Below are positions 1 through 64,000 of a stretch of 64,000 bases of DNA, piece by piece (position 1 is the first letter of the stretch; the number at the start of each line of letters is the position of its first letter). The notes under the pieces were generated by a model that was given only the letters and a program-made list of their open reading frames with translations, searched no databases and was not told the DNA's origin. Made by a program: the position numbers and the translations under genes. Source of the DNA: Verrucomicrobiia bacterium (lineage in GTDB: Bacteria; Verrucomicrobiota; Verrucomicrobiia; Limisphaerales; UBA1100); contig JAAZZB010000006.1 in NCBI GenBank assembly GCA_014239365.1, forward strand, positions 93,040 through 157,039, given 5' to 3'.

Positions 1-299
1 ATTGGCGCACGCATTTTTATTATCACTACTACGAATTCCCCGGCGCCCACAGCGTCGCCCGCCACTACGGCGTCACCAACGGCCGCCACAAACTCATTTA
101 CTTTTACCAATACGACGAGTGGGAACTCTTCGACCTCGGCAAAGACCCCAACGAACTCACCAGCGTCTACGGCAACAGCGACTACAAAAAAGTGCAGTCC
201 GATCTCCTCGCCCAACTCAAACGCCTCCGCGCCCAATACAAAGTCCCCGAACAAGACCCCGTCCGCCCCCCGCGCAAGCCCCGCCCAAAGAAAAAGTAA
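1..299 (+). CDS. Sulfatase, C-terminal fragment (5' end outside window)
   Basis: The open reading frame enters from the left edge in frame 3 and stops at TAA 297-299, giving about 98 residues. The translation carries the usual C-terminal signature of bacterial arylsulfatases: WRTHFYYHYYEFPGAH, then a GVTNGRHKLIYFY strand and WELFDLGKDPNEL, followed by a basic helical tail ending in several Lys. In this family the segment forms the small C-terminal subdomain. The catalytic Cys motif would lie upstream, outside the window, so substrate class cannot be judged. It fits the other sulfatases here, which are probably involved in breakdown of sulfated polysaccharides. Confidence 0.8.
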   Translation, partial: WRTHFYYHYYEFPGAHSVARHYGVTNGRHKLIYFYQYDEWELFDLGKDPNELTSVYGNSDYKKVQSDLLAQLKRLRAQYKVPEQDPVRPPRKPRPKKK

Positions 300-307
300 A
301 CACGGGA

Positions 308-411
308 GGGACGAGTTCCACCTCGTCCCAAATCTTTTAATTCAAAATTCACCACAGAGGCACAGAGGGCACAGAGATTTTTTGCCTCTGTGTTCTCTGT
401 GTCTCAGTGGT
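308..411. repeat. Composite palindromic repeat, family A copy 1
   Basis: There are two inverted repeats in tandem. Positions 308-329 form an 8-bp stem (GGGACGAG/CTCGTCCC) with a 6-nt loop, nine bases after the sulfatase stop and followed by a short T-rich run, so it may also act as a terminator. Positions 351-411 form a long imperfect hairpin whose arms read ACCACAGAGGCACAGAG and its complement. The whole block recurs at 657-758 and, rearranged, at 22432-22540. Confidence 0.75.
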
Positions 412-431
412 ATAAAAACCGAGGTGAACTA

Positions 432-644
432 ATGAGCCGACGATACGCCATTGTAATTGAGCAAGGCCCTGAAAGTTACGGGGCCCACGTTCCTGATTTA
501 CCCGGCTGTGTGGCAGCCGCCACTTCCCGCAGTGAAGTGCTGCAATTGATTCGGGAAGCCATCGATCTCCACCTCGAAACCTTGCGCGAAAGCGGCGAGC
601 CCATCCCCGAGCCCGCTTCTCAAACTGAATACGTAGAGGTATAA
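432..644 (+). CDS. hicB: Solo HicB-family antitoxin-like protein
   Basis: A 70-residue protein with the HicB partial RNase H-like fold signature: MSRRYAIVIEQGPESYGAHV, then DLPGCVAAATSRSEVL and a helix REAIDLHLETLRESGE. ATG 432 was chosen because it begins the conserved first beta strand; an upstream extension to 390 would run into the palindromic repeat. HicB normally neutralises the HicA mRNA interferase and binds its own promoter, but no HicA is encoded on either side. It also lacks an obvious C-terminal DNA-binding domain, like many short solo HicB proteins. The gene sits exactly between two copies of repeat family A. Confidence 0.75.
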   Translation: MSRRYAIVIEQGPESYGAHVPDLPGCVAAATSRSEVLQLIREAIDLHLETLRESGEPIPEPASQTEYVEV

Positions 645-656
645 TTTGCGGCTCTT

Positions 657-758
657 GGACGAGTTCCACCTCGTCCCAAATCGTTTAATTCAGAATTCAC
701 CACAGAGGCACAGAGGGCACAGAGAATTTTGCCTCTGTGTTCTCTGTGCCTCTGTGGT
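657..758. repeat. Composite palindromic repeat, family A copy 2
   Basis: Same architecture as 308-411: a short GGACGAG/CTCGTCC hairpin at 657-676, an AT-rich linker nearly identical to that of copy 1, then a long hairpin at 699-758 with CACAGAGGCACAGAGG arms. It lies between the HicB stop and the convergent 1581-residue gene. Confidence 0.75.
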
Positions 759-772
759 TAAAAAAGAAATCT

Positions 773-3700
773 TCACTCCCCGCGCAGGTACGCCAGCAAA
801 TCGGCCATCGCCGCTGGCGGCAGCGCGGCTTCGAGGCCGGGGGGCATTAGGGAAAGGCCGGTGCTTTGGAGGGTTTTGATGTTGGCGCGGAGGATGATTT
901 GTTCGGCGCCAATGGCGGTGCGCAGCGTGAGGCTGGTGGGGGTCTCAGCGGTGATGACGCCGGTGTGCGCGGTGGCGTTGCGGGTGATGATGACGTAGCC
1001 GACGTACTTGTCTTCCACGGCGCGATTGGGATCGAGGATGGCGGTGAGCCAATCGGCGGTGGGCTTGGCGGCGAAGAGGGCGGGGTCCGGACCGACAGGA
1101 TTGCCTTGATTATTGAACCGATGGCAAACGGCGCAGTTGGCTTTGAACAGGAACGCGCCGTCTTCGGCGTTGCCTTTGAGTTTCCCAATACCGGCATAGC
1201 GGGCGATGACTTTGGCGCGGTTGGGATCGACTTTGCCGAAGAGTTGGATGGCGCGTGCGCGGAGGGTGGCGTCGGTGTGTTTGGTAAATTTCTGGCGATG
1301 CGCGGGGCTGATTTGGTTGGCGGCCAAATCGCCTTTCTCGAGCGCAGCGAGAAGGGCTTGCGTCCACGCGGGGCGGGTGAGGAGGGTTTCAATCGCTTCG
1401 GCGCGGATGGCGGGGCTGAAGGTTTGCCAACTACCGAGTAATGCGCTGACCAAGTGCGGCTGATGAATTTTTCGCAACGTGGCGAAGGCGGTTTTTTGAA
1501 GCGCGGGCGGATGCTCGGCGGCGAGTAATTTGACGAGGGTTTTTTTGTCGGCATCAATCGGTTCGAGACCACGCCCGAGAAGCGGAATGGCAGCTTGGCG
1601 TTCGGCGACGGTGGCGTTGGGATTGGCGGCGGTGGCGCGGGCGTGTTTGAACAGGGCGGCGGTTTTGGTAAGGGCGGCTTTGAGTTTGGGCGGAGCGGTC
1701 TTTTGGAAATCGATGAGAGTTTGGCCGCGGGCGTGGAGGGCGTCGAGCAGTCCGGCCAAGATGGTGAGGTCGGCGGGAGTAAGATCATTGAGCACGAGCG
1801 CGAGGGCGTCGAGTTGCTCGCCGGTGGTGGCGAGTTTGAGGAGGTGATTGGAAAGCGCGGCGGGCGGGCGGCCTTTCTGCGAAAAGATTTGCTTGAGCAT
1901 CGCGGCGGCGTGCGGGGCGGCGGAGCTTTTCACCGCCAACTGAATGTCAGCATTTTTGGGATGCTGCACGGCAAGGTAAACAAGGCCTTCGGTGACAAGC
2001 TGGCCCTTGCCTTGGCCGAGGGTGAAGGCGAGCTGGCGGAGGACGCGGGGGGATTTGTCGGTGAGGCATTGGCGGGCGAGCGCTTCGTTGCCGCCCTCGC
2101 ATAAACGCACGGCGTGTTCGCGGACGGCCGCGTGGTCATCGCGCAGAGCACGGGCAAGGGTTTCTTTGTTGAGCGCGTTCAAGCCCGCGAGGGTGTGCAG
2201 GGCGTGGATGCGTGCTTGGGGCGAAACGATTCCGCGCAACATATTGGCGGCGATGGAGCCGAGGCGCTGATGGGTTTTCGGGTCGTTGCGCGTGATGAGC
2301 AATCGCTGGGCGGTGTCGCGTTGCCAACCGTTGGGATGGTCGAGTGCCCAGACGAGTTGTCGCGTGGGGAGTTTATCGAGGCGCGGGATTTTTCGCAGCT
2401 TTGCGCCTTTGGGAACCACGCGCCAAATGCGTCCTTTGTCGTGGCCGGCGCGGAGGTCCACGCGGCTTTGCATCGTGGCGGGAATCCACTCGGGATGCTC
2501 GATGATGAGGCGGTACATATCGGCGATGTACAACGCGCCGTCGGGGCCGGTTTTGAGTTGCACGGGGCGAAACCAGTTGTCGGTGCTGGCGAGGAATTCG
2601 CTTTTCTCTTCGCCCGCCGCGCGGTGGCTCTTGAAGCTCACGCCGTCGGGCACGAGCACTTCGCGATGGACGAGATTGTGCACCGGTTCGCTGATGAACA
2701 CGCTGCGCGCAAACTCTTTGCCGAACAAGCCGCCGCGATAAGGCGTGGCGCTGTTGGCGCTGGTCACGTGTCCGTAGCTTTGCGGTTGATTCGGGCGCAC
2801 CATCTTCGCGCTGATGGGGAAACAGCGGTTGCTGGAAAACGTATTGCGACGCGTGGCCCCCACGGCGAGCTGCGGATTGCGCGCGAGGTAACGCAACGGC
2901 ACGTGGTAATGCCACAGCCAGTTTGGGTTGTTGTTGCCGAACCAATTCCCCCAGTCATCGCGCCAACGGCCGAACTGTGTTTGGCCCGCGACGGCTTCGA
3001 ATTCGCCAGTCATCTTAAAACGAAAATCGCGTCCGCTTATATTAGTGCGCGCGCCCGTGGCTTTGCTGGTGATCGTGCCGCCGCTGTCGCCGTTGGCGGC
3101 GTAAATCCAGTTGTCCAGCCCGAGCGCAAAGCCATTCATCCGATGCTGCTGATTGCCCTCGCGGAAGCCGGTGAAAAGCACGCGGCGCACATCGGCGCGG
3201 CCATCGCCGGTGGTGTCCTCGGCGTAGAGGATGTCCGGCGCGGCACTGATGAGCACGCCCTTGCCCCACGCGAGCACGCCATTGGGAAAATTCAGGCCCT
3301 CGAGAAACACCGTCGATTTTTCATAACGCCCGTCGCCGTCCGCATCCTCCAGCCAACGCACCACGCCGCCGGGTTTGCCATCGATGCCGAGCGGATAATC
3401 GCCCATCTCGGCCACCCAAAGTTTGCCGTCCGCGCCCCAGTCGAACGCCACCGGATCGCGCAATTGCGGCTCGCTCGCGACGAGCTGCACCGCGAAGCCC
3501 TCGCGCACTTGAAAGCATTGGCGGCTTTCCTCCGGCTCCTTCGCCTTCGGCCCGCCGAAATCCAGCAACTCCTTAAACGACCGCCGATCCACCACATCCG
3601 GCAAATGCGCCGTGTCCTCGTTTTGAACCCACAAGTGCCCGCTATGAAACCACGCGCCATTATTCGGATGCTTGCCCCCGCGCGAAATCATCGGGATCGC

Positions 3701-5518
3701 ATCCTTGTCCCCGCGCTTCCCCTCGCGCGCCATCGTCCATCCCGGCTTCCATCCCAACCCCGGATTCACCCGCGTCTCCCAAAGATAAACGCCCCAGCGT
3801 TTTTCATTAGAAAAAACAATGTCATCAAATCCGTCGCCGTTGAGGTCGATGAAGCGCACGCCGTTGTCTTTGCCTTCTTTGTTTACGATGGTTAACCCTT
3901 TGGGCAGTGTAAACGGGAGCTTTACCCAAGATTTCTTTTTATCGTTCCATTCATAGATGAAGTTCTCGTGTTCATTGCTAACGATGCACTCGCACTGACC
4001 ATTGTTGTTAATGTCACGAAGGCGAATGCCAACATCACGGGGTGCTGTTGTATCGAACGTTTTGAGATTCGTGTAACCAATGACTGATTCGATTAAATCG
4101 AGCCCCTTTCTTAGAGCCTTATCTTCCTTCCATTTGCCTTTAGAAAATGTCCAAAATCTCGGATATAAAATGGTGTCTTCATACGAGCCACGACATTGCT
4201 CGAACGCTGAAACTTTTCCTTTATGAATGATCCCGAAATTAACCTCTGAGTTTACTGCACGAGAATCGCCATTCATTTCTTTCCCAATCCCAAATGGTTG
4301 CTCAGTTCTTTCCCACTTTCGCTCCTTCGGTTTCCAAATTCGGGTTACTTGGTGGAGCATCTTGTTGATGAGAATGTCCATATAGCCGTCGCCGTTTACA
4401 TCAACGAGTCGTGTTCCCCTGTCAGAGTTAAGCGCGTGTGGATGTCGGATTTGTTCGTTTTCAGCCATTTTCTCCAGCCGCTCCGCGCACTCTTTAAAAT
4501 TCAAAAACTTCACCTTCTTGCCGTAGGTTTTTTCCGCGTAGTCGATGAGGGCGACGAGTTGGTCGGGGCTGCTCCAGCCGTGGGGGTGGAAGACGAGGTT
4601 CATCACACCCTGTTTGCGCACGGTGACGTCGAGGGCGCGTTTCCAATCCTCGAGCAGTTGCGGCTGGCGATCGCCGATGAGATTGTGCGCCTCCCAATCG
4701 CTCGGCACCGTGCAAGGAAATTCCCAGCATAGGCGGTTGACCACATAAGGATACGGATAATCCTCAATCGTGCCGACGTACGAACCCATCGTGCGCATCC
4801 CCTTGCGATGTTTGGGCGTGACCTTGCGGGGGAGATACTTGGCGAAGCGCTCGGTGCCGTCCTTGTCCAGCACCCACTCGCGCGGGAGGGATTTATCCTT
4901 GGAGGTGGTGATGTTGAACACCGAGGAATCGATTTTCAAAAACCGCCCGCCCTCGCTGGTCTGGTTAAAAATCTCCGCAAAGAAGCGCGGGCTCAAACTG
5001 TTCATCGAATCGCAACACGGCATCCGATAAGCGACCGGATTGTTCCCCTTAATTTGGCTGAGCAAATCCACCCCGCCGTGAACGACATTCGCCGCCTGCA
5101 AAAAATTTCCCTTCTGCAAAAGCGGACACGGATGCGAAAGCGTGTGCACCTCAATGCTCAAGCCCTCCTTCAACCACGCCTGCACCTGCTTATCATCCGG
5201 CGCAATCCGGCACGTCATAATACTCACCGGCGCGCGCCCATCGATTTTTTTCAACCGCTCCAAAATCGGCCGCAAAAATTTCTCATACCCCGCCGCAGCC
5301 CGCATGTCATCGATGCCCAAAGTGACCACCGCCTCCACCCCGTCCTCGCCCACCCACTGCGGCGTAATCAACTTCGGGAAATCCCGATGCGGATAAAACG
5401 GACTCGGATCATCAAGGTAAGTCAGACGATTCGCGGGGCTCTTGGAAACATGAGTTTGGGCGAAAGCCGGAAGGGCCAGCGCGAAGAGTAACAGCAGCAA
5501 CAACCGAATGGAATTCAT
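773..5518 (-). CDS. Exported deacetylase/FG-GAP/PVC-type dehydrogenase/HEAT/cytochrome c fusion
   Basis: A 1581-residue protein with an N-terminal signal peptide (MNSIRLLLLLLFALALPAFA). Domains in order: a polysaccharide-deacetylase-like (NodB/CE4) region at about 40-350 with candidate metal ligands in LGIDDM and HTLSHP and a late FHPHGW motif; FG-GAP/VCBS repeats (VDVNGDGYMD, IDLNGDGFDD) at about 370-600; a PVC-type membrane-bound dehydrogenase-like propeller at about 660-1040; HEAT-like helical repeats; and a C-terminal cytochrome c with CAVCH near residue 1459. Known family members are secreted or periplasmic and are thought to oxidise sugars with electron transfer through the haem. Joining a deacetylase to this module is unusual and suggests concerted attack on N-acetylated glycans (inference). 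Single start at 5518; no frame disruption seen. Confidence 0.8.
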   Translation of the reverse strand: MNSIRLLLLLLFALALPAFAQTHVSKSPANRLTYLDDPSPFYPHRDFPKLITPQWVGEDGVEAVVTLGIDDMRAAAGYEKFLRPILERLKKIDGRAPVSIMTCRIAPDDKQVQAWLKEGLSIEVHTLSHPCPLLQKGNFLQAANVVHGGVDLLSQIKGNNPVAYRMPCCDSMNSLSPRFFAEIFNQTSEGGRFLKIDSSVFNITTSKDKSLPREWVLDKDGTERFAKYLPRKVTPKHRKGMRTMGSYVGTIEDYPYPYVVNRLCWEFPCTVPSDWEAHNLIGDRQPQLLEDWKRALDVTVRKQGVMNLVFHPHGWSSPDQLVALIDYAEKTYGKKVKFLNFKECAERLEKMAENEQIRHPHALNSDRGTRLVDVNGDGYMDILINKMLHQVTRIWKPKERKWERTEQPFGIGKEMNGDSRAVNSEVNFGIIHKGKVSAFEQCRGSYEDTILYPRFWTFSKGKWKEDKALRKGLDLIESVIGYTNLKTFDTTAPRDVGIRLRDINNNGQCECIVSNEHENFIYEWNDKKKSWVKLPFTLPKGLTIVNKEGKDNGVRFIDLNGDGFDDIVFSNEKRWGVYLWETRVNPGLGWKPGWTMAREGKRGDKDAIPMISRGGKHPNNGAWFHSGHLWVQNEDTAHLPDVVDRRSFKELLDFGGPKAKEPEESRQCFQVREGFAVQLVASEPQLRDPVAFDWGADGKLWVAEMGDYPLGIDGKPGGVVRWLEDADGDGRYEKSTVFLEGLNFPNGVLAWGKGVLISAAPDILYAEDTTGDGRADVRRVLFTGFREGNQQHRMNGFALGLDNWIYAANGDSGGTITSKATGARTNISGRDFRFKMTGEFEAVAGQTQFGRWRDDWGNWFGNNNPNWLWHYHVPLRYLARNPQLAVGATRRNTFSSNRCFPISAKMVRPNQPQSYGHVTSANSATPYRGGLFGKEFARSVFISEPVHNLVHREVLVPDGVSFKSHRAAGEEKSEFLASTDNWFRPVQLKTGPDGALYIADMYRLIIEHPEWIPATMQSRVDLRAGHDKGRIWRVVPKGAKLRKIPRLDKLPTRQLVWALDHPNGWQRDTAQRLLITRNDPKTHQRLGSIAANMLRGIVSPQARIHALHTLAGLNALNKETLARALRDDHAAVREHAVRLCEGGNEALARQCLTDKSPRVLRQLAFTLGQGKGQLVTEGLVYLAVQHPKNADIQLAVKSSAAPHAAAMLKQIFSQKGRPPAALSNHLLKLATTGEQLDALALVLNDLTPADLTILAGLLDALHARGQTLIDFQKTAPPKLKAALTKTAALFKHARATAANPNATVAERQAAIPLLGRGLEPIDADKKTLVKLLAAEHPPALQKTAFATLRKIHQPHLVSALLGSWQTFSPAIRAEAIETLLTRPAWTQALLAALEKGDLAANQISPAHRQKFTKHTDATLRARAIQLFGKVDPNRAKVIARYAGIGKLKGNAEDGAFLFKANCAVCHRFNNQGNPVGPDPALFAAKPTADWLTAILDPNRAVEDKYVGYVIITRNATAHTGVITAETPTSLTLRTAIGAEQIILRANIKTLQSTGLSLMPPGLEAALPPAAMADLLAYLRGE

Positions 5519-5564
5519 CCATCAAAAGTAAAAGGGGGGAAGCAGAAAGTCAAAGCCACAGAAA

Positions 5565-5619
5565 GGTAGGGCGTGCTGTCCCAGCGCGCCACGGCGGGAT
5601 GGGGACACCCCGCCCTACC
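5565..5619. repeat. Palindromic repeat, family B copy 1
   Basis: An imperfect hairpin with arms beginning GGTAGGGCG and ending CGCCCTACC, in the 96-bp gap between two minus-strand genes. Related copies are at 18193, 30232 and 51807. It may act as a terminator or mRNA-stabilising hairpin. Confidence 0.7.
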
Positions 5620-6967
5620 TCTTCAGCGAGGAGGCGGCCGTGACTTCCACTTTGAAGGCGTGAAATACTTCCTGTCCGCTGGCGTCGGTGAGGGTAAGAA
5701 TGACGCTTTGGGGGCCGGGCTCCTGAGTGGCGGGGATTTTCCACGTCAACCGATTCCGGCGAATCTTCATTCCATCCGGCCCACTGCTGAGGACGGCTTT
5801 GGCGCGACCGCGCGCGGATAAAATTTCCAACTCATAAGAATACGTCTGGCCAGCAGTAACGCGCTTGGGTGGCACGGAACTGGCAAAAAGATAATCGATG
5901 CCCTTCTCTTTCATCACTTCCACCAACGACACGCGCCGGAGAATGAGCTCATCATTCGAAGGCGCAAGCGTGAGCAAGAGATTTGCATTCGGGAAAAAAT
6001 GGATGCGCTGATCGATGGGCAACCGCGCGGAGAATGCGCCGTGCAGTTCCTCAAGTTCGGGCAGTGTGATGAGGAGTTGGCGATCGTTGGCGGTGAAGAA
6101 CGAAATCGATGGCTTCGCCTTGGGGCGTTGGCCGTAGTACGGGCCCGTACCTTTGACGCCCATTATGTAAGCGGGATGGTAAGTGGGCAAACAACGCAAA
6201 CCATCGAAGCGCGCTTTGTTGAGCTGCGTCAGTTCCTGCGAGTACACGCCGCCGCTGGTGAGCACGAGGCTGCCGTCCGGGCTGGGGATGAGGTAACCGG
6301 CACTGGAATGTTGGCTGCGCACGTGATGTGATTTGCCAATCAAAGTAAGCAGACGAATGCCAGAAGGCGAAATGCCCGGCGCCCACGCGGTAAAGGAAGT
6401 GCCATCAAGCGAGGCGCGTATGCGCAGCGGATGGCTCGGATGCGCCATCCAAAAAGTATCCTTTTGACCGAACGAAACTTGTTTCAATGTCAACGGATCA
6501 TAAAAACGCGCGCCCTTGCGCGTGAGCAACAGCGCCGGCCCCGACGAGCCCGCGCCCATCACTAAGGCATCGATCGTGGCGGTTTCCTCCAAGGGCAAGG
6601 TGAGTTCTTTTTTGAAGGACTTGAGATCCCAACGCTGAATCAATTTATGATCGCGTGCCACCATCAACAGCTTGTCCATTCCGCCCGCGAGCAAAATGTC
6701 ATCCGCGCCAATGCGGAGATGCTTTACAATTTTCCCCGCCGCCACATCGAACACCGCCAATTGTCGCAGCTTGGGTAAATGAAAAATAAGAAAACGCCCG
6801 CCACCTACAGCCGTCACCGAGCTTGCGGTTGACGGCAGCGTTCGTTTCAGCATACCGCTCTTCGGAAAATTCGGTTCCTTCATCGACGCACCGATTGCGG
6901 AGGAAGTGGAACTTGGCACGCCACACCCCAAAGCAGCAGCCAACAAAATCATCATCGCGGGTTTCAT
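5615..6967 (-). CDS. Predicted lipoprotein with beta-propeller-like and Ig-like regions, function unknown
   Basis: A 450-residue protein from ATG 6967, preferred over an extension to 7009 because it begins a lipoprotein signal (MKPAMMILLAAALGC) with Cys15 as probable lipidation site. The body is rich in short beta-strand motifs typical of WD/YVTN-like propellers (GGGRFLIFHL, VFDVAAGKIVKHL, SPDGSLVLTSGGVYS). The last 100 residues (GQTYSYELEIL, RLTWKIPA, VILTLTDASGQE) resemble a cadherin/putative-Ig fold that often follows such propellers. No catalytic motif was recognised. It is followed on the same strand by no close gene but preceded by two envelope proteins, so a surface or periplasmic scaffold role is plausible. 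Confidence 0.6.
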   Translation of the reverse strand: MKPAMMILLAAALGCGVPSSTSSAIGASMKEPNFPKSGMLKRTLPSTASSVTAVGGGRFLIFHLPKLRQLAVFDVAAGKIVKHLRIGADDILLAGGMDKLLMVARDHKLIQRWDLKSFKKELTLPLEETATIDALVMGAGSSGPALLLTRKGARFYDPLTLKQVSFGQKDTFWMAHPSHPLRIRASLDGTSFTAWAPGISPSGIRLLTLIGKSHHVRSQHSSAGYLIPSPDGSLVLTSGGVYSQELTQLNKARFDGLRCLPTYHPAYIMGVKGTGPYYGQRPKAKPSISFFTANDRQLLITLPELEELHGAFSARLPIDQRIHFFPNANLLLTLAPSNDELILRRVSLVEVMKEKGIDYLFASSVPPKRVTAGQTYSYELEILSARGRAKAVLSSGPDGMKIRRNRLTWKIPATQEPGPQSVILTLTDASGQEVFHAFKVEVTAASSLKR

Positions 6968-7009
6968 TCGGAAAAACGTAAAAGATGAAACGCACAAAGT
7001 CAAAGCCAC

Positions 7010-7573
7010 TTACCGCACCACCACGCATTCGGGCAACGCGGCTTCCAGCTCGGCCACGGCGGCATCGGTCACCGGTGAGGCGGTCAGCAAGAGCAGACGC
7101 AAGCTTGTCAAACCGGCTAAATGTTTGAGGCCGGCATCGGTGATTTTTGTGTCGTACAAATATAATGCGCGCAATTTTGTTTGGCCCGCCAATTTGGCGA
7201 GGGCGGCATCGGTCACGGCCAAACTGCCGAGCCCCAGCCACAGTAAATTTCCTTCGGCATCAAAATCGTGATCCATCGCCAACGATTCCACGGCGGCTTT
7301 GAGATTTCCCTTTTGTTGGAGCGCACGCAGCAAGGGATCGCTCGTGGGACTGGAGGGAGTGGAGGGATTTACGGGCGGGGAATTGGTGGCGGGAATTGCC
7401 GGTGCATTGGTTTGAATTGGCGCAGGATTGTTTGTGGCATTTGCAGCTTTCGCAGGCGGTGGGAGGTCGGCCGGTTTTTTGTCCTTCATCGTCACCGCCA
7501 AAAAAATGGCCAACGTCAAACCCAACCCAGCCAAGGATACGACGATTATTTGATTTCTGGATACTGCGGCCAT
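7010..7573 (-). CDS. Membrane-anchored leucine-rich-repeat protein
   Basis: A 187-residue protein from ATG 7573, chosen because it lies beyond the stop of the upstream gene and directly precedes a single transmembrane segment (NQIIVVSLAGLGLTLAIFLA). A Pro/Ala/Asn-rich linker follows, then about four LRR units of the type common in PVC bacteria (LGSLAVTDAALAKLAG, KLRALYLYDTKITDAGLK, LRLLLLTASPVTDAA). The repeats are expected on the periplasmic side. Such proteins usually mediate protein contacts; no enzyme domain is visible. It lies 49 bp downstream of the Sel1-repeat lipoprotein and probably shares its transcript. Confidence 0.65.
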   Translation of the reverse strand: MAAVSRNQIIVVSLAGLGLTLAIFLAVTMKDKKPADLPPPAKAANATNNPAPIQTNAPAIPATNSPPVNPSTPSSPTSDPLLRALQQKGNLKAAVESLAMDHDFDAEGNLLWLGLGSLAVTDAALAKLAGQTKLRALYLYDTKITDAGLKHLAGLTSLRLLLLTASPVTDAAVAELEAALPECVVVR

Positions 7574-7622
7574 CGCTCGGTGGCCCAATGTGCCCGTCCG
7601 CGAACGAAACGGCAAGGGAAGG

Positions 7623-8432
7623 TTATTGCGCGGATTGAAACTCAACCGACAAACGTTGCCCTTCAGCCACGGCCTCGGGGATCATTTGGTCGGTGAGCAA
7701 TTCCTTGTCACGTTGTGCCTGTCGGTGATTTGCTGCCGCAGCAAGGTTCAGCCATTTATAAGCTAGCACGAGATCCTGCTCCACGCCTTCACCGTGCGCG
7801 TAGCACAAGCCCGCGTAGTATTGGGCGTCCACGTGCAAATTTTCTGCCGCGCGTAAAAACCATTTCGCAGCCTCCACGTCATCCTTGGGCACACCCTCGC
7901 CCACTTTGCAAAAGTAACCCATTTGAATTTGCGCATCGGCATAGCCCTGATCGGCGGCCTTTTTCATCCACGCGGCAGCAGCCAGATCATCCTCGAGCAC
8001 GCCGCGGCCATCGGCCAACATCAGCGCCAGATTGTACCGCGCCTTTTCCAAGCCTTGTTGCGCTGCCCGTTCGTAGTACATCGCAGCCAGAGGAATATCC
8101 TTTTTCACTCCGGTGCCTTTTTCGAGCATCAACGCTAAATTAAATTGCGCTTCCGCCAAACCCGTATCAGCAGCTTTTTGATACCACTCCGCCGCGGTGA
8201 CTAATTGTCCGGCGACATCGTGCTGCAACCCCAAATTAAACTGTGCTTCCGGATTGCCCGCCTCGGCTTTGCTCCGATCAATCGGTGGCTGAGTGTGGGT
8301 TGGAATCGGAAACCCGTTTGGCTGGGGAACATCAACTTCCGGAGCAACCGGTGTGCTCGTGGAACCGCAACCCGCCAGAAAAAACGCCACGGCCAATCCC
8401 GTCGCCGCACAAATGTTCAAGTTAGTTTTCAT
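7623..8432 (-). CDS. Sel1-repeat lipoprotein
   Basis: A 269-residue protein. ATG 8432 starts a clear lipoprotein signal with the lipobox FLAGC. About five Sel1/TPR-like repeats follow (AEAQFNLALMLEKGTGV, EKARYNLALMLADGRGV, ADAQIQMGYFCKVGEGV, VDAQYYAGLCYAHGEGV), each ending in a WYQKAA/WLNLAA helix. Sel1 repeats form solenoids used as adaptors in envelope stress, cell-wall or signalling complexes. The next gene upstream on the same strand encodes a second, shorter Sel1 protein without a signal peptide, so the two may be related by duplication. Confidence 0.8.
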   Translation of the reverse strand: MKTNLNICAATGLAVAFFLAGCGSTSTPVAPEVDVPQPNGFPIPTHTQPPIDRSKAEAGNPEAQFNLGLQHDVAGQLVTAAEWYQKAADTGLAEAQFNLALMLEKGTGVKKDIPLAAMYYERAAQQGLEKARYNLALMLADGRGVLEDDLAAAAWMKKAADQGYADAQIQMGYFCKVGEGVPKDDVEAAKWFLRAAENLHVDAQYYAGLCYAHGEGVEQDLVLAYKWLNLAAAANHRQAQRDKELLTDQMIPEAVAEGQRLSVEFQSAQ

Positions 8433-8506
8433 GCAAAAATACCGCCCATGGAGTAGCGGGGACAGTAGCAAAAATGAAGACGCCCATCAAGCCGGAACGT
8501 TACAGA

Positions 8507-8884
8507 TCAGTCCGGCGCGCCCATTTCCGCGCGCAAAGCGTCGAGGTCATCCGGGCTAAATTGCCGCGCCACTGCATCAAGATTTTTGCCCGCCTTGCGA
8601 TCGCCCTGATTCGCCGCCTGAAAAAAGAACCGATACGCCTTCAGCAAATCCTGCTCCACGCCATCGCCCGAAAAATGCCGCGCGCCCAAATTATTCTGCG
8701 CCAGCATATGCCCCGCCGCCGCCGCTTGTTGCAGCCACTCCACCGCCACATCGTCATCCAGCTCCACGCCCATCCCCAAAGCGTGCCGCCAGCCCAACTC
8801 ATACTGCGCCTCCAGCGCCTCGGCATCGCCCCCCTCCGCCTTGGCGGTGAGGGCTTCCAGATTCAGTTCATTTTCGTCAGTCAT
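8507..8884 (-). CDS. Small cytoplasmic Sel1-repeat protein
   Basis: A 125-residue protein from ATG 8884. It has two or three Sel1 repeats (EALEAQYELGWRHALGMG, MLAQNNLGARHFSGDGV), the helices WLQQAAAAGH and FFQAANQGD, and a short acidic C-terminal tail. It has no signal peptide or membrane segment, so it is predicted to be cytoplasmic. It is adjacent to the lipoprotein Sel1 gene (75 bp gap) and divergent from the HigBA-type toxin-antitoxin pair. Function unknown beyond a likely protein-protein scaffold. Confidence 0.7.
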   Translation of the reverse strand: MTDENELNLEALTAKAEGGDAEALEAQYELGWRHALGMGVELDDDVAVEWLQQAAAAGHMLAQNNLGARHFSGDGVEQDLLKAYRFFFQAANQGDRKAGKNLDAVARQFSPDDLDALRAEMGAPD

Positions 8885-8931
8885 TTTTTCGCGGGCAACG
8901 AGACTGCACTCCACCTAACTTTATGGCGAGC

Positions 8932-8960
8932 TTGACATTCGTACCAATTGTGGTACATTA
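8932..8960 (+). promoter_or_regulatory. Promoter with embedded palindromic operator for higBA
   Basis: A consensus -35 hexamer TTGACA (8932-8937) and a -10-like TACATT (8954-8959) are spaced by 16 bp. The spacer holds the perfect palindrome GTACCAATTGTGGTAC (8941-8956, 6-bp arms). The position just upstream of ATG 8966 fits autorepression by the antitoxin HTH protein. Confidence 0.65.
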
Positions 8961-8965
8961 GCCAA

Positions 8966-9316
8966 ATGGCAATTGAACGGCCCATTCCAGTTTGGTTTTT
9001 CCAGACAGCAAAAGGGAATGAGCCGGTTCGGGAATGGTTGCGAGGATTACCCAAGGCCGATCGCCGACGAATTGGCGAGGATTTGAAAACCGCCCAATTC
9101 GGCTGGCCATTGGGGATGCCGTTGGTGCGCAAGTTGGAATCAGATTTATGGGAAGTGCGCACGCGATTGACCGGTCGCATCGCGCGGGTGCTGCTCACCG
9201 CAAGCGATCACGGCTTGGTGCTGTTGCACGGGTTTATCAAAAAAACTAAAAAAACGCCGGCGGCTGACCTCGCTCTGGCCCGCCGCCGACTACGACAACT
9301 TGATTATGAAAAATAA
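8966..9316 (+). CDS. higB: HigB/RelE-superfamily toxin (phage Gp49-like)
   Basis: A 116-residue protein with the signature of the phage-derived Gp49-like/HigB family: IPVWFFQTAKGNEPVREWL, a helix LPKADRRRIGEDLKTAQFG, the core strand LWEVRTRLTGRIARVLLT, and HGFIKKTKKTPA near the C-terminus. Family members are ribosome-dependent or free mRNA endonucleases. ATG 8966 was chosen over the in-frame 8948 start because the latter lies inside the operator. The toxin gene precedes and overlaps the antitoxin gene by 11 bp, the toxin-first order typical of higBA. Confidence 0.85.
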   Translation: MAIERPIPVWFFQTAKGNEPVREWLRGLPKADRRRIGEDLKTAQFGWPLGMPLVRKLESDLWEVRTRLTGRIARVLLTASDHGLVLLHGFIKKTKKTPAADLALARRRLRQLDYEK

Positions 9317-9620
9317 TAATAAACATATCGGAAGCAACTTGGACGATTTTCTGGCTGAAGACGGCACCTTGGCTCAGGCGGAAAGCGTGGCCATCAAGCG
9401 AGTGATCGCACATCAACTCGCCAGATTGATGGAGCGGCAACAACTTACAAAGACCGCGATGGCCCGCCGCATGCACACCAGTCGCGCGGCGGTGGATCGC
9501 CTGATGGATCCCGCCAATGCATCCGTCACGCTGTCCACTCTCAGCCGCGCCGCCAATGCGTTGGGCACAAATCTACAAGTGAAACTTTCCCGACCGCGGG
9601 CAGCGGCCAAGGTGGCCTAA
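9306..9620 (+). CDS. higA: HigA-type XRE-family antitoxin
   Basis: A 104-residue protein from ATG 9306 with a C-terminal helix-turn-helix of the XRE/Cro type (LTKTAMARRMHTSRAAVDRL, then VTLSTLSRAANALG). The N-terminal half should wrap the toxin. It overlaps the end of higB, so the two are translationally coupled. It probably represses through the palindrome at 8941-8956 together with the toxin. Its stop overlaps that of the convergent dtd gene by 2 bp. Confidence 0.85.
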   Translation: MKNNNKHIGSNLDDFLAEDGTLAQAESVAIKRVIAHQLARLMERQQLTKTAMARRMHTSRAAVDRLMDPANASVTLSTLSRAANALGTNLQVKLSRPRAAAKVA

Positions 9621-10063
9621 TCTTTCCGGCTGTCCATCACGAAGGTGACGGGGCCGTCGTTGATGAGGCTCACGTCCATCATCGCGCCGAACTCGCCGGT
9701 TTGCACGGGCACTTCAAGTGCGCGGAGTTGTTCGCAAAAATATTCGTACAAGCGCTTGCCTTCCGCGGGTTCTGCCGCAGTGGTGAAGCTGGGCCGACGG
9801 CCTTTGCGCCAGTCGCCCGCCAGCGTGAATTGGCTGATCACCAAGGCGGCGCCGTTCACGTCGCGGATGGAATGGTTCATCTTACCATCGGCGTCATTGA
9901 AAATCCGAAAACCCGCGATGCGATCGGCCAAAAAATCCGCGTCCGACTCCGCATCGCCCTTGGCCACACCGAGGAGGATGACCAAGCCCGTGCCGATCTC
10001 GCCTGTGACGCGATCGCCCACGGTGACTTTAGCGGCGGTGGTGCGTTGGAGAACGGCGATCAT
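9617..10063 (-). CDS. dtd: D-aminoacyl-tRNA deacylase
   Basis: A 148-residue protein matching the full length of Dtd. It begins MIAVLQRTTAAKVTV and contains the two conserved active-site motifs SQFTL and GPVTF, plus the RPSFTTAAEP region. Dtd hydrolyses D-amino acids and glycine mischarged on tRNA, a cytoplasmic proofreading step. ATG 10063 gives the canonical N-terminus; the reading frame continues upstream only through the palindromic repeat. The gene is convergent with higA and separated from the next minus-strand gene by repeat family E. Confidence 0.95.
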   Translation of the reverse strand: MIAVLQRTTAAKVTVGDRVTGEIGTGLVILLGVAKGDAESDADFLADRIAGFRIFNDADGKMNHSIRDVNGAALVISQFTLAGDWRKGRRPSFTTAAEPAEGKRLYEYFCEQLRALEVPVQTGEFGAMMDVSLINDGPVTFVMDSRKD

Positions 10064-10070
10064 CGGTGAA

Positions 10071-10196
10071 GGCCCAATGACCAATGACCAAATCCCAATG
10101 AAATCCCAAACCCCAAGACCCAATTCAAACCGAACGCCCATTGAAAATTGGAGCTTGGGATTTCCTTGGTCATTGGGCCTTGGGAATTGGTCATTT
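10071..10196. repeat. Palindromic repeat, family E (CCAATGACC type)
   Basis: A long imperfect inverted repeat. The left arm contains GGCCCAATGACCAATGACC and CCCAATGAAATCCC; the right arm contains GGGATTTCCTTGGTCATTGG and GGAATTGGTCATT. It fills the gap between dtd and the exported TIM-barrel gene, whose last codons it overlaps. The size and structure suggest a MITE- or REP-like element. Confidence 0.65.
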
Positions 10197-11093
10197 ACCC
10201 CCCTTCCACCCCAGCCAACTCTTAAGCGTAACAATATCTTTCCGGATCGCTGCCACGTGTTGCGGAATCAGCTTGGGATCGCGGTGGTTCAAATATTCTT
10301 CGTGCAAATTGATGGGGCCGGTGAAACCGCTGGCAATGAGTTGGCGCGGGTATTTTTTGTCCACGATGCCTTCGGCGAGCGAGCAGTTTTTGCGGTTGTT
10401 ATTTTCCCAACGGAAACTTTTTACGTACAACGCGCCGATGCGCGGACGCAGCAGATTCGCATTCAATGGCCACGCGCGCATCCCTTCGGCTTTGGCGTGG
10501 CTGAGATCGAACCCCACCGAAACGTGCGCGGGATCGTGCGCTTTGAAAAGGTCGTGCAAATCCCACAAAGGCGCACCGACGTAGTTGCTGCCGGAATGGT
10601 TTTGGTAAATCGCTTGGATTCCCAATTCTTTATTGAGCGCCACGAGGTTTTTTAGAATGGGCCGGAACTCGTCGAGTTGTTTTACAACAGATCGTTTGAG
10701 ATCATATTTGTAATAACCCATTCGATAACGCTTCACGCCGAGCTTTGCAGCCACGCGAAGTTGCTGCACGTTGAGTTTGTCATCGGCGTTGTTAATGCCC
10801 GAGGCCATGATGGTGAGCTCGAGCTTTCGCTTGCGAAGGGCCTCCACCATTTTGGGTAATTCATCGGGCACTTGCTCGGGCGTGATGTGGCCGCCGGGGC
10901 GGATGGTGCCCTCAATGCCATCAAAGCCCAGCTCGGCAATGAGGTCGGCCAAGTCATCATAGCTCAATGATTGGAAAGGCTTGGTGAACACACAAAATGG
11001 ATTGCGCCGTTTGACTCCCAGCGTTTCGGCGGCGAGCAATGGCGCGGCCACGGCGGCGCTTGTAGTGGTTGCGAGAAATTGTCGGCGTTGCAT
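10191..11093 (-). CDS. Tat-exported sugar phosphate isomerase/epimerase-like TIM-barrel protein
   Basis: A 300-residue protein. ATG 11093 begins a twin-arginine signal (MQRRQFLATTTSAAVAAPLL). The mature part has the xylose-isomerase-like/AP endonuclease family 2 TIM-barrel pattern: ELGFDGIEGTIRPGG, a central region AIYQNHSGSNYVG, VGFDLSHAKAEG with possible metal ligands, and GPINLHEEYL near the end. Exported members are widespread in PVC bacteria; the substrate is unknown, probably a sugar or inositol derivative. It is divergent from the membrane protein at 11182. Confidence 0.75.
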   Translation of the reverse strand: MQRRQFLATTTSAAVAAPLLAAETLGVKRRNPFCVFTKPFQSLSYDDLADLIAELGFDGIEGTIRPGGHITPEQVPDELPKMVEALRKRKLELTIMASGINNADDKLNVQQLRVAAKLGVKRYRMGYYKYDLKRSVVKQLDEFRPILKNLVALNKELGIQAIYQNHSGSNYVGAPLWDLHDLFKAHDPAHVSVGFDLSHAKAEGMRAWPLNANLLRPRIGALYVKSFRWENNNRKNCSLAEGIVDKKYPRQLIASGFTGPINLHEEYLNHRDPKLIPQHVAAIRKDIVTLKSWLGWKGGK

Positions 11094-11181
11094 AGGCCGA
11101 CTGTGCCGCGCGCGCGCGCGGGCGTCCATCATTTAACCTTCCGCCCGACGCATCGCCTCCGTAGGATGCCGCCGCTTTCCG

Positions 11182-12501
11182 ATGGATTCCTCCAAGGCAC
11201 TTGATCAACAAACCATCTTCCGCACGTGGCTTCCGCTCGCGGCGAGTTGGCTATTGATGGGCGCGGAGCTGCCGCTGCTCAGCGCGGTGGTGGCGCGCCT
11301 TGCCGATCCGGATATTCATTTGGCAGCGTACAGCGGCATTGTGTTTCCGCTGGCGCTGGTGATTGAGTCGCCGATTATTATGCTGCTCACCGCGTCCACC
11401 GCGCTGAGCCGCAGCATGCGCGCGTACAAAAAAATGTGGCGGATGATGACGTGGATGAGCGTAGTGCTGACAGTGCTGCACGTGGCGATCGCGTTCACGC
11501 CATTGTACGATTTCATCGCGCTGAAAATTCTCAATGCCCCGGTAGACATCATCGAGCCCGGCCGCATTGGGTTGCAAATCATGACGCCGTGGACGTGGGC
11601 CATCGCGCATCGGCGATTTAATCAGGGCGTGCTCATTCGCTTTGGTCAATCCGGCGCAGTCGGCTGGGGCACGGCGATGCGATTGGTGGCGGATGTGATT
11701 GTCCTCGCCATTGGTTTTGCGTTGTACGATGTCGCCGGCATCGTGGTGGCTACGGCGGCGGTGGCGGCGGGTGTGCTGGCGGAGGCGGCGTATATTCGCT
11801 GGAAAGTGCAGGCGGTGATCACCGGCCCATTGCGCGAAGCAAGCAACGGGAAAGGCCCGGCCATCACGCAACGCGAAGTGATTTTGTTTTATTTGCCGAT
11901 TGCCTTCGCGCCCACGATTGGGTTGCTCGGCCAGCCGATGCTCACCGGTGCGATGGGTCGGATGGATGTGCCATTGCTCACGCTGGCAGTGTGGCCCACG
12001 GTGAACAGCCTCATCTTTATGCTACGCGCCGCGGGCATCGCGTACACGGAAGTGGTGGTGGCGCTGCTCGATCGCCCCGGCGGCTTACGCCAGTTGCGGC
12101 GGTTCACCGTGTGGCTGAGCCTCGGGCTGAGTGTGCCGTTGCTGGTTTTGTGCACGACGCCGTTGATTGATATTTGGTTCGACCGCTTCATCGGACTGCG
12201 GCCGGAACTGGCCGCGCTGGGCAAATCGGCATTGTGGTTTGCGGTGTTGATGCCGCCGGTTACTGCGTGGGGATGTTATTTTGAGGGCTTACTCATCCAC
12301 CACAAACGCAGCGCGCCGGTGACTGAAGCGGTGGTGTTTTTTATTGTCACGCTGTTTGGCTTTCTGTTTTTTGCCGTGCAAACCCAAAGCATGCCGGGCC
12401 TGAACGCGGCCGTGTGCGCGATGACGCTCGGCGGCGTGGTGCAAATGCTATGGCTCTGGCGACGCAGCCACGGCATCGCCCTCGAATATTTGGAGAAATA
12501 A
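11182..12501 (+). CDS. Polytopic membrane protein, MOP-flippase/ANKH-like
   Basis: A 439-residue integral membrane protein with about 12 hydrophobic segments. The opening (WLPLAASWLLMGAELPLLSA, then YSGIVFPLALVIESPIIMLL) and a second related half (FYLPIAFAPTIGLLGQPML) suggest the two-bundle architecture of the multidrug/oligosaccharidyl-lipid/polysaccharide (MOP) superfamily. The text is closest to what I remember of ANKH-like (progressive ankylosis) bacterial homologues, but this is recognition by eye. A transport role is likely; the substrate cannot be inferred. ATG 11182 is preceded by a purine-rich stretch. It is divergent from the exported TIM-barrel gene. Confidence 0.6.
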   Translation: MDSSKALDQQTIFRTWLPLAASWLLMGAELPLLSAVVARLADPDIHLAAYSGIVFPLALVIESPIIMLLTASTALSRSMRAYKKMWRMMTWMSVVLTVLHVAIAFTPLYDFIALKILNAPVDIIEPGRIGLQIMTPWTWAIAHRRFNQGVLIRFGQSGAVGWGTAMRLVADVIVLAIGFALYDVAGIVVATAAVAAGVLAEAAYIRWKVQAVITGPLREASNGKGPAITQREVILFYLPIAFAPTIGLLGQPMLTGAMGRMDVPLLTLAVWPTVNSLIFMLRAAGIAYTEVVVALLDRPGGLRQLRRFTVWLSLGLSVPLLVLCTTPLIDIWFDRFIGLRPELAALGKSALWFAVLMPPVTAWGCYFEGLLIHHKRSAPVTEAVVFFIVTLFGFLFFAVQTQSMPGLNAAVCAMTLGGVVQMLWLWRRSHGIALEYLEK

Positions 12502-12596
12502 TCGCTAAGGTTTTCGCTTGGCCCGTCATTTCTTCCCGACGACTGAGATCAGTATTTTTTTGGGAAAAAAACGCCAAGGTCGTGTAGGTTGTTGCA

Positions 12597-13148
12597 ATGA
12601 ACGAGCCGAACGCCGGAGAACAACATCGGATTCACGTGCAACAATTGTTCGTGAAACATCAGGGCGTGCTCAAGGGGTACGTGCTAGGGTTGGTGCCGGA
12701 ATTTGCTTCGGCGGAGGATGTGCTGCAGGAAGTTTTTTTGACGGTGACGGCCAAGGCGGATCAGTTTGAAGAAGGCAGCAACTTCGTCGCGTGGGCGCGC
12801 AGCATTGCGCGGTTTAAGGTGATGGAACACTGGCGCGCGCGACGGGGCGAACCGCAGGCGCTCAGCAACGAAGTGCTCGAATCGCTGGCGGCTTCCGCGC
12901 CGGATGAGGTGCCGGAAGAACAAAGTGAACGCGAGCGGGCGCTCAAAGGCTGCCTCGCACAACTCTCGCCCACGGTGCGCGAGTTGGTGGAGCTAAGATA
13001 CGCGCAGGAACATAAGCCCGCCGAGATTGCGCGCATCAAAAACTGGACGCCCGAGGCGGTGTACGTCGCCCTCTCCCGCGCGCGCGCGGCATTGCGGGTG
13101 TGTTTGCAAAAACAGTTGGCGCTATCCGGCAAGGGGGAAGGGATTTGA
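12597..13148 (+). CDS. ECF-type RNA polymerase sigma factor (planctomycete/verrucomicrobial subfamily)
   Basis: A 183-residue protein. Region 2 is at about 12-75 (FASAEDVLQEVFLTVTAKA, then FVAWARSIARFKVMEHWRAR) and region 4 at about 115-165 (LAQLSPTVRELVELRYAQ, KPAEIARIKNWTPEAVYVAL). It redirects RNA polymerase to alternative promoters. It lies 177 bp upstream of the FecR-like gene in the same orientation, the standard arrangement for this PVC subfamily, where the downstream membrane protein is presumed to be an anti-sigma or sensor. No separate zinc-finger anti-sigma gene is present. Confidence 0.85.
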   Translation: MNEPNAGEQHRIHVQQLFVKHQGVLKGYVLGLVPEFASAEDVLQEVFLTVTAKADQFEEGSNFVAWARSIARFKVMEHWRARRGEPQALSNEVLESLAASAPDEVPEEQSERERALKGCLAQLSPTVRELVELRYAQEHKPAEIARIKNWTPEAVYVALSRARAALRVCLQKQLALSGKGEGI

Positions 13149-13325
13149 TTTGATCGCGGCTAAAATTTTTGGCGAAGGGAATGGTTTTCCCGCGCCACAA
13201 CAAATGTCCCTTGGGACTGGTTGGGTACAGACAGCACGGCGGTTTCCTGCCGCGTTTGGATCGGGGCTCCGCCCGGTGCAGCGCGGTGGGAGCCGTTCGT
13301 GCAACCCATTAAATCTGGAGACTGA

Positions 13326-14765
13326 ATGATGGAAGATAAACGACTCGCCCGTCTATTGGACGGGCACTTTGACGGCACACTAAAATCCGCCGACCGGCTG
13401 GAACTCGAAACGCTGCTGCGCGAAAGCGAGCAAGCCCGCGCCGAGTACTGGGCGCACGCCCAATTGCACAGCGATCTGCACGGCGCGCTGCGTCTGCCCG
13501 CTGCTGCGCCGGAGCCGCGCCCCACGCCAATGCAGCGTTGGCGGCATCTTATGCCCCGCCCCGCCCGTCGCATTCTTGCCCACGCCGCCGTGGTGGCCGC
13601 GTGCCTCGCCTTCGTTTGGTGGGCCCGCCAGCCGACTGCACCAGCACAATCGGAGCCGGTTTATGTCGCCGTCATCGGCCATCTCAATTCAGTTAAGAGC
13701 CTGCAAAATTTCCAACCCGGCCAAGCCATTGCCACCGGTGAACTGGAAATAAAAAATGGCCTGTTGGAATTGAAATTTTTCAACGCCGCCACCGTCACGC
13801 TGCAAGGCCCCGCGCGACTGGAGCTGCGCTCAATGGATCGGCTGGTGCTGCACCACGGTCGCCTCGCCGCGCGTGTGCCGGAAACGGCAATCGGGTTCAC
13901 TGTCGAAACACCCGCCGGCAAAATCATCGACCTCGGCACCGAGTTTGGCGTCCACGTCCGCGACGATGGCACGATGGAAACGCACGTGTTCGAAGGCGAA
14001 GTGGATGTGGCCTTGCCGCGTCAGTCCACGCACCGACTCACCGCCGGCACCGCACTCAATGTTTCCACCGAAGGCACCGCGCAGGAAGCCCCCGCCAATC
14101 CCGCGCAATTCCCGCGCTCCGTAACGCAATTGGATCAACTCCTGCTCAATCCCGGTTTCGAGCCGGGCACGCCTGTTTATAGTTATGGCATCCCGCACGC
14201 GCCCGGCCGATGGAGCGGCGATCTCGCCGTCATCACCGGCCCCGAGATGGGCATCCAACCCAAGACCGGCAAAGGAATGCTGCGCTTCGATCGCTCCATC
14301 CATTTGCTCACCGAAGAGGACACCGAAGAATCCCACGCCGCCAGCGAGCAATGGCAAATCATTGACCTCCGCCCCCTCAAAGCCAACGCGCCGCGCGCCG
14401 CCTTCACCGCCACCGCCCGCGCATACTTCAATCGCATCGACGCCGGAGCCTCCACCGACACCCGTTTTGAAATCGGCCTCTACGCCTACGCCGGCACCCC
14501 CACCGATGCCCATGCGCATTGGAAAAATCACAGCCGCCGCCTTGCCGGCCATTTCAGCGGCATCAACACCGATGCCAACCCCGCCACCTGGCAGCCCGCC
14601 GAAGCGCGCCTCACCATCCCCGCCGAAGCCGATTTCATTCTACTGCGCCTCTACGCCGTGGAAGATATCGCCGATGAACACCCCCAACAAACCGAATTCG
14701 CCGGCCACTACGCCGACGCCGTCCAACTCACCCTCCAACGCGCCCCCCTCCCCGCCACGCGCTAA
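13326..14765 (+). CDS. FecR-like membrane protein with C-terminal jelly-roll-like region
   Basis: A 479-residue protein. A cytoplasmic N-terminus (LARLLDGHFDGTL, ELETLLRESEQARAEY) is followed by one transmembrane segment (ILAHAAVVAACLAFVWWA). A periplasmic FecR domain contains VTLQGPARLELRS, HHGRLAARVPETAIGFTV and the diagnostic IIDLGTEFGVHV. The C-terminal 220 residues (LLLNPGFEPGTP onward) look like a beta-sandwich carbohydrate-binding or PEP-CTERM-type domain. It pairs with the sigma factor upstream and probably links an envelope signal to it. Two in-frame ATGs at 13326 and 13329 are both possible. Confidence 0.8.
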   Translation: MMEDKRLARLLDGHFDGTLKSADRLELETLLRESEQARAEYWAHAQLHSDLHGALRLPAAAPEPRPTPMQRWRHLMPRPARRILAHAAVVAACLAFVWWARQPTAPAQSEPVYVAVIGHLNSVKSLQNFQPGQAIATGELEIKNGLLELKFFNAATVTLQGPARLELRSMDRLVLHHGRLAARVPETAIGFTVETPAGKIIDLGTEFGVHVRDDGTMETHVFEGEVDVALPRQSTHRLTAGTALNVSTEGTAQEAPANPAQFPRSVTQLDQLLLNPGFEPGTPVYSYGIPHAPGRWSGDLAVITGPEMGIQPKTGKGMLRFDRSIHLLTEEDTEESHAASEQWQIIDLRPLKANAPRAAFTATARAYFNRIDAGASTDTRFEIGLYAYAGTPTDAHAHWKNHSRRLAGHFSGINTDANPATWQPAEARLTIPAEADFILLRLYAVEDIADEHPQQTEFAGHYADAVQLTLQRAPLPATR

Positions 14766-14791
14766 ATGGAAAAGTAAAATCAGCAATCATT

Positions 14792-14818
14792 GTAGCGGCG
14801 CTCAATGACCGCCGCTAC
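14792..14818. terminator. Hairpin between convergent FecR-like and dinB genes
   Basis: Perfect 9-bp arms GTAGCGGCG/CGCCGCTAC surround a 9-nt loop. It lies just after the FecR-like stop and overlaps the last codons of the Y-family polymerase gene. The location between convergent genes suggests a bidirectional terminator, although no clear T-run follows; it may instead be another repeat copy. Confidence 0.45.
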
Positions 14819-16139
14819 GGTCCACGCCCTCGCGATGGTGCTTGCTCAGCCGCTCGAGTTTTTCACCCCATAACTTCTGCGCCATCTCGCGGGCGGGGAC
14901 GAACGGGCATTTGGGCTTCGGATTTGCGTGTGTGACATCCTGATGACGCAGCGCGTATTGCGCGCCGGTGAGCACAGCGTCGCTGCCCCATTGGCTTTCG
15001 AGGTGCTGCATCGCGGCATCCAACGCACCCCAGCGTTCGGCATCGGTGGTGCCCCACAGCGTCGGCTGCGTGTCCAGTGGTTTGAGGTTGCAAAAACAAA
15101 TCCGAATCTGCCGCACGGGCTGCACGTGGCCGGCCATCGTTTCATCAAACAATTCCTCGAGCACGGTGTTGATCGTGGAATTCAGAAACTGCGGATGATC
15201 AAAGCGATGCCCCGCGCCGCTTTCCGAAAAATCCGTGAAGCGAATGGCCAAACTCATCTCGCGCGCCTGCAACCCTTCGCGCCGCAGTTGGCCGATCAGC
15301 CGCGTGCTTTCGCTGAGCGCGAAGATCAGCGCCGCCTCATAATCCGGCTCGTCGAAGGGCAGCGTGGTGCTGCTGGAAATCGTCGTGCGCGCTTTCACCT
15401 CCAACAACAGCGGCTCGTTCCAATGCCCGTTGGCGAAGAGCCAAAGTTGCTGGCCCCAAATGCCGAACTTTTGTTTCAGCATCGTCGAGGGCAACCGCGC
15501 CACATCGCCAAACGTCCGCGCGCCCAGCACCGCCAGCGAACGCTCGCGCCGCTTGCCCACGCCCGCCAATTCGCTGACGTGTCGTTCGGCCAAAAATTCT
15601 TTTTCGCAATCCGGCGGCACCTCCACAAACCCCGGCTTCGCCGCGCTCGTCGCCAGCTTTGCCATCCACGTGCTGCGCCCGAGGCCCGCGGACACCGGCA
15701 GCCGCAGCTCATCCTGAATCCGCGCGCGCAAGCCATTCACATAATCCGCCGCCGTCGCCACGGTGGTCTCGCGCCAGACGTGCGTGCCCATCGCCGTCAA
15801 ATCCAGAAACCCCTCGTCGATGGACATCGGCACCAACGTCGGCGAGTAATCCTCCATGATCTGAAACATCGCCTTCGAAAGCCGCCGATACTCATCATAC
15901 TGCGGCCGCGCCAGCACCCCGTGCGGACACACCCGCTTTGCCTCAAAACACGCCATCCCCGTGTGAATCCCAAACCGCTTCGCCTGACGATTGGCGGCAA
16001 TCACAATCCCATCCCCACGCCGCCCGCCGCCCACCCACACCGGCCGCCCCGACAACGAGGCATCCAGCGCCACCTCGCAACTAGCAAAAAAGGTGTCGCC
16101 ATCCACATGCAAAATTCGACTGGGCTGCCGGGTAATCAT
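14802..16139 (-). CDS. dinB: Y-family DNA polymerase (Pol IV/DinB-like)
   Basis: A 445-residue protein from ATG 16139, giving the canonical start ITRQPSRILHVDGDTFFASC with the first catalytic Asp. The second active-site motif SIDEGFLDLT supplies the Asp-Glu pair. A helix-hairpin-helix region (VSELAGVGKRRERSLAVLG) and a little-finger domain (ISSSTTLPFDEPDYEAALIF) follow. The enzyme performs translesion synthesis opposite damaged bases. The C-terminal extension (residues about 360-445, with RHQDVTHANPKPKCPF) is longer than in typical E. coli Pol IV and may hold a clamp- or partner-binding motif. No lexA or dnaE2 neighbour was seen. Confidence 0.88.
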   Translation of the reverse strand: MITRQPSRILHVDGDTFFASCEVALDASLSGRPVWVGGGRRGDGIVIAANRQAKRFGIHTGMACFEAKRVCPHGVLARPQYDEYRRLSKAMFQIMEDYSPTLVPMSIDEGFLDLTAMGTHVWRETTVATAADYVNGLRARIQDELRLPVSAGLGRSTWMAKLATSAAKPGFVEVPPDCEKEFLAERHVSELAGVGKRRERSLAVLGARTFGDVARLPSTMLKQKFGIWGQQLWLFANGHWNEPLLLEVKARTTISSSTTLPFDEPDYEAALIFALSESTRLIGQLRREGLQAREMSLAIRFTDFSESGAGHRFDHPQFLNSTINTVLEELFDETMAGHVQPVRQIRICFCNLKPLDTQPTLWGTTDAERWGALDAAMQHLESQWGSDAVLTGAQYALRHQDVTHANPKPKCPFVPAREMAQKLWGEKLERLSKHHREGVDRSGGH

Positions 16140-16517
16140 CGGAATTCCTCTCCACTCTCCGCGCAAAATCACGCGCTGTCAATGTGAGGGAAAAGGTGGG
16201 ACAAAGAAGGTCTGAGAGCGCAATTTATCCCACTCGCCGCACTTCAAAATGCCGATGCTTGCGCTTGGCTTTGGTGACTTCGAAGGCGAGGCTGGCGTCG
16301 AACAAGGCCGCGATGCGGGCGGCAGGCAACGCACGCGGAACGGTCTTTCTTTTTCATCACGCCGCAGAGTATCGGAGGCAAATAGACTTATCGTTCTTTT
16401 GCTCCTCACACCGCTCGCAATCCACAGTTACCTTACCAACTAAAACAAGATTTACCGTTGGAAATTCCTCTGTTTTACCCTTGTCCAAAATGGCTTGCGG
16501 CGGCATAAATTTCAGCC
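16140..16517. other. 378-bp gap with a possible decayed coding remnant
   Basis: No complete gene was recognised. On the minus strand a short frame ending at 16225 reads ARIAALFDASLAFEVTKAKR and then KHRHFEVRRVG before its stop. It looks protein-like but is cut off after about 40 residues by upstream stop codons. It could be a pseudogene tail or chance coding. The right-hand part should contain the promoter of the DsbD-alpha-like gene. Confidence 0.3.
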
Positions 16518-16970
16518 GTGAAACCATTTCGACTTACTTGGATTTTGATGGCGGCGGTAATTTGCAACGCAACGGCGGACGACATTCGTGGCGAGGTGGA
16601 GTTCAGCATCAACGCGAGGGCAAAGACGACCAAAGCGGGGACGCCCTTTGCATTAGAGCTGGAATACAACATCGCCCCCGGCTGGCACATCGGTCCGCAA
16701 ACATCGAAAGTCACCATCCCCACTGAGCTGGAGTGGACGCTGCCCGAGGGGGTGAAGCTGGTGAAAGTGGAATGGCCGGAGCTGAATTATTTTGGCAACC
16801 CGCCCGGCTTTCAAGGCAAAGTGATTCTCCACGCCAAACTGCAAGCGGCGAAGGACTTAAAGCCCGGCGCGAAATTAACCATCGGCGTCCGTTCATCGTG
16901 GCAAGTGTGCAAAGGCATTTGTAAACTGGGCGAGGCGACGAAGTTGGTGAAGGTGACGGTTGCAAAATAA
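16518..16970 (+). CDS. Exported DsbD N-terminal (DsbD-alpha)-like redox protein
   Basis: A 150-residue protein with GTG start 16518 and a signal peptide (MKPFRLTWILMAAVICNATA). The mature part is an Ig-like fold of the DsbD alpha-domain type: LELEYNIAPGWHIGPQTSKV, ELEWTLPEGVKLVKVEW and the C-terminal motif WQVCKGICKLGEA with the CxxxC pair near the position used for disulfide exchange in DsbD-alpha. Full DsbD carries electrons from cytoplasmic thioredoxin to the periplasm, but here the membrane and thioredoxin-like domains are missing. It is 16 bp upstream of the FG-GAP gene with the in-frame UGA, so the two are probably co-transcribed, and a thiol or selenol redox partnership is a reasonable inference. 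Confidence 0.75.
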   Translation: MKPFRLTWILMAAVICNATADDIRGEVEFSINARAKTTKAGTPFALELEYNIAPGWHIGPQTSKVTIPTELEWTLPEGVKLVKVEWPELNYFGNPPGFQGKVILHAKLQAAKDLKPGAKLTIGVRSSWQVCKGICKLGEATKLVKVTVAK

Positions 16971-16986
16971 AACACATCAAAAATTT

Positions 16987-18192
16987 ATGAAAACACAAAC
17001 TCTCTTCAAAACCTTCGCAACGCTCACCGCCCTCGGCACGGCCGCTGCCGCGTACGCGGTGGATTTCGCACCGCCGCTAATGATGCAGGCCAACGGCCAA
17101 CCCATCAGCACCGAATCCCCCGGCTACGCCGCGCCGTGTTGGGCGGATGTGGATGGCGACGGCAAAAAAGATTTGCTCGTCGGCCAGTTTGCCGGCGGAA
17201 AAATTCAGGTGTTCAAAAACACCGGTGACAACAAACTCGCCGCCGGCCAATGGCTGCAGGCCGACGGCAAAACCGCTAAAGTCCCCGGCGTATGGTGATG
17301 CACCAGCTCGACTCCACAGTTTGTGGATCTCAATAACGACGGACACCCCGACATTCTTTCCGGTTCTTACTCGTGGAATGAGCGGGGAATGGCCGGCATT
17401 TTCCAAGTGCTCTGGGGCCAACCCGGCGGTGGTTTCAAGCAACCCACCCCACTGCAAGGCACCGACGGCAAGCCGCTGATTATTCTGCCAGACGATAAAA
17501 AAACCCCCACCCTCGCCCGCATCTGCACCCGGCCCACCGCTGCGGATTGGGATGGCGACGGCCACATCGACCTCGTGGTCGGCAACTTCGGCGGCAGCTT
17601 TTATCTCTTCAAAGGCGAAGGCAAAGGCAAGTTCGCGCCCAAAGCCACAAAACTCACTTCCGGCGGCAAAGCCCTTGAAGTCCGACACCACAGTGACCCC
17701 TTCGTCATCGACTGGGATGCCGATGGCGACCTCGATCTCCTTAGCGGAGCATCCGGCGGCGGCGTGCACTGGGCCGAAAACACCGCCGGCAAAGGCAAAG
17801 CCCCGACGCTCAAACCGTTCAAAGCCATCATCGCCTCCGGCCCCAAACGCGAATACGGCGCGATGCTTAAAGAAGCCGACCTCGACGGCCCCGGCAGCGA
17901 CACCCGCATTTGGGTGGACGACATCAACGGCGACGGCAAGCTCGACCTCCTTGTTGGCGACTCCGTGCAACTCGTTTCCCCAGCCAAAGGCTTGACCGAA
18001 AAAGAGTACCACAAACAAAAAGCCGCGTGGAAAGTTGAGAAAGACAAATGCATCGCAATACTCAGCAATCGGAAATCGAAAAAAGCTGAGAAACGCGCCG
18101 CCGGCAAAAAGATGAACAATCTACACAACCAACGCAAAGATTTCGAAATCACCAAAAGCACCGGCTACGTGTGGCTCTATTTGCAGAAGTAA
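16987..18192 (+). CDS. FG-GAP/VCBS protein with in-frame UGA, candidate selenoprotein (copy 1)
   Basis: Read through the TGA at 17296-17298, the frame is continuous from ATG 16987 to TAA 18190-18192 (401 residues including residue 104 as Sec). It has a signal peptide (MKTQTLFKTFATLTALGTA) and repeated calcium-binding-type FG-GAP motifs (DVDGDGKKDLLVG, DLNNDGHPDILSG, DWDGDGHIDLVVG, DWDADGDLDLLSG, DINGDGKLDLLVG) spread on both sides of the TGA. The two halves are therefore one propeller. Around the TGA the protein reads GVW-U-CTSSTPQFVD. The paralogue at 52788 has a TGA at the same place. If UGA were a plain stop, only a 103-residue stub would be made. Sec insertion is inferred from the conserved hairpin; no Sec machinery genes lie in this window. 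Confidence 0.78.
17296..17327 (+). promoter_or_regulatory. Candidate bacterial SECIS element (copy 1)
   Basis: TGA 17296-17298 is followed by TGC (Cys). After 19 nt comes a 5-nt loop AGTTT (17318-17322) closed by TCCAC/GTGGA (17313-17317/17323-17327). The stem can be lengthened by two pairs if C17312 is bulged. Bacterial SECIS hairpins are known to have a short apical loop with a G in its first two bases, about 16-37 nt after the UGA; this one fits. Confidence 0.65.
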
Positions 18193-18243
18193 GGTAGGGA
18201 CGCGCTGCCGCGCGTCCAGGACACGCGGCAGCGTGTCCCTACC
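18193..18243. repeat. Palindromic repeat, family B copy 2
   Basis: A nearly perfect 24-25-bp inverted repeat beginning GGTAGGGACGCGCTGCCGCG, with a one-base loop, directly after the TAA of the FG-GAP gene. It probably forms a strong 3'-end hairpin for that transcript and for the convergent gene at 18254. Confidence 0.8.
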
Positions 18244-18253
18244 ATCACCAACT

Positions 18254-18769
18254 TCACTTCTTCAGCTTAAACGAATCAAAAAACTTTTCCGCGCTTTTGA
18301 AAGCTATGTCGTTCGCCTTGGCGACGAGGGTGAGTTGATACACTCGCGTGCCCACCACATACAAACGCGTGTGCACGGAGTAGTCGCCGGGCGGCGCGGC
18401 GGTTAATTTAAATTCACGGCCCTCGTGTTCCCCCAACTTAATGGCTTTAGGAATAGCGGGCTTGCCTTTCACATTTTTCGCCATGCCCTTTGCCATCAAA
18501 TCCAGTAACTTTCCCGGCGGCGTGGTCTTCAAAAATGCCTCCGGATAATCGTGCGTGGCCACGCGCCACACCGTGTCCTTGTTCGGCGTGTGCGAGTGCG
18601 CAGTAATTTTCACCACGCCAAATGGATAACGATTCTGCCCGCTTTTCACCGTTACTTTTCCCGGCATAGAAATGGCAAATTTTCCATCGGGCGATTTATA
18701 CTCGGGCCAATCAGCGGCGTGCAAACAAGGGGCCAACATGAATGCAAAAATCAGTACGCGTATTTTCAT
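18254..18769 (-). CDS. Small exported protein, PsbP/DUF-like, function unknown
   Basis: A 171-residue protein from ATG 18769 with a signal peptide (MKIRVLIFAFMLAPCLHA). The mature chain begins WPEYKSPDGKFAISMPGKV and ends in LTLVAKANDIAFKSAEKFF. This pattern (exposure to a surface, strand-rich middle, terminal helix with a final FFDSFKL) is seen in many small exported alpha/beta proteins of the PsbP/Mog1-like type in PVC bacteria. No catalytic residues are evident. It overlaps the stop of the upstream peptidase gene by 4 bp (ATGA), so it is translationally coupled to it. Confidence 0.6.
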   Translation of the reverse strand: MKIRVLIFAFMLAPCLHAADWPEYKSPDGKFAISMPGKVTVKSGQNRYPFGVVKITAHSHTPNKDTVWRVATHDYPEAFLKTTPPGKLLDLMAKGMAKNVKGKPAIPKAIKLGEHEGREFKLTAAPPGDYSVHTRLYVVGTRVYQLTLVAKANDIAFKSAEKFFDSFKLKK

Positions 18770-20901
18770 TTTTTGAGAATGGGTTGCGGCCGCAGATGAC
18801 GGTGGAGGTACAACCAGCGGAGGCTGCTTGAATGGCTGATGAGGCCGTGTTTGCTGCGGGGGTAAATCATCATATCGAATTGCTTGCCTGCGCGTTGGAG
18901 GGTGTCGGCGAGTTGCCACGTGTTGGCGGGGTGCACGTTGTCGTCGATGAGGCCGTGCAGGAGGAGGAGTTTGCCTTTCAGGTTTTTCGCGTGGGTGAGG
19001 CAGGAGCCAGCGCGATAGCCGTCCGGGTTTTCCTTGGGGGTGCGCATGTAGCGTTCGGTGTAAATGGTGTCGTAGTTTTTCCAATCGGTCACCGGCGCGC
19101 CCGCCACGCCGACGTGAAAAACATCCGGATAACGCAGCAACGCCAGCGCGCTCATATAGCCGCCGTAGGAATGGCCGGCGATGCCCACGCGCGTGGCGTC
19201 CACGTACGCGCGCTTGGCGAGGTGGCGCACGCCGGCGGCTTGATCGTCGAGATCCACCGTGCCGAGTTTGAGGTAGCCCGCCGTTTCAAACGCCTTGCCG
19301 CGCGCGGCAGTGCCGCGATTGGCAATGGTCGCCACGAGAAAACCAAACTCGCAATATGGATTCGCCGCCGAATAACGATTACTCACCCCGCGCGAACTCG
19401 GCCCGCCATACACGCTCACCAACAGCGGGTACTTGCGCTTCGGATCAAAATTCGCGGGCTTGTACAGCGTGCCGTAAATAATCGTTTTGCCGTCCGTCGC
19501 TTTACAGGCAAACAACTCCGGCTTGGCGAGCCCCAACTCGGCCTCCATTTTTTTGTCGGCATCCGGTCGCTCTGTCAGCACGACAACTTCGTTTCCTTTC
19601 GCATCAAACAACGCCATCACCGGCGGCACGCCCACGGCTTCGCGTCGCGCCACGAACCATTTGTGATCGGGCGAAATGTTGAACGTACTATAATAAAGGG
19701 CATTGCGCGTGAGCCGCGTGTGGCCGGTGCCATCGGGCCGCACGCGATGCAAGTGATCGTTGAGAGGATTCCCGCCACTGCGCGCGGTGAAATAAATCCA
19801 GCCGGATGTTTCATCCACCTTCACCAACGCGGTGGCCGGCTTACCCTTCAGATTTGAAAGCGGCCCCAGCCGCGAACCGTTGAGATGGCGCAGCTCGTAC
19901 TGCTTCCAGCCGGTGCGTTCGGTTTCCCAAATGAAACGTTTTTTATCATCAAGGAAACGCATGAGCGACAGATTATTTTGCCAAGCCGGTTGTTGCTCGC
20001 GCACCACCACGCGCGTACGACCGGTGGCAGGATCGGCGGCCACAATCTCCAATGTGTCCTGTCGGCGATTGGTACGATTGAACAGCAACGCCGATCCATC
20101 GGGCGCGAAGCGCGCGTTGAAAATATATTGCGTGGGGTCGCCGCCCACATTCACGCGCGTGGTGCGGCGCGTTTGGCGGTCGTAAATGAGAAGACCCGCG
20201 ACCGGATTGGCATCGCCGGATTTCGGATAACGCACCGTTTGCACGTCGGTGTAGTTGGCGGTGTTGCCGGTGGTGAGGTGGTAATCGCGCAGATGCCGCT
20301 CGTCCATTTCATAAAACGCCAGCCGCCGACTATCCGGCGACCACCACATCGCGGAGCTTTGCCGCAGTTCCTCGCCATAAACCCAACACCCCGTGCCGTA
20401 TCGAAATTTTTCTGTGCCGCCCTTAGTGACGGAAATCACTTGCGTAGCGTTGGCGTCCACTGCGGGCGCGCCTTTTTTTGGCGGCGCCGTTTCGATCACC
20501 ACATTAAAATCCCGATACCGCGCCATCCACTTGCCATCGGGCGAAAGCGCCTGCGTCGCCTGCCGCGCCCGCCCCACACGCGGCGACCGACGCGGCGGCG
20601 GTCCGGATGGCGGCTTGGGTTTCGATGGCTTGCCAAGATCTTTGATAGAAAAATCGCCGAGACTCAAACGGAACTGATTTGTCCCGCGCACAAAAGTCAT
20701 CGACCGACCATCGTCCGCCCATTCAACACGGCTCACGCGGCCAGCGCCACTCAACATCGCTGTAGCCTCGCGGACACGTTGAAAGCTCTCAAACCCAGGC
20801 AAATGCGCCAGCGGATGGGGCGGCGGTTTTTTCTCCGCCGATTCCGCCGCGCAGCAGCTGACTGCGAGGCACGAAAAAATTTTCAGCCAACGATTCATCA
20901 A
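18766..20901 (-). CDS. Exported S9 family peptidase (dipeptidyl peptidase IV-like)
   Basis: A 711-residue protein with an N-terminal signal (MMNRWLKIFSCLAVSCCAAE). The DPP IV N-terminal propeller is at about 60-470 (LSPDGKWMARYRDFN, WWSPDSRRLAFYEMDE) and the alpha/beta hydrolase domain at about 480-700. Catalytic triad: Ser in GHSYGG (near 577), Asp in LIDDNVH (near 653) and His in SKHGL (near 685). The conserved YGGPSSRGV and CEFGFLVATIANRG regions fit the family. It should cleave dipeptides or prolyl peptides from proteins in the periplasm or outside the cell. It is followed by the coupled small exported protein. Confidence 0.9.
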   Translation of the reverse strand: MMNRWLKIFSCLAVSCCAAESAEKKPPPHPLAHLPGFESFQRVREATAMLSGAGRVSRVEWADDGRSMTFVRGTNQFRLSLGDFSIKDLGKPSKPKPPSGPPPRRSPRVGRARQATQALSPDGKWMARYRDFNVVIETAPPKKGAPAVDANATQVISVTKGGTEKFRYGTGCWVYGEELRQSSAMWWSPDSRRLAFYEMDERHLRDYHLTTGNTANYTDVQTVRYPKSGDANPVAGLLIYDRQTRRTTRVNVGGDPTQYIFNARFAPDGSALLFNRTNRRQDTLEIVAADPATGRTRVVVREQQPAWQNNLSLMRFLDDKKRFIWETERTGWKQYELRHLNGSRLGPLSNLKGKPATALVKVDETSGWIYFTARSGGNPLNDHLHRVRPDGTGHTRLTRNALYYSTFNISPDHKWFVARREAVGVPPVMALFDAKGNEVVVLTERPDADKKMEAELGLAKPELFACKATDGKTIIYGTLYKPANFDPKRKYPLLVSVYGGPSSRGVSNRYSAANPYCEFGFLVATIANRGTAARGKAFETAGYLKLGTVDLDDQAAGVRHLAKRAYVDATRVGIAGHSYGGYMSALALLRYPDVFHVGVAGAPVTDWKNYDTIYTERYMRTPKENPDGYRAGSCLTHAKNLKGKLLLLHGLIDDNVHPANTWQLADTLQRAGKQFDMMIYPRSKHGLISHSSSLRWLYLHRHLRPQPILKK

Positions 20902-20911
20902 CGGGGTGCAA

Positions 20912-22381
20912 CTAATCGATCGGCTTGAAGGGGAAATCCGCTGACGGACTATGTTCCGATTGCATCAGCCTCCGAATTTGGTCCACTACCTTGGGGTGCT
21001 GCGCGGCGACATCTTTGGATTCGGCGATGTCGGTTTTCAAATTGAAGAGCTGAATCTTGAGCGGGGTCTTATTATTTTTACGGAGCATATTTTGGCGCAC
21101 GCCTTTCCAATGGCCCATCCACACCGCTTGTTGGCCGCCGTAGCCGGTGAATTCGCGATACAAAAACGCGCGCGGGTCTTGTTTTTTGCCAAGCAACGTG
21201 GGCGCAATGCTGATGCCGTCGATATCGATGGATGCCGGAGCGGATGCCCCGATCAAATCCAGCACAGTGGGCAGCCAATCCTCCAGGCCGGTGCGATAAT
21301 GAGACGTGCTGCCGGCTTTGATTTTGCCGGGCCATTTGACGATGAGCGGCACGCGGATGCCGCCTTCATACAGCGAACCTTTCAAGCCGCGCAAGGGCTT
21401 CACGCTTTCAAAAAAATCGTAATCCACTTCGAGTTTCAAATGTGTGGTGCCGTTGTCGGAGGTGAAGACGACGATGGTATTTTTTTCGAGGCCGAGTTCT
21501 TTAACGAGGTTGAGTACGTTGCCAATGTAGCGATCCATGCGGGTGATCATCGCGGCATACGCGGCGCGCGGCGTGAAGTGAGGCGTGTAGCCGTAGCCTT
21601 TGGCGCGGGTGAACGGCGGGTCATTCCATTTCTGCGCGAGGTAGGGCTTAAGTTCCTCATCGGGCACATGCAGCGCCACGTGCGGGATGACGGTGGGGTA
21701 ATAGAGAAAAAACGGCCGGTCCTTGTTTTTTTTCACAAACGCCAAGGCACGATCGTTGATGCGATCGGGCGCGTAGTCTTGTCCTTTAAAAATATCGTAG
21801 CTGCGCGGATCGCCGGCATCCGCACCTTGCGGCAACGAAGCATGACCGGGCACGGGTGGCTTATTGTTGAGCGCGTACTTTTCTTTGTTGCTCCAAAGAT
21901 AGGGCGGATAATAGCTGTGCGCGACACGCTGGCAGTTGTAGCCAAAAAAACGGTTAAAACCCTGATGCATAGGATCGCCCGTGGAGCCCGGCCCGCCCAG
22001 GCCCCATTTGCCAAACGCGCCGGTGGTGTAGCCCTGCTTTTGCAACAGCTCGGCCATCGTCACCTCGGCCAACGGGATCGGGTGTTGGCCTTCGGGCTTA
22101 AGTTCCTTGTTGTTGCGCACAAACGAATGCCCCGGATGCTTGCCGGTCATCAACACACAGCGTGACGGCGCGCACACGGCGTTGCCGGAATAGTTCGCTG
22201 TGAAGCGCATCCCCTCACGCGCAAGTCGATCAAGATGCGGCGTCTTAATTTTCTTTTGCCCGTACGACCCCAGCTCGGAATAGCCAAGGTCATCGGCCAT
22301 GATAAAAATAATATTCGGTTTCTGCTCGGCGAAAAGTGCCGGAGCAATGGAAATGCAAATGAGGGTGAGAATTCGTTTCAT
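20912..22381 (-). CDS. Exported formylglycine sulfatase (arylsulfatase A-like)
   Basis: A 489-residue protein from ATG 22381 with a signal peptide ending near LFAEQ. The type I sulfatase pattern is complete: metal-binding Asp pair in IIFIMADDLGYSELGSYG, the Cys that becomes formylglycine in CAPSR (near residue 69), TGKHPGHSF, and the metal motif FTSDNGTTHLK. The C-terminal subdomain contains AVWMGHWKGVRQN. Maturation requires a formylglycine-generating enzyme encoded elsewhere. Probable role: removing sulfate esters from polysaccharides in the periplasm. It is 10 bp downstream of nothing on its own strand except the peptidase, with which it may form an operon. Confidence 0.92.
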   Translation of the reverse strand: MKRILTLICISIAPALFAEQKPNIIFIMADDLGYSELGSYGQKKIKTPHLDRLAREGMRFTANYSGNAVCAPSRCVLMTGKHPGHSFVRNNKELKPEGQHPIPLAEVTMAELLQKQGYTTGAFGKWGLGGPGSTGDPMHQGFNRFFGYNCQRVAHSYYPPYLWSNKEKYALNNKPPVPGHASLPQGADAGDPRSYDIFKGQDYAPDRINDRALAFVKKNKDRPFFLYYPTVIPHVALHVPDEELKPYLAQKWNDPPFTRAKGYGYTPHFTPRAAYAAMITRMDRYIGNVLNLVKELGLEKNTIVVFTSDNGTTHLKLEVDYDFFESVKPLRGLKGSLYEGGIRVPLIVKWPGKIKAGSTSHYRTGLEDWLPTVLDLIGASAPASIDIDGISIAPTLLGKKQDPRAFLYREFTGYGGQQAVWMGHWKGVRQNMLRKNNKTPLKIQLFNLKTDIAESKDVAAQHPKVVDQIRRLMQSEHSPSADFPFKPID

Positions 22382-22431
22382 CGTGTGGCAAAAGCATACC
22401 GACATTCTCGGCCGAACGCAACACTCAGGAG

Positions 22432-22540
22432 GGGCAAGTTCCAGCTTGCCCGCTTTGAATTTACCACAGAGATCACAGAAAATTTCAGCCTCTGTGCCTC
22501 TGTGTTAAAAAAAGAAATGGGACGAGGTGGAACTCGCCCC
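22432..22540. repeat. Composite palindromic repeat, family A copy 3 (rearranged)
   Basis: Three consecutive inverted repeats: GGGCAAG/CTTGCCC at 22432-22451, the CACAGAG/CTCTGTG hairpin at about 22463-22508, and GGGACGAG paired with CTCGCCCC at about 22519-22540. The same modules occur at 308-411 and 657-758 in a different number. It fills the gap between two minus-strand genes. Confidence 0.7.
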
Positions 22541-22554
22541 TCCCTTGGGCGAAT

Positions 22555-25917
<3,363 letters not shown>

Positions 25918-25960
25918 AATTCGTGTGCAAAAAAGACGCTATCGATGAAGCGGCATTCAA

Positions 25961-26350
25961 TCAATCCCACAAAATCGGCGTGTCATAAGGGCGCAACAAT
26001 GGATCGGGCGAAACCAGAGTCAACCCCGATTCCATCGCGTGCGCCACGAGTAGGCGGTCGAAGGGATCGCGATGATGCATCGGCAAATTCTCAACCCGAA
26101 AAATGACCTCCGCGTTCAAGGGAAGTTCCACAATTTGATAACGCGCGACCAAGCCGGGAACAATCTCAGAGGGCGGCTGCTTCCAGTGCAACTTCCCAAT
26201 CGAGTGCTTAATCGCCAACTCGATGTACGAAACGTGGCTGATAAAAAGCTCGTTGTCCGGGCTCACCAACTCATCCACTAGGCTTGGCGGCAATTCCTCG
26301 TGCTCATCAAACAGCCAAATCGCCGTGCACGTATCCAGCAGCAACCTCAT
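25961..26350 (-). CDS. vapC: PIN-domain toxin (VapC-like)
   Basis: A 129-residue protein with the PIN nuclease acidic residues: Asp6 in LLLDTC, a Glu in YIELAIKHS, and the DPFDRLLVAHAM segment near residue 95, followed by LVSPDPLLRPYD. PIN toxins cut RNA, often initiator tRNA or rRNA. It overlaps the antitoxin stop by ATGA and is translated from ATG 26350. It is the second gene of a Phd/VapC-type operon. No frame damage was seen. Confidence 0.9.
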   Translation of the reverse strand: MRLLLDTCTAIWLFDEHEELPPSLVDELVSPDNELFISHVSYIELAIKHSIGKLHWKQPPSEIVPGLVARYQIVELPLNAEVIFRVENLPMHHRDPFDRLLVAHAMESGLTLVSPDPLLRPYDTPILWD

Positions 26351-26607
26351 CGGGCGGGCAGTTCGCTCGAGTTGTTTCCATAAAAGTCCGCTTCCAACTG
26401 CGGATCCGGCTCATTAAAATCCTTCGGCAACGGCATCATCCCCCGCGCCAATCCCAATGGCCGCTTGCCTTCGGGCGTCGGCTTCAGTGGCGTGATCTGT
26501 GCAAACGGCTTGTTGTTTTTGCACAGCACAATGCGCTCCCCATTCTGCACTTGCCGCGAAATCTCTGAAAACTTCGCCTTCGCCTCCGCTATGTTGACCA
26601 TCTTCAT
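26347..26607 (-). CDS. Phd/YefM-type antitoxin
   Basis: An 86-residue protein from ATG 26607 (an in-frame ATG at 26625 would add six residues). The conserved start MKMVNIAEAKAKFSEISRQV and GERIVLCKNNKPFAQITPL are characteristic of the Phd/YefM antitoxin fold, which binds DNA with its N-terminal domain and the toxin with its C-terminal tail (DFNEPDPQLEADFYG). It is coupled to the PIN toxin by a 4-bp overlap and probably autorepresses the operon. Confidence 0.88.
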   Translation of the reverse strand: MKMVNIAEAKAKFSEISRQVQNGERIVLCKNNKPFAQITPLKPTPEGKRPLGLARGMMPLPKDFNEPDPQLEADFYGNNSSELPAR

Positions 26608-26642
26608 AGTCACAATGTTGGTCATCTTTGGCGATTTGTCAA

Positions 26643-28043
26643 CTATTTTGCCACTTTTTCCAGCATTTTTAGCAGCGCCTTTTTGATTTTTTCGGAGGCT
26701 AGAATCTCCAATGTGCAGGTGCCCATCCACGTTTCGTAGCCGCCGAGGGCGTGTTGGCGGGGGGTGGGGAGGTAGCCGTAATGGCCGTTGGCCAGCTCGA
26801 TGGTGAAGGTGCTTTGAGGGAGCGGGCTTTGGGCCTTGAGGGTGAGGCCGATTTCGCAGAGCACTTCGCACGGGATACTGATGATGCCCACCTCGCCGAG
26901 GCGCAGTGCTTGCAAAACGATTTCCTCCTCGCGCGGGCCATTGGCGAGGGCAAGCGTTCGGCGCGCGTAGGATTCTGCCAAACGCGGCAAGGGGTTGGGC
27001 GGGTTATCGGATAACACAGCTTTGGCAAAGGCGATTTGTTTGGCAGTGGGGATGCGGGTTTTTAGGGTGAGCAAAGTTTGCTCCATGGCGAGCGAAATGT
27101 TTTTGCGGAATTTTGCTTTTGCGTGCGCGGCAAGTACGCGATCAGCCACGAGTTTGGCGACTTCGTTCATTCGCTGAAGGGGCGGCTGCCTCGGGCGCGG
27201 TACGCGGAAGCTGATGTTGTTGATGTCGCCGCTGGTGCCGTTGGACATCATCGCGACAAAGCCTGCGTCTTTACCAATCGCCTTTTCGATGAGGCCGGAG
27301 AACACTCCAAAATAATCCGCCGACACGCCGCCTCCCGGAACGCCGCCCACATAATGCAGCGAGTAGTTTGCGAGCAACGCAATCGGCCGTCCATCAGTGC
27401 CGCGCAGGGAAATAAAATGCACCTCGGGATCCGTGGGGCCCGCCGGTCGCTCGATGAGGTTGCGCGGCGGGTTCATGCGCGCGATGTCCGTTTTTTTACC
27501 AAAAGGATTTACCGCAATGCCGCCGGGCTTCATATGCCAGCGACGATTGAAAATTTCTTCCGGCACCAACGCCACGCCGTGGGCCAATTCGGCGGGTGCG
27601 AGGTTTTTCTCCGCCTGCACAATTGCGGCGGCGATGCCTTCGACGAGTTGATTAAAATACGCTCGATGCACTGCGTCGGTGCGATTGGTGAGGCGGTCTT
27701 TCCCCGGCGGGGCGGTGTGTGTGTGCGTGGCGGCGACGAGGATGCGATCGCCGCGAACCTTTGTGCGCTTCGCCGCAAGCGCCTTGGCGGCGTCGAGGTA
27801 ATTACGGCCAATGAGGCAGTTGTCGACGATCACAATCGCTAACCGTGTTTTGCCATCATCACAAACAATCGCCCGCGCGTGCAACGGATCATGCGCCTTC
27901 GTGGCGAGGCGTTCGTGGAAGGAACCAATCATTTGCAACGGCCATTGCTTCGGCGTGATATCCACCTTCGCCGCGCCGGCGCGAAACTCCGCCCACGCGT
28001 GGGTGGTGGTGAGAAAAAGGGTGAGGAGAATTTTGATTTTCAT
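26643..28043 (-). CDS. Exported neutral/alkaline ceramidase-like protein
   Basis: A 466-residue protein from ATG 28043 with a signal peptide (MKIKILLTLFLTTTHAWA). It opens with FRAGAAKVDITPKQWPL, and contains IVIVDNCLIG, AATHTHTAPPG with likely zinc-binding His residues, NYSLHYVGGVPGG, and FVAMMSNGTSGDINN, which carries the conserved NGTSGD motif of the family. These match the neutral/alkaline non-lysosomal ceramidase N-terminal family, widespread in PVC bacteria, where true substrates are mostly unknown. It is probably periplasmic. The C-terminal beta domain of full ceramidases is mostly missing, so hydrolysis of ceramide itself is uncertain. Confidence 0.85.
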   Translation of the reverse strand: MKIKILLTLFLTTTHAWAEFRAGAAKVDITPKQWPLQMIGSFHERLATKAHDPLHARAIVCDDGKTRLAIVIVDNCLIGRNYLDAAKALAAKRTKVRGDRILVAATHTHTAPPGKDRLTNRTDAVHRAYFNQLVEGIAAAIVQAEKNLAPAELAHGVALVPEEIFNRRWHMKPGGIAVNPFGKKTDIARMNPPRNLIERPAGPTDPEVHFISLRGTDGRPIALLANYSLHYVGGVPGGGVSADYFGVFSGLIEKAIGKDAGFVAMMSNGTSGDINNISFRVPRPRQPPLQRMNEVAKLVADRVLAAHAKAKFRKNISLAMEQTLLTLKTRIPTAKQIAFAKAVLSDNPPNPLPRLAESYARRTLALANGPREEEIVLQALRLGEVGIISIPCEVLCEIGLTLKAQSPLPQSTFTIELANGHYGYLPTPRQHALGGYETWMGTCTLEILASEKIKKALLKMLEKVAK

Positions 28044-28110
28044 GGCGTTGGATTTCATTCGTTGAACGTGTGGTGGATTAATTCTCGTCAATTCGCGTCA
28101 TTTTTTCAAC

Positions 28111-28740
28111 TCAATTACCCGCAAGTGATTCGATCATTATTTGGATACTGGCACGGGCGGCTTTGGGGTATTTCGCGGGCAGTTTGAGGGGCAACAGTGA
28201 GGAGTAGTTGAAGCTGATGGAAATGATGCCGTACGCAACGGTCCAGCATCGCGCAGGGGTGGCGTTTGGAAATTCAATGCGCAGTTGTTGCTGCGTCAGG
28301 TTTACCAAATCGTTGACGTAAGTGGCCATCAATTTGCGGATGGGTGGGGATTTTTCAGCTGCGGCAATGAGGGATTCCGCCACTAACAGGCTCTGCGCGG
28401 TATCGGTTGATTCCAAAGGGAGCAGGATGTCGAGCAGTTGTCGGATGCGTTCTTTATTCGGAATGGCGGCGAATGATTCCTGGGCTTCCCGCTGGTATTT
28501 GCCAACTACACGGCGAGCGAGCGCCATCACAAGATCTTCGCGGTTGCCGACGAAATGGCGTAGGATGCTCCGCTGCATACCCGCGGCATTGGCGACTTGC
28601 TCCATCGAACAGCCTTCCAATCCGTGACGGGCCACGCAAATTTCAAAAGCATCAAGGATTTCAGCCACCCGGGTTTCCGCAAGGCTGGGCCGACCTCGAT
28701 GGGTCGGGGGATTGGATTTTTTAATTTTCACTGTTGACAA
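28111..28740 (-). CDS. TetR-family transcriptional regulator
   Basis: A 209-residue protein with an N-terminal HTH (VAEILDAFEICVARHGLEG, then MEQVANAAGMQRSILRHFVGNRE) and an all-helical ligand-binding domain. The frame opens with TTG 28740; a GTG at 28731 is an alternative start, and neither has a strong ribosome site. It is divergent from the cytochrome lipoprotein gene at 28787, with only 46 bp between them, so that gene and its own are its likely targets. Ligand unknown. Confidence 0.88.
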   Translation of the reverse strand: MSTVKIKKSNPPTHRGRPSLAETRVAEILDAFEICVARHGLEGCSMEQVANAAGMQRSILRHFVGNREDLVMALARRVVGKYQREAQESFAAIPNKERIRQLLDILLPLESTDTAQSLLVAESLIAAAEKSPPIRKLMATYVNDLVNLTQQQLRIEFPNATPARCWTVAYGIISISFNYSSLLPLKLPAKYPKAARASIQIMIESLAGN

Positions 28741-28777
28741 TATAACAGACCGCGATTAGATTGTCCAAGACGACAAT
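28734..28777 (+). promoter_or_regulatory. Promoter with inverted repeat between tetR and the cytochrome lipoprotein
   Basis: A -35 TTGACA (28734-28739) and -10-like TAGATT (28757-28762) lie 17 bp apart and read toward 28787. The inverted repeat ATTGTC/GACAAT (28760-28765/28772-28777) overlaps the -10, and a third GACAAT half-site overlaps the -35. This fits repression by the divergent TetR protein. Confidence 0.55.
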
Positions 28778-28786
28778 TTATTCATC

Positions 28787-30220
28787 ATGAAAACCATTCC
28801 AAATAGGGGTCATTTGCTAGGATTTGTATGCGCCGTGCTGGTGTTGGGTTGTGGGCCGCGAGATGAGGAGGATGCTGCAGGAGGCGGTGAAGAGGTGTCC
28901 TACGTGAACGACATCCAGCCCATTATAGAAAATTTCTGCACCACCTGCCATGCGGGCGAGGATCCGGAGGGGGATTTTGTGCTAACGAGTTATGCGGACG
29001 TCCGCAAATATGCGGAGGAGGGCAAGCTCTTGCAGCGTATCAACGATGCTAAGAAGCCCATGCCCGAGAGCGGCCTGATGCCGCGCCATTTGCGGCGGCT
29101 ATTCAAACGTTGGGCGGATACCGGCTATCTCAACGAAGGCACCATCGCACGAAAAGCAATCCCAATAAAACCCATGAAATATCCAAAAGCTAGAATACAT
29201 CCGATCGACATCAATGAGCGCGGCTTCGACCTGTTGAGCCGCCTGCAGGGGCACTGGGCCGGCTCGATGAACCTGATGGGCCTGCAGCATGATTGGATGG
29301 CGTTCGATTACCGCGCGATTGCGCCATCGCATATGCACGGCATCTTTGAAGGCGGCACGATGGGCAATCTTTTTACGTCGTTCTTTGTGGCCAACTACAA
29401 GGGGCGTCGGACGATTATGGCGCGCAACGGCGGCATCCTGAATAACATTTATCGCACCAGTTATTTCGTGCTCGATCAGGCGCGCGAACAAAACGGGGGT
29501 GCTTACTATCGCCTGGTGGATGTCCATGGCGGCAAGGCCATCATGTGGATGGAGTTGACCTTTCGAGGCGATCGAATGGAATTTAATGCCTTCACCAGTC
29601 GGTTTGGTTCGCAGAAGCAAAAACGCCATATGGCGTTCAAGGCGAAACAGACCAACCCTGAGTTGTCGGCAACCGCAGCACGAGCGTTAGGCTTCCCCCG
29701 CAACGAAGTAGCCTTTGATTTTTCAAAAGGTCTGCCCGAACCGGATTGGGGCAAGGACGGACCGGCGTCTTCCGCCAGCTACATGGCCACGGACAAAACC
29801 AAAACCCTGCTTGAGCTGGCACACATGGCCGGCGATCCCATTCGGATTGATCAAATGCCACACCTGTCACAACTCAGTGTTTCCATTAAACGCAATGCAC
29901 GCACGGCGGGCAAGAAGCTGCTGATTTATCTAACCCTCAAGCCGCTGACGCTTGCCAACAAGAAGTTAGCCATTCAGGACGGCTTCGTGCGGTTGGACTT
30001 GATGAATGGACTGCTTTCATTCCCGGAAATTGCAGGCAAACAGGATTCCTTCACCTTCACATATCTACATCCGGGAGAATATTTCCTGACGGTGATCGCT
30101 GATATGAACGGCGACAGCCTGCCTTCAACGGGCGATTTCAACAGTCCATCGTTGAAAATATTGGTCCCTCCCCTTGGCCATCCCAAAGTGACCGTGGATA
30201 ATCTTACGATGCAAAACTAA
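28787..30220 (+). CDS. Cytochrome c-domain lipoprotein, function unknown
   Basis: A 477-residue protein with a lipoprotein signal (CAVLVLGCGPR) and an N-terminal haem-binding site CTTCH at about residue 51 within the VSYVNDIQPIIENF helix typical of 'planctomycete cytochrome' domains. The remaining 370 residues are unlike any family I recognise; they include a beta-rich stretch (GHWAGSMNLMGLQHDWMAFD, IFEGGTMGNLFTSFFVANY) and a C-terminal region (YLHPGEYFLTVIADMNGDSL) that looks like a transthyretin or dockerin-type loop. It is probably outer-membrane anchored and regulated by the divergent TetR gene. Confidence 0.7.
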   Translation: MKTIPNRGHLLGFVCAVLVLGCGPRDEEDAAGGGEEVSYVNDIQPIIENFCTTCHAGEDPEGDFVLTSYADVRKYAEEGKLLQRINDAKKPMPESGLMPRHLRRLFKRWADTGYLNEGTIARKAIPIKPMKYPKARIHPIDINERGFDLLSRLQGHWAGSMNLMGLQHDWMAFDYRAIAPSHMHGIFEGGTMGNLFTSFFVANYKGRRTIMARNGGILNNIYRTSYFVLDQAREQNGGAYYRLVDVHGGKAIMWMELTFRGDRMEFNAFTSRFGSQKQKRHMAFKAKQTNPELSATAARALGFPRNEVAFDFSKGLPEPDWGKDGPASSASYMATDKTKTLLELAHMAGDPIRIDQMPHLSQLSVSIKRNARTAGKKLLIYLTLKPLTLANKKLAIQDGFVRLDLMNGLLSFPEIAGKQDSFTFTYLHPGEYFLTVIADMNGDSLPSTGDFNSPSLKILVPPLGHPKVTVDNLTMQN

Positions 30221-30231
30221 CCTTGGTGGTT

Positions 30232-30282
30232 GGGCGCGCTGTCCCCGCGCGCCGCGGCGGTGTGGCGACACCTCGCCCTACC
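30232..30282. repeat. Palindromic repeat, family B copy 3 (degenerate)
   Basis: The arms GGGCGCGCTGTCCCC and GGCGACACCTCGCCC are related to, but more diverged than, the copies at 18193 and 51807. It lies between the convergent cytochrome lipoprotein and sulfatase genes and overlaps the latter's last codons. Confidence 0.6.
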
Positions 30283-31732
30283 TGCCTTCGCGTTTGTTCG
30301 GGTCAAACTTTTTGTTTGAGGTCGGCATTCTCGCGCCGGTATCCTTGCGCCATTGGGCGAGTTTGGCGGCGAGGGCTTTGACTTTGTCAGGATGCTTCTT
30401 GGCGAGATCGGTTTTCTCGCCGATGTCCTCGGCCAAATTGAACAGCTCCAGCCGGCCGTCCTCGTACCATTCGATGAGCTTCCAGTCGCCCTCGCGCACG
30501 GCGGCCGTGGGGGCGTTGCCCTGATTGCCGTAGTGCGGGTAATGCCAGTAGAGCGCGCCGCGGTCTTGGGGTTTGCCGCGCAGGGCGGTGGTGAAACTCA
30601 CGCCGTCAATGGGCAGGGGCAGCTGCGGCTTGAGACCGGCCATTTCCATGATGGTCGGGAAAAAGTCCGTGCTGGTGACGGGCGTGTCGTTCACGCTTCC
30701 GGGTTTGGTGACGCCGGGCCAGCGAACCATCATCGGTTCGCGGATGCCGCCTTCGTACATCCAGCCCTTGCCGCCGCGCAGCGGCAGATTGCTGGTGGGA
30801 TGCCCTTCGCTGGTGGAGAGGCCGCCGTTGTCGCTCATGAAAAACACGACGGTGTTCTCTTCCAACCCGTGTTCCTTGAGGCCCTCGAGCACCTTGCCGA
30901 CGGCGAGATCCATCGCCTCCACCATGCCGCCGTACACGGCGTGCTCCTGCACGAGGCGCACCTTTCGGTTGTGTTCCTTGCCCCACTTGGCCTCGAGGCC
31001 GCGCTCTTGTTTGCGGGCGAGATATTTGTCACGCAAATCCGTGCGCGAGATCAACGGCGTGTGCACAGAGTAAAACGAAAGGTAGGCGAGGAAGGGCTTG
31101 TTCTTGTTGGCGGCCATGAACTTCACCGTCTCGCTGGCGAGTCGATCGGGCAGGTGCTCCCCGTCGGGGCCGTCCTTTAGGCGCGGGTTGCCGTAGGGTG
31201 AAAAATATTTTTTACCGCCGTACGGGCCGCCGCGATGATGGCCGCCCATGTTCACGTCAAAGCCCTGATCTTCCGGCCAGAAACCTTCGTTGCCCAAATG
31301 CCATTTACCGGCAAAAAATGTGGCGTAGCCGTTTGCCTTCAGCGCCTCGGCGAGGGTGAATTCCTTGAGTTCCAGCTGGCGTGTGTAGGTCGCGGGCAGG
31401 AGCCGCGTATTGCGCCGCCACGCCTTGCCGGCGGACGCACCGATATAATCGGTGACGCCCGTGCGGGTGGGATAGCGGCCGGTCATAATGCTCGCGCGCG
31501 TGGGGCTGCATACCGTGCAGGCGGCGTAGGCGCTGGTGAATTTCATGCCCGAAGCCGCGAGCCGATCGCAGTTGGGCGTGGCGTAAAACGAACTGCCGAA
31601 GGATTTCAGATCCGTCCAGCCGAGGTCATCGACCAGGAAAAAGACGAAGTTGAGCGGCTTGGTTTTTTGTTCAGCCTGCGCCACAGCCGGGCACAGGAAC
31701 GTCAATAAAATTAGAACGCGAAACGCTTTCAT
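30278..31732 (-). CDS. Exported formylglycine sulfatase
   Basis: A 484-residue protein from ATG 31732 (signal MKAFRVLILLTFLCPAVAQA). It has the metal-binding VFFLVDDLGWTDLKSFG, the formylglycine site CSPTR near residue 74, TGRYPTRTGVTDY, and FFMSDNGGLSTSEGHPTSN with the second metal Asp-Asn pair. The C-terminus (ALYWHYPHYGNQG, VREGDWKLIEWYED) is typical of exo-acting arylsulfatases. CSPTR rather than CAPSR and the divergent core set it apart from the sulfatase at 20912, so the two probably act on different sugars. Confidence 0.92.
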   Translation of the reverse strand: MKAFRVLILLTFLCPAVAQAEQKTKPLNFVFFLVDDLGWTDLKSFGSSFYATPNCDRLAASGMKFTSAYAACTVCSPTRASIMTGRYPTRTGVTDYIGASAGKAWRRNTRLLPATYTRQLELKEFTLAEALKANGYATFFAGKWHLGNEGFWPEDQGFDVNMGGHHRGGPYGGKKYFSPYGNPRLKDGPDGEHLPDRLASETVKFMAANKNKPFLAYLSFYSVHTPLISRTDLRDKYLARKQERGLEAKWGKEHNRKVRLVQEHAVYGGMVEAMDLAVGKVLEGLKEHGLEENTVVFFMSDNGGLSTSEGHPTSNLPLRGGKGWMYEGGIREPMMVRWPGVTKPGSVNDTPVTSTDFFPTIMEMAGLKPQLPLPIDGVSFTTALRGKPQDRGALYWHYPHYGNQGNAPTAAVREGDWKLIEWYEDGRLELFNLAEDIGEKTDLAKKHPDKVKALAAKLAQWRKDTGARMPTSNKKFDPNKREGR

Positions 31733-31798
31733 GGATGGGCCAAGTGTGCCCGCAGCCCCGTTCCAGCGCAAGCTTGGCTTGGCGATGGCAGCGGCCGT

Positions 31799-32242
31799 TT
31801 ATTCACTTACAATTTCAAAAATCGCCTCCACCTCCACCGCCGCGCCGGTGGGGAGGGCGGCGAAGCCGAGGGCGCTGCGGGCGTGGAAACCGTCGCCGTC
31901 TTTGCCGTACAGTTCATGCAAGAGATCGCTGGCGCCGTTGATGACAAGGTGCTGATCAGTAAAGTCCGGCGCGGAGTAAACGCAGCCAAGTAACTTGATG
32001 ACTTTCAGCCCATTGAGGGTTCCGTGTGCGTTGTGGACGGAGTTCAGGATTTTTTGCGCGCAATCCTTCGCGGCGGCGTAGCCTTCCTCGACGGTGACAT
32101 CTTTGCCAAGCACACCTTTCGCGTCGCTGGTGTGACCGCTGGTGAGGAGCTGATTGCTACTGCGAATGCAGAGGTTGAGATAGCCGGGTTCTTGTTGGGT
32201 AAATTGAATGCCAAGGTCGGCTGCTTTGTCTTGAGGGTTTAT
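31799..32242 (-). CDS. ridA: RidA/YjgF-family protein without a canonical start codon
   Basis: The family-like frame reads INPQDKAADLGIQFTQQ, then SNQLLTSGHTSDAKG and continues to the C-terminal AALPTGAAVEVEAIFEI, 147 residues and close to the length of the YjgF-like subgroup. The codon at the expected start (32242-32240) is ATA; no ATG, GTG or TTG occurs in this frame between the upstream stop and GTG 32113, which would remove the first third of the fold. Rid proteins hydrolyse reactive enamine/imine intermediates. Either ATA is used as a start, or the gene lost its start and is decaying. It lies between a sulfatase and a DUF1501 gene. Confidence 0.7.
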   Translation of the reverse strand: MNPQDKAADLGIQFTQQEPGYLNLCIRSSNQLLTSGHTSDAKGVLGKDVTVEEGYAAAKDCAQKILNSVHNAHGTLNGLKVIKLLGCVYSAPDFTDQHLVINGASDLLHELYGKDGDGFHARSALGFAALPTGAAVEVEAIFEIVSE

Positions 32243-32353
32243 GCGGGGATTATAAAGGCTGGGTCTCAGTGGGCCAGCGAAAACTGCGATTCAAAAGGAT
32301 GACTGCGCCAAGCCCGGCAGCGGCAGCGGCATCACCCGGCGCAAAAGAAGGTG

Positions 32354-33709
32354 CTAAAACAACGGCAGCGGGGCACCTTCGCAAATTTGGAATGGACGGC
32401 CGAGTACGTCGTGCAGTTCGGTGCGGGGGTCGATGCCCATCGCCTGGAAAACCGTGGCGTGGATGTCGGCGGGGGAACAGGCGTTGGAAGCGGGCTCGGC
32501 GCCTTTGCGGTCGCTGCTGCCGTAGATTTGCCCACCGCGAATGCCGCCACCGGCGAGGGCCAGCGAGTACACGCCGGGATGATGGTCGCGTCCGCCGTTC
32601 TTGTTGATTTTCGGCGTGCGCCCAAAGTCGGTCAGAAAAACCACGAGCGTCTCGTCAAGCATGCCGCGCATCTCGAGGTCGGTCAGCAGCGCGGAGACGG
32701 AGCGATCAAACACCGGCAGCAGTCGGTCCTTCATTTTCTTGAAATGCCCGCGGTGCGTATCCCAGTTGTCTCCACCGCCACCGGCGAGGTCGCCCGCCGA
32801 GCACAACGCCTGCACCACCGGCACACCGGCCTCCACGAGCCGGCGCGAGAGCAGCAGCGTTTGCCCGCCGATGTGGTCGCCGTACAACGCGCGCAGTTTC
32901 GGGTCTTCTTTTTCGAGGTCGTACGCCGCGCGCACGGGCGAGCCGAGCAGCATGTCCGCGGCCATTCGGCGAAAATTATCGAACCGTTCGTACTCGGTTT
33001 CCGCGCCATTTTTCCGACTGACATTTTGCTCGAGTTGTTCGAGCAATGTGCGCCGGCCCTCGACGCGCTGCTTCTCGAGGTTCAGTTTTAATTTCAGCTC
33101 GCGGTCGGTATAGCGCGACACGCCGCCATATGGTTTGCCCGCGGGCGTGCGCACAAGGATGGGGTCGTGTTTCGCGCCGAGCCAGCCCGCGCCTTCGCCA
33201 GCCATTTGCGTGCCGTTGTCGTACATGGAGTACGGCATGCGAATGGCCCGCGGCGTGCCGACGCCGGGATGGTGGAAATGCGAAATCATTGAGGCCAGCG
33301 ACGGCCAGTTGTTGCGGCTCTTGGCCTTGATGCCGCCCACGGGATTGTGGCCGGTCATGTTGATGTACATGCCCTGCTGATGCCCGCCCTGTTTGTGATG
33401 CACCGAGCGCACGATGGCCAGTTTGTCCGAGTGCTTTGCCAACAGCGGGAGGTGTTCGCAAAACCGGATGCCCGGCGTGGCGGTCTTGATGGGCTTGAAC
33501 TCGCCGCGAAACTCCGCCGGCGCTTCCGGCTTGGGATCGAACGACTCGTAATGGCTCATGCCGCCCCAAGTATAAATAATGATGCACGCTTTGGCCTTGC
33601 GCGTGGGAGCGGCGTGGGCCGACAACTTTAAAAAAGTTGGAATCGTCAAGCCGGCAAGGCCCACGCTGGAGCGCAGGAAATCACGTCGTGAATGTTGCAG
33701 ACTCAACAT
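32354..33709 (-). CDS. Tat-exported DUF1501 protein (sulfatase-fold)
   Basis: A 451-residue protein with a twin-arginine signal (SRRDFLRSSVGLAGLTIP). The DUF1501 core includes IIIYTWGGMSHYESFDPKP, EHLPLLAKHSDKLAIVRSV, NWDTHRGHFKKMKDRLLPV, FLTDFGRTPKINKNGGRDHH and a C-terminal PADIHATVFQAMGID. The fold resembles alkaline phosphatase/sulfatase, and members co-occur with DUF1553 cytochrome proteins in PVC bacteria, but their reaction is unknown. Here no DUF1553 gene is adjacent. Confidence 0.88.
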   Translation of the reverse strand: MLSLQHSRRDFLRSSVGLAGLTIPTFLKLSAHAAPTRKAKACIIIYTWGGMSHYESFDPKPEAPAEFRGEFKPIKTATPGIRFCEHLPLLAKHSDKLAIVRSVHHKQGGHQQGMYINMTGHNPVGGIKAKSRNNWPSLASMISHFHHPGVGTPRAIRMPYSMYDNGTQMAGEGAGWLGAKHDPILVRTPAGKPYGGVSRYTDRELKLKLNLEKQRVEGRRTLLEQLEQNVSRKNGAETEYERFDNFRRMAADMLLGSPVRAAYDLEKEDPKLRALYGDHIGGQTLLLSRRLVEAGVPVVQALCSAGDLAGGGGDNWDTHRGHFKKMKDRLLPVFDRSVSALLTDLEMRGMLDETLVVFLTDFGRTPKINKNGGRDHHPGVYSLALAGGGIRGGQIYGSSDRKGAEPASNACSPADIHATVFQAMGIDPRTELHDVLGRPFQICEGAPLPLF

Positions 33710-33795
33710 CGTTTCTTTGACGCTGTAAACGATTTCAGAATTTCAGCTAATTTTAGCGGCCTGCTGAAAACTAGAATTCATTGGCGGGAAGCCAC

Positions 33796-34653
33796 TTACT
33801 TCGCCTTTGGGATGACCGCCTTCGCCAATTTCGCTGTCGAGATGAAGTAGCCAATCGGTTTATCCTTTTCATCGGTAATGAGCCAAGTGGCATCAGAAAA
33901 AGTGTTTTGTTCGTGAGTCGCGCCGACGTTGAGTGTCGCATAAATCTTCAGCCCGCCGCCGTATTCGACCCAGTAAAGCTTCACCTTACGGCCCGATTGG
34001 TTTTCAAAGACCACCGTCGTGAACGAGCCGGTCTTCGACTTGGGCGGTTTCTGGTCGCTCGCTGCAATCCATTTCAACGCGTCCATCGGCTTCGGCTCCG
34101 GCTTCTTGATAACCACGACCTTGCTCAAGTCGAGCCCGCGCACAATTTTCACCTTCGGCCGCGCCTTTTTAAACCGCGCCACGCCCGCGTCGGTCACATC
34201 AGTCTGCCAAACATAGAGCTGCTTGAGATTCTTGAGCTCCGCCAATTGGTCGAGCGACTTGTCGGTAATCTTCGTCGCGTATAAATTCAAGTACTCGAGG
34301 TCGGGCAGATTAACGAGATTGCCGATGCCCTCGTCACCAATCTTCGTGCGCTCGAGATGCAATCGGCGCAACTTCGTGAGGCCCTTGAGATGCAACAACC
34401 CGGCGCTCGTGATTTGCGTGTCGCGCAAGTTCAGAGCGATGACATTTTTCAACGCGGCCACATTCGCCAGCCCGTCATCAGTCAAGCCGCGCCCGCGCAA
34501 GTGAAACTCCACTTCCCATTGCTCCCCCTCGCCCGGATAAGGCAGCACGAGCCCACCGCTTTTTTTAATGGCCTCGAGTGTAGCGGAATCCGCCGCTTGC
34601 ACACCAAACGACAATGACGAACAGAGTATCAATCCCAACAGTATCTTTTCCAT
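33796..34653 (-). CDS. Exported leucine-rich-repeat protein with a VHL-beta-like domain
   Basis: A 285-residue protein from ATG 34653 with a signal peptide (MEKILLGLILCSSLSFGVQA). Four to five LRR units follow (LAALKNVIALNLRDTQ-type). The C-terminal domain, FTTVVFENQSGRKVKLYWVE, then YATLNVGATHEQNTFSDATW and LITDEKDKPIGYF, matches the beta domain of the von Hippel-Lindau protein, which is known in secreted bacterial proteins and binds hydroxylated or other peptide ligands in eukaryotes. In bacteria its ligand is unknown. The domain pairing suggests an extracellular binding protein. It ends 17 bp before the sialidase start. Confidence 0.75.
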   Translation of the reverse strand: MEKILLGLILCSSLSFGVQAADSATLEAIKKSGGLVLPYPGEGEQWEVEFHLRGRGLTDDGLANVAALKNVIALNLRDTQITSAGLLHLKGLTKLRRLHLERTKIGDEGIGNLVNLPDLEYLNLYATKITDKSLDQLAELKNLKQLYVWQTDVTDAGVARFKKARPKVKIVRGLDLSKVVVIKKPEPKPMDALKWIAASDQKPPKSKTGSFTTVVFENQSGRKVKLYWVEYGGGLKIYATLNVGATHEQNTFSDATWLITDEKDKPIGYFISTAKLAKAVIPKAK

Positions 34654-34670
34654 GATCTTATTTTTCGAAA

Positions 34671-35834
34671 TTAGTTTTTGGTGAATTCCTTTGGGACGCT
34701 GCCATCGCCGGTGGCCTTGCCGCCGAGCAGCCACGCGAGGTTGAATCGGGCGACGGTGGAGCCGCCTTTGGGGCCACCTTCGAAGTGATGGAAAATCATA
34801 CCTTCGGTCTCCGTGCCCGGGCGGCCGGAGGTGATCGACGAGTACGCGTGGGCACCGGCGAAGATGAGCCGCTTGATGGGCCATGTTTTGCCGCCGTCGA
34901 AGCTGGCCCACACGGTGCCGCGATTGCGAGCGTTTGGGCTGTCGCAGTTACTGTAAATTAAAATGTCGCGGCCACGAATCGGCAACCGCGTAAGGCCGCC
35001 CATGCAGCCGTAGTTCGTATTTTGTGGACCGTCGGGCAGCGCCTTGCAGAAGGTGAGGTTTTTCCACGTCTGGCCGCCATCGGTGCTCGTGGCGGTCCAA
35101 CGCCGCCGCGGGTTGGCGCCTTCCTCGGCCCAGTGACGGCGCGAGTTGTAATAAATTGTCCCATCGGCCAACTCCGCCAACGTCGCCTCGCCCGTGCCGT
35201 TGGCGGGGAAGGGGTCGCTCGTCTGCCACGTCTTGCCGCCGTCGTCGCTGAAGATGGCGTTGGTGTAATGCCGCGGCCAACTCGCGCGCTCGTTCTTGCC
35301 CGCATAAAAACGCGACGGCCGAATCAGCCGCCCTTTGTGTTTCCCGTGCCGGAGCGTGATGCCGTGCTCGTTCATGTGCATTGACGGCATATTGCCCTTT
35401 GAGTCCGGCTTGATTTTAAACTCAATCTGCTTCCACGACTTCCCGTCGTCCGTGCTGCGAAAAACCCGCAACGGCGCCGGCGGATGGCTGTCCTCCACGA
35501 AGGCGAGGATTGCGCCCGACGTCTCATCCACCGTCAACCCACCGCACTGAAAGCCCGGCTTCGCGATGACAATCTCCGCCCCCCAAGTTTTCCCGCCATC
35601 CTCACTGCGCCGCGCGCGCACGCTGCGAGTGCCAAAGGTGGTCAGCACTGTCCCCTTCAACGTCACCACCACATTGGGCATCCGTTCGCTTTTAAAAACT
35701 TGCGTCATCTCCAATCGCGGTTTGCCAAGAAACGGCTTCAGCGATCCTTCAACAACTGGGGTGCACTCGGCGGCGTGGACAAAGCCCGCGAGGTAACTTC
35801 CCGCCAGCATTAGAATGAAACGAATATTTTTCAT
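34671..35834 (-). CDS. Exported sialidase/BNR-repeat glycoside hydrolase-like protein
   Basis: A 387-residue protein from ATG 35834 (signal MKNIRFILMLAGSYLAGFVHA). Five Asp-box motifs are visible (SEDGGKTWG, STDDGKSWK, SDDGGKTWQ, STDGGQTWK, SFDGGKTWP), the hallmark of six-bladed sialidase propellers. The region RPSRFYAGKNERASWPRHY and a late Arg-rich RLPIRGRDILIYSNCD could supply parts of the arginine triad. Activity on sialic acid or other sugars cannot be decided by eye; some PVC homologues are non-sialidase BNR proteins. It lies immediately upstream of the VHL-domain gene and probably in one operon. Confidence 0.82.
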   Translation of the reverse strand: MKNIRFILMLAGSYLAGFVHAAECTPVVEGSLKPFLGKPRLEMTQVFKSERMPNVVVTLKGTVLTTFGTRSVRARRSEDGGKTWGAEIVIAKPGFQCGGLTVDETSGAILAFVEDSHPPAPLRVFRSTDDGKSWKQIEFKIKPDSKGNMPSMHMNEHGITLRHGKHKGRLIRPSRFYAGKNERASWPRHYTNAIFSDDGGKTWQTSDPFPANGTGEATLAELADGTIYYNSRRHWAEEGANPRRRWTATSTDGGQTWKNLTFCKALPDGPQNTNYGCMGGLTRLPIRGRDILIYSNCDSPNARNRGTVWASFDGGKTWPIKRLIFAGAHAYSSITSGRPGTETEGMIFHHFEGGPKGGSTVARFNLAWLLGGKATGDGSVPKEFTKN

Positions 35835-35906
35835 AGATCGGGAAAGGATGACGCGCCGCGAGCGAATGGCAATCGGAAATGCCCGCTTATGTTTGTGCGT
35901 GAAGCG

Positions 35907-37310
35907 TTAAAATAATTCCGAAATTGGCTGACCGCCTTCGGTGACAATGGGGATGGGGCGGCCTTGGGCGTTGGTCCAGTGGGAATTGAGATCAATGCCG
36001 AGGTGTTGAAAAACAGTAGCGGCAAGGTCACTGGGGCCGACGCGACGGGTGGCGACGTCGTAGCCCTTGCGGTCAGTGCTACCGATAACACGGCCGTGGT
36101 TGAGACCGCCGCCGGCCATGACCATCGACATGACGCGCGCCCAGTGGCCGCGTCCGGCGGTTTTGGTCATCACGGGGGATCGGCCGAATTCGCCCATCAT
36201 TAAAATCAACGTGTCGTCGAGGAGCCCGCGTTGCTCAAGGTCGGTAACGATGGCGTTCAAGGTGCGGTCGACACGGGGCATAAGCGGCTTGAGTCCCTTC
36301 TTGATTCCGCCCCAACGAACTTCATCGCCGTGATGGTCGAAATAGCCCCACGCGCCGCTGACGAGCACGAAGGTTGAGCCGGCTTCGACAAGGCGGCGGG
36401 CGAGCAGCGCCTTTTGGCCGATGCTATCGCGTCCATAAAAATCGCGCATCTTAACGGTCTCTTCATCGAGATTGAACGCGCGTTTGGCGCGGCCGGAGAG
36501 GACCGTGTCGAGCGCTTGTTGCGTGTAATGATCGAGCTGGGCAACGGCGGGATTGTTGTCGAGGTCGCGATGCATGCGGTCGAGCTGGCCTAGCAACGAG
36601 CCGCGTTCGCGCAGGCACGGGGTGGAGAGGCCCTCGGGCAACGCAAGGCGGCCGGCGAGGTCTTGGCCTTTCACCGGTGCGAAATCTCCGCCCAAGTGAC
36701 CGGCCTCCCAAACATCCGAACGCCACGAATCGGCGAGGCCCACAAAGGCCGGCATGCCCGGATGATTCGGCCCGCGAAACTTTGCCGCGATGGAGCCCAT
36801 GGAGGGATAGCCACCGCCATCCTTGCCGTCATTAGTGCGGCGCGCCAGCGGATTGCCGGCCTGCATGGTGATGGGCGTGTGGTTGCTCGCGCTGCAATCC
36901 ACGCCACGCAGAAGGGTGAGCTTATCCATCAACTTGGCGGTCAGTGGCAGATGCTCGCTTACGCGTACGCCGGGTAGACGAGTCGGGATGCTACCGAACG
37001 GCCCGCGAATCTCGCTGGGAGCATCAGGCTTGGGATCCCACATATCAATGTGGCTCGGGCCGCCGGACAGCCAAAACAGAATGACGTTTTTTTTGCGTTT
37101 TGGATTACCCGCCTTCGCCGCTGCCGCGCGGTGTTGCAATAGCATCGGCAACGAAAGCCCCGCCAAACCGGTGAGCCCCGTTTGCAAAAACCATCGCCGC
37201 GAATTGACGCGTAGTAAGTCACCGTCGGCCGGACTGAAGAGGGGCGCAATGCCACCATTGGAATGCTCGGATTTATTGCAACGCTCACTCATTTTTTCGA
37301 TTGTGCGCAT
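35907..37310 (-). CDS. Tat-exported DUF1501 protein
   Basis: A 467-residue protein with ATG 37310 as start (37292 is also possible). A signal region with SRRWFLQTGLTGLAGLSLPM follows a short cytoplasmic leader. Conserved DUF1501 motifs: VILFWLSGGPSHIDMWDPKP, EHLPLTAKLMDKLTLLRGVD, YFDHHGDEVRWG, LMMGEFGRSPVMTKTAGRGH and the C-terminal DLAATVFQHLGID. It is related to, but clearly distinct from, the DUF1501 genes at 32354 and 59433. The 190-bp AT-rich gap upstream (37311-37500) probably holds its promoter; nothing else was seen there. Confidence 0.85.
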   Translation of the reverse strand: MRTIEKMSERCNKSEHSNGGIAPLFSPADGDLLRVNSRRWFLQTGLTGLAGLSLPMLLQHRAAAAKAGNPKRKKNVILFWLSGGPSHIDMWDPKPDAPSEIRGPFGSIPTRLPGVRVSEHLPLTAKLMDKLTLLRGVDCSASNHTPITMQAGNPLARRTNDGKDGGGYPSMGSIAAKFRGPNHPGMPAFVGLADSWRSDVWEAGHLGGDFAPVKGQDLAGRLALPEGLSTPCLRERGSLLGQLDRMHRDLDNNPAVAQLDHYTQQALDTVLSGRAKRAFNLDEETVKMRDFYGRDSIGQKALLARRLVEAGSTFVLVSGAWGYFDHHGDEVRWGGIKKGLKPLMPRVDRTLNAIVTDLEQRGLLDDTLILMMGEFGRSPVMTKTAGRGHWARVMSMVMAGGGLNHGRVIGSTDRKGYDVATRRVGPSDLAATVFQHLGIDLNSHWTNAQGRPIPIVTEGGQPISELF

Positions 37311-37500
37311 ATGATTAGTTTTCCGCAATTATCAATCCAGCAGTGCGAAATCCCTGCCCACGCAATATTTAGAAGACATAAAAATCAAGATATTCAGCGA
37401 ACATTAGCATTGCTCAATCCAGAATGCCGCGCGCCAATCCGGTGGCGAGTAATTTTTTAAAGAAGCAGCCTCGCTGGCTTGACCGCGAGAGCCCTTCACC

Positions 37501-38658
37501 TCAGCGATTCGACCGGAAGCGACCCGGTGGCAGGCTGAATTGTCGTTGAAAGGCCCGCACCATGACTTCCAAATGTTGATAGCCCGTGCGCTCAGCGATG
37601 GCGGCGAGGGGGTAATCGGTTTCGATGAGCAATCGCCGAACGTGTTCCAGCCGCGCGCGGCGTATCTCGGCCGCGGGCGTGCGGCCAAGGGCTTGGGTGA
37701 ACCGATGCTCCAACGAACGCCGCGACACGAAGAGCGCCTTTTGCAAATCACTAACCTTCAGCGGTTCGGTCGAATGATCGCGGATGTGTCGCAACGCAGC
37801 GGCCACGAGAGGATCTTCCACCGCGGCGGTATCGGTGGATTGCCGCTGCACCACCCCCACCGGCGGCACGTGGATTGGCTTCGCGGGCGCGCGACGTCCA
37901 GACATCAATCGATCCAACAACGCCGCCGCCTCGCGGCCCACGCGCAGTGGCGATTGATCAATGTTCGACATCGGCACGGGTGCCAGCGAATTCATCACCG
38001 AATCGTGCTCGGCACACAGCACCGCCAAATCGTCCGGCACGAGCAACCCATTCGCGCTGCACGCGGCGATGACTTCGCGCCCGACTTCGCCGTTCCAAAC
38101 CAGCAACGCCGTCGGATGCCGCAAGCCGCGCAGCCAGTCGACCAGCCGTTGGCGCTGCTGATGCAAAGGCCGACGATGCTCCCTCGATTTGCCAGAAAAC
38201 GAAACGCACTCAAAACCCGCCGCGCGCGTGGCGATGGCAAACTCCGCGCCGAGCACATCCGCATAACGCGGCTGCCCCACCGGTCCCACGTAAGCGAATG
38301 ACCGAAACCCTTTCTCCACAAAATGACTCGCCGCCAACCGCGCGCACGCCGATTCATCGGAGGACACCCGCGGGATGGCGCGGCTGTGCTCGCCCTGCCA
38401 CGAAACATTGACCGCCGACAACCCGCGCCGCCGAAGCGCCCGTTCCTGCGCGCGATCCACCAACCGCAGGATAACCCCATCCCCGCGCCAACCCTTCGGC
38501 AACTGCATCGTCTCCAGCAACCCGCGCGGTTCGATATGCAAATCCCACGGCCCGTGCTCGCGCGCATAATCCGCCACGCCCCGCAACAACTGCCGATGCC
38601 ACTCACTCGTCGTCTGCACCAACAACGCCACCCGCCGAGTTTTCCGTTTCCGCGCCAC
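37501..38658 (-). CDS. XylR-type regulator (sugar-binding-like sensor plus AraC HTH)
   Basis: A 385-residue protein with GTG start at 38658. The N-terminal 250 residues resemble a periplasmic-binding-protein/LacI-like sensor (VALLVQTTSEWHRQLLRGVA, FVEKGFRSFAYVGP, LAVLCAEHDSVMNSLAPVPM). The C-terminal AraC-type domain carries two HTHs (LKVSDLQKALFVSRRSLEH; YPLAAIAERTGYQHLEVMVR). XylR of enteric bacteria binds xylose with this sensor; here the adjacent operon suggests an aminophosphonate ligand (inference). It is divergent from phnA, with paired palindromes in the shared 96-bp gap that fit its expected operator spacing. Confidence 0.85.
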   Translation of the reverse strand: MARKRKTRRVALLVQTTSEWHRQLLRGVADYAREHGPWDLHIEPRGLLETMQLPKGWRGDGVILRLVDRAQERALRRRGLSAVNVSWQGEHSRAIPRVSSDESACARLAASHFVEKGFRSFAYVGPVGQPRYADVLGAEFAIATRAAGFECVSFSGKSREHRRPLHQQRQRLVDWLRGLRHPTALLVWNGEVGREVIAACSANGLLVPDDLAVLCAEHDSVMNSLAPVPMSNIDQSPLRVGREAAALLDRLMSGRRAPAKPIHVPPVGVVQRQSTDTAAVEDPLVAAALRHIRDHSTEPLKVSDLQKALFVSRRSLEHRFTQALGRTPAAEIRRARLEHVRRLLIETDYPLAAIAERTGYQHLEVMVRAFQRQFSLPPGRFRSNR

Positions 38659-38675
38659 GCCCCACCAAACCGCCC

Positions 38676-38705
38676 TTTGCGCAAAACATCAATTTAATTG
38701 CGCAA
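38676..38705. promoter_or_regulatory. Twin palindromic operator between regulator and phnA
   Basis: A palindrome TTTGCGCAAA (38676-38685) and a second core TTGCGCAA (38698-38705) have centres 21 bp apart, two helical turns. AraC/XylR proteins often bind half-sites at this spacing. Both lie in the short gap between the divergent regulator and phnA. Confidence 0.6.
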
Positions 38706-38754
38706 ATGCTCATTGCGGTTTTGGGGTTGGGGCGGCACGGTGGGGCGCGTTGAT

Positions 38755-39993
38755 ATGGCGGATTTTTCGATAAATGGAATAGACTACCGGTTGCCCTCGG
38801 GGCCGGTGGCGGTGATTTGCGTGGATGGCTGCGAGGAGGCGTATTTGGATGTGGCGCTGGCACGGGGCCGGATGCCGCAGTTGGCGCGGATTTTGGACGG
38901 CGGCTGGCGCGGGGTGGCTCGCGGGGCGTTGCCTTCGTTTACGAATGTGAATAATGCGGCCATCGTCACGGGGGTGCCGCCGGTGGTGACGGGGTTGAGC
39001 GGGAATTTCTTTTTAGATCCGGACACGGGCGAAGAGGTGATGATGAATAGCTCGGATTTTTTGCGCTGCGAAACTTTGCTGGCCGCCGCCGCGCGTGCGG
39101 GCCGTACGGTGGCGATGGTGACGGCGAAGGAGAAGCTGCGCGATTTACTTTCGCCGGGGCTCTTTGATGAGGGCGTAACGGGGATGGCGTTTTCCGCCGA
39201 GAAAGCCGCCGAGGCGCGCGAGGCCACGCATGGCATTGGCGATGTGGAGGCGTTGGCGGGCGACACGCCTCCTATCTATAGTGGCGAGGCGAGCGTGTAT
39301 GTGCTGCGCGCGGGCGCGGCTTTGGTGGAAGCGGGCCGCGCGGATTTTTTGTATCTTTCGCTGACGGATTATATTCAACACAAATTCGCGCCGGAAGAGG
39401 AAGGCGCGCTGGAATTTTACGAAGCCCTCGACGTGCAACTCGGGCGGTTGACGGATCTTGGCTGCCGCCTCGGCATCACTGCCGACCACGGGATGAACGC
39501 CAAATGCCACGCCGACGGCACGCCGCGCGTGATTTATGTGGAGGATGTTTTGCGCGAACAATTTGGCGACGGTCACAAAGTAATTTGTCCCATCACCGAT
39601 CCGTACGTTGTGCACCACGGCGCGTTAGGTTCGTACGTGACGGTTCATCTTGCCGACCCAAATCGTGCCGAAGAAATTGCCGAATGGCTACGCACGCTCG
39701 ATGGCGTGACGGAAGTGCTGTCCAAAGCCGAAGCGGCGGAGGCATTGGAATTGCCAGCCGACCGGATCGGCGACCTCATCGTGATGAGCGCGGCGGATAC
39801 GGTCGTTGGCCGAAGCCCGGAATATCACGACCTCTCTAAACTGGATCGTCCACTGCGTTCGCACGGCGGTCGGTTTGAAACGAGGGTGCCGTTTATTTTC
39901 TCCGGGCCGCTGAACGCCGAGTACGCGGCAAAGGCTGCGGATGATCCGCGCAATTTTGATGTGTTTGATTTTGTGTGTAATGGGATCGAATGA
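38755..39993 (+). CDS. phnA: Phosphonoacetate hydrolase
   Basis: A 412-residue protein from ATG 38755. It has the alkaline-phosphatase-superfamily metal site arrangement of PhnA: Asp24 (ICVDGCEEAY), nucleophile Thr63 (PSFTNVNNAAIVTG), Asp205/His209 (SLTDYIQHK), Asp244/His245 (TADHGMN) and His370 (LRSHGGRF). All expected residues are present. The known reaction cleaves phosphonoacetate to acetate and phosphate, the last step of the oxidative AEP route. It is the first gene of a long co-directional cluster and lies beside its likely regulator. Cytoplasmic. Confidence 0.93.
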   Translation: MADFSINGIDYRLPSGPVAVICVDGCEEAYLDVALARGRMPQLARILDGGWRGVARGALPSFTNVNNAAIVTGVPPVVTGLSGNFFLDPDTGEEVMMNSSDFLRCETLLAAAARAGRTVAMVTAKEKLRDLLSPGLFDEGVTGMAFSAEKAAEAREATHGIGDVEALAGDTPPIYSGEASVYVLRAGAALVEAGRADFLYLSLTDYIQHKFAPEEEGALEFYEALDVQLGRLTDLGCRLGITADHGMNAKCHADGTPRVIYVEDVLREQFGDGHKVICPITDPYVVHHGALGSYVTVHLADPNRAEEIAEWLRTLDGVTEVLSKAEAAEALELPADRIGDLIVMSAADTVVGRSPEYHDLSKLDRPLRSHGGRFETRVPFIFSGPLNAEYAAKAADDPRNFDVFDFVCNGIE

Positions 39994-40004
39994 TGATTGA
40001 ACAA

Positions 40005-40069
40005 GGACTCGCAAGCTCGCCCCTCAAATGAGAGGCGACAGTATAATGGAGGGAGGAGCTTGCGAATCC
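40005..40069. repeat. Palindromic repeat, family C copy 1, between phnA and phnY
   Basis: The left arm GGACTCGCAAGCTCGCCCC and right arm GGAGGAGCTTGCGAATCC are imperfect complements. It occupies the gap between two cistrons of one operon. More exact copies are at 46456 and 48760. Confidence 0.75.
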
Positions 40070-40098
40070 CTTTACTAGTCCAAAAAAAGAATTTCAAA

Positions 40099-41529
40099 AT
40101 GAACGAGACTGAACAAACTAAAATACTGGAACTACCGTGCTACATCGCTGGCGAAGCAGTGGGCGGGGAATTGCTCGATGTAATTTATCCGTACACCGGC
40201 AAGGTGGCGGGGCGTGTGCGGCAGGTGGATGGCGCGGGATTGGAGCGGGCGCTGACGGCGACACAACCGGTCGAGCTGACGCGTTGGGCGCGACACGAAA
40301 TTTTGATCAACGCGCGCGGATTGTTGTCCGACCGCGCGGAGGAATTTGCACAGCTCATTCGCAGCGAGACGGGACTGTGCATGCGCGAGACGCGTTACGA
40401 GGTGGGGCGGACGCAGGATGTGCTGCAGTTCGCGGCGATGGAGGCGCTGAAGGACGACGGCCAGATTTTTTCGTGTGACATTTCGCCGCAAGGGCAGGCG
40501 CGCAAAATTTTTACAATGCGCGAGCCGTTGAAATTAGTGGCGGCCATCACGCCGTTTAATCATCCGCTCAATCAAGTGGCGCACAAACTTTCGCCGGCCA
40601 TCGCGGCGGGCGCGCCAGTGATTCTCAAACCCTCGGAGAAAACGCCGCTCACTGCGCTGCGCTTCACCGAACTGCTATACGAAGCGGGTCTGCCGCCGGA
40701 AATGCTCAGCACGATTGTCGGGCCGCTGGATTCGGTAGTCACGCCGCTCATCGCGGATGATCGCGTGGAACTGGTGAGCTTCACCGGCAGCGTGGCCATC
40801 GGCAAAACGATTTCGCGCACGGCGGGCTACAAAAAACTTTGCCTCGAGCTGGGCGGCAACTCGCCGCTCATCGTGTTGGACGATGCGGATCTTGAACTCG
40901 CCGTGAAACTCGCCGCCGAGGGGTGCTTCCGCAATTCCGGCCAACGCTGCACGGCAGTGAAGCGGCTGCTCATTCACGAGGCCCTGCTCGGCGAATTTAC
41001 CGAAGCCTTTGTGGCGAAGCTAGCGGAGTATCCCTGCGGCGATCCCGCCGATGACGCCACGCGCGTGGGCACGGTCATTGATGAAAATTCCGCCAAGTTG
41101 CTGGCGTCGCGCGTGGAAAAAGCCGTGGCCGATGGTGCGCGTGTTTTGGCCGGCGGCAATCGCGAGGGCGCGTTGCTCGAGCCCACCATCATTGCCGATG
41201 TGCCGCGTGATGCGGAGATGGTCGTGCAGGAATCCTTCGGCCCGCTTGCGCCGATTATGCCGGTGAAGGATTTGGACGACGCCATTGCGTATGCCAATGG
41301 CACGGCGTTCGGGCTGTCCTCGGGCGTGGTCACCAACAACATGGACGCCATGCTCGCGTGCGTGAAAGGCATTCGCACCGGCACGGTAAACATCAACGCC
41401 GTGCCCGGCTATCGCATCGAGAGCTCGCCGTTCGGCGGCGTGAAAGATTCCGGCCTCGGCATTAAAGAAGGTGTCATCGAATCCATCAAATATATGTCCA
41501 ACGTGAAAACTTTTTCGCTGCCATGGTAA
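40099..41529 (+). CDS. phnY: Phosphonoacetaldehyde dehydrogenase
   Basis: A 476-residue aldehyde dehydrogenase from ATG 40099 (an upstream extension would run through the repeat). Catalytic features: Asn154 in TPFNHPLNQVAHK, Lys177 (KPSEKTPL), Glu250 (LELGGNSP) and Cys284 (GQRCTAVKR). The PFNHPLNQ and GQRCTAVKR variants are typical of PhnY. It oxidises phosphonoacetaldehyde to phosphonoacetate with NAD+. It overlaps phnW by 7 bp. The order phnA-phnY-phnW reconstitutes a complete phosphonoacetate route. Confidence 0.92.
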   Translation: MNETEQTKILELPCYIAGEAVGGELLDVIYPYTGKVAGRVRQVDGAGLERALTATQPVELTRWARHEILINARGLLSDRAEEFAQLIRSETGLCMRETRYEVGRTQDVLQFAAMEALKDDGQIFSCDISPQGQARKIFTMREPLKLVAAITPFNHPLNQVAHKLSPAIAAGAPVILKPSEKTPLTALRFTELLYEAGLPPEMLSTIVGPLDSVVTPLIADDRVELVSFTGSVAIGKTISRTAGYKKLCLELGGNSPLIVLDDADLELAVKLAAEGCFRNSGQRCTAVKRLLIHEALLGEFTEAFVAKLAEYPCGDPADDATRVGTVIDENSAKLLASRVEKAVADGARVLAGGNREGALLEPTIIADVPRDAEMVVQESFGPLAPIMPVKDLDDAIAYANGTAFGLSSGVVTNNMDAMLACVKGIRTGTVNINAVPGYRIESSPFGGVKDSGLGIKEGVIESIKYMSNVKTFSLPW

Positions 41530-42647
41530 ATCAAAACGACAAACCCCTCTTCACCCCCGGCCCGCTCACCACCAGTCCCACGGTGAAAGCCGCGATGGGG
41601 CGCGACCTCGGCTCGCGCGACACAGAATTCATCGGCATCATTCACGACCTTCGCAACAGCCTGTTGCAACTCGCCGGTGTTTCGCAAGCCGATGGTTGGG
41701 AGGCGGTGCTGATGCAGGGTAGCGGCACGTTTTCGATTGAGTCGGTGCTTTCGTCCATCACACCGCCCGACGGCAAATGGCTCGTCATCATCAACGGTGC
41801 ATACGGCGAACGTATTTTGAAAATCATCAAGCGGCACGGCTTTGCCGCCGAGGCGATTCGCTGTTCGGAAAACGAATTGCCCGACCTCGCCGGCATCGCG
41901 GCAGCGCTTGGCAAAGGCGGGTTCACGCACGTTGCCGTTGTGCATTGCGAAACGACTTCCGGCATTATGAATCCCATTGCGGAGATTGGCGCGTTGGCGA
42001 AGGAGCGCGGCTGCGTTTATTTTGTCGATTCGATGAGCGCATTTGGCGGAGTGGAATTTGACTTCGCCGGCAGCCAACTCGATTGCCTCGTGTCGAGCGC
42101 CAACAAATGCGTGCAGGGCGTGCCGGGTTTTGGCTTTGCGATTTGTCGGCGCGAATTGCTGGAAGCCACCGAAGGCCACGCGCGCACCATCAGCCTCGAC
42201 CTCACTGCGCAATGGCGCGGCTTGGAGGGCAACGGTCAGTTTCGGTTTACGCCGCCGACGCACACGCTGCTTGCTTTTGCGCAGGCGTTGGGCGAGTTGG
42301 ACGAAGAAGGCGGCATCGCCGCGCGCGCCGCGCGTTACCGCGCCAACCACGATGCGTGCGTGGCGGGGATGCGCGCGATGGGCTTCACGGAATACGTTCC
42401 GGAACATTTGCAAGGCCACATCATCACGTCGTTTTTGTATCCCACGGATGATTTTGATTTCGAAGATTTTTACAATCGCTTAAACGAAAAGAGCTTCGTC
42501 ATTTATCCCGGCAAAGTGACGAAGGCCAATTGCTTCCGCATCGGCCACATCGGCCATTTGTTCCCCGCCGACACCGAAGCGCTGCTGACTGCCATCCGCG
42601 CCGTGGCCACTGAAATGAATCTGTCCATCGAGGCCAAGCCTGCATAA
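41523..42647 (+). CDS. phnW: 2-Aminoethylphosphonate:pyruvate transaminase
   Basis: A 374-residue class V PLP aminotransferase. Its opening LFTPGPLTTSPTVKAAMGRD, the HCETTSGIMNPIAEIG region, VDSMSAFGGVEFD and the PLP lysine in SSANKCVQGVPGF (Lys195) are diagnostic of PhnW. It converts AEP plus pyruvate to phosphonoacetaldehyde plus alanine. It overlaps phnY and is followed after 8 bp by a transporter gene. No phnX (phosphonatase) is present, so the aldehyde must go through PhnY and PhnA. Confidence 0.95.
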   Translation: MVNQNDKPLFTPGPLTTSPTVKAAMGRDLGSRDTEFIGIIHDLRNSLLQLAGVSQADGWEAVLMQGSGTFSIESVLSSITPPDGKWLVIINGAYGERILKIIKRHGFAAEAIRCSENELPDLAGIAAALGKGGFTHVAVVHCETTSGIMNPIAEIGALAKERGCVYFVDSMSAFGGVEFDFAGSQLDCLVSSANKCVQGVPGFGFAICRRELLEATEGHARTISLDLTAQWRGLEGNGQFRFTPPTHTLLAFAQALGELDEEGGIAARAARYRANHDACVAGMRAMGFTEYVPEHLQGHIITSFLYPTDDFDFEDFYNRLNEKSFVIYPGKVTKANCFRIGHIGHLFPADTEALLTAIRAVATEMNLSIEAKPA

Positions 42648-42655
42648 ACTTCCGT

Positions 42656-43972
42656 ATGTCCGACCCTTCTTCCACCGAGCAAGACGCGCGCTACACCCAC
42701 TGGCGCTGGCGCATCTTCTTCATCACTTGGATCGCGTACGCCGGATTTTATCTTACCCGCAAATCATTTTCCGTCGCCAAAATTGGGATGGAAAAAGATC
42801 CATCAATCAATTTGGATCCCGCAATGATGGGGGCGCTGGATGCGTCCTATCTCGTCGCCTATGCCATTGGCCAATTTGTTTGGGGCATGTCCGCCGATCG
42901 TCTGGGCACGCGCAAGGTCGTGCTCGGCGGTTTGTTAACCTCCGTCGTCGCCGGCGTGGCGATGGGTTTTTCGTCTGCCACATTAATGTTTGGCGGCTTG
43001 TTATTTGTTCAGGGCTTGGCGCAATCCACCGGTTGGGCGCCGCTTACAAAGAACGTCAGTTTTTGGTTTCCACAAAAACAGCGCGGAGTGATCTACGGAT
43101 TTTGGTCCACCAACTATGCGGTGGGCGGCTTGATCGCTGCACCCATCGCCGGATTCCTCGCGGTGTATTTTGGCCATTGGCGATATGCGTTTTGGGGGCC
43201 CGCAATTATTTTACTCGGCGTATGGGTGCTGTTTTTAATGCTTCAACGAAATCAACCCGAAGATGTGGGTTTGCCTCCGGTGGATGAAACCGAGGAAGAC
43301 AAGGTGGATGGAAATTCAGAGAGTGGCGAAGCTGAAGCAAAAGCTAATTGGTGGAAAACCTCCCTGCAAGTTTTGAAAAACAAGCAGGTGTTAATTATGG
43401 CCGCCAGTTATTTTTTTCTGAAGCCAACCCGCTACGCCATAATTTTTTGGGGACCCTATATGGTGAACAAAAAACTCGGCACCAATGAGTTGGACTCCGC
43501 CATCACCAGCGCCATCTTCGATGGGGCCGGCGTGTTGGGCGCGTTGGCGGCCGGGATTGCATCCGATAAAATTTTCAAATCCAGACGTATGCCCGTGTGT
43601 GTTGTTTCGTTGGCAGTCTTGGCCGTCACTCTGTTTATGTTCGACACCTTCACCAGCACCGGCAGTCATCTGATGATGGGCGTGTTGCTGTTCGCCATCG
43701 GGTTTTTCATTTATGGGCCGGACTCCATTTTGGCCGGCGTTGCCGCAGTGGATTTTGGCACCAGCAAAGGTGCCGGCACCTCGGCGGGCTTCATCAATGG
43801 CTGCGGCTCCATTGGCGCCATCCTGGGCGGATCGCTGCCGGGGGTCATCTACTTACATTACGGCTGGGGCACGCTGTTTAATATTCTTGGAGCATCAGTT
43901 TTTATTGCCGCCATTCTGCTTGCTACCCGCTGGAATGCGGTTCCCACCACACAATCTAAGTCACCCGCATGA
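42656..43972 (+). CDS. OPA-family MFS transporter, candidate aminophosphonate importer
   Basis: A 438-residue, 12-transmembrane protein of the organophosphate:phosphate antiporter branch of the MFS. It opens HWRWRIFFITWIAYAGFYLTRKSF with the conserved YxxR region that binds phosphate in GlpT, and has the long cytoplasmic loop around DKVDGNSESGEAEAKANWW. Family members import glycerol-3-phosphate or hexose phosphates; some cluster with phosphonate genes. Position inside the operon suggests uptake of AEP or methylated AEP (inference). It overlaps the Rieske gene by ATGA. Confidence 0.82.
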   Translation: MSDPSSTEQDARYTHWRWRIFFITWIAYAGFYLTRKSFSVAKIGMEKDPSINLDPAMMGALDASYLVAYAIGQFVWGMSADRLGTRKVVLGGLLTSVVAGVAMGFSSATLMFGGLLFVQGLAQSTGWAPLTKNVSFWFPQKQRGVIYGFWSTNYAVGGLIAAPIAGFLAVYFGHWRYAFWGPAIILLGVWVLFLMLQRNQPEDVGLPPVDETEEDKVDGNSESGEAEAKANWWKTSLQVLKNKQVLIMAASYFFLKPTRYAIIFWGPYMVNKKLGTNELDSAITSAIFDGAGVLGALAAGIASDKIFKSRRMPVCVVSLAVLAVTLFMFDTFTSTGSHLMMGVLLFAIGFFIYGPDSILAGVAAVDFGTSKGAGTSAGFINGCGSIGAILGGSLPGVIYLHYGWGTLFNILGASVFIAAILLATRWNAVPTTQSKSPA

Positions 43973-45213
43973 ATCAATCGAATGGAACGCTGAACCTTGC
44001 TGACTTGATTGCCTCGCGGCGCGAGGGACATTCGATGCCGCAAGAATTTTACACGGACGCCGCGGTGCACGTGGCGGATGTGGAGCGGATTTTTAAGCGA
44101 CAATGGGTGTTCATCGGGCACTCGTGTCAAATTATTGAAGCGGGGGAATTTTTTACGGTCACGATTGGGGACGACCCCTTGATAATTATTCGCGGCGATG
44201 ACGGCGTCATTCGCGCGCTGCATAATGTATGCCGACATCGGGGAACGCTCATCAGTCGCGAGAGCTGCGGCAAGGCGCGGCGGTTGGTTTGTCCGTATCA
44301 TCAGTGGACCTACGAACGCGATGGCAAGCTCGCTTCGTGTCGAGGGATGCACGAAATCAATCGAGACGAACATTCGCTGCTCCCCGCGCACTTGGAGGAT
44401 TTGGAGGGAATGCTCTTCGTGTGCCTCGCGGACACGCCGCCGGATTTCGTCGCCGCGCGCGAAGCGATGGCGGAAGTCGTGCGCCCGCAACGAATGGGCA
44501 AAGCGAAGGTGGCAAAGATTGTCGATTACGAGGTCGGCTCAAACTGGAAACTTGTTTGGGAAAACAACCGCGAATGCTACCACTGCAACGTCAATCACCC
44601 GCAATACATCAAAGCAAACTTCGACCATTTCAATAGCGACGACACCACGCCGCGCGTGCAGCAACGCATCACGGCCGCCGCCGAGCGACACGCCGTCCAA
44701 TGCGCGAAGAATGGGCTCGAAGTCACCCACAAAGAAACGGGCATGGCGACTTTCCCGGACCCCGATCGTGGCCTGTGGTTTTCCGCCAACCGCACCACGC
44801 TCGTCGATGGCTACGTCAGCGAAACGATGGACGGCCAACAAGTCGCGCCGCTCATGGGCGATTACACCGACGCCGACGTGGGCACGATGCGCTGCCGCAC
44901 GATGCCGAATATGTGGAACCATTCCAGCTGCGATCACGTCGTAAGCACGCGCCTTTTGCCGACCGCCGCCAACCGAACCCAAGTGCGCGTGATGTGGCTC
45001 GTGCATCCCGACGCCGAGGAGGGCCGCGATTATGATTTGGAAAAACTCATGCCCTTTTGGCAACTCACCAGCGAGCAGGATTGGGAGCTATGCGAATTCG
45101 CGCAGACTGGCATCACCTCCAGCGCCTACCGCCCGGGCCCGTATTCCACCCCCAAAGAATACAACGTCGACGCCTTCGTGCGATGGTACTTGGAGGCTTT
45201 GCAAAATGGTTAA
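43969..45213 (+). CDS. Rieske-type mononuclear iron oxygenase, quaternary ammonium N-demethylase-like
   Basis: A 414-residue alpha subunit. The Rieske 2Fe-2S cluster ligands are Cys88/His90 (NVCRHRG) and Cys108/His111 (CPYHQW), 17 residues apart. The mononuclear iron site is His205/His210 in ECYHCNVNHPQ with Asp371 in SEQDWELCE. The latter two motifs match glycine betaine monooxygenase GbcA, stachydrine demethylase and related enzymes that remove methyl groups from quaternary amines as formaldehyde. No reductase gene of the GbcB type is in the window. Substrate inferred from context: N-trimethyl-AEP. It overlaps both neighbours (4 bp upstream, 8 bp downstream). Confidence 0.88.
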   Translation: MNQSNGTLNLADLIASRREGHSMPQEFYTDAAVHVADVERIFKRQWVFIGHSCQIIEAGEFFTVTIGDDPLIIIRGDDGVIRALHNVCRHRGTLISRESCGKARRLVCPYHQWTYERDGKLASCRGMHEINRDEHSLLPAHLEDLEGMLFVCLADTPPDFVAAREAMAEVVRPQRMGKAKVAKIVDYEVGSNWKLVWENNRECYHCNVNHPQYIKANFDHFNSDDTTPRVQQRITAAAERHAVQCAKNGLEVTHKETGMATFPDPDRGLWFSANRTTLVDGYVSETMDGQQVAPLMGDYTDADVGTMRCRTMPNMWNHSSCDHVVSTRLLPTAANRTQVRVMWLVHPDAEEGRDYDLEKLMPFWQLTSEQDWELCEFAQTGITSSAYRPGPYSTPKEYNVDAFVRWYLEALQNG

Positions 45214-46438
45214 CCAACCCAAAACCGCAAACATCGTCATCGTCGGCGGCGGCGCCGTGGGGTGCGGCGTTGCGTATTCGCTGGCGAAGGCGGGCGTCGA
45301 AGATGTTTTGCTTTTGGAAAAAGAATCGACGCTCGCGGCGGCAACTTCCGGCCAAGCGGCGGGGCTCGTCGGCCAAGTGCGCAACAGCGTGGAGCGCACG
45401 CAACTCGCGATGTGGTCGGTGCAGACGTTTAGCGAATTGCAAGCAGACGACACTGCCAACCCCGGTTGGCGGCAAGTCGGCTCGCTGCGCGTGGCGCTGA
45501 ATGACGAACGCGTCGCGGAGTTTGAGGGCATGAAAGCGGTGGCGGATGAAGCCGGTTTGGAAACGGAATTCATCGACCCCACTGCCGCGCAAACACATTG
45601 GCCGCTGATGGATTTTTCCGCAGCGAAGGCGGTGCTTTGGTGCGCGTCCGATGGCTATCTGCAACCGAGCGACCTCACCATGGCGTACGTGGCGCACGCG
45701 CGGAAATTGGGCGCACAGTTTTTGACGAGCACACCCGCGCGCGAAATTCGCCTTGAGGGCGGTCGCGTCACCGGCGTGGAAACCGACGCGGGCATCATCG
45801 AATGTAAAACGGTCATCAACGCCGCGGGCGCGCACGCCTTTCACGTCGCGCAAAGCGTCGGACTCGAGCTGCCGATCGTGCCGGTGCGCCATGAATTTTT
45901 CGTGACCGTCCACGCCGATGGCCTCGTGCCCGAGCTGCCGGTGGTGCGCATTCCGGATGCCACGCTGTATTTGCGCGCGGAAACCAACGCGCTGCTCTGC
46001 GGCGGCTGGGAACCGGAAGGGCTCTCGACTGACCCGCGCGGTTTCGCGCTGACCGCCGAGCCGCCCGCTATCGAGCCGGATTACGAAGTGCTCGGTTGGT
46101 TCGCCGAACAACTCGCGCCGCACTTGCCGAAGGTAAACGATCTCGGCCTGCGCAGTGTGTTTCGCGGCTGGCCGACCTTCACGCCGGACGGCCGGTTCAT
46201 CATCGGCCCCAGCGCGCGCGTGCCCGGCTTTGTGATGGCCGGCGGCTGCAACGCCCACGGCGTCTCCGGCAGCGCGGGCATCGGTCGCCACGTCGTCGAG
46301 TCGATGTTCGAAAACGCGCCAACCGATTACGTGCGCAGCCTGTCGCCCAATCGCTTTTCTGAAAATAGCTGGGACTGGAAAACCGCCCGCCGCGACGCAC
46401 AGCATTACTACGAAACTTATTATTGTTTGGGACATTAA
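45206..46438 (+). CDS. FAD-dependent oxidoreductase 1 (DAO/sarcosine dehydrogenase-like)
   Basis: A 410-residue protein from ATG 45206, overlapping the Rieske gene by 8 bp. Dinucleotide-binding motif IVIVGGGAVGCGVAYSLAKAG; the DAO family continues with SGQAAGLVGQVRNSVERTQL, INAAGAHAFHVAQSVG, VPVRHEFFVTVH and a C-terminal GWPTFTPDGRFIIGP with GGCNAHGVSGSAGIGR. This is the fold of sarcosine and dimethylglycine dehydrogenases, which oxidise N-methyl groups or the amine carbon with FAD and pass electrons to ETF. Its role here is probably a demethylation or oxidative deamination step on methylated AEP. Confidence 0.85.
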   Translation: MVNQPKTANIVIVGGGAVGCGVAYSLAKAGVEDVLLLEKESTLAAATSGQAAGLVGQVRNSVERTQLAMWSVQTFSELQADDTANPGWRQVGSLRVALNDERVAEFEGMKAVADEAGLETEFIDPTAAQTHWPLMDFSAAKAVLWCASDGYLQPSDLTMAYVAHARKLGAQFLTSTPAREIRLEGGRVTGVETDAGIIECKTVINAAGAHAFHVAQSVGLELPIVPVRHEFFVTVHADGLVPELPVVRIPDATLYLRAETNALLCGGWEPEGLSTDPRGFALTAEPPAIEPDYEVLGWFAEQLAPHLPKVNDLGLRSVFRGWPTFTPDGRFIIGPSARVPGFVMAGGCNAHGVSGSAGIGRHVVESMFENAPTDYVRSLSPNRFSENSWDWKTARRDAQHYYETYYCLGH

Positions 46439-46455
46439 ATAAAATGCATCGACCA

Positions 46456-46520
46456 CGGACTCGCAAACTCGTCCCTCCATTGGGGCGCACAAGTTTTGGA
46501 GGGACGAGCTTGCGAGTCCG
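46456..46520. repeat. Palindromic repeat, family C copy 2, between the FAD genes
   Basis: Arms GGACTCGCAAACTCGTCCC and GGGACGAGCTTGCGAGTCC with a loop that ends AAGTTTTGGA. It splits the two FAD oxidoreductase genes, which otherwise appear to be one operon. Confidence 0.85.
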
Positions 46521-46549
46521 CGGCATGCCCGCGCGATAACTTTTAACCA

Positions 46550-47821
46550 ATGAGCGAAAACACATCAGACATCATCATCATCGGAGGCGGCGTGGCCGGC
46601 TTGTCCACCGCAATGCAATTGGCCAAGCGCGGCGCATCGGTCACGGTGCTCGAGCGCGAACAAATCGGCAACGGCTCCACAGGGCGCGCAGCCGGATTGC
46701 TCGGCCAACTGCGCGGCACCGCTGAGCACACGCGGATGCTGATGGACGGCGTGGAAATCGTGAAGGAACTCGAGGCTCGCGCCGGCGTGGAGATTTATGT
46801 GCAAACCGGTTCCGTCCGCGTGGCCGAGACGCCCGAGCGCGCGCAGGAGCTGACCGATCTCATCGAGATGGGTCAGTCGATAAATTTCGACATCAGCGAA
46901 ATGCCCATTGACGAGCTGGCGAAAAAAATGCCGTACATGCGCACGGACGATTTGACGACCGCGTGCTGGTGCCCCACTGACGGTCATTTGCAACCGGCCG
47001 AACTCGCCAGCGCGTTCCACAAGGTCGGCCGCGACTTGGGCGTGCATTACGAGACGCAATGCCCCGTCACCGGCGTGTTGCTCGACGGCAATAAAGCGCG
47101 CGGCGTGCAAACACCGAAAGGCGAATTCCACGCGCCCATCATCGTGAACGCCGCCGGGCCGTGGTCGTATCTCGTCGCTGGGCTCACCGACACCACGCTG
47201 CCCACCGCCGCGCTCGGCCACGTTTATCTCACCACGCAGCCCGATCCCGAAAATCCTGTTGACCGCCTCAGTCCCGGCTTTCGCAATCGGCATAATCGCG
47301 TTTATGGACGGCCGGAAAACGGCGGCTTGCTCGTCGGCATTTATGCCGAGGACTGCGCGGAGTTTGATATGAGTTCGTTGCCGCCCGATTTCGATATGTC
47401 CTCAATGAAAGCCCGGCGCGACGACCTCCATCTCGCGATGCTCATCCACGCCGCGCAGCAGCGTTTCCGGTGGCTCAACGAGCGCACGCCGATGCACGTC
47501 ACCACCGGCATCATGACCTTCACGCCCGACGGCCTCCCCTTCTGCGGCCAACTGCCCGACCACGAGGGCCTCTTTTATTGCACCGGATTTTCCGGGCACG
47601 GCATCGTGCAAAGCCCCGCCATCGGCGTCATCATGAGCGAGCTAATTCTCGATGGAAAATCCAGCTACGACATCGCCTCCATCGAGGCCGATCGTTTCTG
47701 GGAAATCCCCGGCTTCCAAGACCGCACCGAAATCCAACAGCGCTGCTATAAAATGCAGAGCAGTTACTACGGCCGCGTCGAAGGCAAAACTGCGGCGGCA
47801 GCAAAGGAGGTTGGCGAATGA
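46550..47821 (+). CDS. FAD-dependent oxidoreductase 2 (DAO/sarcosine dehydrogenase-like)
   Basis: A 423-residue protein. It has the FAD motif IIIIGGGVAGLSTAMQLAKRG, GRAAGLLGQLRGTAEHTRML, VNAAGPWSYLVAGL, MTFTPDGLPFCGQLPDHEGL and CTGFSGHGIVQSPAIG. It is a paralogue of the preceding FAD protein but substantially diverged (for example in the substrate-side ALGHVYLTTQP segment), suggesting a different methylation state as substrate. The ATGA overlap with etfB couples it to its likely electron acceptor, ETF. Confidence 0.85.
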   Translation: MSENTSDIIIIGGGVAGLSTAMQLAKRGASVTVLEREQIGNGSTGRAAGLLGQLRGTAEHTRMLMDGVEIVKELEARAGVEIYVQTGSVRVAETPERAQELTDLIEMGQSINFDISEMPIDELAKKMPYMRTDDLTTACWCPTDGHLQPAELASAFHKVGRDLGVHYETQCPVTGVLLDGNKARGVQTPKGEFHAPIIVNAAGPWSYLVAGLTDTTLPTAALGHVYLTTQPDPENPVDRLSPGFRNRHNRVYGRPENGGLLVGIYAEDCAEFDMSSLPPDFDMSSMKARRDDLHLAMLIHAAQQRFRWLNERTPMHVTTGIMTFTPDGLPFCGQLPDHEGLFYCTGFSGHGIVQSPAIGVIMSELILDGKSSYDIASIEADRFWEIPGFQDRTEIQQRCYKMQSSYYGRVEGKTAAAAKEVGE

Positions 47822-48570
47822 AAATTATCGTCCCCTGCAAACGCGTCCCCGACCCCGACCAAAAACTGCGCCTCAACCCTGAGGCCACAGACATTGATAC
47901 CGCCGCGCTGACATACATCCTAAATCCCTTCGACGCTATCGCAGTCGAAGAAGCCCTGCGCATCCGCGAGACTGCCAAGCCCGATGCAGAAATCATCGCC
48001 GTCAGCATCGCCCCCGCCGAAGGCGAAGCCGACCTTCGCACCGCCCTCGCGATGGGCGCCGACCGCGCGCTGCTCGTCGAGCACGACGACACCCTCGATC
48101 CGTGGAACGTCGCCCGCTTGCTCGCCGCCGTCATTGAGCGCAAGCAGCCCGAATTGGTTTTAATGGGCAAACAAGCCGTCGATGATGACGCCAATCAAAC
48201 CGGCCAATTCCTCGCCGCCCAACTCGGTTGGCCCCAAGCCACCTTCGCTTCGCAAATCGAATTCGTTGATGATGGCCTCCTCGTCCATCGCGAAACCGAC
48301 CTTGGCATCGAGGTCATTCGCACCTCGCTGCCCGCCGTGGTCACCGCCGACCTCCGCCTCAACGAACCCCGCTACGCCTCGCTCCCCAGCATTTTGCGAG
48401 CAAAGAAAAAATCCATTGAACAAACCACCCCTGCCGAATTGGGAGTGCAACCCGAACCCCACGTGCGCCTCATCGGGATGCAACTCATCAACAGCCAACG
48501 CAACTGCGAAAAAGTAGAAACCGCCACCGAACTTCTCACAAAACTACGCGAAGCGGAGGTGATTGGATGA
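47818..48570 (+). CDS. etfB: Electron transfer flavoprotein beta subunit
   Basis: A 250-residue protein: MKIIVPCKRVPDPDQKLRL, LNPFDAIAVEEALRIRET, TALAMGADRALLVE and the signature LMGKQAVDDDANQTGQFLAA are those of EtfB. ETF is a soluble heterodimer with FAD and AMP that takes electrons one at a time from FAD dehydrogenases. It overlaps FAD oxidoreductase 2 by ATGA. EtfA follows after a 285-bp gap filled by two repeats. Confidence 0.93.
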   Translation: MKIIVPCKRVPDPDQKLRLNPEATDIDTAALTYILNPFDAIAVEEALRIRETAKPDAEIIAVSIAPAEGEADLRTALAMGADRALLVEHDDTLDPWNVARLLAAVIERKQPELVLMGKQAVDDDANQTGQFLAAQLGWPQATFASQIEFVDDGLLVHRETDLGIEVIRTSLPAVVTADLRLNEPRYASLPSILRAKKKSIEQTTPAELGVQPEPHVRLIGMQLINSQRNCEKVETATELLTKLREAEVIG

Positions 48571-48594
48571 GCGCATTTATAACAGTCGGCTTTC

Positions 48595-48722
48595 TCCCTC
48601 ACCCCGACCCTCTCCCGCTGGGAGAGGGAGCCATAACGACCGCCCTCGGGGGGAATGCAAAATATTTTTTTACGATGCCAAACTTTCTCCCTCTCCTTGG
48701 GGAGAGGGTCGGGGTGAGGGAG
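48595..48722. repeat. Long-range inverted repeat, family D (CTCCCTCACCCCGACC)
   Basis: Arms of about 22 bp, CTCCCTCACCCCGACCCTCTC and its complement, lie about 80 bp apart with an AT-rich middle and inner imperfect complementarity (CTCTCCC/GGGAGAGG). It sits between etfB and etfA, directly before repeat family C copy 3. Confidence 0.75.
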
Positions 48723-48759
48723 AACGCCACAACAAACCCAAGCCACGCACGCTCCTTCA

Positions 48760-48823
48760 CGGACTCGCAAGCTCGTCCCTCCAATGGGCGTTCAAGTTTT
48801 GGAGGGACGAGCTTGCGAGTCCG
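48760..48823. repeat. Palindromic repeat, family C copy 3, between etfB and etfA
   Basis: Arms GGACTCGCAAGCTCGTCCC and GGGACGAGCTTGCGAGTCC are essentially perfect over about 22 bp and share the AAGTTTTGGA loop edge with copy 2. It ends 32 bp before the etfA start. Confidence 0.88.
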
Positions 48824-48855
48824 CCGCCGTAATAAATTTAAACTAAACCACTAAT

Positions 48856-49830
48856 GTGAAAACCCTAATCTTAATCGAACACGATGGAACCCAAATGCGC
48901 CCCGGCAGCGGCGCGGCGGTTGGCTTTGCCCGCGAATTATCCGAGGACACCACCGCACTCGTCCTCGGCGAAAACCTCGATGCCATCGCCGACGAAGCCG
49001 CGAAGTTTGCGCCGGTGCTTGCGGCGGACAATCCCACGCTGGCCGCGCCGGTGGCGGATCGTTGGGCGCACGTCATCGCGGAAGTCGCCCGCGCGCAGAA
49101 CGCCGAACTCATCGTCGCCACCTCCACCACTTGGGCAAAGGATATCGTTGGCCGCGCGGCGGGTTTGCTTGGCGGCGCGATGGCCAGTGACGTGATCGGG
49201 CACGAGGTCATCGGTGGGGCCAACGGCGAACTGCGTCTGCGCCGCCCGATGTTCGCCGGAGCCGTCAACGCTACTATCGTCTTGGAAGGCTCGCCGCAAA
49301 TTATCACCGTGCGCCCTTCCGCTTACGACGCACCCGAGCCAGCGGCCACACCCTTCGCCATCGAGCCGGTCGCCATCGACACTGATACACTTCCAAACAC
49401 AACGCGGTTCGAATCGCTCGATCGCAAAACCGGCGCGCGGCCGGATGTCACCGAGGCACGCATCGTCGTTTCCGGTGGGCGCGCCTTCAAAAACTCCGAG
49501 GACTTCGAGCAACACATCGGCGGTTTGGCCGATGCGCTTGGCGCAGCCACCGGCAGTTCGCGCGCGCTCGTCGATGCCGGCATCACGCCCAACTCACTAC
49601 AAGTCGGCCAAACCGGAAAAATTGTCGCGCCCGAACTTTACCTCGCACTCGGCATCAGCGGCGCGGTGCAGCACTTGGCCGGCATGAAAAACTCGCGCGT
49701 CATCGCCGCCATCAACAAAGACCCCGACGCGCCGATCTTTGAATTCGCCGACTACGGCCTCGTCGGCGATGTGTACGAAGAAGTCCCTCGCCTCATCGCG
49801 GAACTCGATGGATCGAATAGCGCCCAATGA
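48856..49830 (+). CDS. etfA: Electron transfer flavoprotein alpha subunit
   Basis: A 324-residue protein with GTG start at 48856 (the ATG at 48854 is out of frame). It shows MKTLILIEHDGTQMRPGSG, an ETF N-terminal domain, and the C-terminal FAD domain with ARIVVSGGRAFKNSEDFEQH, SRALVDAGITPNSLQVGQTG and LALGISGAVQHLAGMKNS. It binds FAD and pairs with EtfB. The stop overlaps the start of the next gene (ATGA), linking ETF with its membrane oxidoreductase. Confidence 0.93.
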   Translation: MKTLILIEHDGTQMRPGSGAAVGFARELSEDTTALVLGENLDAIADEAAKFAPVLAADNPTLAAPVADRWAHVIAEVARAQNAELIVATSTTWAKDIVGRAAGLLGGAMASDVIGHEVIGGANGELRLRRPMFAGAVNATIVLEGSPQIITVRPSAYDAPEPAATPFAIEPVAIDTDTLPNTTRFESLDRKTGARPDVTEARIVVSGGRAFKNSEDFEQHIGGLADALGAATGSSRALVDAGITPNSLQVGQTGKIVAPELYLALGISGAVQHLAGMKNSRVIAAINKDPDAPIFEFADYGLVGDVYEEVPRLIAELDGSNSAQ

Positions 49831-51812
49831 CCGAAGACCTTTCACGCGAAATTTTTGGTAACTTGGGCGAGACGTCCAAGGCGGTTTTTTATGCTTTGGC
49901 GGTGGTGTCGTCGGGCGTGTTCGCGTGGGGCGTTTGGCGGCGGGTGCAACTTTGGCGGCAAGGTCGGCCGGACAACGAACCCATCAACTGGCGCGAAGCA
50001 TTCCAAAACATCCGCACGCGCGCGCTTGCCCAACGCGCCCTGCGCGGTGCGCGGCCCAAAGCGAGCTTTGCGCATCGGATGTTGTTTTGGGGATTCCTCG
50101 TGCTGTTCATTGGAACCATTCTGGTCAGCATCGAGCATTACAGCGCAGCGGCGCTCGGGCGCGAAGCAACCAATCCGTTGTTTCACAAAGGCGTTTATTT
50201 TATCATTTACGAAATCACACTGGACACCTTTGGCCTGCTGATGATTGGCGGCGCGTTGTGGTTTGCCCGCCGCCGAATGCGCGCGGATAGCTCGATGGAA
50301 CATCGCACGGCCGATTGGCTGGTGCTCGCTTCGTTGCTCGTGCTGGGCGTCACCGGTTATTTCATCGAGGGCCTGCGCATCATTCGCGAAAGCACGCCGA
50401 TGCCGGGCATCTCGTTTGTGGGTTACGGATTTTCAAAATTGTTTGCCGCCGTTGGAGTTGGCAAATCAAACGTAGACTCCATTCATTTTGGCTTGTGGTG
50501 GTTTCATTCGGTAGTGGCGTTTGGGTTTATTGCGGCGCTGCCGTTTTGCCGATTGGCGCACGCCATCGCCGCGGTGTTCAGCCTTGCGATCACGCCCAAA
50601 CCGCTTGGGCGAATGGAGGCGATTTCGATGGAGGAAATCGAGGAAACAGGCGAAGTAGGCGTGGGGCGATTGGAGCAATTTAGGCAGCGCGATTTGCTGC
50701 GGTTGGATGCTTGCGTGTCGTGCGGGCGGTGCGAGGATTTGTGTCCGGCGCACGAGGCGGGCAAACCACTTTCGCCGCGGGATTTGGTGCAGGATTTGCG
50801 CGGGCACATGGAGAGCGCCACGCCGTCAGCGTTACACGGCGAAACCATTGGCGCGGAAACGTTGTGGGCGTGCACCACCTGCAATGCGTGCAACGACATT
50901 TGCCCGCTCGGCGTGCGGCCTGCCGATTACATCACCGATCTCCGCCGCCATCTCATTGGCGAGGGCGAACTGCGCGGCGCGCCCGCGACGTCTCTGCAAA
51001 AAATGCAACGCGCCGGCAACCCGTGGGGACTCCCCGCGCAAGATCGCCTCACGTGGGCGGACGGCCTCGACGTGCCCACCGTGAAAGACAACCCCGATTT
51101 TGACGTGCTCTATTGGGTCGGCTGCTCCGCCGCTTACGACCGTCGCACGATGAAAGTCGCCCGCGCCGTTGCCCAATTGCTCGCGCGTGCCGAGGTGAAC
51201 TTCGCCGTGCTCGGCCCCGAGGAACGGTGCACCGGCGAATCCGCCCGCCGCATGGGCGATGAGTTTTTATTTCAAGAACTCGCCGCGACGAACATCAAAA
51301 CCTTCACCAAACACAACGTCAAAAAAATAGTCACTCACTGCCCGCACTGCCTCAATTCGTTGCGGCAGGATTACCCGCAATTCGACGGCCACTATGAAGT
51401 CGTTCACCACACGCAATTCCTCGGCGAACTCGTCGCCGCCAAAAAATTAAAAGCCGCCGCCGTGATGAACGAAAGCGTCACGTACCACGACCCCTGCTAC
51501 CTCGCCCGCGTCAACGGCATCACCGAAGCCCCGCGCGCGCTGCTTCCCGACAACCTAAAGGAGATGCCCCGATCCGGCTGCCAAACCGCCTGTTGCGGAG
51601 CCGGCGGCGGCCGCATGTGGTTCGACGATCCCGCCGAAGAACGCATCGGCCAAGGCCGCGTCACCGAAGCCCTCGACACCGACGCCAAAACCGTCGCCGT
51701 CTCCTGCCCGTTTTGCCTTACCATGATGACCGACGGCATCGCCGCCAAAGATGATACTATAAAAGTACGCGATGTTTCGGAATTGATGCTGGATGAAAAC
51801 CAGTCCCGGTAG
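49827..51812 (+). CDS. Membrane Fe-S ETF:(mena)quinone oxidoreductase-like protein
   Basis: A 661-residue protein. The N-terminal half has about six transmembrane segments of the NarI/cytochrome b type with several His (HRMLFWGFLVLFIGTILVSI, VLASLLVLGVTGYFIEGL). Two 4Fe-4S motifs follow near 295 (CVSCGRCEDLCP) and 348 (CTTCNACNDICP), then two CCG/HdrB-like domains (CPHCLNSLRQDYPQ; YHDPCYLARVNG; CCGAGGGRMW). This matches the EMO/DUF224 family described as an ETF:menaquinone oxidoreductase, and DgcB-like proteins in dimethylglycine catabolism. It would pass electrons from the FAD dehydrogenases via ETF to the quinone pool. The stop codon lies inside repeat family B. Confidence 0.85.
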   Translation: MTEDLSREIFGNLGETSKAVFYALAVVSSGVFAWGVWRRVQLWRQGRPDNEPINWREAFQNIRTRALAQRALRGARPKASFAHRMLFWGFLVLFIGTILVSIEHYSAAALGREATNPLFHKGVYFIIYEITLDTFGLLMIGGALWFARRRMRADSSMEHRTADWLVLASLLVLGVTGYFIEGLRIIRESTPMPGISFVGYGFSKLFAAVGVGKSNVDSIHFGLWWFHSVVAFGFIAALPFCRLAHAIAAVFSLAITPKPLGRMEAISMEEIEETGEVGVGRLEQFRQRDLLRLDACVSCGRCEDLCPAHEAGKPLSPRDLVQDLRGHMESATPSALHGETIGAETLWACTTCNACNDICPLGVRPADYITDLRRHLIGEGELRGAPATSLQKMQRAGNPWGLPAQDRLTWADGLDVPTVKDNPDFDVLYWVGCSAAYDRRTMKVARAVAQLLARAEVNFAVLGPEERCTGESARRMGDEFLFQELAATNIKTFTKHNVKKIVTHCPHCLNSLRQDYPQFDGHYEVVHHTQFLGELVAAKKLKAAAVMNESVTYHDPCYLARVNGITEAPRALLPDNLKEMPRSGCQTACCGAGGGRMWFDDPAEERIGQGRVTEALDTDAKTVAVSCPFCLTMMTDGIAAKDDTIKVRDVSELMLDENQSR

Positions 51813-51859
51813 GGACGCGCTGCCGCGCGTCCGTGGACACGCACAGCGTGTCCCTACCG
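51807..51859. repeat. Palindromic repeat, family B copy 4, containing a stop codon
   Basis: The inverted repeat CGGTAGGGACGCGCTGCCGC with the complementary arm ending GTGTCCCTACCG. The TAG stop of the upstream gene (51810-51812) is part of the left arm. It also lies close to the end of the convergent esterase gene at 51866. Confidence 0.85.
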
Positions 51860-51865
51860 AGTCGC

Positions 51866-52678
51866 CTATTTTTGCTTCGCTTCAATCCGTTTGATGAACC
51901 GCAGCAGCAACCCGTGCGCGGGGTTGGCAATTTGACCGTGGTTGTGGCCGTCGAGTTCCATAATTTTTGTATCGGGATGGCCGACGACTTGCATCATGCG
52001 CCAGAGGTAAGCGTTCTCTTCGTAGCGGCCGAGGAGTTCGAGTTTGCGATCGCCGGTAATGAGTAACATTGGCGGCGCATCCTTGCGTACATGAAAGAGC
52101 GGCGCCATGTTGTCGATCACCGGCTGCTTCTCATCAATGCCGCGTTCTTTGCGCACGGTGAAATGCGTGATGGTGTGGCCGCTAAACGGGATAAGCCCGG
52201 CGATGGCGTTGGCGTCGATTTGGTGCGCGGCGAGCCAGCGTTTGTCCAGCCCCACCATACTGGTGAGGTAACCACCGGCCGAATGGCCGCTCACGTAAAT
52301 GCGCTTGGCGGAGCCGCCGTATGTTTCAATGTTGCGAACCGTCCACGCCACTGCGGCGGCGGCGTCCTCGATGTACGCGGGCGATTTCACTTTTGGATGC
52401 AGCCGGTAATTCACCGCCACCACCGCAATGCCTTTTCCTTTCAACGCCTCGGGCACCGTTCGGGTGCCGGCCTTCAATCCGCCGCCATGAAACCACACGA
52501 CCGTTGGGAAATCTTTTTTGTGTTTTGGATGGTACACATCCAGCCGACACCGCTCGCGCATATACGCGGTCAGCTTGCCATTGCGATAGAGAATGTCAGC
52601 GGTGGTTTTATAAACCGGTTGCGCAAAAGCCGACGGCATAAGCACGAGCACTGCGACGAGGAACAGAATTTTTCGCAT
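51866..52678 (-). CDS. Exported alpha/beta hydrolase (esterase/lipase-like)
   Basis: A 270-residue protein from ATG 52678 with a signal peptide (MRKILFLVAVLVLMPSAFA). The oxyanion motif HGGG (VVWFHGGGLKAGT), nucleophile elbow GHSAGG and late Asp/His (LLITGDRKLE; ELDGHNHGQI) give a complete hormone-sensitive-lipase/BD-FAE-like catalytic triad. It probably cleaves acyl or feruloyl esters from polysaccharides outside the cytoplasm. Single gene, convergent with the phosphonate cluster. Confidence 0.88.
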   Translation of the reverse strand: MRKILFLVAVLVLMPSAFAQPVYKTTADILYRNGKLTAYMRERCRLDVYHPKHKKDFPTVVWFHGGGLKAGTRTVPEALKGKGIAVVAVNYRLHPKVKSPAYIEDAAAAVAWTVRNIETYGGSAKRIYVSGHSAGGYLTSMVGLDKRWLAAHQIDANAIAGLIPFSGHTITHFTVRKERGIDEKQPVIDNMAPLFHVRKDAPPMLLITGDRKLELLGRYEENAYLWRMMQVVGHPDTKIMELDGHNHGQIANPAHGLLLRFIKRIEAKQK

Positions 52679-52787
52679 AGGCCAAGGGTAACGAAACCGC
52701 CGCACGGAGACAGCCTTTTATGCCAAGCATTTGCGTTGACGACTTACGTTGATTGCTCCAGAATTGGCGCGTTAATCGAAACGAATT

Positions 52788-54119
52788 ATGAAACACAATT
52801 CTTGGATGAATGGTTTGAGTGTGGCGGTGGTTTGCCTCGCCACTTCGCAAACGGCGATGGCTCAGCGTGGGGCGAACATTCCGGTGGATGCGAATTACAA
52901 ATTCGCACCGGGGGTGCGGTTGTTGAGCGGCGGCAAGCCGATTGATGTGACGACCGGCCACGCGGCACCGTATATTTACGATTTTAACAAGGACGGCAAG
53001 CGCGATCTTTTGGTGGGCGAGTTCGGCTCGGGCAGTTACAAGGGCGAGAAGACGACGGACAACGGGCCGCTGGCGAACGCGCGCCTGCGGGTTTATCTGA
53101 ACACGGGCACGAATCTCAAGCCGATGTACGACGGCTTCAAATATCTTCAGGCCGACGGCGAAAATGCGTCGGTCCCAAGTACGTGATGCAGCACCTTCTG
53201 TCCACAGTTTGTGGACTTTGACGCGGACGGCACGGACGACCTCATCACCGGCTCCATTTACGAGGACATTTTTTTGTTCCGCGGATTGGGCGGCGGCAAG
53301 TTCGCCAAGCGCGAGCTGTTGCGTGATGTGGATGGCAAACCACTCAAGGGCGGCTACTGCGTCACCACCGAGCTGCTGGATATGGATGCCGATGGCGACC
53401 TTGATTTGATGTGCGGCAATCGCACCGAAGAAGTGCGGTGGTTCAAAAATGTGGGCACGCGCAAGGCGCCCCGATACGAAGCCAAAAGCCGCGCACTACC
53501 GATGGCCCCGAACGCCGGGCGCATCAGCGGCAGCAACACAGAATTTGCCGATTGGGATGGCGATGGCAAACGCGATCTCATCGTCGGCTCCGAATGGGGT
53601 GAAGTGACGTGGTACCGCAACACCGGCGCGGACAATCAACCCCGATTTGCCGCCGGTAAAAAACTTTTTGCCCGCTCCGGTTGGGAGGAATTAAAGGAAG
53701 GTGACGTGCCAACAAAACACGGTTCACGCGTAAAAGTACACGCGTACGATTACGACCTCGACGGACGATTGGATATTTTGCTCGGCGACGTGAAATCCAC
53801 CACCTTTCAAAGCCGCCCGCCCCTCAGCAAAAAAGAAAAGAAGCTAAAGAAAAAACTCGAAGCCGAATTAGAACAAATACGGAGCCGCAGTTACAAAAAA
53901 ATCAACGAGCTAAACCAGCAATACTGGAAAGCCAAAGAAGCCGGACGGGACAAAGAAGCCGCCGAATTCCGCGCCGCTCAAGGTAAAATGCGCGAACCCC
54001 TCAACGCCATCTACGCCCAACTCCGCCCCCTCCGCACCACCGGCCACAAAACCCACGGCTGGGTCTGGTTCTACCGCCAACTCCCCAAGCCCCCCGTTGT
54101 TCTCAAAAAAACCGAATAG
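52788..54119 (+). CDS. FG-GAP/VCBS protein with in-frame UGA, candidate selenoprotein (copy 2)
   Basis: Read through TGA 53184-53186, one frame runs from ATG 52788 to TAG 54117-54119 (443 residues, residue 133 as Sec). Signal peptide near MNGLSVAVVCLATSQTAMA. FG-GAP motifs occur on both sides (DFNKDGKRDLLVG; DFDADGTDDLITG; DMDADGDLDLMCG; DWDGDGKRDLIVG; DYDLDGRLDILLG), so the TGA interrupts one propeller. Local sequence: ASVPST-U-CSTFCPQFVD, aligning with GVW-U-CTSSTPQFVD in the copy at 16987. A lysine-rich coiled segment (KKEKKLKKKLEAELEQI) and a terminal HGWVWFYRQL follow, similar to the GYVWLYLQ end of copy 1. Role unknown; an extracellular redox function is inferred. Confidence 0.78.
53184..53216 (+). 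promoter_or_regulatory. Candidate bacterial SECIS element (copy 2)
   Basis: TGA 53184-53186, Cys codon TGC next, then exactly 19 nt to a 5-nt loop AGTTT (53206-53210) closed by a perfect 6-bp stem GTCCAC/GTGGAC. The loop sequence and the distance are identical to the copy at 17296-17327, and the TCCAC/GTGGA core of the stem is shared, although surrounding codons differ. Confidence 0.68.
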
Positions 54120-54172
54120 CCCGCCGACGGAACTGAGTTGAGTTGTTCAGAAATCTGTGGCAAATTCGCGGC

Positions 54173-54379
54173 ATGGAATTGGTATTTAGCGTGACTCAGG
54201 AAACCGATGGCGGCTACGTAGCCGAATGCCTCTCCCACGATATTTTTACGCAGGGCGATGACTGGGGGCAACTGCGCGGAAACGTCCGTGAAGCGGTGGA
54301 TGCATTCTTCTTCGACCAACCCAAACCGGATTCCATTCGGCTGCACCTCGTACGCGACGAAGTATTGTCGGCCCAATGA
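54173..54379 (+). CDS. hicB: HicB-family antitoxin-like protein
   Basis: A 68-residue protein from ATG 54173: MELVFSVTQETDGGYVAECL, then HDIFTQGDDWGQLRGNVREA and VDAFFFDQPKPDSIRLHLVR. This is a short HicB-type fold. It overlaps the hicA-like remnant by ATGA, the expected hicBA order. Its leader (54119-54172) resembles that of the third HicB-like gene at 54688. Confidence 0.8.
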   Translation: MELVFSVTQETDGGYVAECLSHDIFTQGDDWGQLRGNVREAVDAFFFDQPKPDSIRLHLVRDEVLSAQ

Positions 54380-54615
54380 AACTCCCTCGCGACTTGGCGG
54401 GCCGTACGTGAACTCGCGTGCTATGCCGCAATTTCGACTATCAAAAAATTCATCAGGTCGGCAGCCACATCGTGCTTGAAACGAACACCCCAATCCACCA
54501 TCGCATCCCCATCCCCGACCATTCACCCCTGCGCATCGGCACCCTCAACGCAATCCTCCACGCCGTCGCCCGCACCAAAGGCATCGACAAGCAAGACATC
54601 TTAGCCAAACTTTAA
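54376..54615 (+). pseudogene. hicA: hicA-like toxin gene interrupted by an in-frame TGA
   Basis: From ATG 54376 the frame reads MKLPRDLAGRT, then TGA (54409-54411), then TRVLCRNFDYQKIHQVGSHI and on to KGIDKQDILAKL. The start and the GSH motif with the catalytic His are those of HicA mRNA interferases; the TGA falls where a Leu normally stands in the GREL helix. The fold core is intact after a possible GTG restart at 54418. It is most likely inactivated by a nonsense mutation. Unlike the two FG-GAP genes, no hairpin or Cys codon follows the TGA. Confidence 0.7.
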
Positions 54616-54687
54616 CGGCATTATATTTCCAATTTCAACCCGCCGATGAACGTGAGTTATTCAGAAATCTCCGGCAGATTTGAAGCC

Positions 54688-54867
54688 ATGAAGTTTCGAT
54701 TAATTGTAGAGCAAGATTCAGAAACCCAGCGGTGGTCCGCCGTGTTTCCCGAAATCCCCGGCTGCGCCAGCGCCGGCGACACCGAGGCCAAAGCCGTGAC
54801 CAACGCCAAGGAAGCGCTGCAACTTTGGTTCCAGCCTTCGCCACCCAAGCCAATTCTCAGCCACTAA
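54688..54867 (+). CDS. Short HicB-like protein
   Basis: A 59-residue protein from ATG 54688: MKFRLIVEQDSETQRWSAVF, PEIPGCASAGDTEAKAVTNA and KEALQLWFQPSP. This is a minimal HicB-type beta-alpha unit without a DNA-binding tail. No HicA follows. Its upstream 50 bp resembles the leader of the hicB at 54173, which suggests local duplication. Confidence 0.65.
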   Translation: MKFRLIVEQDSETQRWSAVFPEIPGCASAGDTEAKAVTNAKEALQLWFQPSPPKPILSH

Positions 54868-55052
54868 CGGCATCGTTGGACACAACAGAAACAGGCCCAA
54901 GATTATGAGAAGAAAAATTCGCATCAATGGCGTGACCAAAGGGTAATTTGCCGAGCCCGAGGGGGCAGTTTGTTATGGGTCAAAACAAATCAACATCAAT
55001 CCTTGAAGATAACACCACTTAGCAGTCAACTAAGCCCTGCCGCAGGACCATC

Positions 55053-57053
55053 ATGGAAAAAGAGCAAGATAACTTAGAAAACAAACCGATCAAATCGGAG
55101 TATTCACGTGCTTGGTATGAATCTTCAATTGACGAATTCCACCGTTCTTCTTCCGATGAAATTTTGGGAGCTTTAGTCACCAACTCTGAATTCGCAGTAG
55201 AAACCACACAACGAGACGCTTGGCTAAAACAAATCGTGGTTTTAAAGCAAGCGTTGGAGGGATTCGCGGGGGAGTTGTTCCTCGAGTTCAACATTCCACG
55301 CATGGGCAAAAGGATCGATGCTGTAGTAATTGTTGGTCCAGTGGTTTTTGCCATCGAATTCAAGGTGGGCTCAGACACTTTCGACAGGGCAGCCGTTGAG
55401 CAAGTTTGGGATTACGCCCTTGATTTGAAGAATTTTCATGAAGCGAGTCATCATGTGTCAATTGTGCCAATGTTAGTTGCAACGGAAGCAGATATTGAAT
55501 CGACCTTTGATTTGAGCGCAGATTCGGATGATGTTTACCACCCAATCAGAGTTGGAACGAATGGAATTAAAGCCGCAATAGATTCGACCTTGAAGGAGAT
55601 TGGAGGTTCTTCGATTGATGCACAAAAATGGTCTGAGTCTTCTTATCGTCCTACTCCTACAATAATTGAAGCGGCCCGTTCCCTTTATGCTCAACATTCT
55701 GTTGATGCTATTGCCCGTTACGATGCTGGCGCAAAAAATCTACATATCACCACAAACCGAATCGACGAAATCATCGACCAAGCAATGGCAAAGGGTGAAA
55801 AGATAATTTGCTTTGTCACTGGTGTTCCGGGTGCAGGTAAGACTCTGGTTGGGCTAAACGTTGCAACTCGTCACAGAAGGGAGTTGGAGCGGCCGACGCA
55901 TGCCACTTTCTTGTCAGGGAATGGGCCGTTGGTGCAGGTGCTTTCGGAGGCATTGGCGCGAGATGAATTTGCCAGAAGAAAAGTAAAAGAAAAAAAGGCG
56001 CGGATAGGAAAGATTCGTGGAGAAGTGAAGGCTTTCATCCAAATTGTACATCACTTCCGTGACGAGGCTCTAAAAGATCCAAACCCGCCCGATGATCGAG
56101 TAGTGATTTTTGACGAAGCTCAACGTGCTTGGGATTTACAGAAAACCGCTGATTTCATGAAACGAAAAAAGAATCAGCCAGGGTTTAATCAATCGGAACC
56201 TGATTTTTTAATTTCTTACATGAATCGACATAAAGACTGGGCTGTGATCGTCTGCCTCGTTGGAGGTGGCCAAGAGATCCATACTGGCGAAGCAGGGATA
56301 GACACGTGGATGGATGCAATCCAATCTAACTACTCAGATTGGCAAATGTACATTTCACCTAGGCTCGCAGACAGCGAATATGCCGCAGGTAAGGTCGTAG
56401 AGCGTGCGAAATCACATCCTAATTCACATTTCGATGAATCCCTACACCTCTCCGTGTCAATGAGGTCCTTTCGCGCCGAAAATGTTTCGGCCTTTGTGAA
56501 AGCGCTTCTTGATTGTGAAAAACAGAAAGCATGCGATGCCTTCCAAGAACTGGAGGCTAAGTATCCAATAGCTCTTACTCGAAAAATTAGTCGAGCAAAA
56601 GAGTGGGTGCGATCAAAAGCCCGTGGGTCTGAGCGCTTTGGACTTGTAGCGTCCTCGAAAGCTCAAAGACTGAAACCTCATGCCATTGATATCAGGGTGA
56701 AATCGAACCCTATTCACTGGTTTCTTAATGATCGAGATGACACGCGTTCGAGCTATTACCTCGAAGATGTAGCTACAGAGTTTCAAGTGCAGGGCCTTGA
56801 ATTAGATTGGGCCTGTGTAACATGGGACGGTGATTTCCGATACAACGGTTCAGATTGGAATCACCACGAATTTCGGGGAAGCAAATGGGGGAATATCCTA
56901 AAACCGGAAAACAGGAATTATTTGCGCAATGCGTATCGTGTATTACTAACACGCGCACGGCAAGGTGACAAATCCGACCCAACTCGCTCCCCTGAATTTT
57001 ATGACATGACATACGAGTACCTTGCTGAGATTGGAATTCCCTCCCTTGATTAG
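55053..57053 (+). CDS. DUF2075-type P-loop ATPase/helicase with N-terminal nuclease-like domain
   Basis: A 666-residue protein. The N-terminal ~200 residues contain LFLEFNIPRMGKRIDAVVIV and VFAIEFKVG, a PD-(D/E)xK nuclease-like pattern (Asp...Glu-x-Lys). Then Walker A (VTGVPGAGKTLVG, near residue 265), Walker B (VVIFDEAQRAWDL) and helicase-like late motifs (EFQVQGLELDWACVTW; YRVLLTRARQG). This is the DUF2075/Schlafen-like helicase family. Codon use and base composition are visibly AT-richer than the neighbours, suggesting recent acquisition; homologues often sit in defence islands. It is a single gene, with no methylase nearby. Confidence 0.82.
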   Translation: MEKEQDNLENKPIKSEYSRAWYESSIDEFHRSSSDEILGALVTNSEFAVETTQRDAWLKQIVVLKQALEGFAGELFLEFNIPRMGKRIDAVVIVGPVVFAIEFKVGSDTFDRAAVEQVWDYALDLKNFHEASHHVSIVPMLVATEADIESTFDLSADSDDVYHPIRVGTNGIKAAIDSTLKEIGGSSIDAQKWSESSYRPTPTIIEAARSLYAQHSVDAIARYDAGAKNLHITTNRIDEIIDQAMAKGEKIICFVTGVPGAGKTLVGLNVATRHRRELERPTHATFLSGNGPLVQVLSEALARDEFARRKVKEKKARIGKIRGEVKAFIQIVHHFRDEALKDPNPPDDRVVIFDEAQRAWDLQKTADFMKRKKNQPGFNQSEPDFLISYMNRHKDWAVIVCLVGGGQEIHTGEAGIDTWMDAIQSNYSDWQMYISPRLADSEYAAGKVVERAKSHPNSHFDESLHLSVSMRSFRAENVSAFVKALLDCEKQKACDAFQELEAKYPIALTRKISRAKEWVRSKARGSERFGLVASSKAQRLKPHAIDIRVKSNPIHWFLNDRDDTRSSYYLEDVATEFQVQGLELDWACVTWDGDFRYNGSDWNHHEFRGSKWGNILKPENRNYLRNAYRVLLTRARQGDKSDPTRSPEFYDMTYEYLAEIGIPSLD

Positions 57054-57100
57054 TTCGGAAACATCTCCCCTCCTCAATCCAATTTGGTGATTGATCGCCC

Positions 57101-58573
57101 CTAATTCAACCCCGGAATCGACGCCTTCGGGTCGATGTCTTTGCCTTGCCAGTTTACTTTGCCGTTTTTGTAGATGAGGATGCGGGAGCGGCTGCCGGGG
57201 GCGGGTTGACGGTTTTTCTTGGGGAGGAATTTTTTGTGTTGGGCGATGATGTCGGCGAATTTTGAGTCGTGCGCTAGGTTGGTCCATTCGTTGGGGTCTT
57301 TGCGCATATCATAGAGTTCCTGGCTGCCGTCGGCGTATTGGATGTAGCGCCAGTTTTCGGTGCGGATGCCGTGGTTGTCGTGGTTGTGGGTGGTGATGGC
57401 GGGCCACGGGCGAGGGGCTTTGGCGTTGCGGAGTTGGGGCAGGAGGCTGTGACCTTGGAGGGTTTTGTTTTTGGGAAGCTTGAGGAGTTCGTTGAGGGTT
57501 GGATAAATGTCAAGTAGCTCGGCGGGTTGGGCGCAGATTTGGCCGGGCTTCACGCCGGGGCCGGCGAAGATGAGCGGCACGCGGGTGCCGTCGTCCCACA
57601 ATGAGTTTTTGCCGGTGATGCCTTTTTCGCCGATGTGCCAACCGTGATCGCTCCACAACACGATGATGGTGTTGTCGTCAAAACCGTTGCGTTTCAGCGC
57701 GGTGAGCACTCGGCCGACTTGGCTGTCCACAAAGCTCGTGCAGGCGAGATAACTGCGGGTGAGGTTGCGCCACTCCTTGTTTTCCTCGAGCCATTTGCGG
57801 CGGACTTCCGGCAGGTACCAGTGCATGTACCACGAGAAGCGCGGGGTGTCGTTGCGGTCACCGCGCACGATGTCCGGCAGCACGGTGTCGTTGTCCGGAT
57901 AGAGGTCGAACCATTTTGGCGTGGCAAAGCACGGCACGTGCGGCAGGAAAAAACCGACCGATAAAAAGAAGGGCTCCGTCGGTTTTTTATCGAGCTGATC
58001 CACCGCCCACGAGGCGACCTTCCAATCGCCCTTGTCCGTGTCCTGGTGCGGGAAGGTGCCCCAATCGACGAGCGGATGATTGCCGAACGGCGTGGTCACC
58101 AGTTTCTTCGGCGGGAACGGTCGGCCACTTGCGCCCGGGCCGAGCACATCAAATTCCTTGTCCGTTTTTTGCCGCCCATAACGTCCGTGATAAATTTTCC
58201 CCGTCGAGTAAGTCGTGTAGCCGCCGTGCTTTTTAAGATACTGCGGCAACGTCACCACATTTTTAAACTCCGGCACATTCCGAAACCAAGGCGCGAGCCC
58301 ATAAATCCCCGTGCTCCCCGGCCGCAACCCCGTCATCAAACTCGTGCGCGAAGGATTGCATAACGGCGACTGACAATGCGCATTCGTAAACGCCGTCCCC
58401 CGCTTCGCCAACGCATCAATGAACGGCGTCTTCACCATCGGATGCCCACCGAGATAACCGATCCAATCGTTCTGGTCATCAATGGCAATGAACAGGATGT
58501 TTGGCTTTTTATCCGCCGCGTGAAGTGTGAGCGACAGCAACAATATCGACATTAATCGAGGAGTAAAACGCAT
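57101..58573 (-). CDS. Exported formylglycine sulfatase (iduronate-2-sulfatase-like)
   Basis: A 490-residue protein from ATG 58573 with a signal peptide (MRFTPRLMSILLLSLTLHAA). Motifs: ILFIAIDDQNDWIGYLGGH, the formylglycine site CNPSR near residue 71 (HCQSPLCNPSRTSLMTGLRP), and VLWSDHGWHIGEKG with metal-binding residues. The IDDQNDW and SDHGWHIGEK forms are characteristic of iduronate-2-sulfatase-like enzymes. The C-terminus has KDPNEWTNLAHDSKF. Likely role: desulfation of uronic-acid-rich sulfated glycans. Confidence 0.92.
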   Translation of the reverse strand: MRFTPRLMSILLLSLTLHAADKKPNILFIAIDDQNDWIGYLGGHPMVKTPFIDALAKRGTAFTNAHCQSPLCNPSRTSLMTGLRPGSTGIYGLAPWFRNVPEFKNVVTLPQYLKKHGGYTTYSTGKIYHGRYGRQKTDKEFDVLGPGASGRPFPPKKLVTTPFGNHPLVDWGTFPHQDTDKGDWKVASWAVDQLDKKPTEPFFLSVGFFLPHVPCFATPKWFDLYPDNDTVLPDIVRGDRNDTPRFSWYMHWYLPEVRRKWLEENKEWRNLTRSYLACTSFVDSQVGRVLTALKRNGFDDNTIIVLWSDHGWHIGEKGITGKNSLWDDGTRVPLIFAGPGVKPGQICAQPAELLDIYPTLNELLKLPKNKTLQGHSLLPQLRNAKAPRPWPAITTHNHDNHGIRTENWRYIQYADGSQELYDMRKDPNEWTNLAHDSKFADIIAQHKKFLPKKNRQPAPGSRSRILIYKNGKVNWQGKDIDPKASIPGLN

Positions 58574-58655
58574 GTGGAAAGAATGCCGCCACACCCACCG
58601 AAAGGCAAGCGCCCCAGTGCTGCCGGCAAGGGTTGAACACGGATGGGCACGATGT

Positions 58656-59378
58656 TCAGGATTTGGTTTGTTGATTCTCCCTTGGCTTCAAAATATCCGT
58701 ATCGGACTGAACGAAAATGAGCGTGTAAAATGTCCAACTGCGCAGTGCGTAGCCTTTGCTATTCAGTAAACGATACATTGCCGTTTCAATGATTTCGCCG
58801 ATATCCCGATGATAGTCTTCGATAAGGATAATCTTGGGCGAGTGCAGGTCGAAATTTACCGATTTTAAAATTCTTTCATCCATCCCCTCCGCGTCGATGG
58901 AAAGCACGTCAATTTGGCGGCCGGCAAACGGGCTGTCCTCAATGATTTGTTCGAGAGTTTTTGTCTCGGCCTGACGCTCATCGAGCACCTCCTCTTCCGC
59001 ATTGTCCGCTTGCTGAACATCGATAGTAGTGCCCAAGCCAAAGGAGCTGTAACGGCGGATGGTTACGGTTTCTTTCACATCTGAAATGGGGCAAACCACA
59101 TTGTGATCGTTGGGGCGGCACAGATTAAAGAGGCGAATTTTATCCTCTTCCATATCGATGTTGATGCCACTCCAGCCGCGTTGGTGGAGCAGAAAGGTAT
59201 TGGAATGTTTTTTTGGATGATAGCAGCCCACGTCCACATAAAAGCCTTCGCGGATTTCCGAGCGGAGCAACTCATCCAGAATAATGTCTTCGCCAAACTG
59301 CGCATAATGGGTTTGGCGATATTTTGTGAGATACGCCTTGCGGAGACTCCAAAAAAATTTCGTGATCTTGCTGAACAT
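58656..59378 (-). CDS. FkbM-family methyltransferase
   Basis: A 240-residue protein: YAQFGEDIILDELL, then the SAM-binding FYVDVGCYHPKKHSNTFLLH, GWSGINIDMEEDKI, LSIDAEGMDERILKSVNFD and PKIILIEDYHRDIG. This is the FkbM/methyltransf_21 pattern, typically O-methylating sugars or polyketides. No signal peptide. It is a standalone gene between a sulfatase and a DUF1501 gene, so the acceptor is unknown; a surface glycan is plausible. Confidence 0.85.
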   Translation of the reverse strand: MFSKITKFFWSLRKAYLTKYRQTHYAQFGEDIILDELLRSEIREGFYVDVGCYHPKKHSNTFLLHQRGWSGINIDMEEDKIRLFNLCRPNDHNVVCPISDVKETVTIRRYSSFGLGTTIDVQQADNAEEEVLDERQAETKTLEQIIEDSPFAGRQIDVLSIDAEGMDERILKSVNFDLHSPKIILIEDYHRDIGEIIETAMYRLLNSKGYALRSWTFYTLIFVQSDTDILKPRENQQTKS

Positions 59379-59432
59379 AACTCCGCCGCGGCGCGTACGT
59401 TATCACCGAGCGGGGCTTTGGACAATCACAGG

Positions 59433-60872
59433 CTACGCCAAAATTTCCTTCACCACGTTGCCGTGGACATCGGTCAGGCGGAAGTCGCGGCCGGCGTAGC
59501 GGTAGGTCAGTTGCTCGTGATCGAGTCCCAGCAGGTGAAGCAGAGTGGCGTGAAGATCGTGCATGTGGACCTTGTTCTCGACTGCCTTGTGGCCGAACTC
59601 GTCGGTGGCACCATACGCGAGGCCGGATTTGACGCCACCGCCAGCCAGCCAGGTCGTGAACCCGCGGGCATTATGATCGCGCCCGGCTTCTTTCTTTTTG
59701 GTGGGATTTTGAGCGTAGGGGTTGCGACCGAATTCACCGCTCCACCAGACGATGGTGTCTTCCAACAGCCCCCGTTGCTTCAGGTCCTGCAGGAGCCCCG
59801 CGATCGGTTTGTCGACCGCCTTTGCCTGCGCTTCGTGTTGGGACAATTTCGAATGCTGATCCCAATTGGAAGCCCCTCCGGCAGCACCAGAGGTGACCTG
59901 AACAAAGCGAACGCCATTTTCGCATAGTCGGCGTGCCATTAGGCACTGCCGCCCGAAATTATCAGTTGGCTCTTCACCGATACCATACATGGCCAGCGTT
60001 TCCTTGGTCTCTTGCTTTAAGCCGAGCACACCGGGAGCATTGTTCTGCATCCGCCACGCCAACTCGTAGGAACCGATGAGCGCTTCTAATTCAGAGTCTT
60101 GATTTGCGGTCTTCAATTGCTCGGCATTGAGGCGCTGCAGGAACTGGAGTTGTCGTAGTTGCTCGTTTTTCGATAAATCAGTGTTGCTCAGGTTTTGAAT
60201 TACCGCGTTTTTGTCGAGCTTCCCAGCCTTGCCAATGGCTGTGCCTTGATGAGCCGCGGGAAGAAAAGCACTGCTGTAATTACGAGCACCGCCAGAGTTG
60301 GATATCGGACCCAAGGAAATGAACCCCGGCAAGTTTTCATTCTCAGACCCCAAGCCATAGTTGACCCAGGACCCTAATGATGGGCGAATAAAACTGGTCG
60401 AACCACAATGTAGAAACAGAACTGCCGGGCCGTGCGCGACTCCCTCGGTATGCATCGAGTGAATGAAGGTGAGGTCGTCTGAATGCTTCGCTGTCTCACT
60501 AAAGAGATCGGAAGTCTGACGTCCCGAGTCTCCATATTGTTTGTACTTCCACCTTGGTTTCATGACGAGCTCGGATGTACCGCGTTTGCCTGTGTTAGCA
60601 ATCGTGCGAGCGTCGTCGAACGGCATTCTCTTGCCGTCATTTTTGTATAACGCCGGTTTATAATCGTATGTGTCGACGTGACTCGGCCCGCCCTGCATAA
60701 ACAGGAAAATGATCCGCTTCGCCCTTGGGCGGAGATGGATGCTCTTGCCCGCGATCGGATTCGCCGCTTGAACCGAGTCAGCACACAAACCGGCCAACGC
60801 CAGGCTTCCGAAACCGCAGGCGGCCTGCTGGAGTGCTCCTCTTCGAGAAATGGATTGATTGAACAGGTTCAT
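59433..60872 (-). CDS. Tat-exported DUF1501 protein
   Basis: A 479-residue protein with a twin-arginine-type leader (SRRGALQQAACGFGSLALAG). DUF1501 motifs: IIFLFMQGGPSHVDTYDYKP, DLTFIHSMHTEGVAHGPA, GEEPTDNFGRQCLMARRLCE, WWSGEFGRNPYAQNPTKKK and [20 protein letters not shown]. It lies 16 bp downstream of the DUF1549/DUF1553 gene on the same strand, the classic two-gene unit of PVC bacteria. Its C-terminus is nearly the same as the fragment at 63851-64000. Confidence 0.88.
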   Translation of the reverse strand: MNLFNQSISRRGALQQAACGFGSLALAGLCADSVQAANPIAGKSIHLRPRAKRIIFLFMQGGPSHVDTYDYKPALYKNDGKRMPFDDARTIANTGKRGTSELVMKPRWKYKQYGDSGRQTSDLFSETAKHSDDLTFIHSMHTEGVAHGPAVLFLHCGSTSFIRPSLGSWVNYGLGSENENLPGFISLGPISNSGGARNYSSAFLPAAHQGTAIGKAGKLDKNAVIQNLSNTDLSKNEQLRQLQFLQRLNAEQLKTANQDSELEALIGSYELAWRMQNNAPGVLGLKQETKETLAMYGIGEEPTDNFGRQCLMARRLCENGVRFVQVTSGAAGGASNWDQHSKLSQHEAQAKAVDKPIAGLLQDLKQRGLLEDTIVWWSGEFGRNPYAQNPTKKKEAGRDHNARGFTTWLAGGGVKSGLAYGATDEFGHKAVENKVHMHDLHATLLHLLGLDHEQLTYRYAGRDFRLTDVHGNVVKEILA

Positions 60873-60888
60873 TTGATCTCCTGATGTG

Positions 60889-63750
60889 TCAGCGGACGTA
60901 GCGAAAATCGATAGTTGAAAACAACGATTGCACCATTTGTGTCCAGACCTCTACCCGGCCCTTCTCGGTCTTATCAATCACCGCCTGCAAAAACTCCTGA
61001 CTCAGCGATATCTCTGCCTCCGTCGCGTGACGTCCTAGAATCTGCAGATAGGCGTGATCGATGCGATGCGATTCGTTTAGTTGTGAATCGCTCAGAAGGC
61101 GCTCCGCAGTGAGCTTCGCCTGCGCGCGAACGAACGCATGATTCATCATGAACAGTGCCTGGGGAGCCACTGTGCTGACATCACGGCGGCCGGTTACCAA
61201 ACTCGGATTGGCAAAATCGAACACTTCAAACAGTCGCGGTAAACTACTTCGAAATACGGGTACGTAAACACTGCGTCGTGGCGCCTGAAACCGAAAGCCG
61301 ATGTCGGTTTTAAGATTAGCGGGGAAAGTGGCTCCTCCCATTTCTAATTTTAACGTGCCACCTACAGACAACATCGTGTCACGCAGCGACTCAGCATCCA
61401 GCCGACGCTGATTCATGTGAGCCAACAGTCGATTCTCCGGGTCTTTGTGCTGCTCACCTCGCGAGGATGAAAGACGGTAAGTTCTGGAAAGCACAATCAT
61501 CCGGATCAGTTTCTTCACAGACCAACCTTGTTGGATAAAATGGACGGCCAGATGATCGAGCAGTTCGGGATGCGACGGCGCTTCACCCATTGTGCCAAAG
61601 TTATCAACGGTGCGGACCAATCCTGCGCCGAACAACCAGTGCCATACGCGGTTCGCCATTACGCGCGATGTCAACGGATTGGTTGGATCGACAATCCAGT
61701 GGGCGAGCTCCAGTCGACCGCTACTGCTGGTGGGCATCTCAGGCGCGGGTCCGTAGTTAGCGACCTGCAGCACGCCGCGTGGAACGATGGCGCCCAGATT
61801 ATTAATTCTACCGCGAATATGAATCTTCAAATCCGTCGGCTTCTTTTTTTCAACAGCTGAATGGACCATCTCACGGGCGGGTTTTCGCTTTTGGAGTGCA
61901 GAAAGTTCCGCGGTCAGTTTCGATATTTTCTTTTTGAGTTCCTGTTGTTCGGTAGCCGCCAGGTCTTTCGCCACTTGTGACGCGGAACGGGTTGTGACTG
62001 TGGTATCGTTGTCGACAGGCAGAAACTGAACCGCATCGGCTGTTAGAACCCCGTCCGTTCCCTCATTCGAGATCTGGACACGGCTTTGCTCCGTCGCTTC
62101 GAAGCGGAACGTGCCGAGAGATATGAAGCGTTTCTCAAGCAGTGGCGTCTTGCGCATATCGACAATGATGGTATTCTTGCCAGCAGCGCTGAATACCGTT
62201 ACTGGGACGTTGGACGCGCGGCCGCCTCCATGCGAATAGGCGAAGCGTACTTCATATTCCCCGTCACCCGGCAGTTTCGGGATGAAGGAAAGCGTTTTGT
62301 CTCCTTTCCCCTTGTTGGCATCGTGAATGTAGCGTTTTCCAATGTAGTGCTTGGAATGCACCGAGTGCGTCCATTTTCCCACGACCAGTACATCGTCGTC
62401 ATCCACGACAATGCCCGGCAATGAGGAGGCAGCGACAATTTTTGGGAAAGTCTTCGGCGACAGCAGCTCCAACTTAGCTTTTAACGTCTTAATTTCGCTC
62501 TGCAGTTTGGCAACCGACACATTGTTCATTTCCAGTGCACGCTTGATCTCTTCTGTAAATGGCAAGGGAATTTCCATGGTCGTGGAAACACTCGAGTGCT
62601 TCAGCCCCTGTACATTTTTGAGAATCCCTGCCATCGCGTAGTAATCACTGGTGGGAATGGGGTCAAACTTGTGATCGTGACAACGCGCGCAGGTGATCGT
62701 TTGGGCCAACATACCTTTTCCTATAACGTCGAGTTGTTCATCGACAACATCCATGTCGAGCTGGCTCTTATTTTGGTTCTCGAGGAGCGCGTCACCCATC
62801 ACCAGGAATGTCGTGGCGATCAGATTCTGCCGTTGTGCGTCGACTGACGATGTCTCCAGCAAATCGCCTGCGAGTTGCTGCGTGAGAAACTGATCGTAAG
62901 GCAGATCGTCATTGAACGCTTCAATCACGTAATCGCGATAACGCCAGGCATGTTTAAGTAAGCGGCTGCGCAGCGACATCGATTCCGCATAACGCGCAAC
63001 ATCAAGCCAGTGACGACCCCATCGTTCACCGAAGCGCGGCGATTTCAACAATCGGTCAACAAGGTTTTCATACGCCTTGGGCGACTTGTCGTCGACGAAC
63101 CGGGCGATCTCCTTCGTTGTGGGAGGCAGGCCGATGAGGTCAAAGTAGAGCCGACGAATCAGAATGATTTTCTTCGCATCGGCACCGGGTTGCAGCCCCG
63201 CCGTTTCCAGCCTGGCGAGGATAAAGCGATCGATGTCGTTCGCAGGCCAGGCGGCATCCTTCACTTCGGGGATGGCCAGTGCCCTCAGTGGTTGATAAGC
63301 CCAGTGCTTCCGGCCGGCCTCGATATCAATGGAATCCGGTTTGGCCGCCACGTGCGTTGCGCGCCGGGGATCGACCGCACCGTCTCGAATCCATTTTTCG
63401 AAATCAGCAACCACCGCCGCCGGCAACATCCCCTTGGGAGGCATCTCAAAGCCATCATGCTTCAGAGCGGAAATCAGCAGACTTTTTTTCAGTTCGCCCG
63501 GCACAACCGCGTGCCCCGATTCGCCGCCCTTGCGAATTCCCTCACGCGTGTCGAGCAACAGTCCGCCCTTCACCTTTTCGCTGTTTGCCGAGTGACACTT
63601 GTAACAGTGCTCCACCAGCACCGGCCGAATTTTTTTCTCAAAAAAATCCAAGCCCTTTGCAGTGGGCTCGGCGGCAACAACTCCTCCCCCAGAAACCAAA
63701 AGGCAGAGGCAGGCAAATGCGGTGGAATACAGGTTAAATGGTTTTCTCAT
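60889..63750 (-). CDS. DUF1549/DUF1553 protein with planctomycete cytochrome C domain
   Basis: A 953-residue protein from ATG 63750 with a signal peptide. The N-terminal PSCyt1 domain has the haem site CYKCH near residue 49. The DUF1549 region is at about 150-400 (YFDLIGLPPTTKEIARFVDD, WLDVARYAESMSL, CARCHDHKFDPI, a second haem-like CxxCH). A golvesin/xanthan-lyase-like beta domain lies at about 480-600 (GEYEVRFAYSHGGGRASNVP, FRFEATEQSRVQISNEGTDG), then a coiled coil and DUF1553 (NPLTSRVMANRVWHWLFGAG, RLDAESLRDTMLSVGG). These multihaem proteins are believed to work with DUF1501 partners in degrading glycans by an unknown redox chemistry. Confidence 0.9.
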   Translation of the reverse strand: MRKPFNLYSTAFACLCLLVSGGGVVAAEPTAKGLDFFEKKIRPVLVEHCYKCHSANSEKVKGGLLLDTREGIRKGGESGHAVVPGELKKSLLISALKHDGFEMPPKGMLPAAVVADFEKWIRDGAVDPRRATHVAAKPDSIDIEAGRKHWAYQPLRALAIPEVKDAAWPANDIDRFILARLETAGLQPGADAKKIILIRRLYFDLIGLPPTTKEIARFVDDKSPKAYENLVDRLLKSPRFGERWGRHWLDVARYAESMSLRSRLLKHAWRYRDYVIEAFNDDLPYDQFLTQQLAGDLLETSSVDAQRQNLIATTFLVMGDALLENQNKSQLDMDVVDEQLDVIGKGMLAQTITCARCHDHKFDPIPTSDYYAMAGILKNVQGLKHSSVSTTMEIPLPFTEEIKRALEMNNVSVAKLQSEIKTLKAKLELLSPKTFPKIVAASSLPGIVVDDDDVLVVGKWTHSVHSKHYIGKRYIHDANKGKGDKTLSFIPKLPGDGEYEVRFAYSHGGGRASNVPVTVFSAAGKNTIIVDMRKTPLLEKRFISLGTFRFEATEQSRVQISNEGTDGVLTADAVQFLPVDNDTTVTTRSASQVAKDLAATEQQELKKKISKLTAELSALQKRKPAREMVHSAVEKKKPTDLKIHIRGRINNLGAIVPRGVLQVANYGPAPEMPTSSSGRLELAHWIVDPTNPLTSRVMANRVWHWLFGAGLVRTVDNFGTMGEAPSHPELLDHLAVHFIQQGWSVKKLIRMIVLSRTYRLSSSRGEQHKDPENRLLAHMNQRRLDAESLRDTMLSVGGTLKLEMGGATFPANLKTDIGFRFQAPRRSVYVPVFRSSLPRLFEVFDFANPSLVTGRRDVSTVAPQALFMMNHAFVRAQAKLTAERLLSDSQLNESHRIDHAYLQILGRHATEAEISLSQEFLQAVIDKTEKGRVEVWTQMVQSLFSTIDFRYVR

Positions 63751-63850
63751 GATTGCCCCCACCCTATCATTAGGGCCCATTCTCGTAACACGAGTTGTCG
63801 GAGAAATAAAGGTACTCCCCCACAAAAAAATATAATTTCCCCCAGCTTGG

Positions 63851-64000
63851 TTAAGACAAAATTTCTTTTGCCACGTTGCCGTGGACATCCGTCAATCGAA
63901 AATCACGACCCGCGTAGCGATAAGTAAGTTTCTCGTGGTCGAGGCCCATTAGGTGCAGGAGCGTGGCGTGGAGGTCGTGAAAATGCATTCGGTTTTCGAT
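63851..64000 (-). CDS. DUF1501 protein, C-terminal fragment (gene continues beyond window)
   Basis: A 49-residue tail (5' part lies beyond the right edge): [40 protein letters not shown] and KEILS, stop at 63851. It differs only at scattered positions from the end of the DUF1501 gene at 59433, so the two are close paralogues flanking the DUF1553 gene. No signal, start or catalytic region is visible here. Confidence 0.85.

What the first reader, a model, noticed from the sequence alone, without database searches (positions are those of the whole stretch)
52788..54119. Second paralogue, 36 kb away, with UGA at the homologous position and the same hairpin
The TGA at 53184-53186 aligns with that of the first gene (ST-U-CSTFCPQFVD versus VW-U-CTSSTPQFVD). 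The hairpin core TCCACAGTTTGTGGA is identical in DNA, and the 19-nt spacing is identical, while surrounding codons have diverged. Codons CCA-CAG-TTT-GTG are held constant, unlike the C/G-ending codons around them, which suggests selection on RNA structure. Two independent nonsense mutations at one place are unlikely.
Basis: partly seen in the sequence, partly recalled or inferred. Interest (0 to 1): 0.93.

Follow-up and report, generated by a model that had tools for sequence, protein, structure and literature searches.

The report
New beta-propeller selenoprotein family
Two genes in this bacterial genome carry an in-frame UGA followed by a hairpin whose pairing is kept by matching base changes in dozens of relatives, so the UGA is very likely read as the rare amino acid selenocysteine, in a family of proteins with a predicted propeller fold that are predicted to be exported, would be redox-active, and are mostly cut short in databases.

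Summary
ORF 52788-54119 has one in-frame UGA (53184-53186), as does its old paralogue 16987-18192. The genome holds tRNA-Sec (UCA), selD, selA and selB in one cluster. A protein search of 246 Planctomycetota genomes with a cysteine homologue gave 52 matches: 49 with UGA at the homologous codon, 3 with Cys. In all 49, Cys follows and a hairpin comes at fixed spacing. Its arms covary (A-U 36, G-C 12, G-U 1 at one pair); the 3 Cys genes have lost it. It fits the published bacterial SECIS model. A capped pattern scan found 114 family genes, mostly Planctomycetota. Of the 120 best database relatives, 115 are pieces lacking the UGA region. The protein is a predicted five-bladed FG-GAP propeller with a vicinal Sec-Cys. 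Some relatives are fused to DsbD_N, three also to a peroxiredoxin with a second UGA at its catalytic position, which points to redox work in the cell envelope. None of 119 listed prokaryotic selenoprotein families matches. Selenium incorporation and activity are untested.

The parts
52788..54119 (+). Paralogue 2: ORF of 443 aa read through one UGA; FG-GAP repeats; predicted five-bladed propeller
   Evidence: PF13517 1.7e-21; pLDDT 90.6, pTM 0.86
52788..52865 (+). Likely signal peptide (MKHNSWMNGLSVAVVCLATSQTAMAQ), judged by eye
   Evidence: helix 10-22 in the model; no signal-peptide program was run
53184..53186 (+). In-frame UGA, predicted selenocysteine (residue 133)
53187..53189 (+). Cys codon next to the UGA (vicinal Sec-Cys pair); TGC/TGT in 49 of 49 UGA relatives found by protein similarity
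53201..53215 (+). Predicted bacterial SECIS core: arms 53201-53205 and 53211-53215, loop AGUUU 53206-53210
53829..54032 (+). Helical hairpin inserted in the last blade (residues 348-415)
16987..18192 (+). Paralogue 1: 401 aa read through one UGA; FG-GAP repeats
   Evidence: PF13517 5.3e-28
17296..17298 (+). In-frame UGA of paralogue 1
17313..17327 (+). Predicted SECIS core of paralogue 1, identical 15 nt
16518..16970 (+). Stand-alone DsbD N-terminal-domain gene, 16 nt before paralogue 1; the same domain is fused to some other family members
   Evidence: PF11412 37.8 bits, cut-off 25

Best explanation
The ORF 52788-54119 is very likely translated through its in-frame UGA (53184-53186) as selenocysteine, likely directed by the hairpin 53201-53215 acting as a bacterial SECIS element, to give a protein predicted to be an exported five-bladed FG-GAP beta-propeller whose adjacent Sec-Cys pair would be its redox centre. 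Shown here: the conserved UGA, compensatory changes in the hairpin, Cys homologues that have lost the hairpin, and the sel genes of the same genome. Predicted: the fold. Inferred: that SelB with Sec-tRNA(Sec) decodes this UGA and that the protein is exported. Inferred with less certainty: Sec and Cys cycle between selenol/thiol and a selenenylsulfide in the cell envelope, reduced by a DsbD N-terminal-type domain (a separate gene beside paralogue 1, a fused domain in some relatives), to pass electrons to peroxide or to an oxidised partner such as the Sec-peroxiredoxin domain fused in three relatives.
For: Recoding. (a) Search with the full-length Cys homologue P0004 in 246 Planctomycetota: 48 genomes, 52 matches at E<=1e-30, 49 with exactly one TGA; all 52 were read: 49 UGA and 3 Cys at the homologous codon; Cys follows the UGA in 49 of 49. 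(b) Stem, 51 sequences (49 + 2 window; 49 distinct rows): 98.8% of 245 cells paired, 2 pairs and 13 cells changed on both sides, covariation 0.171 against 0.088 +/- 0.011 in shuffles (0/500 as high); slid versions pair in 20.8-49.8% of cells. Cys genes: one stem pair is C-C in 3 of 3. (c) Codons in 116 distinct genes (pattern scan plus close relatives): CCA 111/116, CAG 116/116, GTG 116/116 at the site; elsewhere in the same genes CCA is 12.6% of 2525 Pro, CAG 64.8% of 1462 Gln, GTG 34.6% of 2988 Val. (d) tRNA-Sec with anticodon UCA, SelA 472.6 bits, SelB 328.6 bits, SelD 516 bits, all on one contig. Of the 112 family loci of the scan 45 were given (43 genomes), with all 5 chance loci: tRNA-Sec >=60 bits in 37 of 43 and in 1 of 5. 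(e) Four full-length database homologues with Cys-Cys at the site. (f) Published bSECIS model: 19-nt spacing and 5-nt loop in 51 of 51 as drawn, stem 5 bp in 48 and 4 bp in 3, MFE <= -7.5 in 50 of 51, core stem in the MFE fold of 48 of 51. Redox role. DsbD_N is fused C-terminally or N-terminally to, or lies beside, some family genes, incl. Bacteroidales loci and two Cys homologues (own HMM; six proteins confirmed by Pfam). Three relatives carry DsbD_N plus a peroxiredoxin domain with a second in-frame TGA at the PxxxTxxU position of Sec-peroxiredoxins (Pfam run on L111 only; motif from PMC13188914).
Against: No selenium, peptide or activity data. tRNA-Sec is missing in 6 of 43 family genomes and, at E<=1e-9, in G001, which has the UGA gene; fragmented assemblies are the likely reason, not proved. 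Within the 58 relatives, tRNA-Sec is found in 5 of 6 UGA holders and 27 of 52 others: no strong association by itself. Paralogue 2 is patchy: found with UGA in 3 of 7 genomes of the window's genus, some incomplete. Two of 51 elements (loops AAGGC, AAGGU) lack G in the first two loop positions. One covariation measure, the number of further pair types, does not differ from shuffles (3 against 3.0; 495/500), and related sequences can exceed such shuffles without structure. Codon usage alone gives a fold at least as stable in 152 and 112 of 2000 synonymous recodings of the two window sites, so the single-gene fold is weak evidence; the covariation carries the case. Rfam found nothing. No neighbour recurs widely except DsbD_N, and that in a minority of loci. 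One homologue has Glu at the Sec position (P0010).
Confidence: 0.88

Rival explanations
1. The UGA is a real stop: two separate genes, with the second started by re-initiation at the ATG overlapping the stop (TGATG) or at the GTG inside the hairpin.
For: TGATG is a stop/start overlap, and databases do start most relatives at or near this GTG: 115 of the 120 best hits are 260-299 aa pieces, many beginning VDxDGDG or MDxDGDG.
Against: The frame of the overlapping ATG is open for 150 codons or more in only 4 of 120 genes (median 17), while the UGA frame runs a median of 305 codons. By the model the stop would cut the chain just before the inner strand of blade 2. It does not explain compensatory stem changes, the Cys after UGA in 49 of 49, or Cys homologues with one continuous frame.
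Confidence: 0.03
2. UGA is reassigned or suppressed generally in these genomes (read as Cys, Trp or another residue) without selenium.
For: Cys replaces the UGA codon in 3 of 52 homologues found by protein similarity and in 4 database homologues.
Against: UGA ends 43 of 105 complete family frames; 3 of these are the second predicted Sec codon (L111, L129, L136), so it is the ordinary stop in 40 of the other 102. The element downstream is specific and lost in the 3 Cys forms. tRNA-Sec and selA/selB/selD are present.
Confidence: 0.03
3. Pseudogenes or sequencing errors.
For: A single internal stop is the usual look of a decayed gene.
Against: Same codon in independent assemblies of several phyla: 112 of 117 pattern hits are family loci, and 49 of 52 matches of a search that did not ask for a stop.
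Confidence: 0.01
4. Selenocysteine is inserted, but the Sec-Cys pair binds a metal or metalloid, or is structural, rather than passing electrons.
For: The nearest solved relatives by sequence are binding proteins (integrin alpha, PVL lectin); no third Cys is generally conserved (Cys at the blade-3 position in 29 of 69 rows).
Against: Fusion and adjacency with DsbD_N, and fusion with a peroxiredoxin with a second UGA, in some relatives.
Confidence: 0.3

Closest known systems
Bacterial selenoprotein genes with a bSECIS element (model as given in PMC13188914, passages and Table 1 seen)
   Same: In-frame UGA, small stem-loop 16-37 nt downstream with G at loop position 1-2, Cys homologues, sel genes in the genome
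   Different: None of the 119 families/subfamilies of its Table 1 is named as an FG-GAP, VCBS or propeller protein
FG-GAP / VCBS repeat propellers (PF13517, PF01839; integrin alpha, PVL lectin, CRTAC1)
   Same: DxDxDGxxD repeats above Pfam cut-offs; weak sequence matches in PDB
DsbD N-terminal domain (PF11412)
   Same: Fused to, or beside, several family members
   Different: In the window a stand-alone 150-aa gene, in relatives a fused domain, not the N-terminus of a membrane DsbD
Sec-containing peroxiredoxin (Prx, PF00578, TxxU)
   Same: L111, L129 and L136 end in a peroxiredoxin domain with UGA at the PxxxTxxU position
   Different: Fused behind the propeller and DsbD_N, giving two predicted Sec in one chain; not in the window's own genes
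TsoB, rhodanese/DsbD-fusion-like selenoprotein (NF045694)
   Same: Selenoprotein linked with a DsbD-like part (listed in PMC13188914)
   Different: Rhodanese, not a propeller; UxxxxU motif

Membership tests
Bacterial selenoprotein gene | Conserved in-frame UGA inside an otherwise open, conserved reading frame | tested here: met
   49 of 52 homologues found by protein similarity; both window genes
Bacterial selenoprotein gene | Cys homologues at the same position | tested here: met
   3 of 52 loci and 4 database proteins
Bacterial selenoprotein gene | tRNA-Sec, SelA, SelB, SelD in the genome | tested here: met
Bacterial selenoprotein gene | Selenium in the protein | not testable with these tools
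   Needs 75Se labelling or mass spectrometry
bSECIS element (model quoted in PMC13188914) | 3-9 nt apical loop, 4-16 bp stem | tested here: met
   5-nt loop; 5 bp in 48 and 4 bp in 3 of 51; 98.8% of 245 cells paired
bSECIS element (model quoted in PMC13188914) | G in the first two loop positions | tested here: met
   Both window genes and 47 of the 49 relatives; 2 have loop AAGGC or AAGGU
bSECIS element (model quoted in PMC13188914) | 16-37 nt between UGA and loop | tested here: met
   19 nt in 51 of 51
bSECIS element (model quoted in PMC13188914) | MFE <= -7.5 kcal/mol | tested here: met
   50 of 51, folding 42 nt after the UGA
FG-GAP repeat family (PF13517) | Score above Pfam cut-off | tested here: met
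   77.0 and 97.8 bits, cut-off 26.9
DsbD_N (PF11412), neighbour 16518-16970 | Score above Pfam cut-off | tested here: met
   37.8 bits, cut-off 25
Sec-peroxiredoxin (third domain of L111) | AhpC-TSA domain with PxxxTxxU | tested here: met
   111.2 bits at residues 626-748; sequence FYPKASTPGU; L129 and L136 by like sequence only
Any named selenoprotein family (NCBIfam 20.0) | Score above a curated cut-off | tested here: not met
   No match for paralogue 2; three sub-cut-off matches to unrelated models for paralogue 1

The most novel reading that the evidence does not exclude
A widespread, unrecognised class of selenoproteins built on a beta-propeller: an envelope Sec-Cys oxidoreductase or peroxidase fed by DsbD_N-type domains, which in one line has captured its own Sec-peroxiredoxin as a second Sec domain of the same chain, and whose SECIS element dictates the amino acids of the inner strand of a propeller blade, freed only when Sec is replaced by Cys.
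Probability: 0.5. Interest if true: 0.92.

Novelty: new variant of a known kind. Interest (0 to 1): 0.86.

Why it matters
Nearly one in five sampled planctomycete genomes (48 of 246) holds a relative, in 49 of 52 genes with UGA, yet databases start most of these proteins after the UGA. If read as argued, Planctomycetota and their neighbours make selenoproteins of a kind that standard annotation does not see, on a fold other than the thioredoxin-like one that PMC13188914 gives for the majority. The Sec-Cys pair, the DsbD_N link and the two-Sec peroxiredoxin fusion give a concrete redox hypothesis that can be tested in cultured planctomycetes. It also offers a natural experiment in which an RNA element constrains a protein strand: Val/Ala alternates with the Pro wobble base, and the constraint is gone in Cys homologues.

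Tried and rejected
Rfam at gathering scores: no hit in the window, so no help for or against a bSECIS. Viral contigs: 2 pattern hits, both outside FG-GAP frames, chance. Two other matches share the spacing but lack the Cys (read by eye in the listing); the pattern asked for the Phe form only, so it undercounts. Conserved neighbours: 591 neighbouring ORFs clustered; the recurrent groups reached at most 9 loci and looked like synteny of near relatives; DsbD_N was then found with an HMM made here from 13 examples. Third conserved Cys as resolving residue: only 29 of 69 rows. Paper searches for such a selenoprotein: selenoprotein+FG-GAP 2 papers, unrelated by title, selenocysteine+VCBS 0, selenocysteine+FG-GAP 0, selenoprotein+VCBS 1, unrelated by title, selenoprotein+beta-propeller+selenocysteine+bacteria 12, titles and abstract starts only, none on such a family; the library is open-licence PMC only. 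Word look-ups in PMC12013277, PMC9312934 and PMC5029168 gave no FG-GAP or planctomycete passage (FG-GAP not asked in the last). Supplementary Table S9 of PMC4807772 (selenoprotein candidates of two planctomycetes) could not be read, so a prior listing there is not excluded.

5 of its 117 stretches (L061, L077, L079, L139, L160) were dropped as chance because their frames are not FG-GAP. Four loci that repeat the window genes (L018, L045, L167, L168) were left out. The similarity set scored at most 7 candidates per genome at E<=1e-30. The model used 69 of 86 complete sequences.

Full report
What is there. The frame 52788-54119 is open for 132 codons before and 310 after one TGA at 53184-53186. 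It encodes FG-GAP repeats (PF13517, 77 bits against a cut-off of 26.9) behind a likely signal peptide (by eye). The paralogue 16987-18192 has the same anatomy with TGA at 17296-17298. The 15-mer TCCACAGTTTGTGGA occurs twice in the window, once in each gene, and its core only there in the assembly.

The genome can insert selenocysteine. G000 (3.3 Mb, 89 contigs) has tRNA-Sec with anticodon UCA at C40:9414-9505, then SelD (TIGR00476 427.6 bits, NF002098 516 bits), SelA at 10602-11903, a transglutaminase-core gene and SelB at 12969-14828.

Is the UGA conserved without being asked for? A full-length Cys homologue from the protein database (P0004) was used against 246 Planctomycetota genomes. 48 genomes gave 52 matches at E<=1e-30; 49 had exactly one TGA, 3 none. 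I fetched the 22 matches that had no locus and read all 52: 49 have UGA, 3 have Cys at the homologous codon. In 49 of 49 the next codon is TGC or TGT.

Is the hairpin under selection as RNA? In these 49, plus the two window genes, the arms (columns 18-22 with 28-32 of alignment A1) pair in 98.8% of cells. The fourth pair is A-U 36, G-C 12, G-U 1 in the 49: relatives with Ala in place of Val (GCG for GTG) carry CCG for CCA. One relative (L223) has U-A for C-G at the fifth pair. The covariation score is 0.171 against 0.088 +/- 0.011 for shuffles (0 of 500 as high), and slid structures pair in 20.8-49.8% of cells; the count of further pair types does not differ from shuffles (495 of 500), and the tool warns that related sequences can exceed shuffles. 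The three Cys genes break the third pair (C-C in 3 of 3). Cys homologues also leave the PQFVD strand freer: PQLAD, PLLVD, PQVVD, PQMAD and PRFVD occur beside PQFVD. In a larger, pattern-selected set (116 distinct genes) the Pro codon is CCA in 111 and CCG in 5, although CCA is 12.6% of Pro codons elsewhere in the same genes; CAG and GTG are fixed; the Phe codon in the loop is free. The other Pro codons, CCC and CCT, which would unpair the stem, occur in neither set of UGA genes. The element meets the bSECIS model quoted in PMC13188914 (passages): 5-nt loop, stem of 5 bp in 48 and 4 bp in 3 of 51, 19 nt from the UGA, G among the first two loop bases in 49 of 51, MFE <= -7.5 in 50 of 51. A single gene would not have shown this: 152 and 112 of 2000 synonymous recodings of the two window sites fold as stably.

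Spread and age. The pattern scan of GTDB-species contigs stopped at its limit with 117 stretches; 112 are family loci with 114 genes: by record title 75 Planctomycetota, 13 Verrucomicrobiota, 11 Bacteroidota (all one MAG), 3 Armatimonadota, 1 each Bacillota and Poribacteria, 10 without phylum. In a tree of 92 sequences the two window paralogues lie on opposite sides of a 100/100 split at the midpoint root; the Cys rows fall in four places of the drawn tree, with Sec rows as neighbours. Of the 112 family loci 45 were tested for tRNA-Sec: 60 bits or more in 37 of 43 genomes, and in 1 of 5 genomes behind chance hits. Among 58 relatives it is in 5 of 6 UGA holders and 27 of 52 others, which is no strong association by itself. 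Paralogue 2 was found in 3 of 7 genomes of the window's genus.

Why it was missed. Of the 120 best database relatives listed, 115 are 260-299 aa pieces, and most of the printed starts lie at or next to the GTG of the hairpin; names given are 'hypothetical protein', 'FG-GAP-like repeat' and 'VCBS repeat'. NCBIfam has no model. Table 1 of PMC13188914, seen whole (section 7, parts 1 and 2), lists 119 families/subfamilies and names no FG-GAP, VCBS or propeller family. The paper searches named under Tried and rejected found none.

Verdict. I put recoding as selenocysteine at about 0.95 and the redox, DsbD_N-coupled role at about 0.6. It is a new selenoprotein family using a known kind of recoding, on an unusual fold.

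Noticed in passing
G000:C40:9414-14828 (loci L001, L017, L009): sel cluster in the order tRNA-Sec, selD, selA, transglutaminase-core gene, selB. A transglut_core gene is also reported in the unusual sel operon of planctomycete P2 in PMC4807772 (passages read).
   Followed up: partly
L058, L068, L131, L151, L152, L153, L154, L159, L163: One Bacteroidales MAG (PL25a_bin.72) holds at least 11 genes of the family, two pairs in tandem, some next to DsbD_N genes.
   Followed up: partly
P0010: A full-length homologue has Glu-Cys where others have Sec-Cys or Cys-Cys.
   Followed up: no
L019:1498-3474: A close relative of paralogue 2 carries a peptidoglycan-binding domain (PF01471, 44.2 bits, residues 390-441) in the stretch that forms the helical insert in the window copy, which lacks it and the fused DsbD_N.
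   Followed up: partly
L101: A 'Bacillota' MAG record holds a copy very close to planctomycete ones, perhaps a misbinned contig.
   Followed up: no
window 54173-54376: Small ORF behind paralogue 2 that overlaps the next ATG; looks HicB-like by eye, no Pfam match.
   Followed up: partly
window 51869-52705, - strand: BD-FAE/carboxylesterase-type hydrolase gene divergent to paralogue 2.
   Followed up: no
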